The notes under the pieces are model-generated. The model saw only the letters and a program-made list of their open reading frames with translations, made no database searches and was not told where the DNA came from. A DNA stretch of 64,000 nucleotides from Methanospirillum hungatei (GTDB taxonomy: Archaea > Halobacteriota > Methanomicrobia > Methanomicrobiales > Methanospirillaceae). The stretch covers positions 2,790,001 to 2,854,000 of the forward strand of contig NZ_CP077107.1 of NCBI RefSeq assembly GCF_019263745.1. Reading direction: 5' to 3'. Of the stretch, positions 1-64,000 are shown piece after piece (the stretch's first letter is position 1; every line of letters starts with the position of its first letter). The translations under genes were made by a program, and so were the position numbers.

Positions 1-249
1 CCAAAAGGACCGGTTCATGTTACTGCCACGATTCGGGATGGATTTAGCTTATCAGCACTTGAATCTCCCCGTGGACGGACCCTCTTCTGGATTAAAGTCA
101 TTGATGGCAAAATTGACCGGTTTGCGGTCTCAACCGCGTCGTTTTGTAACTGGCTTGCAATTGAACATGCAGTTATGGGAAATATTGTCCCTGATTTCCC
201 GGTGATAAACAAGAGTCTGAATCTATCGTATGCAGGGACTGATCTGTGA
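1..249 (+). CDS. Ehr/NiFe-hydrogenase-type large subunit, C-terminal part (5' end outside window)
   Basis: Frame 1 is open from base 1 to the TGA at 247-249 and gives 82 residues. They match the C-terminus of group 4 [NiFe] hydrogenase large subunits and NuoD: an 'ESPRGR' segment, then 'STASFCNW', then 'GNIVPDFPVINKSLNLSY'. In true hydrogenases the protein ends with a DPCxxCTxR motif whose cysteines bind nickel and iron. Here the aligned segment reads 'NLSYAGTDL', so both cysteines are gone. This points to an energy-converting-hydrogenase-related (Ehr) complex rather than an active hydrogenase. The next gene starts 8 bases downstream and encodes the matching small subunit. Upstream membrane subunits would lie outside the window. 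Confidence 0.75.
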   Translation, partial: PKGPVHVTATIRDGFSLSALESPRGRTLFWIKVIDGKIDRFAVSTASFCNWLAIEHAVMGNIVPDFPVINKSLNLSYAGTDL

Positions 250-257
250 GGATTACC

Positions 258-770
258 ATGAATATTCTCTCACTTTTACTCAAAAAACCAAAAGTCACCA
301 GGTCAAATACCACAGATCTGGTATTTGAATCGACAGGATTGATGCTCAGGCAGGAGATTGATCGCGTATTTGGGAATAGTATTGCGATCCGGGAGGTTGA
401 CTGTGGAAGTGACAATGCTGCTGAGATTGAACTAGCAAATCTTTCTGCCCCGCATTACGATGTTGAACGGTTTGGTATCACGTTTGTTGCATCACCCAGG
501 CATGCAGATGTTCTTGCGGTCACCGGTGTTGTTACTCATGCCATGAAAGAAGCCCTGATAAAGACATATGAAGCAACCCCTGAACCAAAATTCGTCATAG
601 CAGTGGGTGATGATGCCTGCACCGGCGGGATATTTGCAGAAAGTTATGCAGTTTTGGGACCGGTTGATTCTGTAATTCCTGTTGACCTGAAGATTCCGGG
701 AAATCCCCCGACACCTGCTGCCATCATGAAAGGACTGCTTATGATGATGCAGTCGGCGGAAAAAAGGTAA
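258..770 (+). CDS. Ehr/NuoB-like small subunit lacking its Fe-S ligands
   Basis: A 170-residue protein of the NuoB/HyfI/EchC family, which normally holds a [4Fe-4S] cluster next to the large subunit. The fold signatures are clear: 'YDVERFGI', 'SPRHADVLAVTG', 'GGIF', 'IPVDLKIPG'. The ligands are not. The usual CGSCNxCxxE reads 'CGSDNAAEIE', the GDCA site reads 'GDDACTGG', and PGCPP reads 'PGNPP'. All four normal cysteine positions appear substituted, so the proximal cluster is probably absent. ATG 258 is preferred over an upstream GTG at 246 because GAGG lies six bases before it. It belongs to one operon with the large-subunit fragment. Confidence 0.8.
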   Translation: MNILSLLLKKPKVTRSNTTDLVFESTGLMLRQEIDRVFGNSIAIREVDCGSDNAAEIELANLSAPHYDVERFGITFVASPRHADVLAVTGVVTHAMKEALIKTYEATPEPKFVIAVGDDACTGGIFAESYAVLGPVDSVIPVDLKIPGNPPTPAAIMKGLLMMMQSAEKR

Positions 771-777
771 TTTTTAA

Positions 778-2373
778 TTATTTAGTAAAGCGTCTTTTTG
801 GAATATCAGACTGCTTTCTTCCTCTTTTTGCAACAAGCCTGATTCTTCCTATCTGGGCACCGTTCAGGACATCAATGACATCCTTGACCGAGGGTTCAGG
901 AACATCAATGTAGGTGGCAGTCTGTCCGATCCGGATGTTTCCAATATCGTTCTGAATATTTCTACCACTGTTTCTGACAACCTGGAGAATATCCCTGACC
1001 AGGATGCCATCCTGCCGACCTGCTGAAAGCCTGACAACTGCCTGTTCTCCAAGATATTTCTCAAGTTCGTCTTCTTTTTCAGTTCCGATGCCGGCTGCAA
1101 TCATAAGCAGGGATGCTGCAAGGGCAATTGGATCAGCGCCTCCTGCAATCTTCTCCTCTATCATCGGGCGACAGAATGAGAGATCCCCGGTGTTCATGAG
1201 TGAATCTGCATCAGCAAGGGTGGTGATGGCTTTCTTGCCTCCGATTTCTCGAAGGGTCGGAATGGGGAGTGGTTCAGGTTCGGCTCGTGTGCTCCGTCTG
1301 ACATCCCGGAGTCTGTACCGTTCCCGGGGACTTACAAAACTGATTGCACGGCCGGTTCGTCCTGCACGTGCTGTCCGGCCGATCCGGTGCACATAATATT
1401 CATCATCCTGGGGAAAGTCGTAGTTGCAGACAAGGTCAATCTCTTCAACGTCAATTCCACGGGCAGCCACATCAGTTGCAATCAGAATTTCGAGTTGCCC
1501 TTTCCGGAATGCATTCATGACTTTGTCACGCTGGGCCTGTGCCATACCGCCATGAAGACCGTCAGCCATGAATCCTTCTGCCTTGAGAGCGCTTGATACT
1601 GCATCTACGGCAATCTGGGTGTTACAAAAGATGATGGTCCGTTGTGGCTGGTAAAATTCAAGGACTCTGATAAGGGTGTCTGACTTAGCCGGTTCCCTGA
1701 CTTCAATATAGTACTGTTCAATTTGTGGAACGGTCAGTTCCTGGTGAACCATCTTGACATCAATCGGATCTTTCTGGAAACGACGGGAGATATCGAGGAT
1801 TTCAGAGGGGAATGTGGCTGAGAGAATGACAGTCTGATGCTCTTTTGGTATGTGGGAGAGTATTTCTTCTATATCATCACGGAATCCCATATCAAGCATC
1901 TGATCTGCCTCGTCCATTACGACCAGTGAGACCGAATCAAGGGTCAGAGTTCCCCGTTTAATATGATCGATCACTCTTCCCGGAGTTCCGATAACGATAT
2001 GAACCCCGCGGGAGAGAGCCTTGAGTTGTCGTTCAATTGGCTGACCACCATATACCGGAAGGATTGAGATTCCTTTCCGATGCATTGCCAGTCTGTTCAG
2101 TTCAGTTCCTACCTGTACAGCAAGTTCTCTGGTTGGACAGAGGATGATGGTCTGAACTTTCCGATTTGCAGGCTGACACATCTCGAGTGCAGGAATACCA
2201 TATGATGCGGTTTTACCAGTTCCGGTATAGGCCTGTCCTGCAACATCGTTGCCGGCGAGAATTAATGGGATAACTTGAGACTGTATTGGGGTTGGTTCTT
2301 CATATCCGATATCACGGATGGCTTTAAGGATTCCAGGTGAAAGCTGGAGGTCTGAAAAAGAAGGTATTTCCAT
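778..2373 (-). CDS. DEAD-box ATP-dependent RNA helicase (DeaD/CsdA type)
   Basis: 531 residues. The Q-motif region 'EPTPIQSQVIP', Walker A 'AYTGTGKT', 'PTRELA', 'TPGRVIDH', the DEAD box 'VMDEADQML', 'SAT' and the C-terminal 'HRIGRTARAGR' are all present, so the two RecA-like domains look intact. After a linker, residues of about 455-520 resemble the DbpA/CsdA RNA-binding domain, which in bacteria contacts structured RNA. The likely role is ATP-driven unwinding of RNA duplexes in ribosome assembly or mRNA turnover. It converges with the Ehr operon; the stop codons are only a few bases apart. Confidence 0.92.
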   Translation of the reverse strand: MEIPSFSDLQLSPGILKAIRDIGYEEPTPIQSQVIPLILAGNDVAGQAYTGTGKTASYGIPALEMCQPANRKVQTIILCPTRELAVQVGTELNRLAMHRKGISILPVYGGQPIERQLKALSRGVHIVIGTPGRVIDHIKRGTLTLDSVSLVVMDEADQMLDMGFRDDIEEILSHIPKEHQTVILSATFPSEILDISRRFQKDPIDVKMVHQELTVPQIEQYYIEVREPAKSDTLIRVLEFYQPQRTIIFCNTQIAVDAVSSALKAEGFMADGLHGGMAQAQRDKVMNAFRKGQLEILIATDVAARGIDVEEIDLVCNYDFPQDDEYYVHRIGRTARAGRTGRAISFVSPRERYRLRDVRRSTRAEPEPLPIPTLREIGGKKAITTLADADSLMNTGDLSFCRPMIEEKIAGGADPIALAASLLMIAAGIGTEKEDELEKYLGEQAVVRLSAGRQDGILVRDILQVVRNSGRNIQNDIGNIRIGQTATYIDVPEPSVKDVIDVLNGAQIGRIRLVAKRGRKQSDIPKRRFTK

Positions 2374-2506
2374 CGCATATTCTGCGTCCCACGGGGATAT
2401 AAGGATGATGGTTTTATCCTGAAAAAGAACCGGGAGGATTCTATTTTTAATTTCTCTTGGTATTGTTTAAATCAATCGCGGCAGTTCAAATAAAAAGAGT
2501 TATCTT

Positions 2507-3052
2507 TCATAATAAAGTAATCAGCATCGCAACAACCCAGGGAATGATCAGGTTATCATCTACCGGACTTAGGAGTTCGACAAATCCTGCAACCAGCGAG
2601 ATGAGAATGGCATAGACTGGTGGCGAGATAAACAGGAGCAGGGCTGCTGTGATGATGACTCCTCCGAGAAATCCTTCCAAAGTTTTTTTATTCCATATCC
2701 GGTGCTTTCCAAACCTGATGCCAAATATGGTTGAAAATCCGTCCAGCACGGCAAGTACTGCAACAGATACCGCAGCAACCACCGGCGGGAAGAACATGAG
2801 GGTTACGAGGGCACTGAAGACAAAGAAGAACGCCCCTTTTCCTGGAAATTCTCCCTCCCGTTCCATATGATGGATAATCATTGAAATCAGGGGTATCTTG
2901 TATCCTTTCATACACAGGTCAATGAGGATAAGACCGACGTACAAGGAAAATCCGATGATCATCGCTGCCTGGTATGTTGGAAAAATCAGGATAACACCGG
3001 CGACAAGGAGTCCGAATAACAAGTGGGAAGTCTTGCGCAGGTACTCATTCAT
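2507..3052 (-). CDS. Dolichol/polyprenol kinase-like or CTP-dependent membrane phosphotransferase
   Basis: 181 residues, strongly hydrophobic, with six or more predicted membrane segments. The stretch around residues 100-130, with 'FGIRFGKHRI' followed by 'NKKTLEGFLGG', is the signature of the SEC59/DGK1-like and CdsA-like families, which use CTP to phosphorylate or activate a lipid alcohol. The size fits the short archaeal polyprenol or diacylglycerol kinase-like proteins better than CDP-archaeol synthase, but the exact lipid substrate cannot be read from the sequence. It is transcribed in the same direction as fdhB, with an 89-base gap that holds a hairpin. Confidence 0.65.
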   Translation of the reverse strand: MNEYLRKTSHLLFGLLVAGVILIFPTYQAAMIIGFSLYVGLILIDLCMKGYKIPLISMIIHHMEREGEFPGKGAFFFVFSALVTLMFFPPVVAAVSVAVLAVLDGFSTIFGIRFGKHRIWNKKTLEGFLGGVIITAALLLFISPPVYAILISLVAGFVELLSPVDDNLIIPWVVAMLITLL

Positions 3053-3087
3053 GAGTACACGATGTCAGATTACGTGATAAGGTGATC

Positions 3088-3110
3088 CTTTCCGGATGGT
3101 TTCCGGAAAG
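3088..3110 (-). terminator. Hairpin downstream of fdhB
   Basis: A perfect 8-bp inverted repeat, CTTTCCGG / CCGGAAAG, with a 7-base loop lies 32 bases past the fdhB stop codon. No long T-run follows on the minus strand, so it may be a 3'-end stabiliser or processing structure rather than a simple terminator. Confidence 0.4.
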
Positions 3111-3141
3111 ACAGGCTTCGGTGCGAAAAATGGAGGGATGA

Positions 3142-4386
3142 TTACTCATCCTTGAATATGTTGATATAGATGGAATCAGTTCCGGTAGCATCAAGCCGGG
3201 CACGCTCTGCCTTCTCCTCAACAAACGCGTGGATTGGCGGGGTCATGTCAATACCTGGTGTGTGCTTGAACTGCTTCTCAATCTCAACCTGTTGTGAGTG
3301 CATGAAGAGTGCATTCCGGATGTCCATGGAACAGAGTTCTTCACACTGACCACAGTTGATACAGGAGTCAGAAATATGTGCAAATCTGATCAGGTGGAAC
3401 ATGAAACCTGGCGGGAGCTGACCTGGAGTGATGTACCATGGCTTCTTGGTTGAACATTCAACACAGTAACAGATGGGACAATTCTCAACACAAGCATAAC
3501 ACTTGATACACTTTGAGGTCTCATCCATCAGAAGTTTTAAGCGTTCCTTACCCTTTCCAAGTGCAGTAAAGTCTTTTGCACGCCACTCGTCACCGAGCTT
3601 AAGCATGGCCTTCTCGACTTTGCCACGGATTTCAATACCCTTTGGATCGGCTGCTGCAACTTCAACAGCACCTTTTGCCTGTGCATCGGAGAGGAGCTTT
3701 GCACCCTTCTCTGAACAGACTTCAACAAAGGTTGCCTTTCCTGCCTTGTCTCCGATGACTCCCCAGTTCCCACATGCAAGGTCTGCCTGGCGGGGGACTT
3801 TCATCTTACAGCGGCGACAGTTTGAACGGCGTCCGTATCCTTCTTCTTCAAGTTCATCAATCTTGATGCCCTTGTGTCCGCCTTCGTACTCAATGATAAA
3901 CTGACCCTTGTCGATCTCTTCCTTGTGGACGGTATCAGGGTTTACACCGAACTTTTCAGAGATCATCTTCCGGGCACTCACCGGGCTTACCGAACCACCA
4001 CAGTTGACACCAATCATGACAATATTGTCAAGATTTATCTGGTTTCTCTTTGCAAGCTCGTAAAAGGCCATGACGTCACAACCCTTGCAGGTTACGGCGA
4101 TCTTCATGCCCTTTGCACCGTCGGCGTAGTTCTTTAAGATCTTTGGAAGCAGGAGCGTTCCACAGTGTAGGGATCCTGCAGTGGATGCAACTTCTGCCGG
4201 ATCGGTGATGAATGCCGGGACTGCATCATAGATATCCTGGCCTTTTCTGACGGCAAGGACTGCGTCTACAAATTTACTTTCCAATGCATATTTCAGGAGT
4301 GCAGTGACTGCTCCACCACATTCTCCCTTATCGAGGATATCTTTGTCTTTTGCCCAGACATAGCTCATATCGCCTTTTGCTGCCAT
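3142..4386 (-). CDS. fdhB: F420-linked formate dehydrogenase, beta subunit
   Basis: 414 residues of the FrhB/FdhB family. This subunit carries FAD and iron-sulfur clusters and passes electrons from the FdhA clusters to coenzyme F420. The N-terminal half has conserved cysteine and glycine motifs ('GECGGAVTALL', 'CKGCDVMAF', 'NCRRCKMKV'). The C-terminal third has two ferredoxin-like cysteine sets, 'CIKCYACVENCPICYC' and 'CINCGQCEELC'. The ATG follows the fdhA stop after only two bases, so the two subunits are translationally linked. In formate-grown methanogens FdhAB also associates with heterodisulfide reductase, which is known from the family and not visible here. Confidence 0.95.
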   Translation of the reverse strand: MAAKGDMSYVWAKDKDILDKGECGGAVTALLKYALESKFVDAVLAVRKGQDIYDAVPAFITDPAEVASTAGSLHCGTLLLPKILKNYADGAKGMKIAVTCKGCDVMAFYELAKRNQINLDNIVMIGVNCGGSVSPVSARKMISEKFGVNPDTVHKEEIDKGQFIIEYEGGHKGIKIDELEEEGYGRRSNCRRCKMKVPRQADLACGNWGVIGDKAGKATFVEVCSEKGAKLLSDAQAKGAVEVAAADPKGIEIRGKVEKAMLKLGDEWRAKDFTALGKGKERLKLLMDETSKCIKCYACVENCPICYCVECSTKKPWYITPGQLPPGFMFHLIRFAHISDSCINCGQCEELCSMDIRNALFMHSQQVEIEKQFKHTPGIDMTPPIHAFVEEKAERARLDATGTDSIYINIFKDE

Positions 4387-4388
4387 GT

Positions 4389-6455
4389 TCAGGCCTCCTG
4401 TATCTTCTCAACTTTTATTGCACATGCCTTTGATTCCGGAATCTTTGCAATGGGGTCAAGAGCATTGATAGTGAGCATATTTGCTGCACACTCGACAAAG
4501 TGGAACGGTATGAACATAACGCCCTTTTTGATGGTGTCAGTGATACGTGCCTTGATGGTGATCTCGCCACGGCGGCTGATTGCTTTTACCATCTCGTTGT
4601 TTTTAACTCCCAGAGCTTTTGCATCCTCAGGGTGCATCTCAATCCATCCGGTTGGTTCTTCACGCTCAAGACTCTCGGATCTACGGGTCATGGTTCCGGT
4701 GTGCCAGTGCCAGATACATCGTCCGGTGGTCAGAAGGATTGGATATTCAGCATCCGGACGTTCCTGCTGGTATTTGAATGGAATAGCAGTCATCAGACCC
4801 TTACCGTCTGGCATACCGAACTTCTCGATATGGAGGATTGGGGTTCCCGGGTGTTCTTTTGTCGGGCATGGCCAGTGGAGGGCTTCAGGTCTGTTGAGTC
4901 TTACATAGTCCATTCCAGCGTAGGATGGGGTGAGTGCTGCCATCTCGGTAAAGATCTCTTCAGCAGATTTCCAGGCAAACTGTTCTCCATATCCCATTGC
5001 CTTTGCAATTTCAGAGATGATCACCCAGTCAAGTTTTGCCTCTCCTGGTGGATCCTGGGCTTTTCTCCACATCTGAACACGGCGTTCGGTTGAGGTCTGG
5101 GTTCCATCCTTTTCTGCATAACAGCAGGAAGGCAGGACAACATCTGCAAGGACACCGGTCTCATTCATAAAGATATCCTGAACGACGAGGAATTCAAGTG
5201 ATTTTAATGCATGCTCGACGTGGGTCAGGTCAGGGTCAGAGATCATCGGGTTTTCACCCATGATGTACATACATTTGAGTTCACCTGGCTTGTCAGTCAG
5301 CACGTCCATCATGACCGTGACTTCGTACCCGTTCTTCCCTTCTGCAATGCCATCAGGGAACTTCCAGGCGTCAGCGAACTTTTTGTGGGCAGCTTCATCA
5401 ATGACTTTCTGGTATCCGGTAAAAACAACCGGCAAAGCTCCCATATCACAGGCACCCTGCACATTGTTCTGTCCACGAAGGGCGTTGACACCGGTTCCTG
5501 GCCGTCCGAGGTTTCCGGTCAGCATCTGGATATTACCAACCGATTTGACATTGTCAACTCCGGTGGTGTGCTGGGTGATACCCATCGAATAGAGGATTGT
5601 ACTGGCTCCTGATTTTGAAAACCATTCGGCGGCGGTCTTGATATCATCGACCGGGACGCCAGTGACAGATGAGACATTCTCAAGACTATAGTCATCTTTC
5701 ATGACCTCTTTCTTGAGTTCATCAAAGCCGTTACAGCGCTTTTCAATGAACTCTTTGTTCTCCCAGCCGTTTTTGATGATCTCCTGCATCATACCATTGA
5801 GGAGACAGACATCAGTTCCGGAGTAGAACTGTAAGAAGAGATCGGCCTGCTTTCCGGTTGGGGTCTTTCGGGGGTCAACATAGACGACTTTGGCACCATT
5901 CGATTTTGCCTTCATAATCTGACGGCCGATGAGCGGATGGTTTTCAAAGGTGTTTGATCCGATGACAAAGACGCATTTTGACTCTGCAATATCCGGAATG
6001 GAGTTGGTCATTGCCCCGGAACCAAATATGTTTGCAAGACCTGCAACGGTTGATGCATGGCAGAGACGTGCACAGTGATCAATATGCCGTGTCTTTAAAA
6101 CGCCACGGGCGAATTTCATCATGGCGTAATTTTCTTCGTTGGAGACACGGGCTGAAGAAAGAACAGCGCATTCATCTGGCTTGTAGGATTTGAACTTATC
6201 AGCGATGAGTTTTATTGCCTCTTCCCAGGAAGCTTCGACGAATTTACCATCTTTCTTTATCAGTGGTTTTGTCAGACGGTCAGGGCTGTTAATGAATTCA
6301 TGGGCATAGGTCCCCTTTGGGCATACCTTTCCTTCATTCACTGGAGAGCGGTGATAGGGAGCAGTCCCTACAACCTTACCGTCCTTTACCACGAGGTTAA
6401 ATGAACACCCGGTACCGCAGTACGGGCATGTAGTCTGGACATACTTGAGATCCAT
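4389..6455 (-). CDS. fdhA: Formate dehydrogenase, alpha (catalytic, Mo/W-bis-MGD) subunit
   Basis: 688 residues of the DMSO-reductase/FdhF superfamily. The N-terminal [4Fe-4S] ligands are C10, C13, C17 and C45. The active-site segment 'HCARLCHASTVAG' has cysteine (C132) where some enzymes have selenocysteine, so this is the Cys form. Downstream come the bis-MGD binding regions, including 'MGITQHTTGVDNV', 'GRPGTGVNALRGQNNVQG' and the C-terminal 'LTTGRCIWHWHTGTMTRRS'. The enzyme oxidises formate to CO2. GAGGA seven bases before ATG 6455 supports the start. A 223-base gap separates it from the OB-fold gene upstream, so it may have its own promoter. Confidence 0.96.
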   Translation of the reverse strand: MDLKYVQTTCPYCGTGCSFNLVVKDGKVVGTAPYHRSPVNEGKVCPKGTYAHEFINSPDRLTKPLIKKDGKFVEASWEEAIKLIADKFKSYKPDECAVLSSARVSNEENYAMMKFARGVLKTRHIDHCARLCHASTVAGLANIFGSGAMTNSIPDIAESKCVFVIGSNTFENHPLIGRQIMKAKSNGAKVVYVDPRKTPTGKQADLFLQFYSGTDVCLLNGMMQEIIKNGWENKEFIEKRCNGFDELKKEVMKDDYSLENVSSVTGVPVDDIKTAAEWFSKSGASTILYSMGITQHTTGVDNVKSVGNIQMLTGNLGRPGTGVNALRGQNNVQGACDMGALPVVFTGYQKVIDEAAHKKFADAWKFPDGIAEGKNGYEVTVMMDVLTDKPGELKCMYIMGENPMISDPDLTHVEHALKSLEFLVVQDIFMNETGVLADVVLPSCCYAEKDGTQTSTERRVQMWRKAQDPPGEAKLDWVIISEIAKAMGYGEQFAWKSAEEIFTEMAALTPSYAGMDYVRLNRPEALHWPCPTKEHPGTPILHIEKFGMPDGKGLMTAIPFKYQQERPDAEYPILLTTGRCIWHWHTGTMTRRSESLEREEPTGWIEMHPEDAKALGVKNNEMVKAISRRGEITIKARITDTIKKGVMFIPFHFVECAANMLTINALDPIAKIPESKACAIKVEKIQEA

Positions 6456-6546
6456 TACGATTCCTCGGTAACAAAAGGTTCTGGATAAGGACTGATAAGT
6501 CTTATGAAAAAAATCTCAAAGATGGTGATTTGTGGTGGACTGATTA

Positions 6547-6590
6547 TGTACAATGATCGGGTATCTTCAGAACCGATTCTTAAATGTACA
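6547..6590 (-). promoter_or_regulatory. Possible fdhA promoter region with two TGTACA palindromes
   Basis: Perfect TGTACA palindromes lie at 6547-6552 and 6585-6590, 38 bases apart centre to centre, about 95-135 bases upstream of the fdhA start. An AT-rich ATTTAAG overlaps the distal one on the minus strand and could be a TATA element. A six-base palindrome occurs often by chance, so regulation is only suggested. Confidence 0.25.
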
Positions 6591-6678
6591 TCACTTCTGG
6601 TTAATTACGTGCGCATGCTAATATGTCGAAAAAAAGAAACAGAAAATGAAAGAATCAGGGCGCATCAGAATGGTTCAC

Positions 6679-7221
6679 TTATCTCTTTTTGCCTTTGGAA
6701 GCTGAAGATGGTGAACTCTTGACGTTGGATCTGGTAACCCTGATATCCACACCATTGACGATCGGATCACCATAGAAGATGTATCTCTTGATGACCTGTC
6801 CGTACACCTCAACTACGTCTCCTTTGTTGATATCATTCTGAGGATTTGTAAACATCTTCACTGTAGTAACACCGGTCCGGTCACCAATAATAAAATGCGG
6901 CCGGTTTAAGGATTTGAATCTGACCTCTTCAACAAGTCCCTCGATTTTGATAGGTTTTGATATCATGGATTCATTGATCTCGCGTATCTTCACGTCTTTC
7001 GCCGTTGTTTCATATACCGGGATAAGGTCAGAATACTGGCTTTGTGAGATATAGGTCAGACCCATGGGGATAAGAAGAAGACAAATCAGCGTTGGGATAC
7101 CCCAGATAAGCATACTGGTGTCTCCGGTTGAAAATACATAGATACAAATCAGGATCAGAAAAAACACAAAGACAAGGATGTGCAGGATTGACGGTCGTAT
7201 CTTTCTTGGAAGAAACTGCAT
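6679..7221 (-). CDS. Membrane-anchored OB-fold protein in the formate operon
   Basis: 180 residues. Two hydrophobic helices (about residues 12-30 and 37-60) are followed by a soluble domain of about residues 75-165 with the beta-barrel pattern of an OB fold: 'IKIEGLVEEVRF', 'FIIGDRTGVTTVKMF', 'GDVVEVYGQVIKRYI'. Such domains bind nucleic acid or other ligands, but no catalytic motif is visible. The basic tail ends in 'SASKGKKR'. It lies 20 bases downstream of fdhC on the same strand, between the formate channel and FdhAB, so it is probably cotranscribed. Its role is unknown; membrane docking or assembly of the formate system would be a guess. Confidence 0.6.
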   Translation of the reverse strand: MQFLPRKIRPSILHILVFVFFLILICIYVFSTGDTSMLIWGIPTLICLLLIPMGLTYISQSQYSDLIPVYETTAKDVKIREINESMISKPIKIEGLVEEVRFKSLNRPHFIIGDRTGVTTVKMFTNPQNDINKGDVVEVYGQVIKRYIFYGDPIVNGVDIRVTRSNVKSSPSSASKGKKR

Positions 7222-7241
7222 AAAAAAAGAAGGGTGTTTAA

Positions 7242-8114
7242 TTACTCAAGTGCTTCGATCTCTTTCTTGAAGGCAATCCAGTAGATGATACCTACAAAGA
7301 GCAGACCACCGACGATGTTTCCAATGGTGACAACGATGATGTTGTTTGTCCACATCGTAACCCAATTCAATGTCGCAAGTTTTTCTGCAGTAATAGTTGC
7401 GACTTGTTCTGCGTTCAGGTATCCTGCCGTCATGATACCGGCGGGTATGAAGTACATGTTGGCAACACAGTGTTCGAATCCGGTTGAAACGAAAGCCATG
7501 ATCGGGAACCAGATACCGAAGAATTTACCAATTGCATCATCTGCACAGATACCAAGCAGGATAGCGAGGTTAACGAGCCAGTTACATCCGATACCCTTCA
7601 GGAATGCAGCCCACAGACCTGCCATTCCAACATAACTGACTTTTGCAATACCGATATTTACTGCCCGTAATCCAAAGGCATTCACGGTTGCAAGACCTGC
7701 AGCGTTCCATGAGACAAACGGTCCGTTTGCCATTATATATGCATAAAAGATTGAACCGATAAGATTTCCGATATAAACCCATATCCAGAGGTTCAGGACT
7801 TTTCCCCAGCTGACCTTGTGAACAAATGCTGCAAGTGGTGCAAGCATTGCGTCACCGGTAAAGAGCTCTGCACCGGTAAGGACGGTGATAATAAGCCCAA
7901 CAGGGAACACTGCTCCCAGAATAAGCTGACCAAAACCAGCTCCCAGGTTATCAGCGACTGCAGTAGAACAGACGCAGGCGAGGGCACCTCCCATTGCGAT
8001 GTATGCTCCGGACATGAATCCACGGATGATCATGTTCCACCATTCTAGGCCTGCTTTATACTTTCCAGCGCTCGCTCCCTTGGCGATTATTTGTACGGGT
8101 GGATGAAATACCAT
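7242..8114 (-). CDS. fdhC: Formate channel/transporter (FNT family)
   Basis: 290 residues with six predicted membrane helices and the glycine-rich pattern of formate/nitrite transporters: 'FMSGAYIAMGGAL', 'FPVGLIITVLTGAELFTGDAM', 'WVYIGNLIGS', 'GFEHCVANMYF', 'IGNIVGGLLFVGIIYW'. FNT proteins form pentameric pores that pass formate. Here it would feed FdhAB, whose genes lie downstream on the same strand. The ATG at 8114 opens the operon and is preceded by a leader with a stable hairpin at 8140-8174. Confidence 0.95.
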   Translation of the reverse strand: MVFHPPVQIIAKGASAGKYKAGLEWWNMIIRGFMSGAYIAMGGALACVCSTAVADNLGAGFGQLILGAVFPVGLIITVLTGAELFTGDAMLAPLAAFVHKVSWGKVLNLWIWVYIGNLIGSIFYAYIMANGPFVSWNAAGLATVNAFGLRAVNIGIAKVSYVGMAGLWAAFLKGIGCNWLVNLAILLGICADDAIGKFFGIWFPIMAFVSTGFEHCVANMYFIPAGIMTAGYLNAEQVATITAEKLATLNWVTMWTNNIIVVTIGNIVGGLLFVGIIYWIAFKKEIEALE

Positions 8115-8139
8115 AGTTAGTTACACCTTCACAGAGTCT

Positions 8140-8174
8140 GCCTGATTCAAGGCCACACAACACGCCTTGCAGGC
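8140..8174 (-). promoter_or_regulatory. Stem-loop in the fdhC 5' leader
   Basis: On the minus strand the leader can fold as a two-part stem: outer GCCTG/CAGGC and inner CAAGGC/GCCTTG, with a small AAT bulge and a loop of about 10 bases. It sits about 26-60 bases upstream of the fdhC ATG. An AT-rich TACTTAATG just upstream could be the TATA element, which would place the hairpin inside the transcript. Confidence 0.4.
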
Positions 8175-8378
8175 TTAAACATTAAGTATTTTGTGATAGT
8201 ATTAAACACTTTTGAAAATAATCCCGGCTTGAAATGCCTTATTATCCAAAAAAGACTCGAGGATATGAGATTTTATTTTTGTTATACGAAAAGTGACCCC
8301 CTCATCGGTGATTGCCGAATGAGAACCCGGATCATAATCCGGACATTTCATCATCCATTCCGTCTCAGGATAAGGATA

Positions 8379-8753
8379 ATGAATATTGACGATATTTTCC
8401 CTATCCGAAACCTTACGGTCCTCCAAAAGGTTCTATGCGTCCTGTCACTTGTTCTTCCCTGGGCAGGAATTGGTTTCTCCTATATTCTTCATTCTATGGC
8501 TATAATGGAAAATGAAGGGAGTTTTATCTGGGGATGTGTTCTTGGTTCATTTGTGTTAGCTGGTCTTGCGCTTCTGTTTGAAAAAAAGGACATCGTCTCT
8601 ATTATGACCCCGATATATGCCTTAATCATATTTTTCAGCATGGAAATTCCCTGGACTATCTTACTCCAGGTTCTGTATTCATGTACGCTCACGATTCTAC
8701 TCTGGCGACTGCTGACCAGGTATGGACCATCGAATACAATGCAACATCCTTAA
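8379..8753 (+). CDS. Small hypothetical membrane protein
   Basis: 124 residues from ATG 8379, chosen over a GTG at 8193 because the first 62 residues from that GTG are low-complexity and unlike a protein, while AGGATA precedes ATG 8379. Four hydrophobic segments are visible, starting near residues 18, 42, 67 and 85 ('LCVLSLVLPWAGIGFSYIL' is the first). No motif is recognised. It is divergent from fdhC and followed closely by the zinc-ribbon gene on the same strand. Confidence 0.5.
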   Translation: MNIDDIFPIRNLTVLQKVLCVLSLVLPWAGIGFSYILHSMAIMENEGSFIWGCVLGSFVLAGLALLFEKKDIVSIMTPIYALIIFFSMEIPWTILLQVLYSCTLTILLWRLLTRYGPSNTMQHP

Positions 8754-8785
8754 ACACCGGTCAGGTTGATTGTACTATCCTGTAG

Positions 8786-9331
8786 ATGCGTCGCCAACCG
8801 TTTATTTCCCCGATTATTGCTGACCTTGTCTATCAGGCGGTAACCGGAGTTTCAGGTGTCCAGTTTACTGACCCCCTTCCCTGTCCGAATTGTATGGGAA
8901 TGGTGATCAGTCATGACATGAAACAGCGGCGTTTTTCTACCGTCTATTCTCCGGAAGGGGAAAAACATATTTACGTATATGTCAAGCGCTTTCATTGTCG
9001 TGATTGCGGGCAGCTCTGTTATGCAAAAGCGCCATTTTATGATAAGAGCCGGTTCGGATCACCAATTGTTGATCTCTGCCTGTCTCTTTCCGAGGATCAT
9101 ACGTTTTCTTATGCGGCTGTTCTCATGAACAGGATGGGTATTGCCATAAACCGGGGGACGGTCAGGAAAACAGTTCAATCACATACCCATGAGGTACAAT
9201 CGACCGACTTGTTTGGTTTGAAATTACCCGACTCAGTGCTGGCCTTGTCAACCCTTGTTACCACAGCAGATCCATCGCAGCCACTCCGAGGAATTGATGT
9301 CCTGGAGGCCTGTAGAATGTGTCCTGAATGA
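8786..9331 (+). CDS. Zinc-ribbon hypothetical protein
   Basis: 181 residues. Two CxxC pairs, 'CPNCMG' near residue 31 and 'CRDCGQLC' near residue 73, form a likely zinc ribbon. A stretch that may be helix-turn-helix follows ('AVLMNRMGIAINRGTVRKTV'). This layout resembles the N-terminal part of some transposases and transposase-like regulators, but no DDE catalytic region, terminal repeat or second half is present. It ends 80 bases before ftr. It could be a domesticated or truncated transposase N-terminus, or a small regulator. Confidence 0.5.
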   Translation: MRRQPFISPIIADLVYQAVTGVSGVQFTDPLPCPNCMGMVISHDMKQRRFSTVYSPEGEKHIYVYVKRFHCRDCGQLCYAKAPFYDKSRFGSPIVDLCLSLSEDHTFSYAAVLMNRMGIAINRGTVRKTVQSHTHEVQSTDLFGLKLPDSVLALSTLVTTADPSQPLRGIDVLEACRMCPE

Positions 9332-9411
9332 AAGGTGAATTGCTTTCAGGTATCAGATCGAATTCACAACCATTATTGGTCTGACTGATGACCTCTTTCT
9401 GAGGAACCGTA

Positions 9412-10299
9412 ATGGAACTGAACGGTGTACCAATTGATAACACATTTGCTGAAGGATTTCCAATATGGGTATCACGGGTCATTATCACCGGTGTAACCCG
9501 CGAATGGGCAATGACTGCGGCCACAGAGGCAACAGGATTTGCAACATCTGCTATCGGTTGTCCATGTGAAGCAGGAATAGAAGGATTTGTGAGTGCTGAT
9601 GAGACCCCAGACGGACGTCCGGGTGTGTCAATTCTTATCTGTGCATCAAAAAAGAAGGTTCCAGAACAGGTTATGGAACGTATCGCTGAGTGTGTTCTTA
9701 CCGCAGCTACTACCTCAGTCTTTAATGGAATGCCAGATGCAGAAGAGAAGTTTGATATCAAGATTCACTTCTTCGGAGACAAATTTGAGTCCAAGGTTGA
9801 AGTTGGCGGACGCCAGTGCTGGAAGATCCCGATCATGGAAGGAGACTATATCGGAGAAGAGGTCTTTGGGATGGTCAAGGGTGTCGCAGGTGGCAACTTC
9901 TTTGTCATGGCTGACAACCAGATGACCGCTCTCATGGGAGCAAAGGCCGCTGCAGATGCAATTTTAGACGTAAAAGGCACCATCACCAGCTTTGCAGGTG
10001 GCATTGTTGCTTCCGGTTCCAAGGTCGGAGCAAAGAACTACAAGTTCCCGATTCCGGCAACAACCAATGAGCAGTACTGCCCAACCATCCGCGAAAAAGT
10101 TCCGGATACAAAAGTCCCCGAGGGAGTAAAATCCATCTATGAACTTGTCATCAATGGTGTTGACGAGGCAGCAGTCAAGAAGGCAATGGCAGCAGGTATC
10201 AAGGCTGCAGTCAAAGTTCCAGGTGTTTCATTCATCAGTGCTGGTAACTATGAAGGAAAACTTGGACCATTCCAGTTTAAACTGGCTGAACTTTTCTAA
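9412..10299 (+). CDS. ftr: Formylmethanofuran:tetrahydromethanopterin formyltransferase
   Basis: 295 residues, full family length. It moves the formyl group from formylmethanofuran to tetrahydromethanopterin, the second step of CO2 reduction to methane, in the cytosol. Recognisable segments include the N-terminal 'MELNGVPIDNTFAEGFPIW', 'ATSAIGCPCEAGIEG', 'TPDGRPGVSILICA' and 'KIPIMEGDYIGEE'. GAGGA six bases before ATG 9412 supports the start. It stands alone rather than in an fwd operon. A T-rich stretch follows the stop codon. Confidence 0.96.
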   Translation: MELNGVPIDNTFAEGFPIWVSRVIITGVTREWAMTAATEATGFATSAIGCPCEAGIEGFVSADETPDGRPGVSILICASKKKVPEQVMERIAECVLTAATTSVFNGMPDAEEKFDIKIHFFGDKFESKVEVGGRQCWKIPIMEGDYIGEEVFGMVKGVAGGNFFVMADNQMTALMGAKAAADAILDVKGTITSFAGGIVASGSKVGAKNYKFPIPATTNEQYCPTIREKVPDTKVPEGVKSIYELVINGVDEAAVKKAMAAGIKAAVKVPGVSFISAGNYEGKLGPFQFKLAELF

Positions 10300-10604
10300 A
10301 CAATACCTTTTTTATCGCGCTTCCATCAACCTGATCAAAAACCGATATGCAAGGTATATGCAAAAAAACAGTTTTGATCGAACTTCTCAAATTAATTTGA
10401 AATTCTCTGGTTTTTAGTAATTATCAGATTTTCTGGGTTCGGGGTAGTTAAACATAGTCGCTTCTTTTTTCTCCGGGAATGTATGTGGAAACAGAAGATG
10501 GCAATGATCCTGCGTAATATGAAAAAAACAATTTGGAAATCTTTAATAGAAATTCCATCAATTATCAACATGTTACAACGGTAAGCTTGTGATGTGTGGT
10601 TACC
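10300..10604 (+). other. Intergenic region between ftr and the double rubredoxin gene
   Basis: A CTTTTTTATC stretch just after the ftr stop could end that transcript. Further on the sequence is AT-rich, and TCTTTAATAG near 10540 is a plausible TATA element for the rubredoxin gene. No ORF or RNA gene is evident. Confidence 0.35.
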
Positions 10605-10964
10605 ATGAGAAAACAGATGAAACCCTATAAATGCGAAATTTGTGGATATATCTATGATCCGGTGAGAGGCGAGCCAAAGAATGGAATCCCACCGGGTACA
10701 GCATTCGAAGACCTTCCAGATACCTATGTTTGTCCGGTTTGTGGAAAGGCTAATATTACGAAGAGAGAGTTCGTCCCCATGGAAGCACCATCAGGGCGGT
10801 ATCGCTGTGTTGCATGTGGATACCTGTATGATCCCAAGAGAGGCGAGCCAAAGAATGGGATACCACCAGGAACCTCCTTTGAAGATCTCCCCGATACCTA
10901 TATCTGTCCGATATGCGGGGTTTATGCAAAAATTGGTAAGAGTGAATTTATAGCTACTGAATAA
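10605..10964 (+). CDS. Two-domain rubredoxin
   Basis: 119 residues made of two rubredoxin domains in tandem. Each has the paired iron ligands: '[10 protein letters not shown]' with 'YVCPVCGK', then '[10 protein letters not shown]' with 'YICPICGV'. Each domain binds one iron for one-electron transfer. The two halves share the run '[12 protein letters not shown]' and the following 'FEDLPDTY', and a 20-base block is identical in the DNA, so the protein arose by recent tandem duplication or is kept alike by gene conversion. It lies just upstream of a rubrerythrin-like gene, suggesting a shared role in oxidative stress defence. ATG 10605 is preferred to GTG 10596. Confidence 0.88.
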
Positions 10965-10970
10965 TCTCTC

Positions 10971-10987
10971 TTTTTTTCTGATTTTTT
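10971..10987 (+). terminator. T-rich archaeal terminator after the rubredoxin gene
   Basis: Two T-runs of seven and six bases separated by CTGA follow the stop codon directly. Runs of this kind end archaeal transcription without a hairpin. Confidence 0.5.
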
Positions 10988-11084
10988 ATGGTTTTTCCTG
11001 TTGATTCGGCTTTTCAGTTTTGTGATCACTATCTTTTTTACCATACCCGCTTGTAATTATTATTTGCCCTCAGGAGGGTGGCTT

Positions 11085-11540
11085 ATGAAACTGGAAGAAT
11101 ATAAGAAGATCTTACTTGCTGCGATCGACAAGGAAGTTGATGCGTATGCATTTTACATCTCGCTTTCAGAAAAAGTCAAAGATCCGGCTTTGAAGGGAAC
11201 GTTCAAAGAACTTGCCCAGGAGGAGACGTATCACCGGAAAACTCTCCAGGAATATCTGAGTGGTGCCAAAAAAGAACTCAGGTTTGATGAAGTTAAAGAT
11301 TATCACCTGTCAGATACCATGGAAAAACCAAAACCATCCATGGATTTAAAACCCCTCGAAGGTCTGCAGGTTGCAATCAAACGGGAAGAAGAGGCAATGC
11401 AGATGTATGAGCAGTTTGCAGCCGCAAGCATGGATGCAGATCAGAAAAAGGTCTTTGAGGAGCTTGCAAAGATGGAGCGCGGACATAAAGCCCGTCTTGA
11501 AGATATATATACCAACAGTGCCTTTTCAGAGGCCTGGTAA
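11085..11540 (+). CDS. Rubrerythrin-like ferritin-fold protein
   Basis: 151 residues from ATG 11085, set by an excellent CAGGAGGGTG ribosome site; the longer reading from 11001 is unlikely. Two ferritin-like helix pairs carry the diiron pattern: 'DKEVDAYAFY' and 'LAQEETYHRKTL' in the first half, 'KREEEAMQMYEQF' and 'LAKMERGHKARLEDIY' in the second. The rubredoxin-like iron domain of classical rubrerythrins is missing, but a separate double rubredoxin is encoded just upstream and could supply electrons. The likely role is peroxide reduction or iron handling. Confidence 0.85.
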   Translation: MKLEEYKKILLAAIDKEVDAYAFYISLSEKVKDPALKGTFKELAQEETYHRKTLQEYLSGAKKELRFDEVKDYHLSDTMEKPKPSMDLKPLEGLQVAIKREEEAMQMYEQFAAASMDADQKKVFEELAKMERGHKARLEDIYTNSAFSEAW

Positions 11541-11665
11541 TTTCATTTTTTCCGATACAAGATTCTTTGATATTTGCATACTGCCATTTCCTGATTCATT
11601 TTCTCTGACCTGACCGGTGGGGTAAAGGGATGAGAGAGTGAAATAATTAGTGGGATTCGTGGGGT

Positions 11666-13771
11666 ATGAAGGCGACCAAGGCTTCTGTGTGGGACTTATA
11701 TAATGGGGCAAAGCAATACAAAGTTCCATTATTTCAACGGCCTTATGTCTGGTCACGGCAACAATGGGAGCAACTCTGGTCTGATATCCGGGAGCAATAC
11801 CAGCTCATGTCTGGTCAGGATACCAAACACCCTGCCAGGTTTCTGGGTTCTGTTGTTGTTGTCAGGGAATATGAAAAAAATCTTGATAAATATGTAATTA
11901 TTGACGGTCAGCAACGAATTACCACCATAAGTATCATTCTTGCAGTTATCAGGGCATTTGCACGTGAAAAAGGATTAACAGAACTTTATAACCAGATATC
12001 TGATTTTTTGAAAAATGCTCCGAAGAGTGGTGAAGGCCAGTATGTGGTGATTCCTACCCGCGTTGATAAAAACGCGCTCTACCATATTTTTGATGAGGAC
12101 TACGTTTTTGACCAGGACTCGCGGATTGTTGAATGTTTTGACTATTTCTGGTGGCAGCTTGATCGGTCAACTGAGATGGATTTGAATGCTCTTCAACAGG
12201 TAATCACCGAGGATCTGTGTGTTGTCTATATTGAACTGGATGAAGGGGAAAACCCAAACCAGGTATTTGAAGCATTAAATTACCGGGGTGTTCCCCTTGA
12301 GGAGTCTGATCTCATCCGGAATTTCTTCTTTGCCCATCTTGAAAGCCAGGAGATTGCAGAGGCTCAGTACGATCTGTACTGGAAACCGATGGAAGAGCGG
12401 CTGTTAAATGATCAGGTTCTCATCTCATCGTTTATCAGGCATTATTGTATGAAAGAGGGCCGGTTCATTCGGCATGGTGAAATATTTGAAAAGATCCGGA
12501 AACGGTTTCAGAATGCTTTACCAGATGAGGTCTTGTATCTGCTCAAGGACATGAGCAGGTCATCAGAATATTATCGCCGTATTCTGTTTCCAGATTCGGA
12601 AGAAGGCACAAGCCGGGAACGAAAGGAAATTCTGAAGTCGCTATTCCGAATCCGGAGAATTAGTAATAATACTCCAGCTCCCTTTTTCCTTCTCCTGCTG
12701 GCTGCCAATGATACGGATAATGAGAACGGTGGAAAATTATCTGACCAGGAAGTGTTTGAGGTTCTCAGTTGTATTGAGAGTTACTTTATCAGGCGTATGG
12801 TATGTGGAAGGCCTGATACAGTGTATGAGGATGTATTTGAGATCCTTTGCCGTGCTGCATCTGATGGGAATGGGTATCTCTCTGCAGATGAGACGAAATC
12901 TCTTATTGCCTCCCTCCAACCTCCGTTTGATCTCCCTGATGATGATGAATTTACAGATCATCTCAGGTACAGTGATCTCTACCATCCAGAGACTGAGAAC
13001 GAACTTGCTTTCGTTATTCTTGAGCGACTTGAGGAGTTCTTTTCAAGCCAGCCACGAGGGCTTGAGCCTGTAGCATCATATGCCCTCTTTGAAGATGAAT
13101 CAGAAGATCTGATGATTGATCATATCATGCCGGAGTCTCTTTCGGATCACTGGATAGAGCATCTTGGGTCTGACTGGTCATCAGTTCATACAGATTTTCT
13201 TCACCGCCTTGGTAACCTGACCCTGACTCAGGAAAATTCATCGATTAAAAATGGCGCCTTTGAAGACAAGAAGGCATGGTATGCCTTAGATAATCTGATG
13301 CTCAACGCGGGAATGAAAAATATCCGTTTCTGGAGACGGTATCAGATTGATCAGCGGTCAGGAGTGCTGGCGGCATTCTGTGTGAAAATCTGGCCTCGAT
13401 GCGAAGTTCCTGAAATAGAGATTGCAAAACCATCCGTAGTTCCTGCCGGGTGTATGCGTTCAGGTGAGATCCCAAAACAGGCACGGCCATCAAACCTGAA
13501 TATTGCCGGAACGGTGTATCCGGTAAAATTTTGGTATCAGGTTCTTGAAAATACTATCCGGGCTATTTATGAGAAAGAACCCCAGAAATTTGAACGTGTT
13601 GTCCGGGAATATCCTGGGTATTTTTCCGATGATCCGGCCCGGTATAAATCAAATGTCGGAACGTATTCATTTAAGTCACGATTTGGCCGGTACCAGATCC
13701 GTGATATGTGCCTGAATATCATCAAACTTGTCGGGTGGAATGAGGAAGTCTGGTGTCTGACTTGTGAATAA
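11666..13771 (+). CDS. GmrSD-type DUF262/DUF1524 protein (type IV-like restriction)
   Basis: 701 residues. The N-terminal DUF262 (ParB-like NTPase) domain has 'VPLFQRPYVW' near residue 20 and the hallmark 'IIDGQQRITT' near residue 80. A middle segment 'FEALNYRGVPLEESDLIRN' is typical of the family. The DUF1524 HNH-like nuclease region has 'DHIMPES' near residue 485 and 'LHRLGNLTLTQENSSIKN' near 512. About 130 further residues form an extra C-terminal domain of unknown role. GmrSD enzymes cut DNA carrying modified bases, so this is probably a single-chain phage defence gene. No methyltransferase lies beside it, as expected for a type IV system. Confidence 0.88.
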   Translation: MKATKASVWDLYNGAKQYKVPLFQRPYVWSRQQWEQLWSDIREQYQLMSGQDTKHPARFLGSVVVVREYEKNLDKYVIIDGQQRITTISIILAVIRAFAREKGLTELYNQISDFLKNAPKSGEGQYVVIPTRVDKNALYHIFDEDYVFDQDSRIVECFDYFWWQLDRSTEMDLNALQQVITEDLCVVYIELDEGENPNQVFEALNYRGVPLEESDLIRNFFFAHLESQEIAEAQYDLYWKPMEERLLNDQVLISSFIRHYCMKEGRFIRHGEIFEKIRKRFQNALPDEVLYLLKDMSRSSEYYRRILFPDSEEGTSRERKEILKSLFRIRRISNNTPAPFFLLLLAANDTDNENGGKLSDQEVFEVLSCIESYFIRRMVCGRPDTVYEDVFEILCRAASDGNGYLSADETKSLIASLQPPFDLPDDDEFTDHLRYSDLYHPETENELAFVILERLEEFFSSQPRGLEPVASYALFEDESEDLMIDHIMPESLSDHWIEHLGSDWSSVHTDFLHRLGNLTLTQENSSIKNGAFEDKKAWYALDNLMLNAGMKNIRFWRRYQIDQRSGVLAAFCVKIWPRCEVPEIEIAKPSVVPAGCMRSGEIPKQARPSNLNIAGTVYPVKFWYQVLENTIRAIYEKEPQKFERVVREYPGYFSDDPARYKSNVGTYSFKSRFGRYQIRDMCLNIIKLVGWNEEVWCLTCE

Positions 13772-13979
13772 ACCGATGGCCTGGATACCATATGAGAAGA
13801 TATTGGTACCAATCAGGATTGTGACCGGTCCTTGTGTTAATCACAGTCATGGAATTGCTTCCACCCTCTACCTGATATTTAAATAGCCCCTATTTTACTT
13901 CCTCTATTTCAATACGATAATCTCTCCTCACATGAAAAATGGGAATGCATAACAAAGGTTAAAAATATATACCATTTTC
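13772..13979 (+). other. AT-rich gap before the ClC gene
   Basis: No ORF is seen. TTAAAAATATATA at about 13959-13971 looks like a TATA element but lies only about 10 bases from the ATG, too close for a normal archaeal promoter. It may simply be an AT-rich translation start region. Confidence 0.3.
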
Positions 13980-15776
13980 ATGGTGTCCGCTGAGGTTATC
14001 CTTTTCCGAAAGACTATCGGGTTGTCTATTCTTATAGGCATAATCTCTGGATTTGGTGCACTTCTCTTTTTTGAGGGAATTAAATTTGCAAACCAAATCA
14101 TCATGGGGGATATCTGGGGCTATAGATATCCGGTGGATGGCATGTCTGCTGAAATGATTGCATCATGGTCTCCTCCAGTAAATATCTGGATGTTTCTGCC
14201 AATCATCTGTTTAGGTGCATTAGCGTCCGGATTTCTCGTGTACCGGTTTGCTCCGGAAGCAGAAGGTCATGGAACTGATGCTGCTATCGCCGCATTTCAT
14301 ACGACTGGGCGGATTAGAAGACGAATTCCTGTCATTAAAGCACTTGCTTCTATTTGCACCATCGCAACCGGGGGAAGTGCAGGCAGAGAAGGACCTACGG
14401 CTCAAATAGCAGCCGGGTTTGGATCCATAGCCGCTGATATTTTAAAACTACCTGATAAAGAACGACGAATAGCGATTGCTGCTGGAATTGGTGCTGGAAT
14501 CGGAACGATATTCAAAGCTCCTCTTGGTGGAGCAATTCTTGCGGCAGAAATTCTCTATCTTCGCGATTTTGAATCAGATGCAATTGTACCTGCTTTTCTG
14601 TCTTCAATTATTGGATATGGCATTTTCGGTTATTTTGAAGGATATGAACCCATTTTTGCGAAAGGAGATCTATCCTGGTCTGTTCCAGAGATACCTCTTT
14701 TTGTTCTTTTAGGAATTGTCTGTGCAATTGTTGGAATAGGATATCTGGAAATATTTCAGCGTTCCAGAGTTTTTTTCAGGGATATATGGATCAAATACAA
14801 TCTCCCTATTTATTTAAAACCAGTAATGGGTGCGGCATGTATTGGTGTACTTGTCATTGTTCTGGCATGTCTCTCCCACGAAACGTTTCTCATAGCCCTT
14901 GGTAGTATTGGGTCCGGATATGGGTTTATTCAACTTACTGTTTACAATATGCTCCCACTTTCTGTTTTGTTATTTATTCCTCTTGTTCGGATTCTCACGA
15001 CATCATTGACTATCGGTTCTGGGGGGAGTGGGGGTGTTTTTGCCCCCGGTCTTACCATTGGAGCGACGACAGGGGGCGCATTTGGTATGGTGATGCACAT
15101 ACTTATCCCCCATATTGTCCCTTTAAGTTCTGTACCTGTTTTTGCTATTTGTGGTATGATCTCTCTTTTTGGAGGTATCTCTCATTCACCGATTGCCTGT
15201 CTTATCATGATCATCGAGATGGTCGGCGATTTTTCTCTGTTTGTACCGGCGATGGGTGCAGTAGCAGTGTCCGTGATATTAGTTGGGAACAGAACGATAT
15301 ATGGCTCTCAAATTTCTAATAAAACATTATCCGGAGCACATAGGGGTGAGTATGATTCACATGTGCTTCAGGTGATTCCCGCAAAAGATGCCATGACTCC
15401 CGTGGAACGGGTTGTAACTTTAACACCCGAGGATCCATGTAGTAAAATCCTCACTCTCGTTGAAGAGTCTACTCATTATGGATTTCCTGTCATTACTCCT
15501 GATAATGTTCTTGTCGGGTTTGTTACCTTGAAAGATTCGAAAGGGTGCTGGGATAATAGAAAGGTAAGCACAGTTATGATGACTGATCTGGTTACTTCCA
15601 GCCCAGATACAGACCTCGAGTCAATTTTAAAAGACATGATTGCAGTAGATATCGGACATGTCCCAATTGTAGAAATTCAGGATGATCTCCCATACATGGT
15701 AGGCCTCATTACAAGGAGGGATATTACGCATGCATATGCTACAAAAGCACAGCAGGAGTGTAAGTACTTCTTGTGA
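13980..15776 (+). CDS. ClC-family chloride channel or H+/Cl- exchanger with two CBS domains
   Basis: 598 residues: a membrane domain of about 440 residues and a cytoplasmic pair of CBS domains from about 455 on. ClC filter motifs are present: 'TGGSAGREGPTAQ' near residue 130, with the gating glutamate in GREGP, and 'GSGGSGGVFAPGL' near residue 345. The CBS pair ('DAMTPVERVV' and 'STVMMTDLVTS') probably senses adenine nucleotides. Whether it is a channel or an exchanger cannot be decided from what was checked. It is flanked by AT-rich gaps and appears to be a single-gene unit. Confidence 0.92.
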   Translation: MVSAEVILFRKTIGLSILIGIISGFGALLFFEGIKFANQIIMGDIWGYRYPVDGMSAEMIASWSPPVNIWMFLPIICLGALASGFLVYRFAPEAEGHGTDAAIAAFHTTGRIRRRIPVIKALASICTIATGGSAGREGPTAQIAAGFGSIAADILKLPDKERRIAIAAGIGAGIGTIFKAPLGGAILAAEILYLRDFESDAIVPAFLSSIIGYGIFGYFEGYEPIFAKGDLSWSVPEIPLFVLLGIVCAIVGIGYLEIFQRSRVFFRDIWIKYNLPIYLKPVMGAACIGVLVIVLACLSHETFLIALGSIGSGYGFIQLTVYNMLPLSVLLFIPLVRILTTSLTIGSGGSGGVFAPGLTIGATTGGAFGMVMHILIPHIVPLSSVPVFAICGMISLFGGISHSPIACLIMIIEMVGDFSLFVPAMGAVAVSVILVGNRTIYGSQISNKTLSGAHRGEYDSHVLQVIPAKDAMTPVERVVTLTPEDPCSKILTLVEESTHYGFPVITPDNVLVGFVTLKDSKGCWDNRKVSTVMMTDLVTSSPDTDLESILKDMIAVDIGHVPIVEIQDDLPYMVGLITRRDITHAYATKAQQECKYFL

Positions 15777-15978
15777 TATTCACTTTTTATTATTTTAATT
15801 TCTTATTGTGTTCTAAATTTTCAATTTTACCATTCGGGGACGAGAATCAGATGAATGAGATGTGAGGAGAGGTTGAACATCCTCATAGACAACACTTATA
15901 CCTATTGGTGCACCATGTTTGTTGACGAAATTTTCGCCAACAAATATCCCCTGTCTGGAAAAATTTCTGGAGCCCGGA

Positions 15979-16869
15979 ATGTCTGGTATATCAGAGCCAT
16001 ATATTATCCATTATCCATGGATTTGCGCAGTCAGCGATGATGCAGGAAGCCAGGTTGAACTTATTGAGTGCTTTGACTGTATCGGTGGTGCCATGTGGGT
16101 GAAAAAGCACTATGCACAGTCCCCTCTTGTAACCGATGTCAGAACCGTCGGGTCCATGAACCGGTTCCTTCTTCGGACCGGAGAGGTTGACCTTGCTCTT
16201 GAAGGATCCAAATTTCCGGCTGGTATCTCAAAAGTCAGTGTAGAAGGGAATGAAATCGCGATCTCCTATATTGGTATGGGTGGTGGCGGAGTCGGCGCCA
16301 CTATATGCCGGGCAGGTGCCGAGGGGGTACTTCGATCAGAATATGACGAATCAGGCGGGGGAAAAGTTGCTGGATCGACTATAGTCCTCTCCCGAAAGAA
16401 TCGTGTGCTTATTGGTGTTGATGATACTGATACCCCGGAAGAAGGAGCAACATGGACCCTGGTTCACAATATTGCCCGGACGGTTGCGAATGAACAGCAC
16501 CGGTACCTCTCCCATACCATTGTCCAGCTCTTTCCGGTTCCCTTCAGGACAAAAAACTGTGTTGGCGTCGTGGCTGAATTCGCAACCAGCAATCCTGACG
16601 ATCTGGCCAGAAAGTTTTCAGAACTCCTGATGCAGTATACGCTCTCTAAAGAGACTGGCATGGCGGTCTTCACTGGATTCTCCCCCGATCGTCTTCTTGA
16701 ATATGGGTGGCGGACAAAAACAGGACAAGTCTCTCCGGATGATGCCCGGGCACTTGCTGGCGATGATCTGAAAATTTGGATAAACGGCCGGGGTATAACC
16801 GGGGCAATAGCAGCGATCCCGTTTTATACCCGGTATGATGAGGGCCTTCGGTTATGTGGGCAGAGCTGA
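15979..16869 (+). CDS. mmp11: Methanogenesis marker protein 11 (TiaS-like DDTDT protein)
   Basis: 296 residues from ATG 15979, preceded by GGAG six bases upstream; a TATA-like CTTATACC near 15895 fits a leader of about 50 bases. The central 'VLIGVDDTDTPEEGATW' is the nucleotide-binding signature shared with TiaS, the tRNA agmatidine synthetase, and with methanogenesis marker 11, a family reported only from methanogens and of unknown function. The glycine-rich 'GMGGGGVGATICRAGAEG' precedes it. It is the first gene of the coenzyme B cluster and overlaps the radical SAM gene by 16 bases. An ATP-dependent activation or kinase role is possible but unproven. Confidence 0.8.
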   Translation: MSGISEPYIIHYPWICAVSDDAGSQVELIECFDCIGGAMWVKKHYAQSPLVTDVRTVGSMNRFLLRTGEVDLALEGSKFPAGISKVSVEGNEIAISYIGMGGGGVGATICRAGAEGVLRSEYDESGGGKVAGSTIVLSRKNRVLIGVDDTDTPEEGATWTLVHNIARTVANEQHRYLSHTIVQLFPVPFRTKNCVGVVAEFATSNPDDLARKFSELLMQYTLSKETGMAVFTGFSPDRLLEYGWRTKTGQVSPDDARALAGDDLKIWINGRGITGAIAAIPFYTRYDEGLRLCGQS

Positions 16870-17819
16870 AAGCCCGGCTGCTCAATGCAGGTACTGTATA
16901 TATCACCGGAGTTTTTGCAGACGAATATATCGCACGATCCCGTGCTGGTCCAGGGGCAGGAAAGGCCGGGTCGATATTTTTTTCTATGGATGGGCGCCGG
17001 GTCAGGCTTACCCTTTCAGATACTGGGTTTGTAGAAATACAGCATACCGGGAATGGACAGGCCCTCCTCCGGTACGAAGGAGAGGAATATTCAGGCATAC
17101 TTGAAAAACCCGGGCTCCATTGTCCACGTCAGGCTTATCTGACTATCACCGGCTCCTGTATCTTTCAGTGCCGGTACTGTAATGTGTGGAAAAGCCCTGG
17201 ACCCCGGCGGAGTATTGATGAGATAGAGGAAATGGTTGCATCTGTATTTCCTGATATTGATGCAATATCCCTGACATCAGGTGTTCTGACCGATATTCAT
17301 GAAGAGGAACGCTATACCCTTGAGGCTGTCAGACGACTGCAGAAGTTTCACCTTCCTATAGGGGTATCTATCTATCCTGACCCGGAAACGCCCCGTCGTC
17401 TGAAAGATGCTGGTGTTTCAGAAGTAAAATTCAACCTTGAGACGGCAACCGACCATCTCTTTTCTGTCATGTGTCCGGGTCTTGTCAGGGACGATGCACT
17501 TACTGCCCTTCGTGCTGCAGTTCCCCTGTTTGGCAGGAACCATGTCTTTTCAAATATCATCCTCGGCCTAGGAGAGACTGATGAGGAGATGACTGCTTGT
17601 ATTGAACAACTGTGCCAGGATGGAATCCTGCCGGTTATCCGGCCTTTGACTCCGGGTGGGGATCTGATTGATCTTCATGCCCCTCTACCAGACCGGATTA
17701 TCAGGATAGCCCGGATTCATGAAGAAATGATCCGGAGATATGGGCTTGATCCCAAAGAAGCCCTGACTATGTGTCCGTCATGTACCGGTTGTGACCTGAT
17801 TCCGGGGAGGGATACATGA
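16854..17819 (+). CDS. Radical SAM protein, biotin-synthase-related, in the coenzyme B operon
   Basis: 321 residues. About 95 N-terminal residues of unknown fold precede the radical SAM cluster motif C102-x3-C106-x2-C109 ('CIFQCRYCNVW'). The TIM-barrel core follows, with 'SLTSGVLTD' as the likely SAM-binding glycine region and 'VKFNLETATD'. The C-terminus has C307-x2-C310-x2-C313, a possible auxiliary iron-sulfur cluster site. Mmp10 was considered, but its motif and length as I remember them differ. It overlaps mmp11 upstream and shares an ATGA junction with the TPP enzyme gene downstream. Sulfur insertion during 7-mercaptoheptanoate formation is an attractive guess from context, not a demonstrated role. 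Confidence 0.75.
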   Translation: MWAELKARLLNAGTVYITGVFADEYIARSRAGPGAGKAGSIFFSMDGRRVRLTLSDTGFVEIQHTGNGQALLRYEGEEYSGILEKPGLHCPRQAYLTITGSCIFQCRYCNVWKSPGPRRSIDEIEEMVASVFPDIDAISLTSGVLTDIHEEERYTLEAVRRLQKFHLPIGVSIYPDPETPRRLKDAGVSEVKFNLETATDHLFSVMCPGLVRDDALTALRAAVPLFGRNHVFSNIILGLGETDEEMTACIEQLCQDGILPVIRPLTPGGDLIDLHAPLPDRIIRIARIHEEMIRRYGLDPKEALTMCPSCTGCDLIPGRDT

Positions 17820-18913
17820 TCTCCGGATTAGGGGATGCTATACTAGCATATGCTGATTCGGTATATGCAGTGCCTGGATACCCGGTAACAACTCTTATTG
17901 AAGAGACCGGGGCAGAGCTGGTCATAAATGAAAAAGTAGCTCTTGAGTATGCCCTTGGAGACTCGCTCTCGGGGAAACGGTCCTGCGTAATAGTCAAACA
18001 TGTCGGGATGAATGTGCTTGCCGATACTCTGGTTCATGCAACCGTTCAGGGTCTGACCGCCGGGGTAATTATTGTCGTAGGAGATGATCCCACGGCATAT
18101 GGAACCCAGACCATTCAGGATTCCCGGATCTATGGCGAAATTGCGATATGTCCGGTCATTGATGGTTCGGGTTCTGACCCGGTTGGAGAGGCTTTCCGTG
18201 CATCAGAGCGGTTTTCCCGTGTTTCAATTGTCCGATTTATCCCAGATGATCTCAACAGACCGTCGGACAAGATGGGATATGATACGGGGAGAAAAACCGG
18301 GTCACTTGCCGACCCGGATCTGACCATGTATGGACGTTCAGTCTGGGCATATGAATCTGTTCCAGTAATGCAACAGGAAGGGTACCTTCCATTCCCAGTC
18401 TCTCCCCTGACAACCGGCGACATTCCACAAAGCAGGCGGGAACGTGGTTCCTCGCGAATGTTCTGTCCGGATTGTCCGTTTAAGTTTGTCTTTGACCTTC
18501 TGCAGGATAGGAATGTCCCGGTTATCAGTGATACCGGTTGTAGTCTTCTTTCCATGATCCCTCCATTTGCATTTGGGATTGCCAATTATGGGATGGGGTC
18601 TTCAATTGGTGTTGCAGCCCAGTCCACCCGGGTTGCACTGACTGGAGACTATGCTTTGCTCCATTCTGGTGCTCAGGCCTTGATTGATCTTCATGCAAAA
18701 GGCAGACCTGTGCTTTGTATTGTCCTGCAGAACCGGTGCATGGGGACAACCGGCCGACAACCGGTCCCGGACATAACCGATTACATTGGATTTGCACAGC
18801 CGGATGTTGTAGATGCGGCTGAACATGAAAAAATTTCAGAATATATTGTCCCTGATAACACCTTCCGGGTGTTCGTCATTCAGGGAGTATGTCCAGAGGA
18901 GAGATCCAAATGA
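17816..18913 (+). CDS. IorA-like thiamine pyrophosphate enzyme, candidate 2-oxosuberate decarboxylase
   Basis: 365 residues with the layout of indolepyruvate:ferredoxin oxidoreductase alpha chains and sulfopyruvate decarboxylase. The N-terminal pyrimidine domain has 'INEKVALEYALG' (residues 38-49) and 'VKHVGMNVLAD'. The C-terminal diphosphate domain has the TPP signature from G277-D278 ('ALTGDYALLHSG') to N306 ('LQNRCMGTTGRQP'). A 'FCPDCP' pair (C217, C220) lies between. No gamma subunit or ferredoxin domain is encoded beside it, which argues for simple decarboxylation rather than oxidation. It is coupled by ATGA overlaps to the radical SAM gene and to aksA. Since the aks pathway ends at 2-oxosuberate, which must be decarboxylated to 7-oxoheptanoate, this is the obvious candidate. 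Confidence 0.8.
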   Translation: MISGLGDAILAYADSVYAVPGYPVTTLIEETGAELVINEKVALEYALGDSLSGKRSCVIVKHVGMNVLADTLVHATVQGLTAGVIIVVGDDPTAYGTQTIQDSRIYGEIAICPVIDGSGSDPVGEAFRASERFSRVSIVRFIPDDLNRPSDKMGYDTGRKTGSLADPDLTMYGRSVWAYESVPVMQQEGYLPFPVSPLTTGDIPQSRRERGSSRMFCPDCPFKFVFDLLQDRNVPVISDTGCSLLSMIPPFAFGIANYGMGSSIGVAAQSTRVALTGDYALLHSGAQALIDLHAKGRPVLCIVLQNRCMGTTGRQPVPDITDYIGFAQPDVVDAAEHEKISEYIVPDNTFRVFVIQGVCPEERSK

Positions 18914-20091
18914 AACCATGGCATGTTGAAATTTGTGATGTAACCCTTCGTGATGGCGAACAGACCCCGGGGGTTTCATTTACCCCTGAAGAGAAGAAGG
19001 ATATTGCAACCAGACTTGATGCAGTTGGGGTAGAAATAATCGAAGCCGGATTTCCCATTGTATCTGTCCATGAAAAAGAGATGGTCAGAGATATCTCCCG
19101 GCTTGGTCTTTCTGCAAAGATATGTGGTCTTTCACGGGCCTGTCGGGAAGATGTTGATGCTGCCCTTGATGCAGAAGTAGATATGATTGGACTTTTCATT
19201 GCCCCGTCTGATCTGCATCTAAAGTATAAACATAAAAAACCCCGGGAAGTCGTGGTTGCAAACGCCATTGAGCAACTCGATTATGCAGTTGATCACGGCC
19301 TTATCGTCCGGTTTGGTGCAGAGGATGCATCACGGACTGATCCTGATATTCTTGTAGAGATCTACAAACAAGCCGCCGAACATAAGGCATCGTATGTCAC
19401 ATATGCAGACACAACCGGATGTCTGACACCGCTAGAAGTTGCAACGGTGATGAAAGATATCGTTCCAAGAACCCCCATCCCAATTGCAATCCATGCTCAC
19501 AACGATCTTGGCTGTGCAACGGCAAACACGCTTATTGCTGCTGAACTTGGGGCGTTTCAGCTTCACACAACAGTGAATGGTCTGGGTGAACGGGCAGGAA
19601 ATGCCAGGCTTGAGGAGGTTCTGGTATCCCTTGTTCTCAAAGGAGGAATAGCCCGGTATGACCTGACTGAGATTCCGGCACTATCAGAGCAGGTTCAAAA
19701 GTACACCGGGATTTATATGCCGATTACGAAACCAGTTGTCGGTGCAAATGCGTTTGCTCATGAGAGTGGCATTCACATCGCTGCCATTCTTGAAAATCCC
19801 GAGACATATGAATTTATTCCACCTGAACTCCTGGGACTTGAGCGGCGGTTCATTTTAGGAAAACACACTGGAAAAAGGGCACTTGTCCATATCCTGACCA
19901 CATTTGGGTATCACATTACTGATGATCAGGTTACTCAGGTGCTTGAGCTGATTAAAGACAGAAGTGAGGATAAATGCAGTATCAACCAGCAGGTTTTGCG
20001 GGAGATAATCTCGCAGGTGACCGGGGAGGATGTCATCAATGGTAACACTCTCGGAGAAGATTCTGGGTGCCCAGGCCGGCACGTATGTTGA
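18910..20091 (+). CDS. aksA: Methanogen homocitrate synthase (2-oxoacid chain elongation)
   Basis: 393 residues of the isopropylmalate/homocitrate synthase family. AksA condenses acetyl-CoA with 2-oxoglutarate and then with 2-oxoadipate and 2-oxopimelate, starting each round of elongation toward 2-oxosuberate for coenzyme B. Motifs seen: 'DVTLRDGEQTPGVSF' near the N-terminus, 'IAIHAHNDLGCATANT', 'TVNGLGERAGNA', 'AHESGIHIAAI'. ATG 18910 overlaps the upstream TGA as ATGA. The 3' end is odd: the last 53 bases overlap the start of aksD, so the final 17 residues are read from sequence that also encodes the AksD N-terminus. Confidence 0.93.
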   Translation: MKPWHVEICDVTLRDGEQTPGVSFTPEEKKDIATRLDAVGVEIIEAGFPIVSVHEKEMVRDISRLGLSAKICGLSRACREDVDAALDAEVDMIGLFIAPSDLHLKYKHKKPREVVVANAIEQLDYAVDHGLIVRFGAEDASRTDPDILVEIYKQAAEHKASYVTYADTTGCLTPLEVATVMKDIVPRTPIPIAIHAHNDLGCATANTLIAAELGAFQLHTTVNGLGERAGNARLEEVLVSLVLKGGIARYDLTEIPALSEQVQKYTGIYMPITKPVVGANAFAHESGIHIAAILENPETYEFIPPELLGLERRFILGKHTGKRALVHILTTFGYHITDDQVTQVLELIKDRSEDKCSINQQVLREIISQVTGEDVINGNTLGEDSGCPGRHVC

Positions 20092-21250
20092 CCGGAAGGT
20101 AGACAAGGCATTTTGCCATGACGGGACCGGGATTCAGGCAAAAATCATTTATGATGCGATAGGCGCTCCCGGCCTTGCCAATCCTGATGCCGTCTATGTC
20201 ATCTATGACCACATTGCTCCGGCAAACAATTCCCAGACCGCAGAGCTGCAGGCAGAACTCCGGACTTTTGCAGAGAACGGTGCACATTTCAGGGAGATTG
20301 GATCTGGTATCTGTCATCAGGTTATGGCTGAAGGTCTTGTTCATCCAGGTGAGGTCGTAATAGGGGCCGATTCACACTCATGCACTCTAGGTGCTCTGGG
20401 AGCCTTTGCAACCGGTGTTGGTGCGAGTGATATGGCCGGCATCTGGGTATCTGGCGAAACCTGGCTTCGGGTCCCTGATTCAATAGGGTTACATCTGAGC
20501 GGATCTCTGAAAGCCGGAGTTGAATGGAAAGATGTGGCATTATCATATGTTGCGGAGTTAGGGATGGACGGTGGAACATATGATGCCCTGGAATTTACTG
20601 GTGAGGCAGCACCATCAGTTCCCATGGAAGGACGACTGACCCTGTGTAACATGGCAGTAGAAGCCGGGGCCAAGACCGGACTTTTCTATGCAGACACAGA
20701 AACCAGGCGGTACCTTGCTGGGTATTCGGTTCCCTGTCACATGCAGCTCCCGGAAAATCCTGTATATGTCCGAGAATGTGATCTTGATCTCTCTTCCCTG
20801 GAACCGGTCTGTGCTGTACCTCACCGGGTGGATACCATTCAGCCGGTATCACAATTAGCCGGCATTGCCCTTGACCAGGTCTTTATCGGAACCTGTACAA
20901 ATGGCCGGTTTGAAGATCTTACCCGTGCTGCCAGGATACTGAAAGGACACCGGGTAAAGGTTAGAACTATTGTTGTTCCGGCTTCAGAGCGTGATTATCT
21001 GCAGGCGATTACAACCGGTGTTGCTGCAGATCTGGTGAAGGCCGGATGTATTATGGGACCACCGGGATGTGGACCCTGTCTTGGGGCTCATATGGGTGTG
21101 CTTGGTGAGGGTGAAGTTGCTCTTTCAACGGCTAACCGGAACTTTAAGAACCGAATGGGAGTCGGAGCCTCGTACTACCTCTGTTCTCCATCAACCGCTG
21201 CAGCCAGCGCCCTTGTTGGGGAGATTGCAGATCCACGGGAGGTACTATGA
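20039..21250 (+). CDS. aksD: Homoaconitase large subunit
   Basis: 403 residues of the aconitase/isopropylmalate isomerase large-subunit family, which with AksE isomerises the homocitrate homologues. [4Fe-4S] ligand regions are visible: 'GADSHSCTLG' near residue 113, 'IGTCTNGRFED' near 285 and 'MGPPGCGPCLG' near 343. ATG 20039 is chosen because GGAGG lies nine bases upstream; a slightly earlier ATG at 20030 lies within the ribosome site region. It overlaps aksA by 53 bases and joins aksE by an ATGA overlap. Confidence 0.93.
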   Translation: MVTLSEKILGAQAGTYVDRKVDKAFCHDGTGIQAKIIYDAIGAPGLANPDAVYVIYDHIAPANNSQTAELQAELRTFAENGAHFREIGSGICHQVMAEGLVHPGEVVIGADSHSCTLGALGAFATGVGASDMAGIWVSGETWLRVPDSIGLHLSGSLKAGVEWKDVALSYVAELGMDGGTYDALEFTGEAAPSVPMEGRLTLCNMAVEAGAKTGLFYADTETRRYLAGYSVPCHMQLPENPVYVRECDLDLSSLEPVCAVPHRVDTIQPVSQLAGIALDQVFIGTCTNGRFEDLTRAARILKGHRVKVRTIVVPASERDYLQAITTGVAADLVKAGCIMGPPGCGPCLGAHMGVLGEGEVALSTANRNFKNRMGVGASYYLCSPSTAAASALVGEIADPREVL

Positions 21251-21735
21251 CAGCACTCAAAGGTTCTGGTCCGGCTGTCTGCATTGGAGAAGATATTGAC
21301 ACAGATCTTGTAATCGCTGGGAGATACCTGAGAACCAAGGACTGGAGTCTGTGGGCAAAACATGTGTTTGAAGATCTGGATCCCACACTTGCATCAAGAC
21401 TACAGGGTTCTGTCCTTGTTGCCGGGAAGAATATGGGCTGTGGGTCCTCACGTGAACAGGCAGCACGGGCTTTGCATGAAGCCGGGGTTCTTGCTGTTAT
21501 TGCTCCGTCATTTGCCCGGATATTTTTTCGGAACTGCATCAACGTCGGCTTGCCGGTTCTTGAATGTAATATCCCTGAGTGCCGGGATGGAATGATGGTT
21601 ACCTTTGATTGTACCGAGGGATGGATAACCGTTGATGGAATCCGCCATGAATTCCTGCCACTATCTTCCCGGATGCAGGAGATTCTCAGCAACGGGGGTC
21701 TCGTGGAATACTGGAAACGGAGACTAGAACGATGA
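21247..21735 (+). CDS. aksE: Homoaconitase small subunit
   Basis: 162 residues of the aconitase small-subunit (swivel) family. The substrate-specificity loop reads 'YLRT' (in 'AGRYLRTKDW'), which in characterised archaeal enzymes distinguishes homoaconitase from isopropylmalate isomerase (YLVM/YLVY types). The conserved 'GKNMGCGSSREQAA' and 'FARIFFRNCINVGLP' are present. With AksD it converts homocitrate-type acids to homoisocitrate-type acids. ATGA overlaps link it to aksD before and to an unknown gene after. Confidence 0.92.
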   Translation: MTALKGSGPAVCIGEDIDTDLVIAGRYLRTKDWSLWAKHVFEDLDPTLASRLQGSVLVAGKNMGCGSSREQAARALHEAGVLAVIAPSFARIFFRNCINVGLPVLECNIPECRDGMMVTFDCTEGWITVDGIRHEFLPLSSRMQEILSNGGLVEYWKRRLER

Positions 21736-22529
21736 TTTTTCCCCCTCACTGCAAATGTATCGGGTATGCAGGTAACAAACCGGTAGGGGACCGGGTTTAT
21801 TTTCTATCAGAATATCTGATCCATGAAGTTCCCGGTGGGTTTGAAATATTAGCCGTAAAGCCCGCAGATGGGGATGGACTGATGAGGGATATTGAATCGG
21901 TAACCCAGATAGCTGGTCCGGATGATGTATATATGTATCCTGAACCGGTGGTGCTTCATAACCGTGGAGACCTTATTAAAAAGGCTTTACAGACCAATAA
22001 ACGATGCACTATCTTTACCGGGATTGAGGAGCATATGATTTTTATTTGTGATCCGGATCCTGCATCACTCCTTACAGTTCATGTATATGATGTAACTCCT
22101 CCCCGGCCCCATCTTGCCGGAACTGTTCAGACACTTGATGAAGCGGGCATTTTTGGAGAACTCGAAATCACGTTTCAGTATCATGTCCGGGATATCAGAG
22201 AAACCCAGGCTGATGTATATCCCTGCAAAGCAGGTGGTTTTTCCCGCACGATCGACTCAGACCGGTTAAAGGGAGATGAGCATGTTGCCGGATGTATGAC
22301 AGCACGACAGGTTCTCAAAGACTGTTATGGGCATGATTTTCCGCTCATTGATATCTGTCCGGCCAATGCTGTCACAGAGGAACCTTTTATCGCACGATGT
22401 TGTCGGGCAGAGCGAAGCGGGGTACAGACGTTGAATGGAAAAAAGGGCGTTGTAGTCCATTGGGGTGCATCACCAAAACAGATTGCCGATGCCCTGTATG
22501 CATGTATACATGAATGGAGGAATGGATGA
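21732..22529 (+). CDS. Uncharacterised protein of the coenzyme B operon
   Basis: 265 residues, soluble, with no family I can name. Conserved-looking cysteine spots stand out: 'HCKCIGYAG' at residues 6-14, 'DICPANAVTEEPF' near 214 and 'ARCCRAERSG' near 230. The C-terminal 'KGVVVHWGASPKQIADAL' looks like a nucleotide- or phosphate-binding edge. It sits between aksE and aksF with ATGA overlaps on both sides, the strongest kind of operon link in this window. A job in coenzyme B assembly is therefore likely, for example sulfur transfer, threonine ligation or phosphorylation. Which one cannot be told from the sequence. Confidence 0.75.
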   Translation: MIFPPHCKCIGYAGNKPVGDRVYFLSEYLIHEVPGGFEILAVKPADGDGLMRDIESVTQIAGPDDVYMYPEPVVLHNRGDLIKKALQTNKRCTIFTGIEEHMIFICDPDPASLLTVHVYDVTPPRPHLAGTVQTLDEAGIFGELEITFQYHVRDIRETQADVYPCKAGGFSRTIDSDRLKGDEHVAGCMTARQVLKDCYGHDFPLIDICPANAVTEEPFIARCCRAERSGVQTLNGKKGVVVHWGASPKQIADALYACIHEWRNG

Positions 22530-23515
22530 AGCGGGTTGTTATTGCTCCTGGTGATGGTATCGGACCAGAGGTCATTCCCTCTGCACTTGAAATTCTTCGG
22601 TATTATCACCCGGAATGGGAGTATATACCAGTATATCTTGGATATGAGTGCTGGAAACGAACTGGTGATGCATTATCAGATAAGACTCTTGAAACTCTCA
22701 GAAAAGCGGATCTCATTTTGTTTGGTGCAATTACAACACCCCCTGATCCCAAGTATCACAGTGTCGTACTCCGGATAAGAAAGGAATTAGACCTCTATGC
22801 AAATCTTCGTCCGGTGTTTGGTGAAGGATTTGATATCCTTATAGTTCGGGAAAACACGGAGGGGCTGTATTCGGGTATTGAATGGCAGGAGAAGGACCGG
22901 GCATGTACTCTTCGTGTGGTTAGCCAGGAAGGATCCCGCAGGATTGCACGGTTTGCAAGTGCCTGTGCCAAACGGAGAAGACGGCATCTTACCATTGGAA
23001 ACAAGGCGAATGTTTTGAAGTCTGATGTGTATTTCCTTGAAATTTGTATGGAAGAGGCTGAAAAAGCTGGAATCTCTATTGATAAAAAATATATTGACTC
23101 TCTTGTCCTTGATGTTCTTCAGCATCCGTCACGATATGATGTGATTGTGACGACGAATATTTTCGGCGATATTCTCTCCGATGCAGCGGCATTTCTTGAA
23201 GGTGGGCTTGGTATGCTTCCAAGTGCAAATATCGGCAGGCATCAGGCACTCTTTGAACCAGTTCATGGGAGTGCACCTGACATTACCGGAAAAGGGATTG
23301 CAAATCCGATTGCAGCCATTCGGTGTGTTTCTCTGCTTCTGAAGTATGTGGGAGAAAAACCCCGGGCTCTTGCAGTAGAGCGGGCGATTCAAAAAACTAT
23401 TACTGATGGAATAAAAACGCCTGACTTGGGTGGGACAGCAACAACAGATGATGTAGGGCGTGCAGTTCTTCGAAATTTACAGGCAGAAAAAAAGGCAGAA
23501 GTTCCGGATCTGTGA
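22526..23515 (+). CDS. aksF: Homoisocitrate dehydrogenase (threo-isocitrate family)
   Basis: 329 residues of the isocitrate/isopropylmalate dehydrogenase family. AksF oxidatively decarboxylates the homoisocitrate homologues with NAD(P)+ to give the next longer 2-oxoacid. Motifs: 'APGDGIGPEVIPSALEIL' at the N-terminus, 'VRENTEGLYSGIEW', 'TTNIFGDILSDAAAFLEGG' (metal-binding aspartates) and 'FEPVHGSAPDITGKGIANP'. ATG 22526 overlaps the preceding TGA as ATGA. It is the last gene of the operon and converges with the OLD ATPase gene, with only two bases between the stop codons. Confidence 0.93.
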   Translation: MKRVVIAPGDGIGPEVIPSALEILRYYHPEWEYIPVYLGYECWKRTGDALSDKTLETLRKADLILFGAITTPPDPKYHSVVLRIRKELDLYANLRPVFGEGFDILIVRENTEGLYSGIEWQEKDRACTLRVVSQEGSRRIARFASACAKRRRRHLTIGNKANVLKSDVYFLEICMEEAEKAGISIDKKYIDSLVLDVLQHPSRYDVIVTTNIFGDILSDAAAFLEGGLGMLPSANIGRHQALFEPVHGSAPDITGKGIANPIAAIRCVSLLLKYVGEKPRALAVERAIQKTITDGIKTPDLGGTATTDDVGRAVLRNLQAEKKAEVPDL

Positions 23516-23517
23516 GA

Positions 23518-25548
23518 TCAGGAAACCCTGTTTATCTCTTCAAAGAGACGACAGAATCTGTCAATTGTCTCTTCATCCAGGTTTTGTGGAGATTCACAGA
23601 TCCGATCAGAGAGCAGCTCAGCAACCCGCCAGCGTTCAAAGTGTTCTCCCTGTCTTCGCTCGACAAGATCTGCAATCTGGAATGCAATTCCCCGCTCTTC
23701 ATTTCGTTCTGCAGGACTTTTTTCTGGTACCTGACCAAGTGGCAGATCCGGGTAAATATCTTTGACACACCGATAATAGAAATCAGGAGAGAAGAGATCT
23801 TCAATCCCAGCTCCTTGACGATTACCAAATGCACTATAAAAGAGAAGACCGTTTCCTTCACTCAAATGCATGGATGGGAGTTTTTCAATTACCCCTACTG
23901 GCACATTGTTTCCTGATAAAAGCACTGCTGCAGGTTTTTTATGTGCAGTCATCATCAGGGCGAGTGGAAGTAGGTTTGCTGCTCCTCCTGCTGGTGTAAT
24001 TCTGATTTCAGGAGAAAGTCCGGGCTTTCCTCTGTTCCGAAGTGCATAATTCATTGCCTGTAACAGCCAGAGATCCAGGGTTTCTTCCACGATGAGCTGG
24101 TTGCCTCCGGAGAGGGTTTTTTCAGCAATCCGGGTGGCGAGTGCTGCCTCAAGCGGGAACAATGAGTCACGGTCAGCCGGCCATTCTGAAACAGATACTT
24201 TTGTTGTCCCTTCTGGCCCTTCATAAACTGTTCTGACCCTATCAAGATGGTCAAGATCTATCATGAATGGTGAATGGGTGGAGAAGAATATCTGGTTCTG
24301 ATGGGATATTCGCTCAAAGAATTTAACTGCATGTTGTTGTGCAGTCGGGTGGAGCTGGAGTCCGGGTTCATCAAGAAGCAGGATGCTGTCATGGTATGCA
24401 TCTCCTGATTCAACCAGGAATATCAGGTAAAATGAGAAGAAATATTGGAGCCCGGCACTTCTCTGTTCGAGTTCAATCTCTGACGGATCGAGGTCGTCTG
24501 ATACCCATACTCTGAAATAATCTCCGTCAATGTCATATCTGAACCGGATCTTTCTCTGTCCCCACCAGTCTTCAAATTTTTTTGACATTAGGTTGGATGC
24601 AGTGGAGAGGAGAATTGACCGCTCATCAACCTGTCTTCTGATGATTGGGTTGTCATCAACTGCATTTTTGTGTGAACCAAGCCGGTCAAGCTGGTCCAGG
24701 TCCAGGTTTACATGACGGAAGAGACAGTGGGTTGCACGAAGGCCTGGTGTTTCAGGGTGAGATTTGAGTGTGGCGATAAAGGTCGGAATGTGTATGGCAC
24801 TCTCAATAACGTTATACTGGTCAAAATAGACAAATTTTGGCAGATGTTCAATGATGTATCGGTTTGCTGCCATGAGACCCTCGAAGATCTCCATCTGTCT
24901 GATAAGCCGGTACATCGGTTCTGTAACCGGATTAAGGATATCATGTTGCCAGGGTTCATTCGCCCTGCTTTTAATTGCATTAATCAGGTCTGAAATATGC
25001 CGCTTCTGAATCTGCCCATCTATTGGAATTCCATTTTTTTGTTCTTCCAGAAATGCCAGCAGACCTTCTTTTATTCTTCCAAGGTCTTCTCCCTTTCCTT
25101 CTGGTGCAATCAGGTTTCTGATGTGCTCAATTGCACTTTCTATTGCATAAATCAGGTCTGGTGGAGTTACCAGGTCAACTCCGACGTCCGGGTGATATGT
25201 AATGCTGTAGGTTCCGGTATAATGCCTGGTTACCTCAACACTATGAACATCTCTGCACAGCTCAGATATCGCGGCGATATCCCGTTGCTCATCTGGAGTA
25301 AGGATAAACCTGCCTGATGCAACAGGCCAGTCTGTCCGGGTTATCTCTGCGGCATACCGTTGCCGTGGAAATTCCTTCAGGCCGTCGTATCCTTCCCCGT
25401 CTGAAGAGTTGAGTTTTGATAGTGCCCGAAAAATTGCTGATTTTCCTGATTCGTTTTTTCCAACGAATGTAGTGAGGTTCTGGACTGGAATCCATCCGGT
25501 ATCCTCTATAATTTTATAATTCTGGACCCGGAACTCGGCAAGTTGCAT
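23518..25548 (-). CDS. OLD/RecF-like ATPase with a degenerate Toprim-like region
   Basis: 676 residues. The N-terminal ABC-type ATPase has Walker A 'GKNESGKS' at residues 30-37 and a Walker B/D-loop 'LLLDEPGLQLHP' near 391, followed by 'FSTHSPFMIDLDHLDRV'. This matches the OLD endonuclease family (AAA_15/AAA_21). The region after residue 480 corresponds to the Toprim nuclease of OLD proteins, but the acidic pattern is altered: 'VEETLD' where VEGxxD is usual and 'LLSGNN' where a DxD motif is usual. It may be an ATPase without nuclease activity. No gajB-like or reverse-transcriptase partner is adjacent. A defence or DNA-repair role is likely. Confidence 0.75.
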   Translation of the reverse strand: MQLAEFRVQNYKIIEDTGWIPVQNLTTFVGKNESGKSAIFRALSKLNSSDGEGYDGLKEFPRQRYAAEITRTDWPVASGRFILTPDEQRDIAAISELCRDVHSVEVTRHYTGTYSITYHPDVGVDLVTPPDLIYAIESAIEHIRNLIAPEGKGEDLGRIKEGLLAFLEEQKNGIPIDGQIQKRHISDLINAIKSRANEPWQHDILNPVTEPMYRLIRQMEIFEGLMAANRYIIEHLPKFVYFDQYNVIESAIHIPTFIATLKSHPETPGLRATHCLFRHVNLDLDQLDRLGSHKNAVDDNPIIRRQVDERSILLSTASNLMSKKFEDWWGQRKIRFRYDIDGDYFRVWVSDDLDPSEIELEQRSAGLQYFFSFYLIFLVESGDAYHDSILLLDEPGLQLHPTAQQHAVKFFERISHQNQIFFSTHSPFMIDLDHLDRVRTVYEGPEGTTKVSVSEWPADRDSLFPLEAALATRIAEKTLSGGNQLIVEETLDLWLLQAMNYALRNRGKPGLSPEIRITPAGGAANLLPLALMMTAHKKPAAVLLSGNNVPVGVIEKLPSMHLSEGNGLLFYSAFGNRQGAGIEDLFSPDFYYRCVKDIYPDLPLGQVPEKSPAERNEERGIAFQIADLVERRQGEHFERWRVAELLSDRICESPQNLDEETIDRFCRLFEEINRVS

Positions 25549-26002
25549 AGGATATCTCTCGATTTGTTATCCTATAAATGTTCTTGGGTGGTTATTCATA
25601 AGATAGGTTAAAAATAACGGCTGATCGTGTTGATTTCATTGATTTTGATAAAAGTATCTTCTATCAAATCACCCAGATAGCGGCAGACAGGTAATGTAGG
25701 CGATTAACAAAAATCCGTGTACCCGGGCTTTATATTCGATGAAGTCTTACAAAATCAATGCTAAAACATACCTAAAGTCATGGTATATACAAAATGAAGG
25801 CAGTGAGGTATCCGGGTATCATGGTGGATACCTCCTCTGTGAAGTCTCCCATATTCTGGTACAGTCGAAAGCTCAGATTTCAATGAACAGGTATCTGGCC
25901 GCCGACTCATGCACCACACGATTTCATATCGGATTGGCACTATAAATGGTTTCTCTTTTCTTTCTAAAAAATGAACAAAGATTTTCTGTAAATCACTGGC
26001 AA
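25549..26002. other. 454-base non-coding stretch with inverted repeats
   Basis: The region lies between the thymidylate synthase stop and the OLD ATPase start. Two inverted repeats stand out: GATTTTGATA / TATCAAATC at 25641-25670 (one bulge), and a perfect 9-bp GAGGTATCC / GGATACCTC at 25805-25834 with a 12-base loop. A 68-codon ORF at 25739-25945 overlaps the second repeat but has no ribosome site or recognisable protein, so I do not call it. The region could hold the OLD promoter and a small RNA. Confidence 0.4.
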
Positions 26003-26860
26003 TTATCGCTTTTGGAAAGATTGAAACAGTTCTCCGGTTTTTATCTTCTCTAAAAAGAGGTTTAATTCAAGTTGGTCCCGGTGGAAGTACATATGGGCTG
26101 ATATGCTGATGGTTTCAAGCCATCCGGTCGTGATATCGTTGCCATTTCCTTTTCTTTTCTGGTTAACCTGGTCACAGATATATTTTTGAAGATGTGCAAG
26201 ACCGTATGCATTCTGACCCCAAGCAGAAAGCATGTCATTGCTTCGAAACAGACAAATCAGATTCAAATGATTCTTTTTATCGATTAATCCCTGAACAATC
26301 TGAAGACAGGGAGGTTCATCAGCAGTAACATCCCTAACCGGAAACCAGGTTATTGCGATTGCCCGCCTGCTTTCAGGATTGGAAACCAGTCGATTGATAA
26401 TACTTTTCTCAATCTGATCGATACCACCATAGTTCCCGTCACCTTTCCAGGTCAGGTTACCGCATGCGCTGGCCGGAACATATCCGAGTTTTCGAAATAT
26501 CCCGTCGATGGCTTTTTTTATAGTACTTCCTGATGAAAAACCGATTTCAACCTCCGGTGCCGGATAATCCCGCAGACGGTTTCCATAGGTATATACAGCA
26601 TCGGTTCCGTCATTGCGGCGCGGTGTGATGGTGTATAATGATGCCTGGTACTGTTCTGAAAATTTTTCTCCAAACAGACTGGCCCCTGATCGCATCGGTT
26701 CTGAAAATGGCTCATCTACATGAATGCAGATCGGCTCTTCCGGATCCCAGGTGTATTCTCCATCTTCAGTAACCCGTACCTGACCTTCACACCGTTTGGC
26801 TATCTCCCGTATTACCTCCTCATGAGCCTGTCCTATGCTTCGTTTTCTGATCAGTATCAT
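26003..26860 (-). CDS. thyA: Archaeal-type thymidylate synthase
   Basis: 285 residues of the thymidylate synthase/dCMP hydroxymethylase superfamily. The catalytic cysteine is in 'EPPCLQIVQG' near residue 195, followed by the phosphate- and folate-binding 'FRSNDMLSAWGQNAYGL' and the C-terminal 'ISISAHMYFHRD'. These match thymidylate synthases that methylate dUMP. Archaeal forms may use a methanopterin cofactor instead of folate. A dCMP-hydroxymethylase activity cannot be excluded. GAGGAT precedes ATG 26860. The upstream Cache protein gene ends 24 bases away on the same strand. Confidence 0.85.
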   Translation of the reverse strand: MILIRKRSIGQAHEEVIREIAKRCEGQVRVTEDGEYTWDPEEPICIHVDEPFSEPMRSGASLFGEKFSEQYQASLYTITPRRNDGTDAVYTYGNRLRDYPAPEVEIGFSSGSTIKKAIDGIFRKLGYVPASACGNLTWKGDGNYGGIDQIEKSIINRLVSNPESRRAIAITWFPVRDVTADEPPCLQIVQGLIDKKNHLNLICLFRSNDMLSAWGQNAYGLAHLQKYICDQVNQKRKGNGNDITTGWLETISISAHMYFHRDQLELNLFLEKIKTGELFQSFQKR

Positions 26861-26884
26861 GGCTATATCCTCATGGTCTAGTTA

Positions 26885-27385
26885 TTACTGGCCGGATGTC
26901 TGGTACTGGGCAGTACAGATCCACCAGCTGCCATCAACATCCATGATAAACCAGAATGCACCGGTTGCAGGATCAGTATACAGGCCACCGCCAGTGGTTG
27001 CCATATCCCGCATCATTCTTACCTGGCCTGCATCATAGTCATCCTTGATGAATTTGGAACCAACCTCTCCAGGTACTTTCATGTTGGCTAAGAGGGTTCC
27101 ATCCATGTCGTAGGCAATGACATATCTGCCCTTTGTGCTGAATTGTCCTGACGGGTTAGAAAATTCTGTGATTGCCTTTTCTTTACCATTTTCAAGAGCG
27201 AATTCACGTGCAGCAAATGCCAGGTTCATAAGTTCTTCCTGGGGGGAGATGTGAATTAGGCTCGTTGTATTTGTTTGGTTGACATCTGGCGAACTATTTG
27301 TCACAGACTGGTTATCAGCAGATACCATACATACTGTAACGAGTGCCAGGATAATGGATAACAACACGTAATTCCACAACTTCAT
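26885..27385 (-). CDS. Secreted single Cache-domain protein
   Basis: 166 residues. An N-terminal signal peptide ('VLLSIILALVTVCMVSA') is followed by a short Asn/Thr-rich linker and one Cache-type sensor domain: 'REFALENGKEKAITEFSNP' then 'YVIAYDMDGTLLAN' then 'GGGLYTDPATGAFWFIMDVD'. Such free-standing Cache proteins bind small ligands outside the cell. No kinase or chemotaxis domain is attached. It sits upstream of thyA and downstream of a TPR protein gene on the same strand. Confidence 0.8.
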   Translation of the reverse strand: MKLWNYVLLSIILALVTVCMVSADNQSVTNSSPDVNQTNTTSLIHISPQEELMNLAFAAREFALENGKEKAITEFSNPSGQFSTKGRYVIAYDMDGTLLANMKVPGEVGSKFIKDDYDAGQVRMMRDMATTGGGLYTDPATGAFWFIMDVDGSWWICTAQYQTSGQ

Positions 27386-27482
27386 TGTAGATATGTTTTA
27401 AGACCGCAAGGTATGTGATTTTTTGTATTTTTTCAGGCGATATTGATAACCGGGTACCAAAAAAGAAATGATATGGATAGTG

Positions 27483-28109
27483 CTACATCAAACTAATTGC
27501 TTCATTTTTACCTTCTTCTGCTTCGGTAAGCCCTGGATCAAGAATGAGTGCTGTATCATATGAACTAACTGCCTCATCATACCGACCAAGAGCCGCTAAT
27601 GCAATACCACGGTTCAACCAGCCCCGTGCATAATCAGGTTCCAGGATGGTTGCCTGATCCGCTGATTCCAGTGCTTCTTCATACCGTTCGGCTAAGTTTA
27701 AGCACCATGCCAGGTTACTGTAAGCTTTTCCATACTCTGGATCAATCTTAATTGCTTCGTCAAACATGGCGACTGCTTCGTCATATTGTTCAAGATATGT
27801 GAGCACATTACCCTTATTATTCCAGGCTTTTTTATATGTGGGATCTAGAGAAATAGCCATGTCATACTGTTCTATTGCTTCTTCATATCTGCCAAGACTT
27901 TTCAGGGTTTTCCCTTTTCCGTTTAATGCCTCCAGATTATCAGGATCGAGGGCTAATGCCTTGTCCAGAATAATGAGAGCCTCATTGTACTTATCCGCAT
28001 CATAGAGGGCATTCCCCTCTGCTGCAAGTTCATCTGCGGTTTCTCCTGCTACTGGCAGTGCACAACAGACAAAAAAACACAGAATTGCGATGTATATAGA
28101 TTTCATCAT
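27483..28109 (-). CDS. Secreted TPR-repeat protein
   Basis: 208 residues from ATG 28109, supported by CGGAG ten bases upstream; longer readings would begin before this site. A signal peptide ('IYIAILCFFVCCALPVAG') precedes five tetratricopeptide repeats of 34 residues with the usual pattern, for example 'AEGNALYDADKYNEALIILD' and 'AWNNKGNVLTYLEQYDEAVA'. TPRs mediate protein contacts, and here they would act outside the membrane. It is divergent from the large histidine kinase gene. Confidence 0.85.
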   Translation of the reverse strand: MMKSIYIAILCFFVCCALPVAGETADELAAEGNALYDADKYNEALIILDKALALDPDNLEALNGKGKTLKSLGRYEEAIEQYDMAISLDPTYKKAWNNKGNVLTYLEQYDEAVAMFDEAIKIDPEYGKAYSNLAWCLNLAERYEEALESADQATILEPDYARGWLNRGIALAALGRYDEAVSSYDTALILDPGLTEAEEGKNEAISLM

Positions 28110-28223
28110 TGCTATCATTCTCCGTACGACGTTATCAGGTACCCGGTGAGTGTTCAAGAGTCTGGCCGTACTTTGATATAACCGGGTATCGTACCACACT
28201 ATCAGGTATACTAGTCAGGTTCC

Positions 28224-31184
28224 TTGATGATATCAGTTCTGTATGTTGATGATGACGAGTCCTTTTGTGGATTTTTTAAGATATATCTCCAGAAAATGGG
28301 AGATTTTTCTGTCACCACCGTACGGTATGGTCATCAGGCTCTTGATATGATCCTTGATGGCTCATATGACATCGTAGTTTCTGATTACCAGATGCCAGGT
28401 ATGACCGGTCTGGATCTTCTCAGAGCCTACCGGAAAAAAGGGGTAAAAATTCCATTTATTCTCTTTACAGGCAAAGGTAGGGAAGAGGTGGTCATAGAAG
28501 CAATCAACGAGGGTGCTGCTTTTTATCTTCAAAAAGGTGGTGATCAATCATCACTTTTTGCCGAGCTTGCTCATAAAATCAGGCAGGCTGTCCACGCCGA
28601 AGAAGCGCAGCGGGCACTTTTAGAGAATGAAGAAAAATTCAGACTTCTTTTTGAAACTGCCCGTGATGGAATCATTCTCATATCGGATTGGTTTATTCGT
28701 GATTGTAACAACCATGCAGCATTGATGTTTCATCTGGACCGAAGTCGTCTTCTGGATTCTGATTTTTTCTTACTGGCACCTGAAATACAGCCAGATGGGG
28801 AATTAACCCGGGAAAAGGCAGAAATTGTTTTTAAAGAAGCCTATCGTGCCGGGGGTGCTTTTGTTACCTGGAAGTTTTCGCGTCTTGATGGAACTGAATT
28901 TGATGCTGAGATGAGTATTAGCAGGCTTGACATCAAGGGGAGGGTTCTTTTTCAGGCAATAATTCGGGATATTACTGAACGGCTGCTTTCTGAAAAAGAA
29001 CTGGGGCAACGAAACGCTGATCTGCATACTGCTTACCAGGAACTCATGGCATCAGGAGAAGAACTGAAACGTAAAGTGGAGGAGTTACGCCTCTCTAAAA
29101 GTAAGGTCCGGGAAAGTGAAAAAAGATATAAAGATCTTGCTGACCTTCTCCCTGAAGGAGTTTTTGAATGTTCTCTTGATGGAACTATTACGTATGTGAA
29201 TCATCAGGCTTTTACGATGTTCGGATTTGATCCTGCTCAGGGATTGAATAATATCTCTGTTTTTCGTTTTATCATTCCAGAGGATCATGAACAGGCAAAG
29301 GAGATCATCACCCAGGTTTTACATGGGAATCCATCAAAGCCTCATGAATACATTGGAGTCCGTTTGGATGGATCAACGTTTCCGATAATCATCCATTCGG
29401 CACCTGCTGTTGTGAACGGAACCGTTGTTGGCCTGCGTGGAGTGATCATTGACATTTCCATGAGGAAACAGGCTGAAGATGCCATTCGGGAATCAAAACA
29501 ACAACTTGCTGATGTAATTGACTTTTTCCCTGATGCAACTGTGGTCATTAATAAGGCTGGCGAAGTTATCTTCTGGAACCGGGCAATTGCCAAGATGACC
29601 GGAATTGATGCCAGGGATATCCTCGGAAAAAGTAATTATGAGTATTCCCTGCCTTTTTACATGGTGCGGCGGCCGATTCTTGTTGATTATGCCCTGCATC
29701 CTGAACTGATTCCAAAAAAAGAATATGCCTTTATCAGACAGGAAGGCGATGTCATCATTGGGGAGTCATATATTCCAGGCCTTGGATCTGGAACGACATA
29801 CTTTTGGGGGGTTGCTTCCCCGCTCCGAAATGCTGATGGTGATATTTTTGGAGCTATTGAATGCATTCGTGACATCACCGGGAGAAAAGAGGCTGAAGAG
29901 GCATTAAAAAAATCACGGGAGGAACTGGAGAAACTGGTAAATGAACGAACCCGGGAGCTTGTGGATGTAAATTTAGCTCTTCGGGAGAGTGAATCTCGGT
30001 ACCGGACACTGGTTGATCTTTCTCCTGATGCTATTTTTGTTCATAATGGTATTGAGATATTGTATTCAAATCCAGCTGGAGTCAGACTGTTTGGAGGAGA
30101 AACTGAAGAGGACATTCTTGGACGTGATCCATTCTTGTATGTACATCCAGATTTTTTACCCCTTGTGAAGAAACGAATAGAAACCTCATTATCTGGATTA
30201 GATTCAAATTTACCCCAGGAAGAAGTTTTTTTAGGTTCTCATGGGGAACACCTTCAGGTGGAAGTTTCCTCACGGCCAATCAGGTACCGGGGGGATCCTG
30301 CTGTTCTGGTTGTTGCACGGGATATCAGGGCACGTAAAAAAGCGGAGAAACAACTTCGTGAATATGCCCGTGTTCTGGAAGATAAAAACCATGAACTTGA
30401 CTTTTTGACGAATCGGCTCATTAGTATGAACCGTGACCTGGATGATCGTGTCAGGGAACGGACAGATGAGATTAACCGGCTATTGCGTCAGAAAGATGAT
30501 TTCATCAACCAACTTGGTCATGATCTGAAAACCCCCCTGACACCTCTGATCGCTCTCCTGCCATCTCTGTTGCATGAAGAAGAAGATCCAGATAAAAGGA
30601 TATTATATAGTGTTCTTCTCCGGTCAGTTTATTCAATCAGGGAACAGACCGATAAGATCCTGACACTTGCCCGGTTAAGTCGCCAGGATGGTGTGGTTGA
30701 GTATGAAATGATTCATCCGGTCATCCTTATCAGGCAGGCAGTGGAGAAAAATTGGCTCTTTATAAAACAGAAAAAGCTGGATATCGAGATTCTTGTTCCT
30801 GATGATCTGGTAGTCAGATTTTCAGCGAGGGATGCTTCCTCTGTTTTTGATAATCTTATTAGTAACGCGATAAAATACACCGGAAATGGAGGAAATATTC
30901 GCATTTATTCGGTCACAGATGAAAATGCTGCGATTATCACCGTAGAGGATACCGGAATTGGGCTGACTCAGGAAGAAGCAGTTCATGTTTTTGATGAATT
31001 TTACATGGTCGACCGTTCACGTCATGATCGACAGTCGTCAGGTCTTGGTCTTGCCATTGTCAAGAGGGTAATGGAATGTTATGGTGGAAAAGTCTGGGTT
31101 GAAAGTGATGGGCCGGGTCATGGATCCCGGTTTATGATCTGTCTTCCCATCACCAGAGACGGGTGTTGTAATCTTAATCCTTAA
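28224..31184 (+). CDS. Hybrid REC-PAS-PAS-PAS-PAS histidine kinase
   Basis: 986 residues, no membrane segments, so cytoplasmic. Order: receiver domain (residues 1-125; acidic triad in 'YVDDDES', phospho-acceptor Asp in 'IVVSDYQMPGMTG'), four PAS sensor domains (about 140-260, 300-420, 425-555, 590-710), a coiled coil, the HisKA helix with 'LGHDLKTPLTPLI' near 755, and an HATPase domain with 'NLISNAIKYTG', 'VEDTGIGL' and 'SSGLGLAIVKRV'. A receiver in front of PAS and kinase is common in Methanomicrobiales. It means the kinase is probably itself phosphorylated by another kinase. The signal is unknown. Confidence 0.92.
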   Translation: MMISVLYVDDDESFCGFFKIYLQKMGDFSVTTVRYGHQALDMILDGSYDIVVSDYQMPGMTGLDLLRAYRKKGVKIPFILFTGKGREEVVIEAINEGAAFYLQKGGDQSSLFAELAHKIRQAVHAEEAQRALLENEEKFRLLFETARDGIILISDWFIRDCNNHAALMFHLDRSRLLDSDFFLLAPEIQPDGELTREKAEIVFKEAYRAGGAFVTWKFSRLDGTEFDAEMSISRLDIKGRVLFQAIIRDITERLLSEKELGQRNADLHTAYQELMASGEELKRKVEELRLSKSKVRESEKRYKDLADLLPEGVFECSLDGTITYVNHQAFTMFGFDPAQGLNNISVFRFIIPEDHEQAKEIITQVLHGNPSKPHEYIGVRLDGSTFPIIIHSAPAVVNGTVVGLRGVIIDISMRKQAEDAIRESKQQLADVIDFFPDATVVINKAGEVIFWNRAIAKMTGIDARDILGKSNYEYSLPFYMVRRPILVDYALHPELIPKKEYAFIRQEGDVIIGESYIPGLGSGTTYFWGVASPLRNADGDIFGAIECIRDITGRKEAEEALKKSREELEKLVNERTRELVDVNLALRESESRYRTLVDLSPDAIFVHNGIEILYSNPAGVRLFGGETEEDILGRDPFLYVHPDFLPLVKKRIETSLSGLDSNLPQEEVFLGSHGEHLQVEVSSRPIRYRGDPAVLVVARDIRARKKAEKQLREYARVLEDKNHELDFLTNRLISMNRDLDDRVRERTDEINRLLRQKDDFINQLGHDLKTPLTPLIALLPSLLHEEEDPDKRILYSVLLRSVYSIREQTDKILTLARLSRQDGVVEYEMIHPVILIRQAVEKNWLFIKQKKLDIEILVPDDLVVRFSARDASSVFDNLISNAIKYTGNGGNIRIYSVTDENAAIITVEDTGIGLTQEEAVHVFDEFYMVDRSRHDRQSSGLGLAIVKRVMECYGGKVWVESDGPGHGSRFMICLPITRDGCCNLNP

Positions 31185-31201
31185 TATGTGGTTGGACCTG
31201 G

Positions 31202-31984
31202 TTATCCTTTCAGGCTTTGGACAAATGCGGTAACCGCCGGGATGAGTGAATCAGGATCCTGTAATCTTCCTTCAATCGTTTTGACGAGGGCTGATCCGAC
31301 AATTACTGCATCTGCACCTGCTTTACCCCATTCCATCACTTGTGTTCTGTCTGATATTCCAAATCCGGGAGCAACAGGTATATTACTCTGTTTTTTAATT
31401 TCAGAGAGTAACTCACGTGCCTGTGGATCTGTTGCCTGTCTGACTCCGGTCACGCCAAGGGCTGCAACAAGATAGATAAAGCCACTTTTAACGGTGAGAA
31501 TTTTAAAAAGCCGCTCCTTTGATGTAGTGGTACTGACCATCATTACCGGAGCAATTCCTGCCTTTTCCGCTGCTATGATAAATGAAGCTGCTTCTTCATA
31601 AGGAAGATCTGCAACAACAACTGCGTCGATACCGGCATCGGCAGCATCCTGGTAAAATGATTGAATACCCCGTTGCAAGATGAGGTTTGTATATGTCAGA
31701 ACCACCAGAGGTATTTCTGAATCCTTCCTGATGTCCCTGACCAGATCAAAGAACCGGTCAGTGTTCATACCTGATTCCAAAGCTCGTTGATCAGCCTGCT
31801 GAATGACCGGACCATCAGCGACAGGGTCTGAAAAGGGGAGTCCGAGTTCGATTATGTCTGCTCCTCCTTTCTCAAGTGCTTTGATTATTTCACGACTTAT
31901 TGAATAATCGGGGTCTCCTGCAACGGTGAAGGTCATGAGGAGTTCCCGTTTTCTATTTTGGAATGCTTTTGAGAGTCGGTTCAT
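31202..31984 (-). CDS. trpA: Tryptophan synthase, alpha subunit
   Basis: 260 residues, full length. It cleaves indole-3-glycerol phosphate to indole and glyceraldehyde 3-phosphate, and the indole passes to TrpB through a tunnel. Motifs: '[17 protein letters not shown]' with the catalytic glutamate and aspartate, '[11 protein letters not shown]', and '[10 protein letters not shown]'. The ATG overlaps the trpB stop as ATGA. It is the last gene of trpEGDCFBA and converges with the histidine kinase gene 17 bases away. Confidence 0.95.
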
Positions 31985-33156
31985 GCTGCACCTCTCATAT
32001 ATCTCAGAACGGTTTCAACATCCTTGTCTCCCCGTCCGGAAAGATTTATTATCAGGAGTGCGTCCTTTGATAATTTAGGTCCTATTTTTCTCGCAAAGGC
32101 GATGGCATGTGATGATTCAAGGGCCGGAACAATACCTTCTGTCCGGGACAAGTACAGGAATGCCTCAAGTGCTTCGGTATCGGTAATGGCTGTGTACGTG
32201 ATCCTTTTTGAGTCCTTATACATGGCATGTTCTGGCCCGACTCCCGGGTAATCCAGGCCTGCTGATATGGAATGTGACTCTATGATCTGCCCGTATGAAT
32301 CCTGCAGGAGGTATGAATAGTTCCCATGAAGAACACCCGGTCTTCCACCACATAAGGAAGCACCATGTTTTTTGTCAAGTCCTTCTCCACCTGCCTCAAC
32401 CCCATACATCGTGACTGAGGCATCGTCGATGAACGGATGGAATATCCCCATTGCATTTGAACCTCCACCGATGCAGGCAATAATGATATCCGGGAGTCTT
32501 CCCTGCACTGAGAGGATCTGCTCTCGTGTCTCATCTCCGATCACCCGTTGCAAATCCCTGACCAGTACCGGGTATGGATGAGGGCCTGCAACGGTTCCTA
32601 TCAGGTAATGGGTATCCCTTACTCGTGCAACCCAGTCACGGAGAGCTTCATTCATTGCATCTTTCAGCGTTCGTGTTCCTGATGTGACTGGAATTACCCG
32701 TGCACCCATCATGTTCATCCTCGCCACATTCAGGGCCTGACGGGCAATGTCCACTTCTCCCATGAAGACGTCCACTTCCAGTCCGAGGACAGCTCCTGCA
32801 ATGGCTGTAGCAACTCCGTGCTGACCTGCTCCAGTCTCCGCGATCAGCCTTTTTTTGCCCATATGTTTTGCAAGTAATGCTTGTCCAAGGGCATTGTTGA
32901 GCTTGTGTGCCCCGGAATGAAGGAGATCCTCCCGTTTTAGATATACGGTGCATCCAAGGTCTTTGGACATATTCCTACATAGGGTAAGAGGAGTTTTTCT
33001 CCCTGCATACGTTGTCAGGTATTCCTGGAATTCTTTTTGAAATGCAGGATTTGGGAATATATTGAGGTATGCTGATTCAAGTTCTTCAAGTGCAACCATA
33101 AGGGTTTCCGGAACAAAACATCCTCCATATTCTCCAAATCTGGTGTTAAGCTCCAT
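31981..33156 (-). CDS. trpB: Tryptophan synthase, beta subunit
   Basis: 391 residues of the TrpB1 type. It joins indole and serine with pyridoxal phosphate. The PLP lysine is in '[17 protein letters not shown]', and the glycine-rich phosphate loop is '[10 protein letters not shown]'. N-terminal '[14 protein letters not shown]' is typical. It overlaps trpF by 11 bases upstream and trpA by 4 bases downstream. Confidence 0.95.
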
Positions 33157-33730
33157 ATTCGGCCTCTCTGGCGTTTTTTACAAATGAAAGGACTTTTTTC
33201 TGATCTTTTATCCCTGGAGCGGATTCAACCCCTGATGCAACATCAACGGCATATGGTCTTAATGTTCTGACCGCTTCGGAAACATTCTCTGGATTCAATC
33301 CTCCGGCGAGGATCACTGGTATTTTTGACATTGCTATGATCTGTTGTGCGTAGGTATGGTCGTATAGTGTCCCTTTCCCCATACTGGCGTCTACGATTAT
33401 GGCATCTGCTGACTGAGGAATGGGATCACCTGGCTTAATGACCCGGATCACCTGAACGGTCCGGTCTTCTGGAAGGGTATGGGGGTATGATATCTGGATT
33501 GCTGTTGGATGCAGGTCAAGTATCTGTGCTAGGTCTTCTGATGAGTCGGTATGAGATACACATACCCGTCCCATGTACGGACCCGCTGCCTTGAAAATTT
33601 CTTTCGCTTTCTCTGGTGACACCGAACGGGGTGAGTCTGAAAACAGAACTACTCCTATGGCATCAGCTCCGGCATGGTCTGCAAGGCGTGCATCTTCCTG
33701 ACAAGTAATCCCACAGATTTTTATGCGTAT
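33146..33730 (-). CDS. trpF: Phosphoribosylanthranilate isomerase with apparent ATA start
   Basis: 194 residues if read from ATA at 33730. It performs the Amadori rearrangement of phosphoribosylanthranilate. A GTG at 33622 would give only 158 residues and delete the essential first beta strand. Reading further upstream in the same frame restores the family N-terminus '[17 protein letters not shown]' with its catalytic cysteine, and '[15 protein letters not shown]'. No ATG, GTG or TTG lies in frame before that. ATA falls exactly where family members start (MRIKICG), six bases after GGAGGG. The trpC stop overlaps the start by 10 bases. The catalytic aspartate lies in '[11 protein letters not shown]'. 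Confidence 0.85.
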
Positions 33731-34470
33731 ACAAATCCCTCCACTCGTTTTCTCGGATTTCCTGATGACATAATACTTGATCCGATAAGAAACCCATCTG
33801 CATACTGATGCAGGGATCTGATATCACAAGGCCAGATCATTCCGCTTGCTGATATGACGGTAAGCCCCGCTTGCCTGAGAATCGGTGCAATATTTTTCGT
33901 TGTTGAGAGATCGGTTCTGAATGTTTTCAGATCCCGGTTGTTTATGCCAACAAGTTCGACACCTGAATCCACTGCCTGTCTTGCTTCTTTTCTCGTATGA
34001 ACTTCAAGGAGTGGTTCAAGTCCTCTCCTTTGAGTTTCCTTCACAAAGTGTTCTGTTTCGTCACCTAGAACAGATGATATCAGAAGAACAGCATCCGCAC
34101 CAAGAGATCTGGTCTCATCCAGCTGATGTTCATCGACGATGAAATCCTTTCGAAGGATTGGAATTGGCACTGATTCTCTGATCGCAGGTATGGTGTCCGG
34201 ACTACCAAGGAAATAATCCGGCTCAGTGAGTATTGAGAGAGCACAGCACCCTCCCTGGATCATGTCAGTAATGGCCGCTTCGGTTTTTTTCTCCTGTGTT
34301 ATTACTCCCCGTGAAGGAGAGGCAAACTTGAGTTCTGCAATGACTGCATTATTTCGTGTCTGTGTTATCGCCTTTCGAAGACTTATGGGAGCGTGAGAGG
34401 ATGAGGGAAATGATTCCGGAAGTGCTGCTGCCCGTCTTTGTGATGATGCGACAATATCGTCAAGGATCAT
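33721..34470 (-). CDS. trpC: Indole-3-glycerol phosphate synthase
   Basis: 249 residues. It closes the indole ring from carboxyphenylaminodeoxyribulose phosphate. Motifs: '[13 protein letters not shown]' with the catalytic lysine, '[14 protein letters not shown]', '[10 protein letters not shown]' and '[12 protein letters not shown]'. ATGA overlap with trpD upstream; its 3' end contains the ribosome site and ATA start of trpF. Confidence 0.95.
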
Positions 34471-35474
34471 GATGCCTCACCTGGACGAAGAGATCTGAGA
34501 AGATGCTTTGCTTTTCCTGAGTCAACGACATTACAGGCGATGTCATATCCATCGTATAAGCATGAAGCTTTTTCTCCAAGGTAAATCGCCGCCGCTGCAT
34601 TCAGGAGTACTATATCCCTGCATGGTCCTTTTCTCCCGGAAAAAATCTCCCTGATAGTTTGTGCGTTTTCTGCAGGAGTTCCTCCAGTAATCGCATCACG
34701 ACTCACCCGTGAGATACCAAATTCTTCAGGTGTCAGAGTATATTGTGATATAGTCCCATCATACAGTTCAAAGACCCGTGTCTCTCCGGTGATGGTGATC
34801 TCATCTGTTCCGTCACCATGGACAACCATGGCATGTGAAACACCAAGATTTGCCAGTGCTCCGGTAATGGAAGGAATATGTCTGGTATCACCAACACCGA
34901 TCAGTCGAGATGATGCACCGGCCGGATTTAAAAGTGGGCCGAGGATGTTAAAGACCGAAAAAAAACCGATCTCCCGCCGTGCTGATGCAACTCTTCCAAT
35001 TGCCGGATGATACCCGGGAGCAAAGAGGAATGCTATGTTATTTCTGGCAACAGAGGATGCTGCTTCTTCAGGAGTGAGTGTTATTGGAATTCCAAGTGCT
35101 TCAAGGACATCAGCAGAACCTGACCTGCTGGAGACTCCCCTGTTTCCATGCTTGACGACTCGTACTCCGGCTGCTGCAGCAACAAGGGCCGCTGCAGTAC
35201 TGATATTAAAGGTCTGGGCACCATCACCTCCGGTTCCACAGGTATCAACACAGGTACCAGATGCTGTCTTTACCTGGATAGCCCGCTCTTTTAAAACCTG
35301 GGCAAATGCAGTAATTTCGTGTGCCGTGACTCCTTTCATGGTAAGTGCAGTCAGAATTGATCCTATCTGTGCCTCAGTCACCCTTCCGTCTGCAATGTAT
35401 GTCATAAGATCCCGTGCTTCATCGGCTGCCAGATCCTGCATGCTGATGACTTTTTTAATCGCACTCTGGATCAT
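34467..35474 (-). CDS. trpD: Anthranilate phosphoribosyltransferase
   Basis: 335 residues. It transfers phosphoribose from PRPP to anthranilate. PRPP loop '[17 protein letters not shown]' near residue 78 and '[21 protein letters not shown]' region are typical. ATG 35474 forms a TGATG overlap with the trpG stop and has GGTGGTGAG upstream; a GTG at 35480 is a less likely start. TrpG is a separate gene here and not fused to TrpD. Confidence 0.94.
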
Positions 35475-36052
35475 CAACACTCACCACCGAACTGTAAAAA
35501 GTTCTTCATGATGGTTCGTCCATGTGGGGTCATGATACTTTCAGGATGAAACTGCAGGCCATACACCGGATGTTTCCTGTGTGATACTGCCATAATTGCT
35601 CCGTCATCTTCAGCGGTTGCAACTACTTCAAGTTCTGATGGCAGGTGATGTGGTTCTGCAGTAAGAGAATGATACCGTGCTGCGGTGAACCGGTCTGGAA
35701 TACTCTGGAAAATTCCCTCACCATTGGTTCTGATCTCACTCGTCATCCCATGAACCGGCCGTTTCATCCGGGATATCGTTCCACCCAGGGTGTGAATAAT
35801 TGTCTGGTGGCCAAGGCATACACCCAGAATCGGAACTTCACCGATATATGCTTTGATTACATCGGCACAAACCCCTGATTCTAATGGCGTTCCTGGTCCT
35901 GGGGAGAGAATGATCCGATCTGGTTCTTGTTTTTCCACTATTTCAACTGGATTATTAGAAGTAACCGGAATCGGATCAGCCCCCAGGGATCCGACCAGTT
36001 GATACAGATTATAGGTAAAACTGTCAAAACAGTCGATAATTACAACGTTCAT
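35474..36052 (-). CDS. trpG: Anthranilate synthase, glutamine amidotransferase subunit
   Basis: 192 residues, class I glutamine amidotransferase. The catalytic cysteine is in '[11 protein letters not shown]' and the His/Glu pair in '[11 protein letters not shown]'. N-terminal '[14 protein letters not shown]' is typical. It supplies ammonia from glutamine to TrpE. Its ATG overlaps the trpE stop as ATGA. Confidence 0.95.
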
Positions 36053-37569
36053 GATAATTCTCCTGCTGCAAAGATTGCTTGTGCCATCGCTCCGGCCTTT
36101 GCCTGAGTCTCTTCAAACTCCCGGGATGGAACTGAGTCAGCAACAATACCAGCTCCTGCCTGACAGGTTGCGATATTATTTTTTATAATAACGGTTCTGA
36201 TTGCAATTGCAAACTCCATCAAACCTTGAAAACCCAGGTATCCGACTGCTCCTGAGTATAATCCCCTGGAGACTGGTTCAAGATCCTGAATTATCTGCAT
36301 TGCACGGATTTTTGGTGCTCCACTTACCGTGCCTGCCGGGAAACAGGCCTCAAGTGCATCAACCGGATCCTTATCTTCCTGCAATTCTCCGGTTACAATT
36401 GAGGTGATGTGCTGGACATGGGAGAACTTCTCAACAGACATGAATTCGGATACTTTTACGGTTCCAAACTCTGAAACTCTGCCAATGTCATTTCTGGCCA
36501 GATCGACAAGCATCAGGTGTTCTGCCCGTTCTTTTGGATCTGAAAGAAGATCCCGGGCAAGGGCGTCATCTTCTGCATCGGTCTTTCCCCGTGGCCTGGT
36601 TCCGGCAATAGGGACGGTGGTGATCATTTTGCCTTCAGTCTTGACCAGCATCTCCGGACTTGATCCGATTATTGCCTCATCACCGAAATGAAAGTAATAC
36701 AGGTATGGTGAGGGGTTAATTTGTCTGAGTACCTTGTAGATTGTATAGGGATCTTTGTCATAGGGGAGTGAAACCTGTCGTGAAAGGACAACCTGGAAGA
36801 TATCTCCTGCTCTGATATGATTGAGTGCCTTTTCTACTGACTCTTCAAAAGGAATCCGGTCATGGTCCGGGAGAGACAAAGGTGTTTTGTGAATGAGGTA
36901 AACCTCTTTTCTAAGTTTGCTGGTTGAGATAGTTCTGTGCAGATTTTGAACCTTCCTGACAGCATCCTGGTATTTCTGTTGTATGTCATCTCCATCCATG
37001 ACCATGGTTCCTGCAATGATCATACAGGAATGAGCAACATGATCAAAGATGATCAGTTCACCGGGTATCTGTAGTCTGATAACCGGACCCTCCTCTGTCC
37101 CGGTCTTCACCATCCCGTCGGTAATACTAGAAACGAGATCGTACCTGCAGTATCCGGCCATTCCGCCGGTAAATGTGCACCGATCAGGTGTATACCCGGA
37201 TATTGTAGAACAAATGCGGCGCAAAACATCAGATGGTTTGCAGATATTCCCATCTTTTCTGACGATCTCAGAAATAACATCTCCATACTCTCCAGTAACT
37301 TCAAGCGTTTCTGATATGGAGAGAGATGCAAGAGGCCGGATTCCAATAATTGACCTCACGGCTCTTTTAGGCACACCTTCCATCGATTCAAGTAAAAAAC
37401 CCTCTGTTGTTTCGAGATCGGCGTATATTGCTGCAGGATCTGCCCTTGGTTCAGGGACATTCATGGACACTGGAACATACGCTGGTTTTTTCAGGGTTGT
37501 GATTATCTCCTCATATGTGGAAAAGGACATAATCTCCGGGATATGACCCGCCGTCATGGCAGCTTCCAT
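36049..37569 (-). CDS. trpE: Anthranilate synthase, component I
   Basis: 506 residues from ATG 37569. It converts chorismate to anthranilate with ammonia from TrpG. The chorismate-binding C-terminal half has 'IRAGDIFQVVLSRQ', 'PIAGTRPRGKTD', 'HLMLVDLARNDIGRV' and 'FPAGTVSGAPKIRAM'. The start is uncertain: the open frame reaches back to 37629, but a TATA element at 37635-37642 predicts transcription starting near 37614, inside that frame. ATG 37569 has GGTGAT nine bases upstream and is preferred; 37530 is a later option. A TGTACA palindrome sits beside the TATA element. Confidence 0.93.
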   Translation of the reverse strand: MEAAMTAGHIPEIMSFSTYEEIITTLKKPAYVPVSMNVPEPRADPAAIYADLETTEGFLLESMEGVPKRAVRSIIGIRPLASLSISETLEVTGEYGDVISEIVRKDGNICKPSDVLRRICSTISGYTPDRCTFTGGMAGYCRYDLVSSITDGMVKTGTEEGPVIRLQIPGELIIFDHVAHSCMIIAGTMVMDGDDIQQKYQDAVRKVQNLHRTISTSKLRKEVYLIHKTPLSLPDHDRIPFEESVEKALNHIRAGDIFQVVLSRQVSLPYDKDPYTIYKVLRQINPSPYLYYFHFGDEAIIGSSPEMLVKTEGKMITTVPIAGTRPRGKTDAEDDALARDLLSDPKERAEHLMLVDLARNDIGRVSEFGTVKVSEFMSVEKFSHVQHITSIVTGELQEDKDPVDALEACFPAGTVSGAPKIRAMQIIQDLEPVSRGLYSGAVGYLGFQGLMEFAIAIRTVIIKNNIATCQAGAGIVADSVPSREFEETQAKAGAMAQAIFAAGELS

Positions 37570-37629
37570 TCCACCGGCATCACCTTCTGGGAAATGCATT
37601 GAGCAATCATGATCATAGATGTTGATCAA

Positions 37630-37645
37630 TGTACATATATATGCA
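37630..37645 (-). promoter_or_regulatory. trpE promoter: TATA element with adjoining TGTACA
   Basis: On the minus strand TATATAT (37642-37635) runs directly into TGTACA (37635-37630). In Methanothermobacter the trp repressor TrpY binds TGTACA boxes overlapping the trp promoter, so this position is suggestive. Only one perfect copy is present, and no trpY-like gene is seen in the window. Confidence 0.4.
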
Positions 37646-37963
37646 TTATTGTTATCTCTTATCGTAAGGAGTACAAAAATGATTTATGGAGATCTCATTT
37701 TTACATACACGCATCACGGTTAAATTTTAGCGCTTCAAAATGAAATCAAAGGTCGATCTAACAATATATTTGTTTTAACGAAGATCAAAAAGGTAATTAT
37801 ATATATTATAAGTGACTACTGAAATCTGTTCTGCCCGGTCAAAGGGCAGCTGACACAAGTAAAAAATACTCCAAAAAAATGTAAAAAAAACCATACTCGA
37901 TGTTGAAAATCCCGGATATTATGGCAGGGTAACTGCCGGGTGATAATGCTAGGAGATGTATAC
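37646..37963. other. Divergent intergenic region between trpE and the glycosyltransferase gene
   Basis: About 320 AT-rich bases without a plausible gene. ATTATATATATTATA near 37796-37810 is a likely TATA element for the plus-strand glycosyltransferase gene, which would give a leader of over 100 bases. Short A-runs near 37860-37890 and an imperfect repeat around CCGGG at 37910-37940 are the only other features seen. Confidence 0.35.
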
Positions 37964-39103
37964 GTGGAACGGAAAAAAATTGCATTCTTCTGTTGGGAGT
38001 CAATGTACTCCGAACGGGTGGGCGGACTTGCGAACGCGGCCACATATGTAGCTCAGGAGCTTGCGAAAAGAAACGATGTTCATTTCTTTACCAGGGGAGA
38101 TTGTGATTTTACCTTTAACGGGGTTCATTATCACGGAGTCAGACCTGAAGGTGGAAATATCATTGAATACTGCCGGAATATGAGTCATGGCATGGTGAAC
38201 CGGTTTAAAGAATTCGATAGAAAACCGTTTGATATCCTTCATTTTCATGACTGGCATGTTACTGAGGCATTGCACCTCCTAAAAGAGAGAAACACCGTCT
38301 TCACGTATCACTCTACTGAATATGGGCGAAATGGAAACCAGCATGGGGACTGGTGGGAATATCACGAGATCTGTGGGAAGGAATGGTATGCCGGACTTGT
38401 TGCAAAGCAGGTAACAACAGTCAGCAATGTCCTTCGTGAAGAGGTTATGAATCTGTATCAGGTTCCTGACTGGAAGATCCGAGTATTTCCAAATGGGGTG
38501 ATACCAGAACAGTTTGATGTTGATCTAGATCAGGGCGCGATAAAAGCAGACCTCGGTATACATCCATATGCACCGACCATTCTCTTTATTGGCAGGATGG
38601 CGTACCAAAAAGGCCCGGATCTGCTCCTTGATGCATTGCCCAGGGTAAAAGATCAATTCTGGGGAATGCAGGTGATCATGGCCGGTGATGGTGGCATGCG
38701 TCCGTGGCTTTCCCAAGTTGCTTATGATCGCGGTCTTCCGGTCAGATTCCCTGGATATATCAGTGATGCAGAATATGTCAGACTGTTAAAAGCCGCAGAC
38801 CTGGTGGTGATACCAAGTAGAAATGAACCGTTTGGAATCGTGCTCCCTGAGGCATGGAGTGCGGGGAAGCCGGTTGTGGCTTGTGATGTGGGTGGTCTAC
38901 ACGAAAATATCGAATCATATCGTGATGGAATAAAAGTCGAAGTCTCTGCTGACCAAATCGCAGAAGGGATCTGTCAGGCCCTTGAAGATACGGACCGGTT
39001 GTCAAAATTTGGGAGGTCCGGCAGATCAAAAGTATACCGTCAATTCAGATGGGAAGGTATTGCAGAAAACCTTGACTGTATGTATGGAACAGTCTGCAGC
39101 TGA
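37964..39103 (+). CDS. GT4/GT5-type glycosyltransferase, glycogen synthase-like
   Basis: 379 residues with two Rossmann domains. N-terminal 'SERVGGLANAATYVAQEL' is the acceptor/ADP-glucose loop of glycogen synthase-like enzymes. 'HFHDWHV' and 'TYHSTEYGRNG' follow. The C-terminal donor site has 'LFIGRMAYQKGPDLLLDA' and the E-x7-E motif in 'NEPFGIVLPEAWSAG'. The start is taken as GTG 37964 because AGGAG lies eight bases before it; ATG 37946 lacks a usable ribosome site. The product could be glycogen or another glucan or glycoconjugate. Confidence 0.85.
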   Translation: MERKKIAFFCWESMYSERVGGLANAATYVAQELAKRNDVHFFTRGDCDFTFNGVHYHGVRPEGGNIIEYCRNMSHGMVNRFKEFDRKPFDILHFHDWHVTEALHLLKERNTVFTYHSTEYGRNGNQHGDWWEYHEICGKEWYAGLVAKQVTTVSNVLREEVMNLYQVPDWKIRVFPNGVIPEQFDVDLDQGAIKADLGIHPYAPTILFIGRMAYQKGPDLLLDALPRVKDQFWGMQVIMAGDGGMRPWLSQVAYDRGLPVRFPGYISDAEYVRLLKAADLVVIPSRNEPFGIVLPEAWSAGKPVVACDVGGLHENIESYRDGIKVEVSADQIAEGICQALEDTDRLSKFGRSGRSKVYRQFRWEGIAENLDCMYGTVCS

Positions 39104-39169
39104 ATTCCAAATCTTTTCTTTTTCCTCCTCACCACTGTAATTTTTCATCTGGGGATCAAATCTGTTACC

Positions 39170-40579
39170 ATGCAGAATGGACAGGGCAACAATCGCGATA
39201 TGATATCTGTGTATAATCCTGTAGACGGGAGTCTTGTCGGAACGGTTCAGGCAGGAACTGCTCATGATGTTGATGAGGCGGTCCGGGAGACTGGCGATGC
39301 ATTCCTGTCATGGTCCAGGACTGATCCCCCGGAGCGATCAAAAATTTTGTTTTCTGCTGCCGGAAGGATTCGGGCCGACCAGAAAAACCTTGCTACCTTA
39401 TTGACCCGTGAACAGGGAAAACCCCTGAAAGAATCCATGAATGAGATCGCCGGATTTGCAAGGGTTTTAGAATACTATGCCTCAATCTCTGGAATGTTGA
39501 GGGGTGATTATGGGGTGAGCAGGCAGTATGGTCATATGATGGTAAGGAGGGAACCCATCGGGGTGTGTGCTGCAATCATTCCCTGGAATCTTCCGGCACT
39601 CATCATGAGCTGGAAAATCGGTCCGGTTCTGGCTTCTGGGAATACTATGGTCCTCAAGCCCTCATCAACAGCACCTCTGACATGTCTGACCCTTGTAGGA
39701 CACCTCTATGAAGCAGGTCTTCCCCCGTCTGTCGTCCGGATAGTGACTGGGTCTGGAGATGAGGTGGGGGAAGCATTGGCACGGCACCAGGATATTAGAG
39801 CCTTATCATTTACCGGAGCAGTCCGGACCGGAATCAGAGTCGCTGAGATCGCAGCACCAACCCTTAAAAAGACAATTCTGGAACTCGGGGGAAGTGATGC
39901 GATGATTGTCTGTCAGGATGCAGATCCTGATCTTGCGGCAAAAGGTGCTGTTTCGGGGCGTTTTTTTAACTGTGGTCAGACCTGTACGGCTATTAAACGT
40001 GTTTTTGTTGATAAAAAAATCTCTGATCAGTTCATCCGAAGAGTTCGCGAATATGCCGGAGCCCTTAAAGTAGGAAACGGTCTTGAAAAAGGTGTGGATA
40101 TGGGACCGGTACACACGATGAGCCAACGTGATGCTCTCCATTCCCAAGTTGAAGAGACGATTACCCGGGAGATGGCGACCGTACTCTGTGGAGGTACCCT
40201 TCCTGATTCCTCATCATGTATGGGAAGTTTTTACCATCCCACCATTCTGACAGATGTGGATCCGGATGCTCCGGTGATGAACAATGAGGTTTTTGGTCCG
40301 GTGCTTCCGATATCCACGTTTGATAGTCTTGAGGAAGCGATTACCCGTGCCAATGCAACACGGTTTGGTCTTGGAGCATCGATATGGACTCATGATATGC
40401 GAATTATATCAAAAGCAACTGAGGAACTCAAAGCCGGAATCGTCTGGGTAAACCAACACCTGAGAATACCGCCTGAAGTTCCATTTGGGGGGACGAAATT
40501 CTCCGGAATCGGGCGCGAAAACGGGCGATATGCGTTGGAACAATACCTTGAAGAAAAGACAATTCTTATTCAGCCATGA
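39170..40579 (+). CDS. NAD(P)-dependent aldehyde dehydrogenase
   Basis: 469 residues, full family length. It oxidises an aldehyde to the acid. Motifs: 'IIPWNLPALIMSWKIGPVL', 'LELGGSDAMIVCQDADP' with the general-base glutamate, and 'FFNCGQTCTAIKRVFV' with the catalytic cysteine. The C-terminal 'PFGGTKFSGIGRENG' is typical. Similar archaeal enzymes act on lactaldehyde, glyceraldehyde or succinate semialdehyde; the substrate here is not clear. No strong ribosome site precedes ATG 39170, and ATG 39200 is an alternative. The next gene overlaps its stop as ATGA. Confidence 0.9.
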   Translation: MQNGQGNNRDMISVYNPVDGSLVGTVQAGTAHDVDEAVRETGDAFLSWSRTDPPERSKILFSAAGRIRADQKNLATLLTREQGKPLKESMNEIAGFARVLEYYASISGMLRGDYGVSRQYGHMMVRREPIGVCAAIIPWNLPALIMSWKIGPVLASGNTMVLKPSSTAPLTCLTLVGHLYEAGLPPSVVRIVTGSGDEVGEALARHQDIRALSFTGAVRTGIRVAEIAAPTLKKTILELGGSDAMIVCQDADPDLAAKGAVSGRFFNCGQTCTAIKRVFVDKKISDQFIRRVREYAGALKVGNGLEKGVDMGPVHTMSQRDALHSQVEETITREMATVLCGGTLPDSSSCMGSFYHPTILTDVDPDAPVMNNEVFGPVLPISTFDSLEEAITRANATRFGLGASIWTHDMRIISKATEELKAGIVWVNQHLRIPPEVPFGGTKFSGIGRENGRYALEQYLEEKTILIQP

Positions 40580-41430
40580 AGGGAGATTATAAAAGACAAG
40601 TAGGGGTGCATGTCTCCATTGCCGGATCCCTTGCAAATGCTTTTGACCGGGCTCGGGAACGGGGATGTGACTGTTTTCAGATATTCACCAAAAATCCGAG
40701 AGGATGGCAGGCAAAACCAATTTCAGAACAAGAAGGATTAGCATTTCGTGAGGCAATAAAACAATTTTCTCCAGGTCTTGTTTTTGCCCACATCTCATAC
40801 CTTCCAAACCTGGCTGGAGAAAAACCATCTTTATATGAGAAATCAGTTCAGGCATTATGCCTGGAACTTGAAAGGTGCAGAACATTATCTATCCCGTACC
40901 TTGTCACACACCTTGGTCATGCCGGCGATGGTTTGACTTCAGGACGTGATCGGGTTGTCCAGGCTATTGATACTGCTCTTTCCGAGGTGTCCGGAGATAC
41001 CATGCTTTTACTTGAAAACACCGCCGGAGAGAAAAACTCTGTAGGGAGCACGATTGAAGGAATTGCGGATGTCTTTGGGAGATGCCAGGATACCTCTCGA
41101 GTCGGGATCTGTTTTGATACCTGTCATGCTTTTGCTGCAGGATATGATCTCAGAGATGAGCAGTCTGTCGGGATGGTGAGCGATCTCATTGAAGAGCGGA
41201 TAGAGCTACTAAACCTGAAACTGATCCATCTCAATGACGCAAAAGGTAACTGTGGAAGTGGACTTGACAGACATGAACATATTGGTCTTGGAGCACTAGG
41301 AGAGGAAGGAATTTTATCCATACTTCACCATCCAGGATTTTTTGGGATACCCTGCATTTGCGAAACCCCTGTTGATGATCGGCGCGGAGATAATGAAAAT
41401 ATCCAGAAGGTCAGGGACCTTATGGGATGA
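40576..41430 (+). CDS. nfo: Endonuclease IV (AP endonuclease)
   Basis: 284 residues of the zinc-dependent AP endonuclease family 2. It cuts DNA 5' of abasic sites in base excision repair. Zinc-ligand motifs: 'GVHVSIAGSL' near the N-terminus, 'LVTHLGHAGDG', 'LLLENTAGEKNSVG', 'GICFDTCHAFAAGYD', 'LIHLNDAKG' and 'RHEHIGLG'. It is translationally coupled to the aldehyde dehydrogenase by an ATGA overlap, though the functions are unrelated. Confidence 0.94.
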   Translation: MKGDYKRQVGVHVSIAGSLANAFDRARERGCDCFQIFTKNPRGWQAKPISEQEGLAFREAIKQFSPGLVFAHISYLPNLAGEKPSLYEKSVQALCLELERCRTLSIPYLVTHLGHAGDGLTSGRDRVVQAIDTALSEVSGDTMLLLENTAGEKNSVGSTIEGIADVFGRCQDTSRVGICFDTCHAFAAGYDLRDEQSVGMVSDLIEERIELLNLKLIHLNDAKGNCGSGLDRHEHIGLGALGEEGILSILHHPGFFGIPCICETPVDDRRGDNENIQKVRDLMG

Positions 41431-41635
41431 GGATTCTTCCAAAATATGTCTGTATAGATGAAATTTAAGAAAAAATATTCTATCCGGATGATAAAATCCT
41501 GTCCTGATTTCCTTCCTGTTTCATCGTTTTAAATACGGCAAGGTGTAAAAATCTCTGTAATATCTGGTACTTTTCCGAGAACCTTATAGGGTTCCTTACC
41601 TATACGTAGAGATAGGAAACTCTTCAGGTTCATAG

Positions 41636-43804
41636 ATGTCTGAATCTTCGAAGATGGGGAAGGTGTTTGTGATGTCAGGAAATTCATTAAGGTGCCTGGG
41701 ATCTCTCATCCTGGTAATATTTACTGTATGTATTGTATCTGTATCAGCACAGCCGATAACTGCTCCTGTTGTGATAACATCACCAGGGATGTATGAGCTA
41801 ACGGCTGATGCCCGTGGTATTACAGATATGTATGGAATTAAGGTTGAGTCGTCTGATGTGGTGATCGACGGTCAAGGATTTTTTTTGGGTGGAGATCAGC
41901 GTGACAAATCAGTTGGTGTTTATGTGAACAAGTACGGTGGCTCAATCACCAATGTCACGATAAAAAACCTCAAACTTGAGGACTGGAATACAGCAGTCAG
42001 TTACCAGTACGTGAAAGGTGAAGAAGGTGACCAAAACGAGATTTCAAACCTTGATATCATCGATTGTCCGACTGGAATCCACATTGAGTACTCTGATGTC
42101 ATTACCATCTTTGACAATATGATTCGTGATTGTTCAAAAGCCATAAACATAGAACAGAATTCTAATTTGGTCACACTAAAAAAGAATAATCTGAAGAATA
42201 ATGGTGTTGGTGTCATCGTTATGAAAACCACTGATGTCTCCCTCATAGAAAATAACGTCAATACCTGCGAGGTGTATGGCATTCAGGTCACAGATTCAAC
42301 TGGATTTTCAATGACCAAAAACAATGTGAGTGATAACAAGTATGCTGCACTCCAGCTTGAAAACTCTGAAAACTCTGTAATCGTCGATAACAATTTCTCA
42401 AAAACTGAAACCGGCCCTGTTGTGGTAATCGGGAATGGTGTCAGGGGTGCAGAAATTTACAATAACTACTTTGGAAGTGTCAATAATATTTCAGTTGATG
42501 ATATCAGCAGTGATATCTCATGGAATACCACCCTTGACGTCGGTGTGAATATTCTTGGTGGCCCATATAAAGGCGGCAATTACTGGGGATCGGCACCAGG
42601 TCTTTCTGGTTTTTCAGATGATGTTGCAGATGAAGACGGGTATGGCATAGGTGATACACCATATGAAATTAATGCATACAACATTGATTATCTCCCCCTG
42701 ACGAACACCGACAAGAATTATCCTGCTCCGACTCCGGAACCTGAAGTTGTTGTTATATCTGAATCAGAAGGTGACGTTCTTCCTGAGGCAAACGGAACAC
42801 AATCCGATACAGATAACAGCACTGTGAACGAGAGCGTAATCAGTGAACAGATAGAGGAGAATTTATTAATCCCTGTTAACATCACTGGGACTAGTGATGT
42901 GAACTACACGACAAATAACTCCTCATATTCTCCTTCTATCTCCGTTCAGAATGAGTATAATGGAGAAGAATCAGTTTTCTCTGCTTTGAATACCTCTGTC
43001 GTGCAAGTCAGGGATGGACAGGGAAATGTCTCTGAAAATGTTACTGTTCAGAATGAAACCATATCATCTCTTCCTCTAGTGAAGAACGGGTATCTGTTCT
43101 TTACAGGACTGTCACCTGGTTATCAGGTTAGTCTTCTGACAACGGTAAATACCGAGGTTGTTCTTGATGAAGTCCCAACATCAAGCCTGTCTGTTCCTGT
43201 CCCTGCAGATGTTCCACTTTATACCTCATGGAAGGTGCAGCATCAGAATCAGACCCTCGCCACTGGAACAATTGATCGGTATCCGGCAGCAGATGAGACG
43301 GTTGTAATCAACATTAGCGTAACAGACTCCGGTGTCACACCTGAGGCTATTGAGGTGAGTTCAGTTAATCAGGCTTCTCCTGCTATTCTGGAAGTATCAA
43401 ATGAAACGGCCCCTGTCTTAGTGCAGATTGGAAATAGAACTGATACGGTGGAGAACAATACAACACCATTCCTTGTTGTCCCTCCAGCTTTGACTTATCT
43501 TCCAAAGACTACTGATGTAGCCAAGAATACTACATCATCCGGTTCCATTGTCATGATGAACAAGGCAAATGGAGAAATGGTCCCAGGATATACTGTAACC
43601 GCATACGCCGGCCCTGGTGGTGCTATCTTCCCAGAGGGGAGTGTTGAGGTTATGGAAAAAGAGAATGTCACCTTTGTTCTCACACCTTATGAAGGGCATG
43701 AGATAGACTATCTTCTGATTGACGGCTCTACTGTTGAACCGGCGACTGAGTATCAGTTTATCAATGTAACCCGTGATCACACCATCATTGCCGGGTTTAC
43801 CTGA
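41636..43804 (+). CDS. Secreted NosD-like right-handed beta-helix surface protein
   Basis: 722 residues. A signal peptide ('SLILVIFTVCIVSVSA') precedes a parallel beta-helix of about residues 45-300 with repeated 'NNV', 'ENS' and 'DNNFS' turns, the NosD/PbH1 pattern. It ends with 'GGNYWG', typical of NosD proteins. Residues of about 360-620 are Ser/Thr/Asn-rich with many N-glycosylation sequons. The last 75 residues resemble an InlB/Big-like beta repeat ('GYTVTAYAGPGGAIFPEGSV', then 'TPYEGHEIDYLLIDG'). No C-terminal anchor is seen. It is likely a cell-surface or sheath-associated protein. Confidence 0.82.
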   Translation: MSESSKMGKVFVMSGNSLRCLGSLILVIFTVCIVSVSAQPITAPVVITSPGMYELTADARGITDMYGIKVESSDVVIDGQGFFLGGDQRDKSVGVYVNKYGGSITNVTIKNLKLEDWNTAVSYQYVKGEEGDQNEISNLDIIDCPTGIHIEYSDVITIFDNMIRDCSKAINIEQNSNLVTLKKNNLKNNGVGVIVMKTTDVSLIENNVNTCEVYGIQVTDSTGFSMTKNNVSDNKYAALQLENSENSVIVDNNFSKTETGPVVVIGNGVRGAEIYNNYFGSVNNISVDDISSDISWNTTLDVGVNILGGPYKGGNYWGSAPGLSGFSDDVADEDGYGIGDTPYEINAYNIDYLPLTNTDKNYPAPTPEPEVVVISESEGDVLPEANGTQSDTDNSTVNESVISEQIEENLLIPVNITGTSDVNYTTNNSSYSPSISVQNEYNGEESVFSALNTSVVQVRDGQGNVSENVTVQNETISSLPLVKNGYLFFTGLSPGYQVSLLTTVNTEVVLDEVPTSSLSVPVPADVPLYTSWKVQHQNQTLATGTIDRYPAADETVVINISVTDSGVTPEAIEVSSVNQASPAILEVSNETAPVLVQIGNRTDTVENNTTPFLVVPPALTYLPKTTDVAKNTTSSGSIVMMNKANGEMVPGYTVTAYAGPGGAIFPEGSVEVMEKENVTFVLTPYEGHEIDYLLIDGSTVEPATEYQFINVTRDHTIIAGFT

Positions 43805-43934
43805 AATATTTTTATTTATACGATCATGTTTTTATCTTTTTAATTACGAACGAGGACTGAATATCTTATTAAACCTCAAAATGAATCGTCCTTTCAGTTA
43901 CATCTTTATCACTAATCAGCACCTTAGTTATACT

Positions 43935-45224
43935 ATGAACGCCATCACCTGGTATCGGTACCTGATGGTGTTTATTCTGATTTTGTTTGGAATATCATCG
44001 ATTCAGCCCTGTTATGCTGAGACTCCTATACCTGCCGGAGTAGACATACTAACCCCTTCAGCAACCTCTCCTATTCCATTGCAGGATGTAACCACAAAGG
44101 CAACAATAGCTCCTATTCACACCAAGGAACCAGCTGTAAAACCTCCGGTAGAGAATCCAAAACCTGGAACATCACCGACTATACAGATGCCAGTGCAAAC
44201 GCTCTCTCCAAGGCCAACATTGACCGGGACAGTGCCGGCAAGTCCAGTTCCAACTCCGTCTCTTACAGAAATAGGTAACAATGAGACTGCCCAGACATAT
44301 TTCCAATTAGGACGTTCACTTGAAGAGGCGGGTAATTGTCAGGCAGCACTCATAGAGTTTGAAAAGGCCATTGCACGTGATCCGTATTATGCTGATGCCT
44401 GGTATCATCGGGCGACATGCTATGATAAATTGGGAATGTATGATGAGGCATATGACTCATACCGGTTCCTGCTGACTATTGATCCAGGGTATTTTTCAGC
44501 AGATAAAAATGCAACTAGACCTTCGATCACAGCAAATATGAGTCCCGGAGATATGCCACTCATACCCGGAGAAGGTGTTCCATTTCTAGCTACCCCGTTA
44601 TTCTGGATTCTTATCGGGACCGGAGTAGGCGGTCTTATCATCAGTGGTCTTGTCATATATCATATCAGAAAACGTCCGGCTCCTGAAGGGGGTCAGGTAC
44701 TGTCAAGACAGTCATCTGGTCCGGTAACAGATAGAGAACTTGACCAGATCGCCGATAGTATCTCAGATTATTATCATGGGGATCAGTACATCTGCAAGCA
44801 GGTCATAAAACTGGCAATAGAAATTGCCAGAGAAGGAAGAGAAGGAAAACCGGTTGGAACAGCATTTGTCCTGGGTGACAGTGATGCGGTTCTTGAGCGA
44901 TCAAGACAACTGATCCTGAATCCACTCGCAGGTCACTCAGAATGCGAACGTATGATAACAAATCCGGATATGAGGGAAAATATCAAAGAACTTTCTCTCC
45001 TTGACGGAGCATTTGTGATACGGGAGGATGGGACAGTTGAAGCAGCGGGCAGATACATATCCATTGATACCAGTAATGTCCGGCTCTCAAAAGGATTTGG
45101 AACCAGACATGTATCAGTTGCAGCCATAACCCAGGAGACAAAAGCTATTGGGATAGTTGTATCAGAAAGTGGTGGTCAGGTCAGGATAATGGCTCGTGGA
45201 CGAATCATCCTTGAGACTAACTAA
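43935..45224 (+). CDS. Signal peptide-TPR-transmembrane-diadenylate cyclase (DAC) fusion
   Basis: 429 residues from ATG 43935, chosen because a signal peptide begins there ('YLMVFILILFGISSIQPCYA'); no clear ribosome site is visible and ATG 43881 is an alternative. A Pro/Thr-rich spacer (about 30-110) and two TPRs (about 115-185) are followed by one membrane helix (about 221-243). The cytoplasmic C-terminal 160 residues form a DisA_N/DAC domain: 'GTAFVLGDSDAVL', the DGA motif near 357 ('LLDGAFVIREDG') and the RH motif near 391 ('GTRHVSVAAIT'). DAC domains make cyclic di-AMP from two ATP. The joined extracellular TPR part is unusual and would let an outside partner control second-messenger synthesis. 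Confidence 0.82.
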   Translation: MNAITWYRYLMVFILILFGISSIQPCYAETPIPAGVDILTPSATSPIPLQDVTTKATIAPIHTKEPAVKPPVENPKPGTSPTIQMPVQTLSPRPTLTGTVPASPVPTPSLTEIGNNETAQTYFQLGRSLEEAGNCQAALIEFEKAIARDPYYADAWYHRATCYDKLGMYDEAYDSYRFLLTIDPGYFSADKNATRPSITANMSPGDMPLIPGEGVPFLATPLFWILIGTGVGGLIISGLVIYHIRKRPAPEGGQVLSRQSSGPVTDRELDQIADSISDYYHGDQYICKQVIKLAIEIAREGREGKPVGTAFVLGDSDAVLERSRQLILNPLAGHSECERMITNPDMRENIKELSLLDGAFVIREDGTVEAAGRYISIDTSNVRLSKGFGTRHVSVAAITQETKAIGIVVSESGGQVRIMARGRIILETN

Positions 45225-45233
45225 AAAAAATAA

Positions 45234-45791
45234 TTAAAAAGAGATCTCTGGTCTCTTGTTAATCTCTTCTTCAAATTCAAGGTATTCCAGTTTTGTAAGG
45301 CCTGAAAACCGTGCGACAAAGTTCGAGGGAATAGTATCTACCATGGTGTTGAACTGTTCGGCAATATTATTACATGTGTACCGCTGACGGGCAATTTCGT
45401 CTTCAACGTTTTTTACAGCGCCCATAAGTTCAGATACTGTAGCCTGGGTTTTCAGGTCTGGATAATTTTCCATGACTGCAAGAAGACGACCCAATATCGA
45501 CCGGGATTCTGCCTCTAACGCCGGAATATCACCACTACCAGCTGATCCAACCGATGCCCGCATGGCAGTGACACGTTCAAAAGTCTCCTTTTCAAATGCA
45601 GCATAACTTTTCACCGCACCCAGCAGCTGGTCTATCATGTCAAGCCGTTTTTTCAATGCGACTTTAATCTGACCAAGGGTTGCTTCATACGAGTTTTTCA
45701 ATGCGTAAAATCGGTTATAGAGTGAGATGAACCATGCTACAAGACCAAGCAGGATCAGAATCCCGATCCCGGCAATTATTAATCCTATCAT
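45234..45791 (-). CDS. LemA family protein
   Basis: 185 residues. One N-terminal membrane helix ('[20 protein letters not shown]') is followed by the long helical LemA domain with '[22 protein letters not shown]' region, '[14 protein letters not shown]' and '[19 protein letters not shown]'. LemA proteins are widespread and their function is unclear. It converges with the diadenylate cyclase gene. Confidence 0.9.
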
Positions 45792-45968
45792 AGGTAGTCC
45801 TACAACCTATTGACGCCGGAAAGAGATAAAATTCCTCCTCCCACGGTCATATTCAGCAATTCGAAAATTCAGTCATGATCCCAACTATGTGGTAGAACAT
45901 ACAACCTTCATACGAGATCTTTCTTCAATATCCATTGCGTGATCCATGAAGGAGTCGGCTGGTGTACT

Positions 45969-46889
45969 ATGGACTTTATCCCGGTGGTAACAAGTATATT
46001 CACACTTTTTATCCTGATTGGGGTAGGATTTGTTGCGTTTCGCATGGGATATATCACCCGAAGTGGTGCATCCGGTCTATCGTCCCTCCTGGTAAACGTC
46101 GCAATACCCTGCCTTATTCTGGAAAGTATGCAGGTACCACTCTCTGAAGGGCTCATTTACTCAATGGAAATGATAGTATTCATTGAAATTGTGGTTTATG
46201 TTGTCTCGTTCATCTTTGCTGGAATTGTTCCTTTACTCCTCCATGGGTCCCGGTTTGAAACTGGAGTGTTACGTTTCATGCTTATCTTTTCAAACCTGGG
46301 ATTTATGGGGTATCCGGTAGCGTATGCAATGTTTGGTGAAGCATCTGTCTTTTATGTTACACTCGTCAACCTCCCCTTCGGTTTTTTGGTCTTTACCGTG
46401 GGAGTGTTTTTGCTTCGCCCGGATCTCGCACGTCAACCGGACATCAAACGGATTGTCACACCGGGTCTTATTGCATCCATCCTGGGTCTTGTCCTTTTAG
46501 GAACCGGTCTTACTATCCCATCACCTATCAATGAATCAATCTCGCTCCTTGGTTCAATAACAACCCCGCTTGCAATGATCGTCATTGGAACATTCCTGGC
46601 TCCTCTGCCTTTTTTTGAAATGCTGTCAGATACACGGATTTGGATTATTTCATCCATCAGGCTTCTTGCAATTCCTGCTGTAGTGTTTCTTCTGATATCA
46701 CCATTTGTTCATGATCCTCTTCTCCTCGGAATTCCAGTTCTCCTAGCTGCCATGCCGGTGGCTGCAAATACGGTCTTGCTCTCTGAAGAGTATGGGGTGA
46801 ATGCGGAGCTTGCTTCCAAAGGAGTTTTTATCTCCACCCTGCTCTCTCTTGTGACAATACCGCTCATAAGCATTTTTTTATTGCCATGA
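45969..46889 (+). CDS. AEC (auxin efflux carrier) family permease
   Basis: 306 residues with about ten membrane helices in two inverted halves. Family hallmarks are 'LVNVAIPCLILESM' in the first half and 'TTPLAMIVIGTFLAP' and 'AAMPVAANTVLLSEEYG' in the second. Bacterial and archaeal members export or import organic acids such as malate, but the substrate cannot be predicted. Start taken at ATG 45969; ATG 45939 adds ten residues and is possible. Confidence 0.85.
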   Translation: MDFIPVVTSIFTLFILIGVGFVAFRMGYITRSGASGLSSLLVNVAIPCLILESMQVPLSEGLIYSMEMIVFIEIVVYVVSFIFAGIVPLLLHGSRFETGVLRFMLIFSNLGFMGYPVAYAMFGEASVFYVTLVNLPFGFLVFTVGVFLLRPDLARQPDIKRIVTPGLIASILGLVLLGTGLTIPSPINESISLLGSITTPLAMIVIGTFLAPLPFFEMLSDTRIWIISSIRLLAIPAVVFLLISPFVHDPLLLGIPVLLAAMPVAANTVLLSEEYGVNAELASKGVFISTLLSLVTIPLISIFLLP

Positions 46890-46938
46890 GAGAGGGCTAA
46901 ACTAAATATTTTCAGGTAACAATCTCACGGGAAGAACG

Positions 46939-48045
46939 ATGGTCAGCACAGTCTATCTGGCTCGTATGCGGGTCCGGAATCCGGATGAGAATAATTGTGT
47001 AAAGATATCAAAACTCTGTGAAGTGGCTGGACTATCCCGGATGATTGAAGAGGGGGATTTAACAGCCATTAAGCTGCACTTTGGAGAGCTTGGCAATGAT
47101 ACGTATATCAAACCGGTTTTTGTCAGACAGGTTGTCGATGCTGTCAAAAAATTGTCTGGAAAACCATTTCTGACTGATACTAATACAATGTATATTGGAT
47201 CGCGACACAATGCAGCAGACCATATAACAACCGCCATCAGACATGGATTTGCGTATGCAGTTGTTGATGCTCCGGTCCTGATAGCAGATGGCCTTTCAGG
47301 AAATAGTTATGGGGATGTGGATATCCCGGGAAAGCATTTCAAGTCCGTTAGGATAGCCAGGGATATTCTTGATGCACAGGCTATGGTTGTTCTTACTCAT
47401 GTCAAAGGGCATGCTCTTGCAGGATTTGGGGGAGCAATTAAAAACCTGGCGATGGGATGTGCTTCTCCTCTTGGAAAACGCGATCAGCACCAGGGGATGC
47501 AGGCTGAAGTTAACGAGTCTGAATGTATCGGATGTGGATATTGTGTAACCCAGTGTCCATTTGGGGCAATTCATATCGGAAAGAAGGCAGTCGTTGATAA
47601 ATCTATCTGCTATGGATGTTCAGCCTGTCTGCAGGTCTGCCCTGAACAGGCAATATCCTTTAACTGGGAACGGGATGTACCGAGGTTTTTGGAGCGTATG
47701 GCTGAGTATGCCCTGGGAGCAGTTGCAGGCAAATCCGGAAAAGTTCTGTATGTGAGTTTTCTAACGAATATTACCCCTGATTGTGATTGTGTTCCGTGGA
47801 GTGATTCACCAATTGTTCCTGATATTGGATTCCTGGCATCTGATGATCCGGTTGCAATTGACGCTGCTGCAATTGATTTGATTAATAATGAGCAAGGCCT
47901 TGAGTGTTCATCACTTCACTATCACCACCAGCCAGGAGAGAATAAATTCAAAGGAGTCTGGGAGCAGGTTGAAGGGTATCACCAGATTGATTATGGTCAT
48001 GAGATAGGACTTGGATCGCGAAATTATACCTTAATTGAAATATAA
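46939..48045 (+). CDS. DUF362 protein with two [4Fe-4S] ferredoxin motifs
   Basis: 368 residues. DUF362 segments ('VKISKLCEVAG', 'IKLHFGELGNDTYI', 'VVLTHVKGHALAGFGGAIKN') flank an inserted bacterial-type ferredoxin of about residues 193-235: 'CIGCGYCVTQCPFGAIHIG' and 'CYGCSACLQVCPEQAISF'. The C-terminal half resumes DUF362 with 'FLASDDPVAIDAAAIDLIN'. The family is common in anaerobes and uncharacterised; a redox role is implied by the clusters. It lies 133 bases upstream of the ATP synthase operon. Confidence 0.85.
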   Translation: MVSTVYLARMRVRNPDENNCVKISKLCEVAGLSRMIEEGDLTAIKLHFGELGNDTYIKPVFVRQVVDAVKKLSGKPFLTDTNTMYIGSRHNAADHITTAIRHGFAYAVVDAPVLIADGLSGNSYGDVDIPGKHFKSVRIARDILDAQAMVVLTHVKGHALAGFGGAIKNLAMGCASPLGKRDQHQGMQAEVNESECIGCGYCVTQCPFGAIHIGKKAVVDKSICYGCSACLQVCPEQAISFNWERDVPRFLERMAEYALGAVAGKSGKVLYVSFLTNITPDCDCVPWSDSPIVPDIGFLASDDPVAIDAAAIDLINNEQGLECSSLHYHHQPGENKFKGVWEQVEGYHQIDYGHEIGLGSRNYTLIEI

Positions 48046-48178
48046 TTCCTCCTGGCACCCGTTGTGCCGGCAATAACAGGTTTTTTTGATATTTTTTGAC
48101 ATGGAGATGGGTCGATGCCCTGGATGAGACCTGATGACAACTGATAAATGACGTGAAGATAGACTAAAAAGATGTAGT

Positions 48179-48520
48179 ATGGGGATCCTTGAGATAGATC
48201 AGATAAAAAAATGCGAGCAGGAAGCTGCTGATCTGATCGAGGGAGCACGGCAGAGAAAGAAGCTGGCGATTGAAGAGGCTATACGGGAAGGAGAAGAAAG
48301 GATGGCTCTCCGTCTTTCTGATGCTGAAAAGAAAGTACGGGAGGAGAGAGAGGGAGCTGAAAAAGACATGCAAGAGGAGCATACCCTCCTCTTAAAAAAT
48401 GCCAAAGATGAAGCACAACGCATCAGGGAACATTCAACACAGAAGAAAGATGATGCAGTTCTTCGTCTGATCCGGATGATTACCGGAGAGGATCATGTTT
48501 TATCCAGCCCGAATGAATAG
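48179..48520 (+). CDS. atpH: A-type ATP synthase subunit H
   Basis: 113 residues, almost all alpha-helical and highly charged, as expected of the peripheral stalk subunit that pairs with subunit E. A coiled coil runs through residues 15-95. It opens the operon atpHIKECFABD and overlaps atpI by 26 bases. Assignment rests on position as much as on the low-complexity sequence. Confidence 0.82.
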   Translation: MGILEIDQIKKCEQEAADLIEGARQRKKLAIEEAIREGEERMALRLSDAEKKVREEREGAEKDMQEEHTLLLKNAKDEAQRIREHSTQKKDDAVLRLIRMITGEDHVLSSPNE

Positions 48521-50477
48521 TGTCATCATCGGCATTCACCGTCGATGGCTTACAGATATCACCTCTTCTCTTCATGAGCAGGGAGAACTTGAAGTTCTTG
48601 ATCTGAAAAGGGCCAGTGTGGAAGATATTCCTTCCTCTCCTCCTGAAGTTCCGAAAGAAGATATAGAGAAAATCATTAACCTGCAATTCAGGGCTGATCG
48701 GGTTTGTGAGATTCTTCAGTCATATGATCTGAAACCAGATACCTCCTTGAAATCTCTCCTCACACCCCCGGATAAGGTGTTCGTTCCTGCCCGCACTGAA
48801 CCTCTGAATGATGTTATACACTTGGCAGATGATCTGCTTGGATCTGCTGAAACTGCGCTTGAGGTTTATGAAAATCTTAAGAAAAACAGGGAATTACAGC
48901 AGGTAACCCTTGATAGAATATCATATCTGAATCGTCTTTCTGTTCTGGATGTAGATGTTTCATACCTGGCCACTGGCCTTTTTACTTTTTCTGTTGCCGG
49001 ATGGATAAAAAAAGAATCAATAGATCTCTTCCAGGCATGGCAGAATGAAACCAAAAATGATGAGATCTATCTGACCCAAGAACCAGATGACCAGGATGTG
49101 GTTGTTTTTTGTATAGGAACTCCTGAAATGAAAGGGATTCTTGAAGAACTATCTCATAAATCCTGGTTTCATCGTATCATTCTCCCAGAGTCGTATTCGG
49201 GTCTTCCTTCGGAAATACTCATGCAGGAACAGGATCAGCTTGAGAGATATCAGGTTGGTGAACAGGAGTTATTAGAATCACTTGCTTCCCATGCAAAAAA
49301 ATATCTGGTGCCATTACGGGCTATTCGAGAAGAACTGGGAATACGGCGGGAACGGCTTGAAATAACCCGGAATTTTGGATCAAGCAGAGATGTTGTATAC
49401 CTTCATGGATGGGTCCGGGTAAAAGACACAGACCGCCTTTCATCTCTTCTCAAAAAGATAACTGATAGTGAGTTTTTCCTGCATATACGACCTGCAGGAC
49501 CAGAAGATGATGTTCCGGTCCGATATGACAATCCTAAATGGCTGGCTCCGTTTGAGTTACTGACGACAACATTCTCAAGACCCCGGTATGATGAGATTGA
49601 TCCAACTCCGTTTTTTGCGCCAGCATACCTTTTGTTTTTTGGACTCATGCTTGGTGATGCCGGGTATGGGGTGATCATTGCTCTCGTGGGATGGCTCCTC
49701 TACCGTGGACCTGGAAAATATGATGCTCCCTTCAGGGACATGAGTTATATTCTGCTTTGTTCAGGTATTGCAGATATTATTCTTGGAACCATTCAAGGTG
49801 GCTGGTTTGGTGACATGCTCCCCCGGTTCTTTCATATCACTCCACCATTCGTCCTGATTGAACCGCTTCAGTCACCAATTCTCCTGTTCCAGGTAGCTCT
49901 CATTATCGGTACGATTCATATCAACCTTGGTATCCTGCTTGGACTCTGGCAGAATATTCGAGCGAAAATGTACCGGACAGCATTTCAGGAGCAGGGAATC
50001 TGGTTTATTCTTCAACCATCTGCAGCAGTACTCCTTATAGTATTCTTTGGCTGGATGACATTTTCACCCCTTACTGTAAATTTAGCTCTTGTAGGTGCGT
50101 TATTTGGGCTTGCGGTTCTTTTTATTAAGAAAGGGCCCATGGGTTTTTTCAGTCTTACTGGATTTCTAGGAGACTGGCTTTCATATGTCAGGATACTTGC
50201 CCTTGCTCTTGCTACCGGAGGCATTGCCATGACAATTAACATATTATCCGAAATGATTGCTTCAGTTCATCCATTTATGATTATCCCGGCGATATTGTTT
50301 TGCATTGCCGGTCAAATTTTCAACCTTGCTATTCAGACCCTGGGGAGTGTGATTCATGCATTACGTCTGCATTACATTGAATTCTTTGGGAAATTTTACG
50401 CTGGCGGTGGAAAGGAGTTTGTCCCCTTCCAAGAGAGTCGGATATATACACGAAACATGAGAGAGGAGGTATTATGA
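48495..50477 (+). CDS. atpI: A-type ATP synthase subunit I (a subunit)
   Basis: 660 residues. The N-terminal half is a soluble arm that binds the peripheral stalks. The C-terminal half has about eight membrane helices, beginning near residue 370 ('FFAPAYLLFFGLMLGDAGYG'). The late helix 'HALRLHYIEFFGKFYAGGG' carries the arginine that drives ion exchange with the c-ring. GGAG six bases before ATG 48495 sets the start. The stop overlaps the atpK start as ATGA. Confidence 0.93.
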   Translation: MFYPARMNSVIIGIHRRWLTDITSSLHEQGELEVLDLKRASVEDIPSSPPEVPKEDIEKIINLQFRADRVCEILQSYDLKPDTSLKSLLTPPDKVFVPARTEPLNDVIHLADDLLGSAETALEVYENLKKNRELQQVTLDRISYLNRLSVLDVDVSYLATGLFTFSVAGWIKKESIDLFQAWQNETKNDEIYLTQEPDDQDVVVFCIGTPEMKGILEELSHKSWFHRIILPESYSGLPSEILMQEQDQLERYQVGEQELLESLASHAKKYLVPLRAIREELGIRRERLEITRNFGSSRDVVYLHGWVRVKDTDRLSSLLKKITDSEFFLHIRPAGPEDDVPVRYDNPKWLAPFELLTTTFSRPRYDEIDPTPFFAPAYLLFFGLMLGDAGYGVIIALVGWLLYRGPGKYDAPFRDMSYILLCSGIADIILGTIQGGWFGDMLPRFFHITPPFVLIEPLQSPILLFQVALIIGTIHINLGILLGLWQNIRAKMYRTAFQEQGIWFILQPSAAVLLIVFFGWMTFSPLTVNLALVGALFGLAVLFIKKGPMGFFSLTGFLGDWLSYVRILALALATGGIAMTINILSEMIASVHPFMIIPAILFCIAGQIFNLAIQTLGSVIHALRLHYIEFFGKFYAGGGKEFVPFQESRIYTRNMREEVL

Positions 50478-51199
50478 CAATAGGTACTGGTGCGGTTTTA
50501 ATGGCTATCGGAGCAGGGATTGCAGTTGGATGTTCTGCAATTGGTTCCGGAATCGGGGTAGGAATAGTCGGATCTGCAGCATCCGGGGTTATCTCTGAAC
50601 GACCGGAGAAGTTTGGAATGGCCCTCGTATTTACAGCAATCCCTCAGACCCAGGCCATATACGGGCTATTAATAGCAATTCTGATTCTTCAGTCTGGTGG
50701 TTTTTTAGGAGGAACAGCCGGTGATATCCCGACTCCTGCCGGGCTTGTTGCCGTAGCAGCAGGCCTTGCGGTCGGTCTCGCCGGATTTTCAGCTATTGGT
50801 CAGGGTATCGCTGCTGCGTCCGGTGTTTCCAACACTGCAGAAAAACCGGAAATGTTTGGGAAAGGTGTGGTCTTCTCTGCCGTCTGCGAGACTCAGGCAA
50901 TTTATGGTCTTTTGATTGCAGTTCTTATGCTTGCTCTCACGGGAATTCTGTCCGCAGATTTTTCGGTTGAGATGCCGGTTGCAATCGGTCTTATCGGTGC
51001 AGGCCTTGCGGTTGGTCTTGCCGGATTTTCTGCTATTGGTCAGGGGATTACCTGTTCAAGTGGGATTGCTGCAACCGCACGAAATCCTGGAGCAATTGGC
51101 CGAAGCCTTGTATTTGCCGCTATGTCAGAGACGTTTGCAATCTTTGGTCTGCTCATCGCTATTCTGATCCTCTTTGGGCTTGGACTTTTTAGTGGATAA
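50474..51199 (+). CDS. atpK: A-type ATP synthase proteolipid K (c), triplicated hairpin
   Basis: 241 residues forming three helical hairpins (six membrane helices), a triplicated c-subunit; most proteolipids have one hairpin. The ion-binding carboxylate is present in hairpins 2 (E139 in 'VCETQAIYG') and 3 (E219 in 'MSETFAIFG') but is glutamine in hairpin 1 (Q58 in 'IPQTQAIYG'). Hairpins 2 and 3 also have a glutamine in the first helix (Q110, Q190, 'FSAIGQGI') and Thr after the Glu, a set associated with Na+ binding. The loss of one site per subunit lowers the ions moved per turn, as known for Methanocaldococcus. Confidence 0.93.
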   Translation: MTIGTGAVLMAIGAGIAVGCSAIGSGIGVGIVGSAASGVISERPEKFGMALVFTAIPQTQAIYGLLIAILILQSGGFLGGTAGDIPTPAGLVAVAAGLAVGLAGFSAIGQGIAAASGVSNTAEKPEMFGKGVVFSAVCETQAIYGLLIAVLMLALTGILSADFSVEMPVAIGLIGAGLAVGLAGFSAIGQGITCSSGIAATARNPGAIGRSLVFAAMSETFAIFGLLIAILILFGLGLFSG

Positions 51200-51207
51200 G
51201 GCGTATT

Positions 51208-51813
51208 ATGTCAGTCGATACTATCATCACCCGAATTCGTGAAGAAGCGGATAAGGAGATCAGGATCATCAGGTCTGAAGAGACATGTGACATCTCACAT
51301 ATCAGGACCCAGGCAGAACAGAAAGCAGAGGAAGCCTACAATCACCGGATGGCAGAAGGGCATCGGGAAATAAGACAATATATTGCCAGTGAACAGTCAC
51401 GAGCCAGGATAGAGGCAAAACGTCTGGTCCGTAAAACCAGAGAAGATATCATTAATGAATGTTTTAAGGAAGTGTCCGTGCATTTGAACGAAATTCGTAA
51501 AAAGGATGAATATCCTGCTCTTTTTGAAAACCTTATCCGAGAATGTGTTCAGAATCTTGGAAAATCTGATATTCTCGTGCAGGTTCACTCTGATGACCGG
51601 TCTCTTGCTGAAACCGTTATGAAGAAGGTAAACAGTGAAGGATTCTCGATCAGAATTTCAGATGATTCAATAGACACAAACGGGGGTGTCATCTGTATCC
51701 GTATCTCCGATAATGTATCAATAGACAACACTTTTGAAACCAGAGTTACCAGGATGGAACGTGAGATGATAAGCATCGCATCACAGATCCTGTTTCAGAA
51801 TGGTGAATCCTGA
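51208..51813 (+). CDS. atpE: A-type ATP synthase subunit E
   Basis: 201 residues. A long N-terminal helix of about 100 residues, the peripheral stalk partner of subunit H, is followed by a compact C-terminal domain with the family pattern ('DTNGGVICIRISDNVSIDNT' region) that binds the catalytic head. It ends in TGATG, overlapping the atpC start by one base. Confidence 0.88.
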   Translation: MSVDTIITRIREEADKEIRIIRSEETCDISHIRTQAEQKAEEAYNHRMAEGHREIRQYIASEQSRARIEAKRLVRKTREDIINECFKEVSVHLNEIRKKDEYPALFENLIRECVQNLGKSDILVQVHSDDRSLAETVMKKVNSEGFSIRISDDSIDTNGGVICIRISDNVSIDNTFETRVTRMEREMISIASQILFQNGES

Positions 51814-53006
51814 TGGAAATATCGGATCTTACCGTACTATTGAGTGCTGGATCCCCATTTATAACTGAACTTACTGCTGCAATTCTTATTGCCGTCATGT
51901 TTCTCTTGTTTCTGACTCTTTTAAGTATTGTCGGATATTTTCCGGTCCTCCTTTCTCTTACGTCATACACGCCTGTTGTCGCCAGGATAAAAGCGAGGGG
52001 AGTGCCCTATATTGAACCGGAACTTGTGCAGGATCTTATGCAAAGTGGCTCTCTTCCTGATTCTATCAGCAGACTGAAAAGCTCCGGGTACCTGGCATCG
52101 GTCTCTCTTGATTGCAACCCGGATCAGGCTGAAGAAGAACTGCTCATTGCATGGTATGATGAAGTCCAGACTCTTCGTTCACAGGCTCCACGGGATGCAT
52201 GGCTTTTTTTTGATGCAATACTCTCTTTTCAGGAGATTGCCAAAGTAAAAAGGATCCTCAGAATGGTCCATGATGGTCGTGCAGCAATTATTCCAGAGAT
52301 TCCTCTTCTCTGGCCTGAAGAGTTTACCACAGATGTAGCCTTAAAAATTGCGAACTCACGTTCGGTGAGTGAAGCGGCGAGAATATTTCATGAGACACGA
52401 TATGGTCAAATTCTTGCAGACGGTCTTGTCCTGTATGAGAAAGAAAAATCTGTCTTTTATCTGGATCATGTCCTTGATTGCATGGGATTTGCAGAAATAA
52501 AAAGTCAGAGTTCAATGGTGCAGGCTTATCTTGCCTCTCCATATCGGGATTATATCTCCATACTCATTGATATTCAAAATATCAGAACATTAATCCGGGC
52601 AAAACATGCCGGTTGGAACCCCCAGCAGGTTATGCCATGCTTAATCGACGGCGGCCTTGATCTGCCATCATGGAGGCTTATACAGATGAATGAGATGATG
52701 AGCTTGCCAGACTTGGTTCGTCAGTTGTCAGGAACCAGGTATGATTCAGTTCTTTCTCCCCTGCTCCGATCATATCCATCCACAGAGAGTATGCTTTCAA
52801 TAGATCTTGCATTAGATCGGTATCTCCTTGAAACGATCTCACGGTTATCCATGGAATACTACCATACCGGTGGGCCGCTGCTCTGGTACCTGGTAGCAAA
52901 AGAATTTGAACTTAGAAATATTCGTATCATCCTGACAGGTCTTTCTGAAGGCCTTTCCTCTGACCAGATTGGTAAGATGCTGATTACGGGACCGGAGGAG
53001 ACATGA
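51813..53006 (+). CDS. atpC: A-type ATP synthase subunit C with N-terminal membrane helix
   Basis: 397 residues. Subunit C is the funnel that joins the central stalk to the proteolipid ring and is soluble in known complexes, at about 350-380 residues. The C-type helical repeats are recognisable ('DAILSFQEIAKVKRILR', 'QNIRTLIRAKHAG', 'KEFELRNIRIILTGL'). The unusual part is the first 50 residues, which contain a strong hydrophobic segment of about residues 19-42 ('AAILIAVMFLLFLTLLSIVG'). The TGATG overlap with atpE supports the long start. The helix could anchor C in the ring pore. Confidence 0.82.
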   Translation: MEISDLTVLLSAGSPFITELTAAILIAVMFLLFLTLLSIVGYFPVLLSLTSYTPVVARIKARGVPYIEPELVQDLMQSGSLPDSISRLKSSGYLASVSLDCNPDQAEEELLIAWYDEVQTLRSQAPRDAWLFFDAILSFQEIAKVKRILRMVHDGRAAIIPEIPLLWPEEFTTDVALKIANSRSVSEAARIFHETRYGQILADGLVLYEKEKSVFYLDHVLDCMGFAEIKSQSSMVQAYLASPYRDYISILIDIQNIRTLIRAKHAGWNPQQVMPCLIDGGLDLPSWRLIQMNEMMSLPDLVRQLSGTRYDSVLSPLLRSYPSTESMLSIDLALDRYLLETISRLSMEYYHTGGPLLWYLVAKEFELRNIRIILTGLSEGLSSDQIGKMLITGPEET

Positions 53007-53281
53007 AGGTGGCTGTGCTTGCATTCAAAAGGTTGAGTCTTGGTTTTCTTCTTGGCGGAGTTCATGAAGCATTTATCTGTGAGACGCTTGACGATGCAAA
53101 ACAGGCAATGGAGATTTGTCTTAAAAATTCAGAGATTGGTGTAATCCTGGTGAGTAAACCGGTTGCCAGAATGATCCCGGAGATGATCAGGGAAGCGAAA
53201 ACATCACCCCGGATGATTCCAGTTATCTCAATAATCCCTGATATTGGCGATCAAGCGGAAGTGTGTGGAGGAACAGCATGA
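53003..53281 (+). CDS. atpF: A-type ATP synthase subunit F
   Basis: 92 residues, a Rossmann-like central-stalk subunit. Family features: 'FLLGGVHEAFICETLDDAKQ' region near the start and 'IGVILVSKPVARMI' in the core. ATGA overlap with atpC; 43 bases separate it from atpA. Confidence 0.88.
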   Translation: MKVAVLAFKRLSLGFLLGGVHEAFICETLDDAKQAMEICLKNSEIGVILVSKPVARMIPEMIREAKTSPRMIPVISIIPDIGDQAEVCGGTA

Positions 53282-53324
53282 GGAATGGATGGTGTGGTAT
53301 TGTGCATTCGGGAGGAATGGTGAG

Positions 53325-55100
53325 ATGAGAGAAATGAATGAGAATAACGGGGTAATTATCAGGGTTACCGGTCCTGTTGTTGAGGCTGAGGGAATGGCAG
53401 GGAGCCGTATGTATGAATCGGTGAAGGTTGGAAATACCGGATTAATCGGGGAAATCATCATTCTTGAAGGAGACCGGGCCACAATCCAGGTATATGAAGA
53501 AACCATCGGTCTTACTCCTGGTGAACCGGTAATACGGACATATCTTCCCCTCTCGGTTGAACTTGGTCCGGGTCTTGTGGGCACTATGTATGATGGTATT
53601 CAGCGTCCGCTTGAGGAGATCCTTCGCAATACTGGTGATATGATCGAACGTGGAGCGTCTGCTCCTGCCCTTGACCGGACGAAAAAATACCGGTTTTATC
53701 CATGTGCAAAAAAAGGAGACATGATTCATGAAGGGGATCGCCTTGGGTGTGTCCGTGAATCCGTCGCTGTCCATCACTATATCCTTGTTCCTCCCGGAGT
53801 CAGTGGAACGCTTGAGTCACTGGCTGAAAAAGGAGAATATGTCATCACCGATACAATAGCCACTATCGATACTGGAACTGTGAAAAAAACCCTTACCATG
53901 ATCCAACGCTGGCCGGTTCGTGACCCAAGACCGGTTCGCGAACGTCTTGATCCCATTGAACCTTTGATGACCGGCCAGAGAATTATTGACACCCTCTTTC
54001 CTCTTGCCAGAGGTGGGACAGCAGCAATACCCGGTCCTTTTGGGTCAGGAAAAACTGTCGTGCAACAACAGCTAGCCAAGTGGGTTAATGCAGATATCAT
54101 TGTCTACATTGGATGTGGGGAACGAGGCAATGAGATGGCAGATGTCCTTGAACAATTCCCAACTCTGAAAGATCCCCGGACTGGTCATGCCCTAAGCAGC
54201 AGGATGGTTCTGATAGCAAATACCAGCAATATGCCAGTTGCAGCCCGTGAAGCATCGGTATACACGGGAATTACAATTGCTGAGTACTATCGTGACATGG
54301 GCTACCATGTTGCTCTTATGGCTGATTCAACCTCACGATGGGCAGAGGCAATGCGGGAGATATCTGGTCGGCTAGAAGAGATGCCTGGAGAAGAAGGATA
54401 TCCGGCATATCTGAGTTCACGTCTTGCTGACTTTTACGAACGTGCCGGACGGGTGTCTTTGCTTGGAACAGGTGATCATGAGGGTTCTATCTCGGTCATC
54501 GGGGCCGTATCTCCTCCGGGAGGAGATTTTTCAGAACCAGTTACCCAGAATACTCTTCGTATTGTAAAGGTTTTCTGGGCACTTGATGCAGATTTGGCAT
54601 ACCAACGGCATTTTCCTGCTATTAATTGGCTTATGTCTTATTCCCTGTACAGCTCAATAGCCGGATCATGGTGGGAAGAGCATATTGGTCCGGATTTTGT
54701 CAGAATGAAACAGGAGATGATGGAGATCCTCCAAAGGGAAAATGAACTGGAAGAGATCATCAGACTTGTCGGCCCGGAAACTCTTCCTGAATCTGATCGC
54801 CTGCTCCTGTTAAAAGCTGAGATTCTCCGTGAGAGCTATCTCATGCAATATGCTTTTGATGAATTTGATACATATACCGGACCGAAAAAGCAGTACCGGA
54901 TGCTTCAGGCAATCTTTTCTTTTTTTAACCGTGCAGAACTTGCTCTGGAAATGGGGGTTTCGGTATCACAGCTTCGGACTCTTCCCATTATTGAACGGTT
55001 TGCACGGATGGGCTCATCATCACCGGACGAGGAAGAATCGTTGTTTTTAGAGATTGAAACTGATATCCGGGCTGTCCGTGAAATGAAGGGAGGGGTGTAA
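53325..55100 (+). CDS. atpA: A-type ATP synthase subunit A (catalytic)
   Basis: 591 residues from ATG 53325, set by GGAGG nine bases upstream; an ORF start at 53244 overlaps atpF and is rejected. Subunit A makes or hydrolyses ATP. Walker A is '[17 protein letters not shown]' near residue 235, preceded by the A-type bulge domain. '[19 protein letters not shown]' and '[20 protein letters not shown]' are typical. It shares a one-base TAATG overlap with atpB. Confidence 0.96.
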
Positions 55101-56506
55101 TGGAAACCAGTTTCCGGATGTATACCGGTGTCTCAAAAGTGGTCGGGCCTCTGATGGTTCTTGATGGTGTAGAAGGTATCGGTTATGGGGAGATAGCGGA
55201 AATTGTGCTTCCAAATGGAGAGGTTCGTATCGGGCAGGTTCTGGAGACGACAACCACCAGAGCAATGGTTCAGGTCTTCCGGGGTACCCGTGATCTTGAC
55301 ACAGAACTGACAAAGGTCAGGTTCAGAGGTGAACCGATGAAGATCTCCCTCTCGTCTGACATGCTGGGAAGAACATTTGACGGAAGTGCCAGGCCGCTTG
55401 ATGGAGGAGGACCGGTCATTCCGGAGTGTATCAGGGATATTTATGGATCACCGATAAATCCTTCTGCCCGTGAACACCCCCGTGACTCTATCCAGACCGG
55501 CATATCATCAATTGATGGTATGAACACCCTTGTCAGGGGTCAGAAACTTCCCCTGTTCTCCGGGGCAGGACTTCCCCACAATCTGCTTGCATCCCAGATT
55601 GCAAGGCAGGCAAAGGTGACTGGTCAGGCGGAAAAGTTTGCTGTCGTCTTTGCAGCGATGGGGATTACCTATGAAGAGTCTGCGTTCTTCATCCGTGAGT
55701 TTGAAGAATCCGGAGCACTTGAACGAGCAGTCCTTTTCCTGAACCTTGCAGACGATCCGGCTATTGAACGGATAATTACTCCCCGGCTTGCACTTACCAC
55801 CGCTGAATATCTGGCTTTTGACAAGGGAATGCACGTTCTTGTGGTGCTGACAGATATTACAAATTATTGTGAGGCACTCCGGGAGATTGCAGCTGCACGA
55901 GAAGAAGTTCCTGGGAGAAGAGGATATCCCGGATACATTTACACCGATCTTGCGTCACTCTTTGAACGGGCCGGTCGAATCAGGGGCAGAGAAGGATCAA
56001 TTACCCAACTTCCTATCCTGACCATGCCTGATGATGATATTACTCATCCCGTCCCCGACCTGACTGGGTATATTACCGAGGGACAGATAGTACTCTCCCG
56101 TGACCTGCACCGGAAAGGGATTTATCCCCCGGTGGATGTTCTGCCTTGTCTCTCCCGTCTTATGCAGGGAGGCATCGGACCAGGCCGGACACGGGCAGAT
56201 CACGCAGAGGTAAAAAACCAACTCTATTCAGCATATGCCCGGGGAATCAGGCTCAAAAGTCTGGTGGCAGTGATGGGAGAAGAGGGGCTTTCTTCACTTG
56301 ATAAGATATATATCCGGTTTTGTGACCGGTATGAGAATGATTTTATCAGGCAGGCCTCGTATGAGGATCGGTCATTTGAAGATACTCTCAATTTAGCCTG
56401 GGATCTGTTGTCAATCCTTCCAAAATCTGAATTGAAACGAGTTAGCACAGAATTTATAAAAGCCTACTATCACGGAGAGGAGATTCTGGAATGCAGCGGG
56501 CCGTAA
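55100..56506 (+). CDS. atpB: A-type ATP synthase subunit B (regulatory)
   Basis: 468 residues, the non-catalytic nucleotide-binding subunit. The P-loop is degenerate as in the family ('[19 protein letters not shown]'), followed by '[15 protein letters not shown]', '[19 protein letters not shown]' and '[20 protein letters not shown]'. A GGGAGGGGTG ribosome site precedes ATG 55100. It overlaps atpD by 16 bases. Confidence 0.95.
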
Positions 56507-57165
56507 TTGCAGGAGTCAGACCAACAAGACTTGAGTTTCTCAGGCTCTCAAGACGTGAACTTATCGCCCAGAAGGGCAGGGACATTTTACAGGAAAAATT
56601 AGATGCCCTTGTTATTGAACATACACGGCTTACTACAGAGATGGAACAGAGGGCTGGTTTCATTCAAAAAGAGATGGAAGAAGCCTACGAAGCACTCAAA
56701 CTGGCTGGAATAATTACCGGATGGGTCAGACTATCTGACCTGGCATCTTCGTGTGTGCATATTCCAGGACTGGAGGTTACCTCTTCTCAGGTCATGGGGG
56801 TACGAGTTCCGGTCATTACCATGTCTGAAGGAATTGAACAGGGAGTATATAGAAACGAGCGAGGATACAGCGTTTTTGGCACCTCAGGCCAGGTAGATGA
56901 GGCCGCTCTCCGGTATGAGAAGGTTTTGCATTCTCTTCTCTCCTATGCATCACTTGAAGGAAGAGCTGACCGGATCACTCTTGAGATGAACAGAACTAGG
57001 AGAAGAGTCAATGCTTTAGAACACCTGGTCATCCCACGGCTCCAGCAGACAATGAAATACATTGAATTCAGGCTTGAAGAACGTGAGCGGGAAGACTTGT
57101 TTAGAAGAAAGCGAATGAAACAGATCATGGAACGAAAGGAGGTTGAGGAAAAAGGTATTGCCTGA
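56491..57165 (+). CDS. atpD: A-type ATP synthase subunit D
   Basis: 224 residues, the coiled-coil central shaft that turns inside the A3B3 head. '[20 protein letters not shown]' at the N-terminus and '[21 protein letters not shown]' region near residue 170 are family signatures, with long helices at both ends. Last gene of the operon; converges with the UspA gene eight bases away. Confidence 0.93.
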
Positions 57166-57173
57166 TCTATTTC

Positions 57174-58022
57174 TCAATCTTTTCTGATTACCAGAACAGG
57201 TCTGGAGGTACGTCGTGCCAGTTCACATGAGAAACTTCCATGCAATAACTCTGCTATTATACCTTTTTCTGTCGGAACGGTACAAACCAGGGATACATCT
57301 GCTTCATCTGCATACTCAAGAACACGACTGACCGGATCACCTTCAAGAATTCTCCACCTGACTTCTGCTCCGGCTGTTTTCAGTTGTGCACATTTTTCTT
57401 TCAGGGCATCTGCGGTTTTATTTCGTATCCGTTCAATCTCACTTTCCGTTTCTCCACGTGATATGACCGAACAGACAATTATCTCAATGACCTCCGGGAT
57501 TTTTCCGATCTTTTGAACTGCATCCCATGAATCCGGGGTCAGATCAACTGGAATCAGTACTTTGGAAAAAATCATCGGACAGAACTTCTGAAATTTTTCT
57601 CCAGATAGCCGTTCGATAATCTGTCCTCGCATGATGAGAAGGTTCGTATGTGAATCATGTAACACCCGGTGGGTAACACTACCTAGGTGAAGGCCTTTAA
57701 TAAGACCCTTTCCTCTGGCTCCCATTACGATGATGGTGGATTCATGTCTTTTTGCGACCTCATCAATTGAGGCTGGTACCGATTCTGAGAGCACGACTTC
57801 TGTTTTTATAACTGAAATTCCAAGACTTTGAAGAAGAGCCCGGTCTGATTCAAGTCTTTCACGTGCAGATGACTCGATATCTCCCCGAAGAGCTGCCGGA
57901 CTGTCAGAACTAATCACATGGAGCATCACAACTTCCAGAACACCAGGAAGGCCTGCAATACAATCCATTACTCGCCGTGCATACTCAGAAAAATCTGTGG
58001 GAAACAGGATACGCCTGAACAT
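57174..58022 (-). CDS. Universal stress protein with two UspA domains
   Basis: 282 residues in two UspA domains. The first starts 'FRRILFPTDFSEYARRVMD' and carries the ATP-binding pattern 'MGARGKGLIKGLHLGSVTHR'. The second starts near residue 150 ('SKVLIPVDLTPDSWDAVQKI') but ends in 'GIIAELLHGSFSCELARR', a weaker nucleotide loop, so perhaps only the first domain binds ATP. It lies downstream of the nuclease-like gene on the same strand. Confidence 0.88.
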   Translation of the reverse strand: MFRRILFPTDFSEYARRVMDCIAGLPGVLEVVMLHVISSDSPAALRGDIESSARERLESDRALLQSLGISVIKTEVVLSESVPASIDEVAKRHESTIIVMGARGKGLIKGLHLGSVTHRVLHDSHTNLLIMRGQIIERLSGEKFQKFCPMIFSKVLIPVDLTPDSWDAVQKIGKIPEVIEIIVCSVISRGETESEIERIRNKTADALKEKCAQLKTAGAEVRWRILEGDPVSRVLEYADEADVSLVCTVPTEKGIIAELLHGSFSCELARRTSRPVLVIRKD

Positions 58023-58049
58023 ATATTACCCTCTCGTTGAAAGATAACG

Positions 58050-58655
58050 TCACCAAATCTTTGGAACGAAACTATTATTATTCACGATGCTGGCACTGTC
58101 ACCCGTAGCACGGATCACGAAAAGACCATTCTTCTCAGCCATTGCTGCAGTACCAGCGTCTTCTGATATAAATGCAACCGCTCCATATACCCTCTTGTCA
58201 GAATATTCGGGCATCCAGTTCTTTGCCTGCCTTAGTTTTTTCAAAAAACCCCTGATATCCTCAGGCCGGAGTGTTGTTTTTACTTCTACTATGACTATTT
58301 CAGTTCCGTTTATTGCGATGATATCAAACTCGTAATCAACACCATCACGACGTCCTGATCTGCGTTTGATGGTATCAGTTACTTTTATCCCACGCTGGTT
58401 GAGAATTGAAATAATGTCACCTTCTACCAGGGATTCAACCAGTTTTCCCCATTGGGATACGAATAAGCGTTCCAGTTTATTCAGCTTTTTATCAGTTTCC
58501 TTGAATTTTCTATCTGTGTCCTGGAATTTCTTGTCTGTCTCTTGGAACTTTTTGTCCGTCTCCTGGAACATGAGCCAGACTTTTTCAAAGGAGAGTGGTC
58601 CGTCCGGGTTGGTTTGATCCTGGGATGATGTTTTTGGTTTAGAAGATGGTGACAT
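58050..58655 (-). CDS. PD-(D/E)XK-like protein with a heptad-repeat coiled coil
   Basis: 201 residues. Residues of about 32-60 are a run of near-perfect seven-residue repeats ('FQETDKK', 'FQETDKK', 'FQDTDRK', 'FKETDKK') that should form a coiled coil. The following domain has the nuclease-fold pattern: 'VDYEFDIIAINGTEIVIVEV' and then KTT, matching the D...ExK core of PD-(D/E)XK enzymes. Similar proteins are annotated as DUF3782-type in archaea and cyanobacteria and are often multicopy. The target is unknown. Confidence 0.7.
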   Translation of the reverse strand: MSPSSKPKTSSQDQTNPDGPLSFEKVWLMFQETDKKFQETDKKFQDTDRKFKETDKKLNKLERLFVSQWGKLVESLVEGDIISILNQRGIKVTDTIKRRSGRRDGVDYEFDIIAINGTEIVIVEVKTTLRPEDIRGFLKKLRQAKNWMPEYSDKRVYGAVAFISEDAGTAAMAEKNGLFVIRATGDSASIVNNNSFVPKIW

Positions 58656-59458
58656 TTTCCTGATATACTATTGTAATGAGTGATATTATCTGTTCCGGGA
58701 AAAAACGAAACAAAATCGAAACATATGGGTCCTTTTTTGGACTGGAACAGGGAAGATTGCAGAGAGAAATAGTAAAATTTGCTTTAAAGAAAAAAATGGC
58801 TTTTGGGATAACAGCGGTTCCACTTATTATCCCTCCTGATTTTTAATATCTGAAATTCGATTCTGTTTTTTCAATATATCTAGAGAATAGCGATTAACCC
58901 CATGTTGGGAAATAAGAGTATTTAAATCACTTATAAACCCTGCAACAAAAATGAGGGGTATGCACTATCCTCTCTAATTTCTCCAATACGATCAAAATGG
59001 CTCAATATATTAGGGATGTCGAATTTAATTGTAATGGGATATTATTAAATGAGAATTATTATTTACCCTTTTATCTAATTATGAACTATTTAGGTAAAGC
59101 TCCCCTGTGTCTACTCTACGATTATTGAATCGGTAAAAAAAAACTATTTGGTCTTTTGACCGGCTGATCTCGAAAAAGTCAGGGTGCCTATCGGATGTAA
59201 TGGATGGATGAAGTGATGGGGATATGATACGAAAGATTACGTGGCTAACCAGTCTTTTACTTCTGCCTCTACTGTTTTTATTGGTTATAAAAAGTAATTT
59301 TTTAACTTATCTCTCTCATTTTGTTGACAATTGCTGGGATTTTTGTATTGCTCCTTTTCCTAAAACTGTCAAGCAAACGCCCAACATCAATTGTATCTCA
59401 CATCCTGGGATCAGTACTGCTACCAACATCCCCATATCGAAATTCAATGTGATTTTCA
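58656..59458. other. About 800-base AT-rich intergenic region
   Basis: No convincing gene, tRNA or repeat is seen. Many short AT tracts such as GTATTTAAATC near 58918 could be promoter elements. A 91-codon ORF inside it is listed separately with low confidence. Confidence 0.4.
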
Positions 59459-59499
59459 ATGAATACCAAATTAAAAATCTCCTATTCTGGCATCTTTAA
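59224..59499 (+). CDS. Possible small secreted or membrane protein (doubtful)
   Basis: 91 residues with a clear hydrophobic N-terminus ('WLTSLLLLPLLFLLVI') behind GTGATGGGGAT, a fair ribosome site. The rest is short of any pattern and runs 41 bases into the large surface-protein gene in another frame. It may be a real small protein, or the decayed 5' end of an older surface-protein gene whose signal peptide survives. Confidence 0.25.
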   Translation: MIRKITWLTSLLLLPLLFLLVIKSNFLTYLSHFVDNCWDFCIAPFPKTVKQTPNINCISHPGISTATNIPISKFNVIFNEYQIKNLLFWHL

Positions 59500-62400
59500 A
59501 AGATCAAAGGAACAGATTATAAAAAACAATTTTTTCCATACAAAGCAATCGTTTGGAATAGTAACTAGGCTATCCGAGTATTTTCTCATCCTATTTGCCC
59601 TCATGATGCTGATCCAGGGAGTTCATGCAGGACATATATCTGGAACAATATCTGGGGAGCCTGTTCTTTTCACAAGCTCGGAAAATCAGCTAATTCCTGA
59701 TAATAAGGAAAGAAACGAAAGCATCACAGTCCAAATGGCAGCGCTTCCTCTCTCATTCATTCCGAACGATGGGCAGACTGACCCGAATGTATGGTTTATG
59801 GTCAGAGGTTCCGGGACATCGTTCTCATTTACCAATACAAGTATGCTCTTTTCAATGGAAAAATCCCCAGACGCGACTAATGAAACATTTGTTGTGATAA
59901 CTCAGACCTTTATCGGTGCAAATGAATCTACCCACATCACAGGTGAAGATGTCCTGCCAGGAACAGCAAATTTTTTTATTGGGAATGACCCTGATGCCTG
60001 GCGGTCGAATCTCTCAACGTACGGGGCAGTACGGTACCATGATCTTTATCCTGGTATTGATCTCCTCTACTGTGGAAACGGTTCGGTTCTTAAACGTGAG
60101 TTCATCGTTGCATCAGGTGTTGATCCGGCACTCATCCAGATGGAATACCATGGTGCTGATTCCATTTCAATTGATCAAAATGGAAATCTGAATATTACAA
60201 CCGGGCAGGGTTCTATGACCGAATCGCAGCCGGTGTGTTTTCAGGAGATTGATGGGAACAGGGTAGATGTCGAGGCCAGATATGTCCTCTTGGATGATAA
60301 AAAGTTGACCATTGAGATTGATACGTATAATCCTGAATATGAGTTAGTGATCGATCCAGACTTGATATATTCTACGTATCTGGGCAGAGTTTATAATGAA
60401 AATGGGTATGGAATCACTGTAGACTCAGAAGGGAATGCCTACGTGACTGGAAGAACCGCAAGTACTGATTTCCCAATTACTACGGGAGCATTTCAGACAT
60501 TATATGGAGGTAATGTTGATGTCTTTGTTACGAAATTAAACTCTGCTGGTTCTTCGCTTCTTTATTCCACATATCTGGGTGGAACTTCTAACGATATTGG
60601 TTATGGAATCGCTGTAGATTCTGAAGGGAATGCCTACGTGACTGGGATGACCACCAATACTGATTTCCCCATGACTCCAGGGGCATTCCAGACAATATAT
60701 GGGGGCTATGGAGATGCCTTTGTCACGAAACTTGACACTGCTGGTTCTTCCCTCCTCTATTCAACTTATCTAGGTGGAAGGGGCCAAGATGATTCACGTG
60801 CCATCGCATTAGATACAGGCGGGAATGCATACGTGGCTGGATGGACAGATGGATCGTTTCCCACAACCCCTGGATCATATCAGACATTATATGGAGGAGG
60901 GACTTGGGATTCATTTGTTACGAAACTTGACGCTGTTGGTTCTTCCCTCCTCTATTCTACCTATATTGGAGGATCAGGTTATGATGAAGGGTATGGAATC
61001 GCGGTAGATTCAGAAGGGATAGCATTCGTCACTGGAAGAACTGATGGTTTGTTTCCCACGTCTCCAGGAGCATTCCAGACAATATATGGAGGAGGTACCT
61101 GGGATGCCTTTGTTACGAAACTTGACGCTGCTGGCTCATCAGTTATTTTCTCCACATACATGGGTGGTGCATCAGGAGATGCAGGAGAAGGAGTCGATGT
61201 TGATTCAACCGGAAATGTATACGTGACCGGATATACATCAAGCATTAACTTTTCCACGACCCCAGGGTCATATCAAACAACATTTGGAGGTAGTAGTGAT
61301 GTCTTTGTCACAAAACTAAACTCTACCGGTTCTTCCCTCCTCTATTCCACTTATTTGGGAGGAACAAGTGTTGAACGCGGTGAAGGGCTCATAATAGATC
61401 AGAATGGGAATGTATACTTGAATGGATACACAGCAAGTACCGACTTCCCAATAACTCCCGGGGCTTATCAGACAATTTCTGGAGGAAGCGTTGATGCTTT
61501 TATCACAAAATTAAACTCTACCGGTTCTTCCCTCCTCTATTCAACTTATTTTGGGGGTACAGGTTATGACGAGGGGCATGGAATCGTGATAGATACTGAA
61601 GGGAATGCATATGTAATTGGATATACTGATGGTTCATTTCCCACAACTCCAGAGTCATATCAACCAATACATGGGGGACAACAGGATGCTTTTATGGTAA
61701 AATTCTCTTTTTCAATTCTTTCTCCAACTATTACCTCAATCTCTCCCCTATCCGCCCCCAACACCACATTGGTCCAGTTCCGTATCACCGGCTCCAACTT
61801 CCAGTCCGCTCCTCTACCGATTGTGAATCTTTCTAAAACATTTAGAAATGGCTTGGTAAACATCACCGCAACGAATGTTGGCGTCCCAGATTTCAGAAAT
61901 ATTACCGGTACGTTTGATCTAACCGGGGCAAGAACGGGAACCTATGACCTTGTAGTAAAGAATGGTGATGGACAGATCGCTACGAAGAGCGGTTCTTTTG
62001 AGGTAACCGGCCCGTCAGTTAACCCAAAACTTGTAACCGATACTGCAATTGTAAGTGAGAGGTCTGCAATATTAAGCGGTCATATTACAAATGCCGAACC
62101 TGGTGTTGATTATCCGGTTAGTTTTAGGTATGAAGGTGGGGCAACTCCGAAGACAAAAGTTGGTTTATCTATTGTAAATCAAACGAACTCTACATATCGC
62201 CATATCCTTACCGAGCTCAGTCCAGGCACAACCTATTACTATCGTGCAGTTCACCGTGATTCTGCGGGTCCTGAAAATCCACATTTAATTGATGCTGATA
62301 ATCTTGAGTCATTCGTAATTGGAGGTAGCCCGTCGCCAACCATCACTTCAATCTCTCCCCTATCCGCCCCCAACACCACATTGGTCCAGTTCCGTATCAC

Positions 62401-64000
62401 CGGCTCCAACTTCCAGTCCGCTCCTCTACCGATTGTGAATCTTTCTAAAACATTTGGAGATGGCCAGATAAACATCACCGGGACGAATATTGCCGTCCTT
62501 GATTCCGGGAATATAACCGGCACATTTGATATTACCGGTAGAAGAACAGGAACGTATGATCTGGTTGTCAAGAATGGGGATGGACAGATCGCTGCGAAGA
62601 GCGGTTCTTTTGAGGTAACTGGTCAGAGTTCATCTGTCATTGTAAACTCAATCGAACCATCGACTTCTTTTAATGATGATATATATGGATTTATCATTCA
62701 TGGTGCTGGGTTCATTGAAGAATCTCTTGTGACGATTGCAAGACCTGGGACCGCTATCACGCGGAGTTGTTTGTATGGCGGTCCTGACACGATCTCTGTA
62801 ATATATCACCTCCAGGGTGTTCCTGCAGGGATATACAATGTTACAGTCACTAATCCTGATGGCAAGTTAGGAAAGATGGAGAATGCACTTACTATTGAAG
62901 ATAAACCTCCCAAACCTTTAGATTCAAAGTTTATAGCCTCAGTCGCCTCCGGTAAGGTTCCTCTGGAGGTAACATTTTATGATCAGTCTGATGGTAATCC
63001 CACATCATGGCTATGGGAATTTGGCGATGGAATGATCTCCAATGAAAAAAATCCTACCCATACCTATGTCAATACAGGGTATTACACGGTGAACCTGACG
63101 GTAAGTGATGGAACAACCTCTCGAAAATTGTCCCTGCCTGATTACATAATCGGGACTCCGGATGATACAGGAGATAAGTTAAAAATTAATAGTGCCGTCT
63201 CATATGCAGCAGGTACAATAAACACTGACTATTGTGGTAATTCATTGACGTTCATCAATGATGTGTATCAGAATGGGTCAGGGTATGCGTTTGATTCACG
63301 GATTCAGAGTTTTGAGCAGGTAAAAGAGTTATTTAAAAGGGCTAACAGAAATCAGACCCTAATCCCACCGAAAGGATCTGTTGCAATGTATCAATCCGGA
63401 GACATGGCCTTTGCTTTGTCTGAAGGAGACGGGAATGTTATTGGCTGTGATATGAATCAGAAGATCATTCACAGGGGGTATAATCCGAATCCTGAAGGAT
63501 ATATTGGATGGGCGTTTCCGATTATTTCGGCACCGACGGTGCTGTATCCGATAAACAACACTGAGGTCAGCAATGACTTTGAAATGACTTGGAAACATCC
63601 GATTTGGTCTAATCAAACCGATATCAGCCATTATGAAATAAATATACAGGAGGTTTTAATGAGTTCTGATGAAAATGTTGGATTAGCACAAAATTCCTAC
63701 ACAGATATTGTGAATTATCCTGCTAATACTTACAAATTTCTTTTAACTGGTGGAAAGGCCTTTTCACTTAATATTTATACTTGCTATTATAATGGATTCA
63801 AATCAAAAGATGTAACCAAACTGTTCACTACAACTGAAATGGGTGAATGGGTTGAAGTTAATAGTCCGACTGGAGCCTATATTGTTAGGAATCCTATAAT
63901 GATATCGGAATATCAAAATATTCCTCTTGATTTTAATTTTGAAAATGTTCCCGAAAATTTGAACACTAATAACCAATATTTTAAAAATCTTCAAAAAATT
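59459..64000 (+). CDS. Large secreted SBBP beta-propeller/IPT/PKD surface protein (3' end outside window)
   Basis: The frame is open from ATG 59459 to the last base: 1514 codons without a stop. A long signal peptide region ends near residue 58 ('YFLILFALMMLIQGVHAG'); ATG 59603 is a later option. An N-terminal domain ('FIPNDGQTDPNVWFMVRG' onward, to about 300) of the kind that precedes SBBP propellers is followed by seven SBBP repeats of about 63 residues ('SSLLYSTYLGG', 'GNAYVTG', 'DAFVTKL'). Then come two nearly identical IPT/TIG-like domains with a fibronectin-like domain between them, a third IPT-like domain, a PKD domain ('SWLWEFGDG', 'NPTHTY') near residue 1190, and an unassigned region. 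It is probably an extracellular adhesin or sheath protein. Confidence 0.88.
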   Translation, partial: MNTKLKISYSGIFKRSKEQIIKNNFFHTKQSFGIVTRLSEYFLILFALMMLIQGVHAGHISGTISGEPVLFTSSENQLIPDNKERNESITVQMAALPLSFIPNDGQTDPNVWFMVRGSGTSFSFTNTSMLFSMEKSPDATNETFVVITQTFIGANESTHITGEDVLPGTANFFIGNDPDAWRSNLSTYGAVRYHDLYPGIDLLYCGNGSVLKREFIVASGVDPALIQMEYHGADSISIDQNGNLNITTGQGSMTESQPVCFQEIDGNRVDVEARYVLLDDKKLTIEIDTYNPEYELVIDPDLIYSTYLGRVYNENGYGITVDSEGNAYVTGRTASTDFPITTGAFQTLYGGNVDVFVTKLNSAGSSLLYSTYLGGTSNDIGYGIAVDSEGNAYVTGMTTNTDFPMTPGAFQTIYGGYGDAFVTKLDTAGSSLLYSTYLGGRGQDDSRAIALDTGGNAYVAGWTDGSFPTTPGSYQTLYGGGTWDSFVTKLDAVGSSLLYSTYIGGSGYDEGYGIAVDSEGIAFVTGRTDGLFPTSPGAFQTIYGGGTWDAFVTKLDAAGSSVIFSTYMGGASGDAGEGVDVDSTGNVYVTGYTSSINFSTTPGSYQTTFGGSSDVFVTKLNSTGSSLLYSTYLGGTSVERGEGLIIDQNGNVYLNGYTASTDFPITPGAYQTISGGSVDAFITKLNSTGSSLLYSTYFGGTGYDEGHGIVIDTEGNAYVIGYTDGSFPTTPESYQPIHGGQQDAFMVKFSFSILSPTITSISPLSAPNTTLVQFRITGSNFQSAPLPIVNLSKTFRNGLVNITATNVGVPDFRNITGTFDLTGARTGTYDLVVKNGDGQIATKSGSFEVTGPSVNPKLVTDTAIVSERSAILSGHITNAEPGVDYPVSFRYEGGATPKTKVGLSIVNQTNSTYRHILTELSPGTTYYYRAVHRDSAGPENPHLIDADNLESFVIGGSPSPTITSISPLSAPNTTLVQFRITGSNFQSAPLPIVNLSKTFGDGQINITGTNIAVLDSGNITGTFDITGRRTGTYDLVVKNGDGQIAAKSGSFEVTGQSSSVIVNSIEPSTSFNDDIYGFIIHGAGFIEESLVTIARPGTAITRSCLYGGPDTISVIYHLQGVPAGIYNVTVTNPDGKLGKMENALTIEDKPPKPLDSKFIASVASGKVPLEVTFYDQSDGNPTSWLWEFGDGMISNEKNPTHTYVNTGYYTVNLTVSDGTTSRKLSLPDYIIGTPDDTGDKLKINSAVSYAAGTINTDYCGNSLTFINDVYQNGSGYAFDSRIQSFEQVKELFKRANRNQTLIPPKGSVAMYQSGDMAFALSEGDGNVIGCDMNQKIIHRGYNPNPEGYIGWAFPIISAPTVLYPINNTEVSNDFEMTWKHPIWSNQTDISHYEINIQEVLMSSDENVGLAQNSYTDIVNYPANTYKFLLTGGKAFSLNIYTCYYNGFKSKDVTKLFTTTEMGEWVEVNSPTGAYIVRNPIMISEYQNIPLDFNFENVPENLNTNNQYFKNLQKI
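60362..61696 (+). repeat. Seven tandem SBBP-coding repeats
   Basis: Units of about 190 bases begin at each 'YSTYLGG'-coding segment. The core bases encoding GSSLLYSTY are almost unchanged from unit to unit, for example GGTTCTTCCCTCCTCTATTC, which suggests recent duplication or conversion. Confidence 0.85.
61736..61843 (+). repeat. 108-bp perfect direct repeat, copy 1
   Basis: Encodes the start of the first IPT-like domain ('SISPLSAPNTTLVQFRITG'). It is identical base for base with 62348-62455, including third codon positions. Confidence 0.92.
62348..62455 (+). repeat. 108-bp perfect direct repeat, copy 2
   Basis: Second copy of the block at 61736-61843, 612 bases downstream and in the same reading frame. 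The sequence after each copy diverges and then becomes alike again near 'KNGDGQIA', as expected for a duplicated domain partly homogenised by conversion. Confidence 0.92.

Follow-up and report, generated by a model that had tools for sequence, protein, structure and literature searches.

Control of diadenylate cyclases (DACs) is poorly known, above all in archaea. Described systems include DisA, in which an N-terminal DAC domain is followed by DNA-binding domains; bacterial CdaA/DacA, which is membrane-tethered, carries several membrane helices in an N-terminal domain (PF19293) ahead of its C-terminal DAC domain, and works with CdaR, a partner encoded separately; and DacZ/DacY (CdaZ) of euryarchaea, which has an N-terminal PK_C-like domain. 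Five archaeal DAC classes were distinguished by Corrigan and Gruendling in 2013; as cited in PMC6741144, M. hungatei Q2FM57 is placed in DacW, and M. boonei and M. palustris are the representatives of DacX and DacV, respectively.

Here, we examined a DAC gene in a window (the whole stretch of DNA analysed, 64,000 nucleotides) from Methanospirillum hungatei, the product of which also contains tetratricopeptide repeats (TPRs) and is called TPR-DAC below. Like CdaA, it is tethered to the membrane with its DAC domain at the C-terminus, but it has a single helix and an outer domain of its own; PF19293 did not match, and the CdaA model TIGR00159 reached 36 bits vs the 189 required. The DAC domain is C-terminal rather than N-terminal as in DisA, and no DNA-binding domain was found with Pfam or NCBIfam. 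The closest NCBIfam model to the DAC domain was that of DacZ (NF041371), of which only the C-terminal part was matched (121 bits vs 430). TPR-DAC shares the GTAF and VSESGG motifs with DacZ/DacY, but it spans the membrane, carries predicted outer TPRs, lacks the PK_C-like domain, and has DGA where most DacZ-type proteins have DGV.

Architecture and start of the TPR-DAC gene

The chain begins with a signal peptide, which is followed by a Pro/Thr linker, two TPRs, a single membrane helix, and finally a DAC domain that looks intact (Table 1). This confirms the order that a sequence-only reading of this DNA had described. The 34-residue helix-turn-helix repeats at about residues 118-186 were recognized by several Pfam models above their cut-offs (e.g., TPR_1 with 40 bits vs 27.8), and this region structurally matches designed TPRs. 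In the AlphaFold model, helices 119-131, 135-148, 153-165, and 169-182 make exactly two repeats with pLDDT near 90, residues 22-115 are disordered, and a further helix (221-245) falls in the membrane helix region after the TPRs. The full-length model was built from six sequences and its overall confidence is low (pTM 0.38), which makes it too weak to judge domain coupling.

Table 1. Features of the TPR-DAC locus, in window coordinates, with PKD-type examples from other loci
Feature	Position	Strand	Basis or remark
Gene for a secreted beta-helix protein (NosD-like, 722 aa)	41636..43804	+	conserved companion, directly 5' of the TPR-DAC gene
TTTATC, TATA-box-like element	43905..43910	+	invariant in nine orthologues, 25-30 nt upstream of the ATG
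TPR-TM-DAC gene	43935..45224	+	429 aa plus stop (ORF translation)
Signal peptide, residues 1-28, end CYA/ET	43935..44018	+	sequence, hydropathy; AlphaFold helix 3-22
Outer linker, Pro/Thr-rich, predicted disordered, residues 29-113	44019..44273	+	pLDDT 31-37; 32-37% mean identity outside the motif
Conserved linear motif in the linker, residues 55-74 (KATIAPIHTKEPAVKPPVEN)	44097..44156	+	86% identity; low dN/dS; no second copy
Two TPRs, residues 118-186, predicted outside the membrane	44286..44492	+	Pfam, AlphaFold, structure matches, topology signals
Membrane helix, residues about 219-241, then HIRKR on the predicted inner side	44589..44657	+	hydropathy, AlphaFold, charges
DAC domain, residues 298-423	44826..45203	+	Pfam, single-domain model, fold alignment
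DGA motif, D357 G358 A359	45003..45011	+	alignment of DAC domains
GTRH motif, G389 T390 R391 H392	45099..45110	+	alignment of DAC domains
PKD-TM-DAC examples	L057 442-2484, L122 444-2438, L130 180-1853, L108 183-1793		about 14 more

A start further downstream, depriving the protein of its signal peptide and TPRs, had been named as the case that would undo this architecture. It is unlikely because the ATG at 43935 is kept in nine of nine Methanospirillum orthologues, the in-frame ATG upstream at 43881 is not shared in this way, and the TTTATC block upstream is invariant. Judging by the spacing of TTTATC, the transcript may have no leader or hardly any. On the far side, a LemA gene (window 45234-45791) lies convergent with the DAC gene and stays beside it in Methanospirillum, although not in the other genera read.

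Conservation of the outer part

A conserved motif inside an otherwise variable linker emerged from comparison of the orthologues and is new here. Mean pairwise identity within Methanospirillum was 86% for this motif (residues 55-74), 81% for the DAC domain, and 78% for the TPRs, but only 32-37% for the other stretches of the outer linkers, and dN/dS, in a comparison that holds where synonymous sites are unsaturated, pointed to purifying selection on all three conserved parts. The motif is recognizable in orthologues of two further genera (G001 and G006), and a search for a second copy elsewhere in this genome found none. Because the TPRs and the motif are conserved while the linkers drift, the outer part is functional rather than filler.

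Distribution and relation to the known classes

We surveyed the relatives of the protein, relying on protein types that were Pfam-scanned or read by eye. Of 12 Methanospirillum genomes, 10 carry the short form seen in the window (a contig edge truncates one copy), as do G001 and G006; the two Methanospirillum genomes without it are 84% and 75% complete. A longer form with its parts in identical order is present in G009 and G017. This recurrence in 10 of 12 Methanospirillum genomes and four further genera means that the architecture is not a product of chance. Outside the family of Methanospirillum, no full-length TPR-DAC was found among 147 sampled genomes of the phylum, and a plasmid collection yielded matches to DacZ only. 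In the tree of DAC domains, separate clades are formed by the short TPR-DACs (support 95/84), by the pair of long TPR-DACs (95/80), and by a type with outer PKD domains (98/90); the tree splits the TPR-DACs into two groups, yet a single clade containing all of them was not rejected (p 0.16). The window genome encodes two DACs only, the second being a cytoplasmic PAS-DAC (L002 253-1899; G000:C1:3326134), and it lacks DacZ, in which it differs from the majority of the other families in the order.

Genome content allows the TPR type to be matched to a known class by elimination. M. hungatei JF-1 (G024) has only two DACs, one of the TPR type and one of the PAS type, and G004, which appears to be M. 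boonei, the representative of DacX, has a receiver-PAS-DAC as its single DAC. Since JF-1 offers only these two types and G004 only the receiver-PAS type, the TPR-DAC is probably DacW, a class presumably defined by the domain associated with its DAC, going by the 2013 classification as cited in PMC6741144. The sequence-only reading had regarded a DAC with outward-facing TPRs as new; novelty was not supported for the TPR layout itself, which was probably catalogued in 2013 under DacW (as cited in PMC6741144), nor for the outward-facing plan, which many DACs of the same family share with PKD domains outside. The literature searched, to which Corrigan and Gruendling 2013 and Galperin 2023 do not belong, contained nothing on point for TPRs combined with a diadenylate cyclase, and in it we found no description of the evidence for outward topology, the linker motif, the pairing with NosD, or the parallel PKD family.

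At least 18 proteins from the same archaeal family have a signal peptide or anchor, outer PKD domains, one helix, and a cytoplasmic DAC domain. In this family, DACs that cross the membrane once and are predicted to face outwards therefore extend beyond the TPR type, and many of them have PKD domains rather than TPRs. These PKD-PKD-TM-DAC proteins, which are probably class DacV, resemble TPR-DAC in their long outer part and single helix, and their DAC domains fall in the same large clade; they differ in having PKD domains outside instead of TPRs and in the absence of a NosD companion from the loci read. In several of them, an extra cytoplasmic stretch without a Pfam match lies between the helix and the DAC domain. 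Receptors are expected to swap their outer domains in this way while the membrane-DAC plan stays the same.

Two further DACs (L182 153-1508, minus strand, and L145; G007:C10) combine a signal peptide and a membrane helix with an outer part in which no domain was recognized, by a Pfam run in the case of L182. L182, which comes from another family of the order, follows the same plan.

A conserved NosD-like companion gene

That a gene for a secreted NosD-like protein directly precedes the DAC gene had been noticed from the sequence, and the link holds across three genera. The order nfo (endonuclease IV), NosD-like gene, TPR-DAC gene was found in all nine loci examined from Methanospirillum, G001, and G006, and within Methanospirillum it is kept wherever the contig allows. 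Conversely, none of 22 informative family genomes lacking the short TPR-DAC had a NosD gene beside nfo. These patterns indicate that the NosD-like gene and TPR-DAC are co-inherited, which makes it a conserved, and newly recognized, companion of the short TPR-DAC; contact between the two products does not follow, as a single event may lie behind all carriers. The two genes are separated in G001 and G006 by a small ORF that has no Pfam match (L047 7312-7758 and L048 within 7857-8432); the two ORFs are 34% identical to each other, and none was found in the window.

The pair may be read as neighbors only, having arrived once beside nfo and been kept by chance or shared transcription with no contact between the proteins, and we give this reading close to an even chance, slightly on the lower side. 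The carriers may go back to a single event, the DAC gene is preceded by a conserved promoter-like element of its own, and no NosD neighbor accompanies the long TPR-DACs in G009 and G017. Against it, the pair persists although NosD identity in the other genera has dropped to 34-45% and the neighbors downstream of the three genes in G001 and G006 differ, and nfo without a short TPR-DAC is also without NosD. A true two-gene envelope sensor, in which the secreted NosD-like protein would bind the S-layer or a surface glycan, dock on the TPRs or the motif, and thereby set c-di-AMP, is a speculative and rather unlikely extension of the same observations.

Proposed function

Taking the conserved outer part and the exchange of outer domains together, we lean toward TPR-DAC being a receptor-type diadenylate cyclase that reports the state of the envelope as c-di-AMP, with the enzyme activity predicted. 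The signal peptide would export the chain up to its one membrane span, so that the two TPRs and the long linker with its motif would lie between membrane and S-layer and the DAC domain in the cytoplasm. In M. hungatei, Pro-rich spacers bridge the 12-nm gap that separates the membrane from the S-layer, and the sheath delaminates under osmotic shock (PMC11641113). Judged by its length, a linker of about 85 residues could cross this space. DAC domains pair face to face, and this pairing is required for catalysis (PMC7288161); the outer part therefore probably sets the pairing needed to join two ATP into c-di-AMP. A partner bound by the TPRs, the motif, or both would then alter the geometry of the DAC dimer and thus c-di-AMP output, and the best candidate for this partner may be the co-inherited NosD-like protein. 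Alternatively, displacement of the tether under envelope strain could change dimer geometry and output. The resulting c-di-AMP might influence potassium uptake or the osmotic balance by way of RCK_C/TrkA_C proteins; in parallel, the cytoplasmic PAS-DAC would report an internal signal. Effects of c-di-AMP on potassium or osmotic balance have been shown or suggested for other organisms, and this genome encodes TrkA_C and DHHA1 proteins, which are candidates for c-di-AMP handling.

One point against a receptor is the small number of TPRs, as a binding groove would have to be built from just two. The protein could instead be a scaffold, with the TPRs holding the dimer together or placing it near an envelope machine and c-di-AMP being made constitutively at the membrane, although we consider this unlikely. 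TPR pairs often serve as assembly modules, and the two repeats here have no capping helix in the AlphaFold model; also in favor of a scaffold, membrane-held DACs such as CdaA rely on partner proteins (PMC13289029). A short linear motif that is strongly conserved far from the membrane in sequence is harder to reconcile with a scaffold, and the swapping of TPR, PKD, and other outer domains on the same DAC looks more like changing inputs. If the receptor reading is correct, a family of cyclases that cross the membrane once and exchange their outer domains (TPR, PKD, and others) would provide archaea with a direct line from the outside to c-di-AMP, on a plan comparable to that of receptor-type cyclases elsewhere, and the ectodomain motif and the co-inherited NosD-like protein would be defined candidates for what c-di-AMP reports in a sheathed methanogen.

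The DAC domain and its active site

The DAC domain is well supported, with a Pfam match (PF02457) at residues 298-423 of 74.4 bits against a curated cut-off of 27 (E 7e-21). Modeled alone, it reached pLDDT 84 and pTM 0.83, and the model aligned to CdaA, DisA, CdaM, and a B. cereus DAC with Z scores of 10.5-14.5, the next unrelated row being at 2.8. We checked 186 DAC domains at the active-site positions given in PMC7288161; all 14 TPR-DACs retain D357, G389, R391, H392, and S410. The DGA and RH motifs look intact, as first read, except that V393 takes the place of the last R of a classic RHR motif in the window protein. Several short DACs that seemed to lack DGA/RH (L085, L097, L101, L123, L128, and L144) were considered as degenerate forms and set aside, being of the DacZ type with DGV and GRH.

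A catalytically dead domain, which would only capture nucleotides or c-di-AMP and relay a signal to partners or to the outside, is very unlikely. The valine in place of arginine could be taken that way, and the literature searched contained no biochemical test of any DAC from this clade, from which no activity is known. However, the position after RH, V or A in TPR-DACs, varies among DacZ-type archaeal proteins too (R/L/M), all other active-site positions are invariant in the 14 TPR-DACs, and the DAC domain is under strong selection.

Membrane topology

The outward orientation of the TPRs, first proposed from the sequence, gained support from two kinds of signal. Across 13 TPR-DACs, N-X-S/T sequons number 52 in 2706 predicted outer residues and 4 in 2507 inner residues, a density about 12 times higher outside (Fisher p 3e-11, indicative only, as the sequences are related); the window protein has three outer sequons and none inside. 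The charges flanking the membrane helix, with no K/R before it and 2-4 after it, fit the positive-inside rule. Because both signals agree, the TPRs are predicted to face outwards. Cytoplasmic TPRs, with the N-terminal helix not a signal peptide and the protein inverted or not exported, are highly improbable given the sequon bias, the flanking charges, the conserved start with its hydrophobic N-terminus, and the fact that an inverted chain would put an ATP-using enzyme outside the cell. A sequon bias was also present in the PKD-DACs, with 133 in 5168 outer residues vs 9 in 4394 inner residues.
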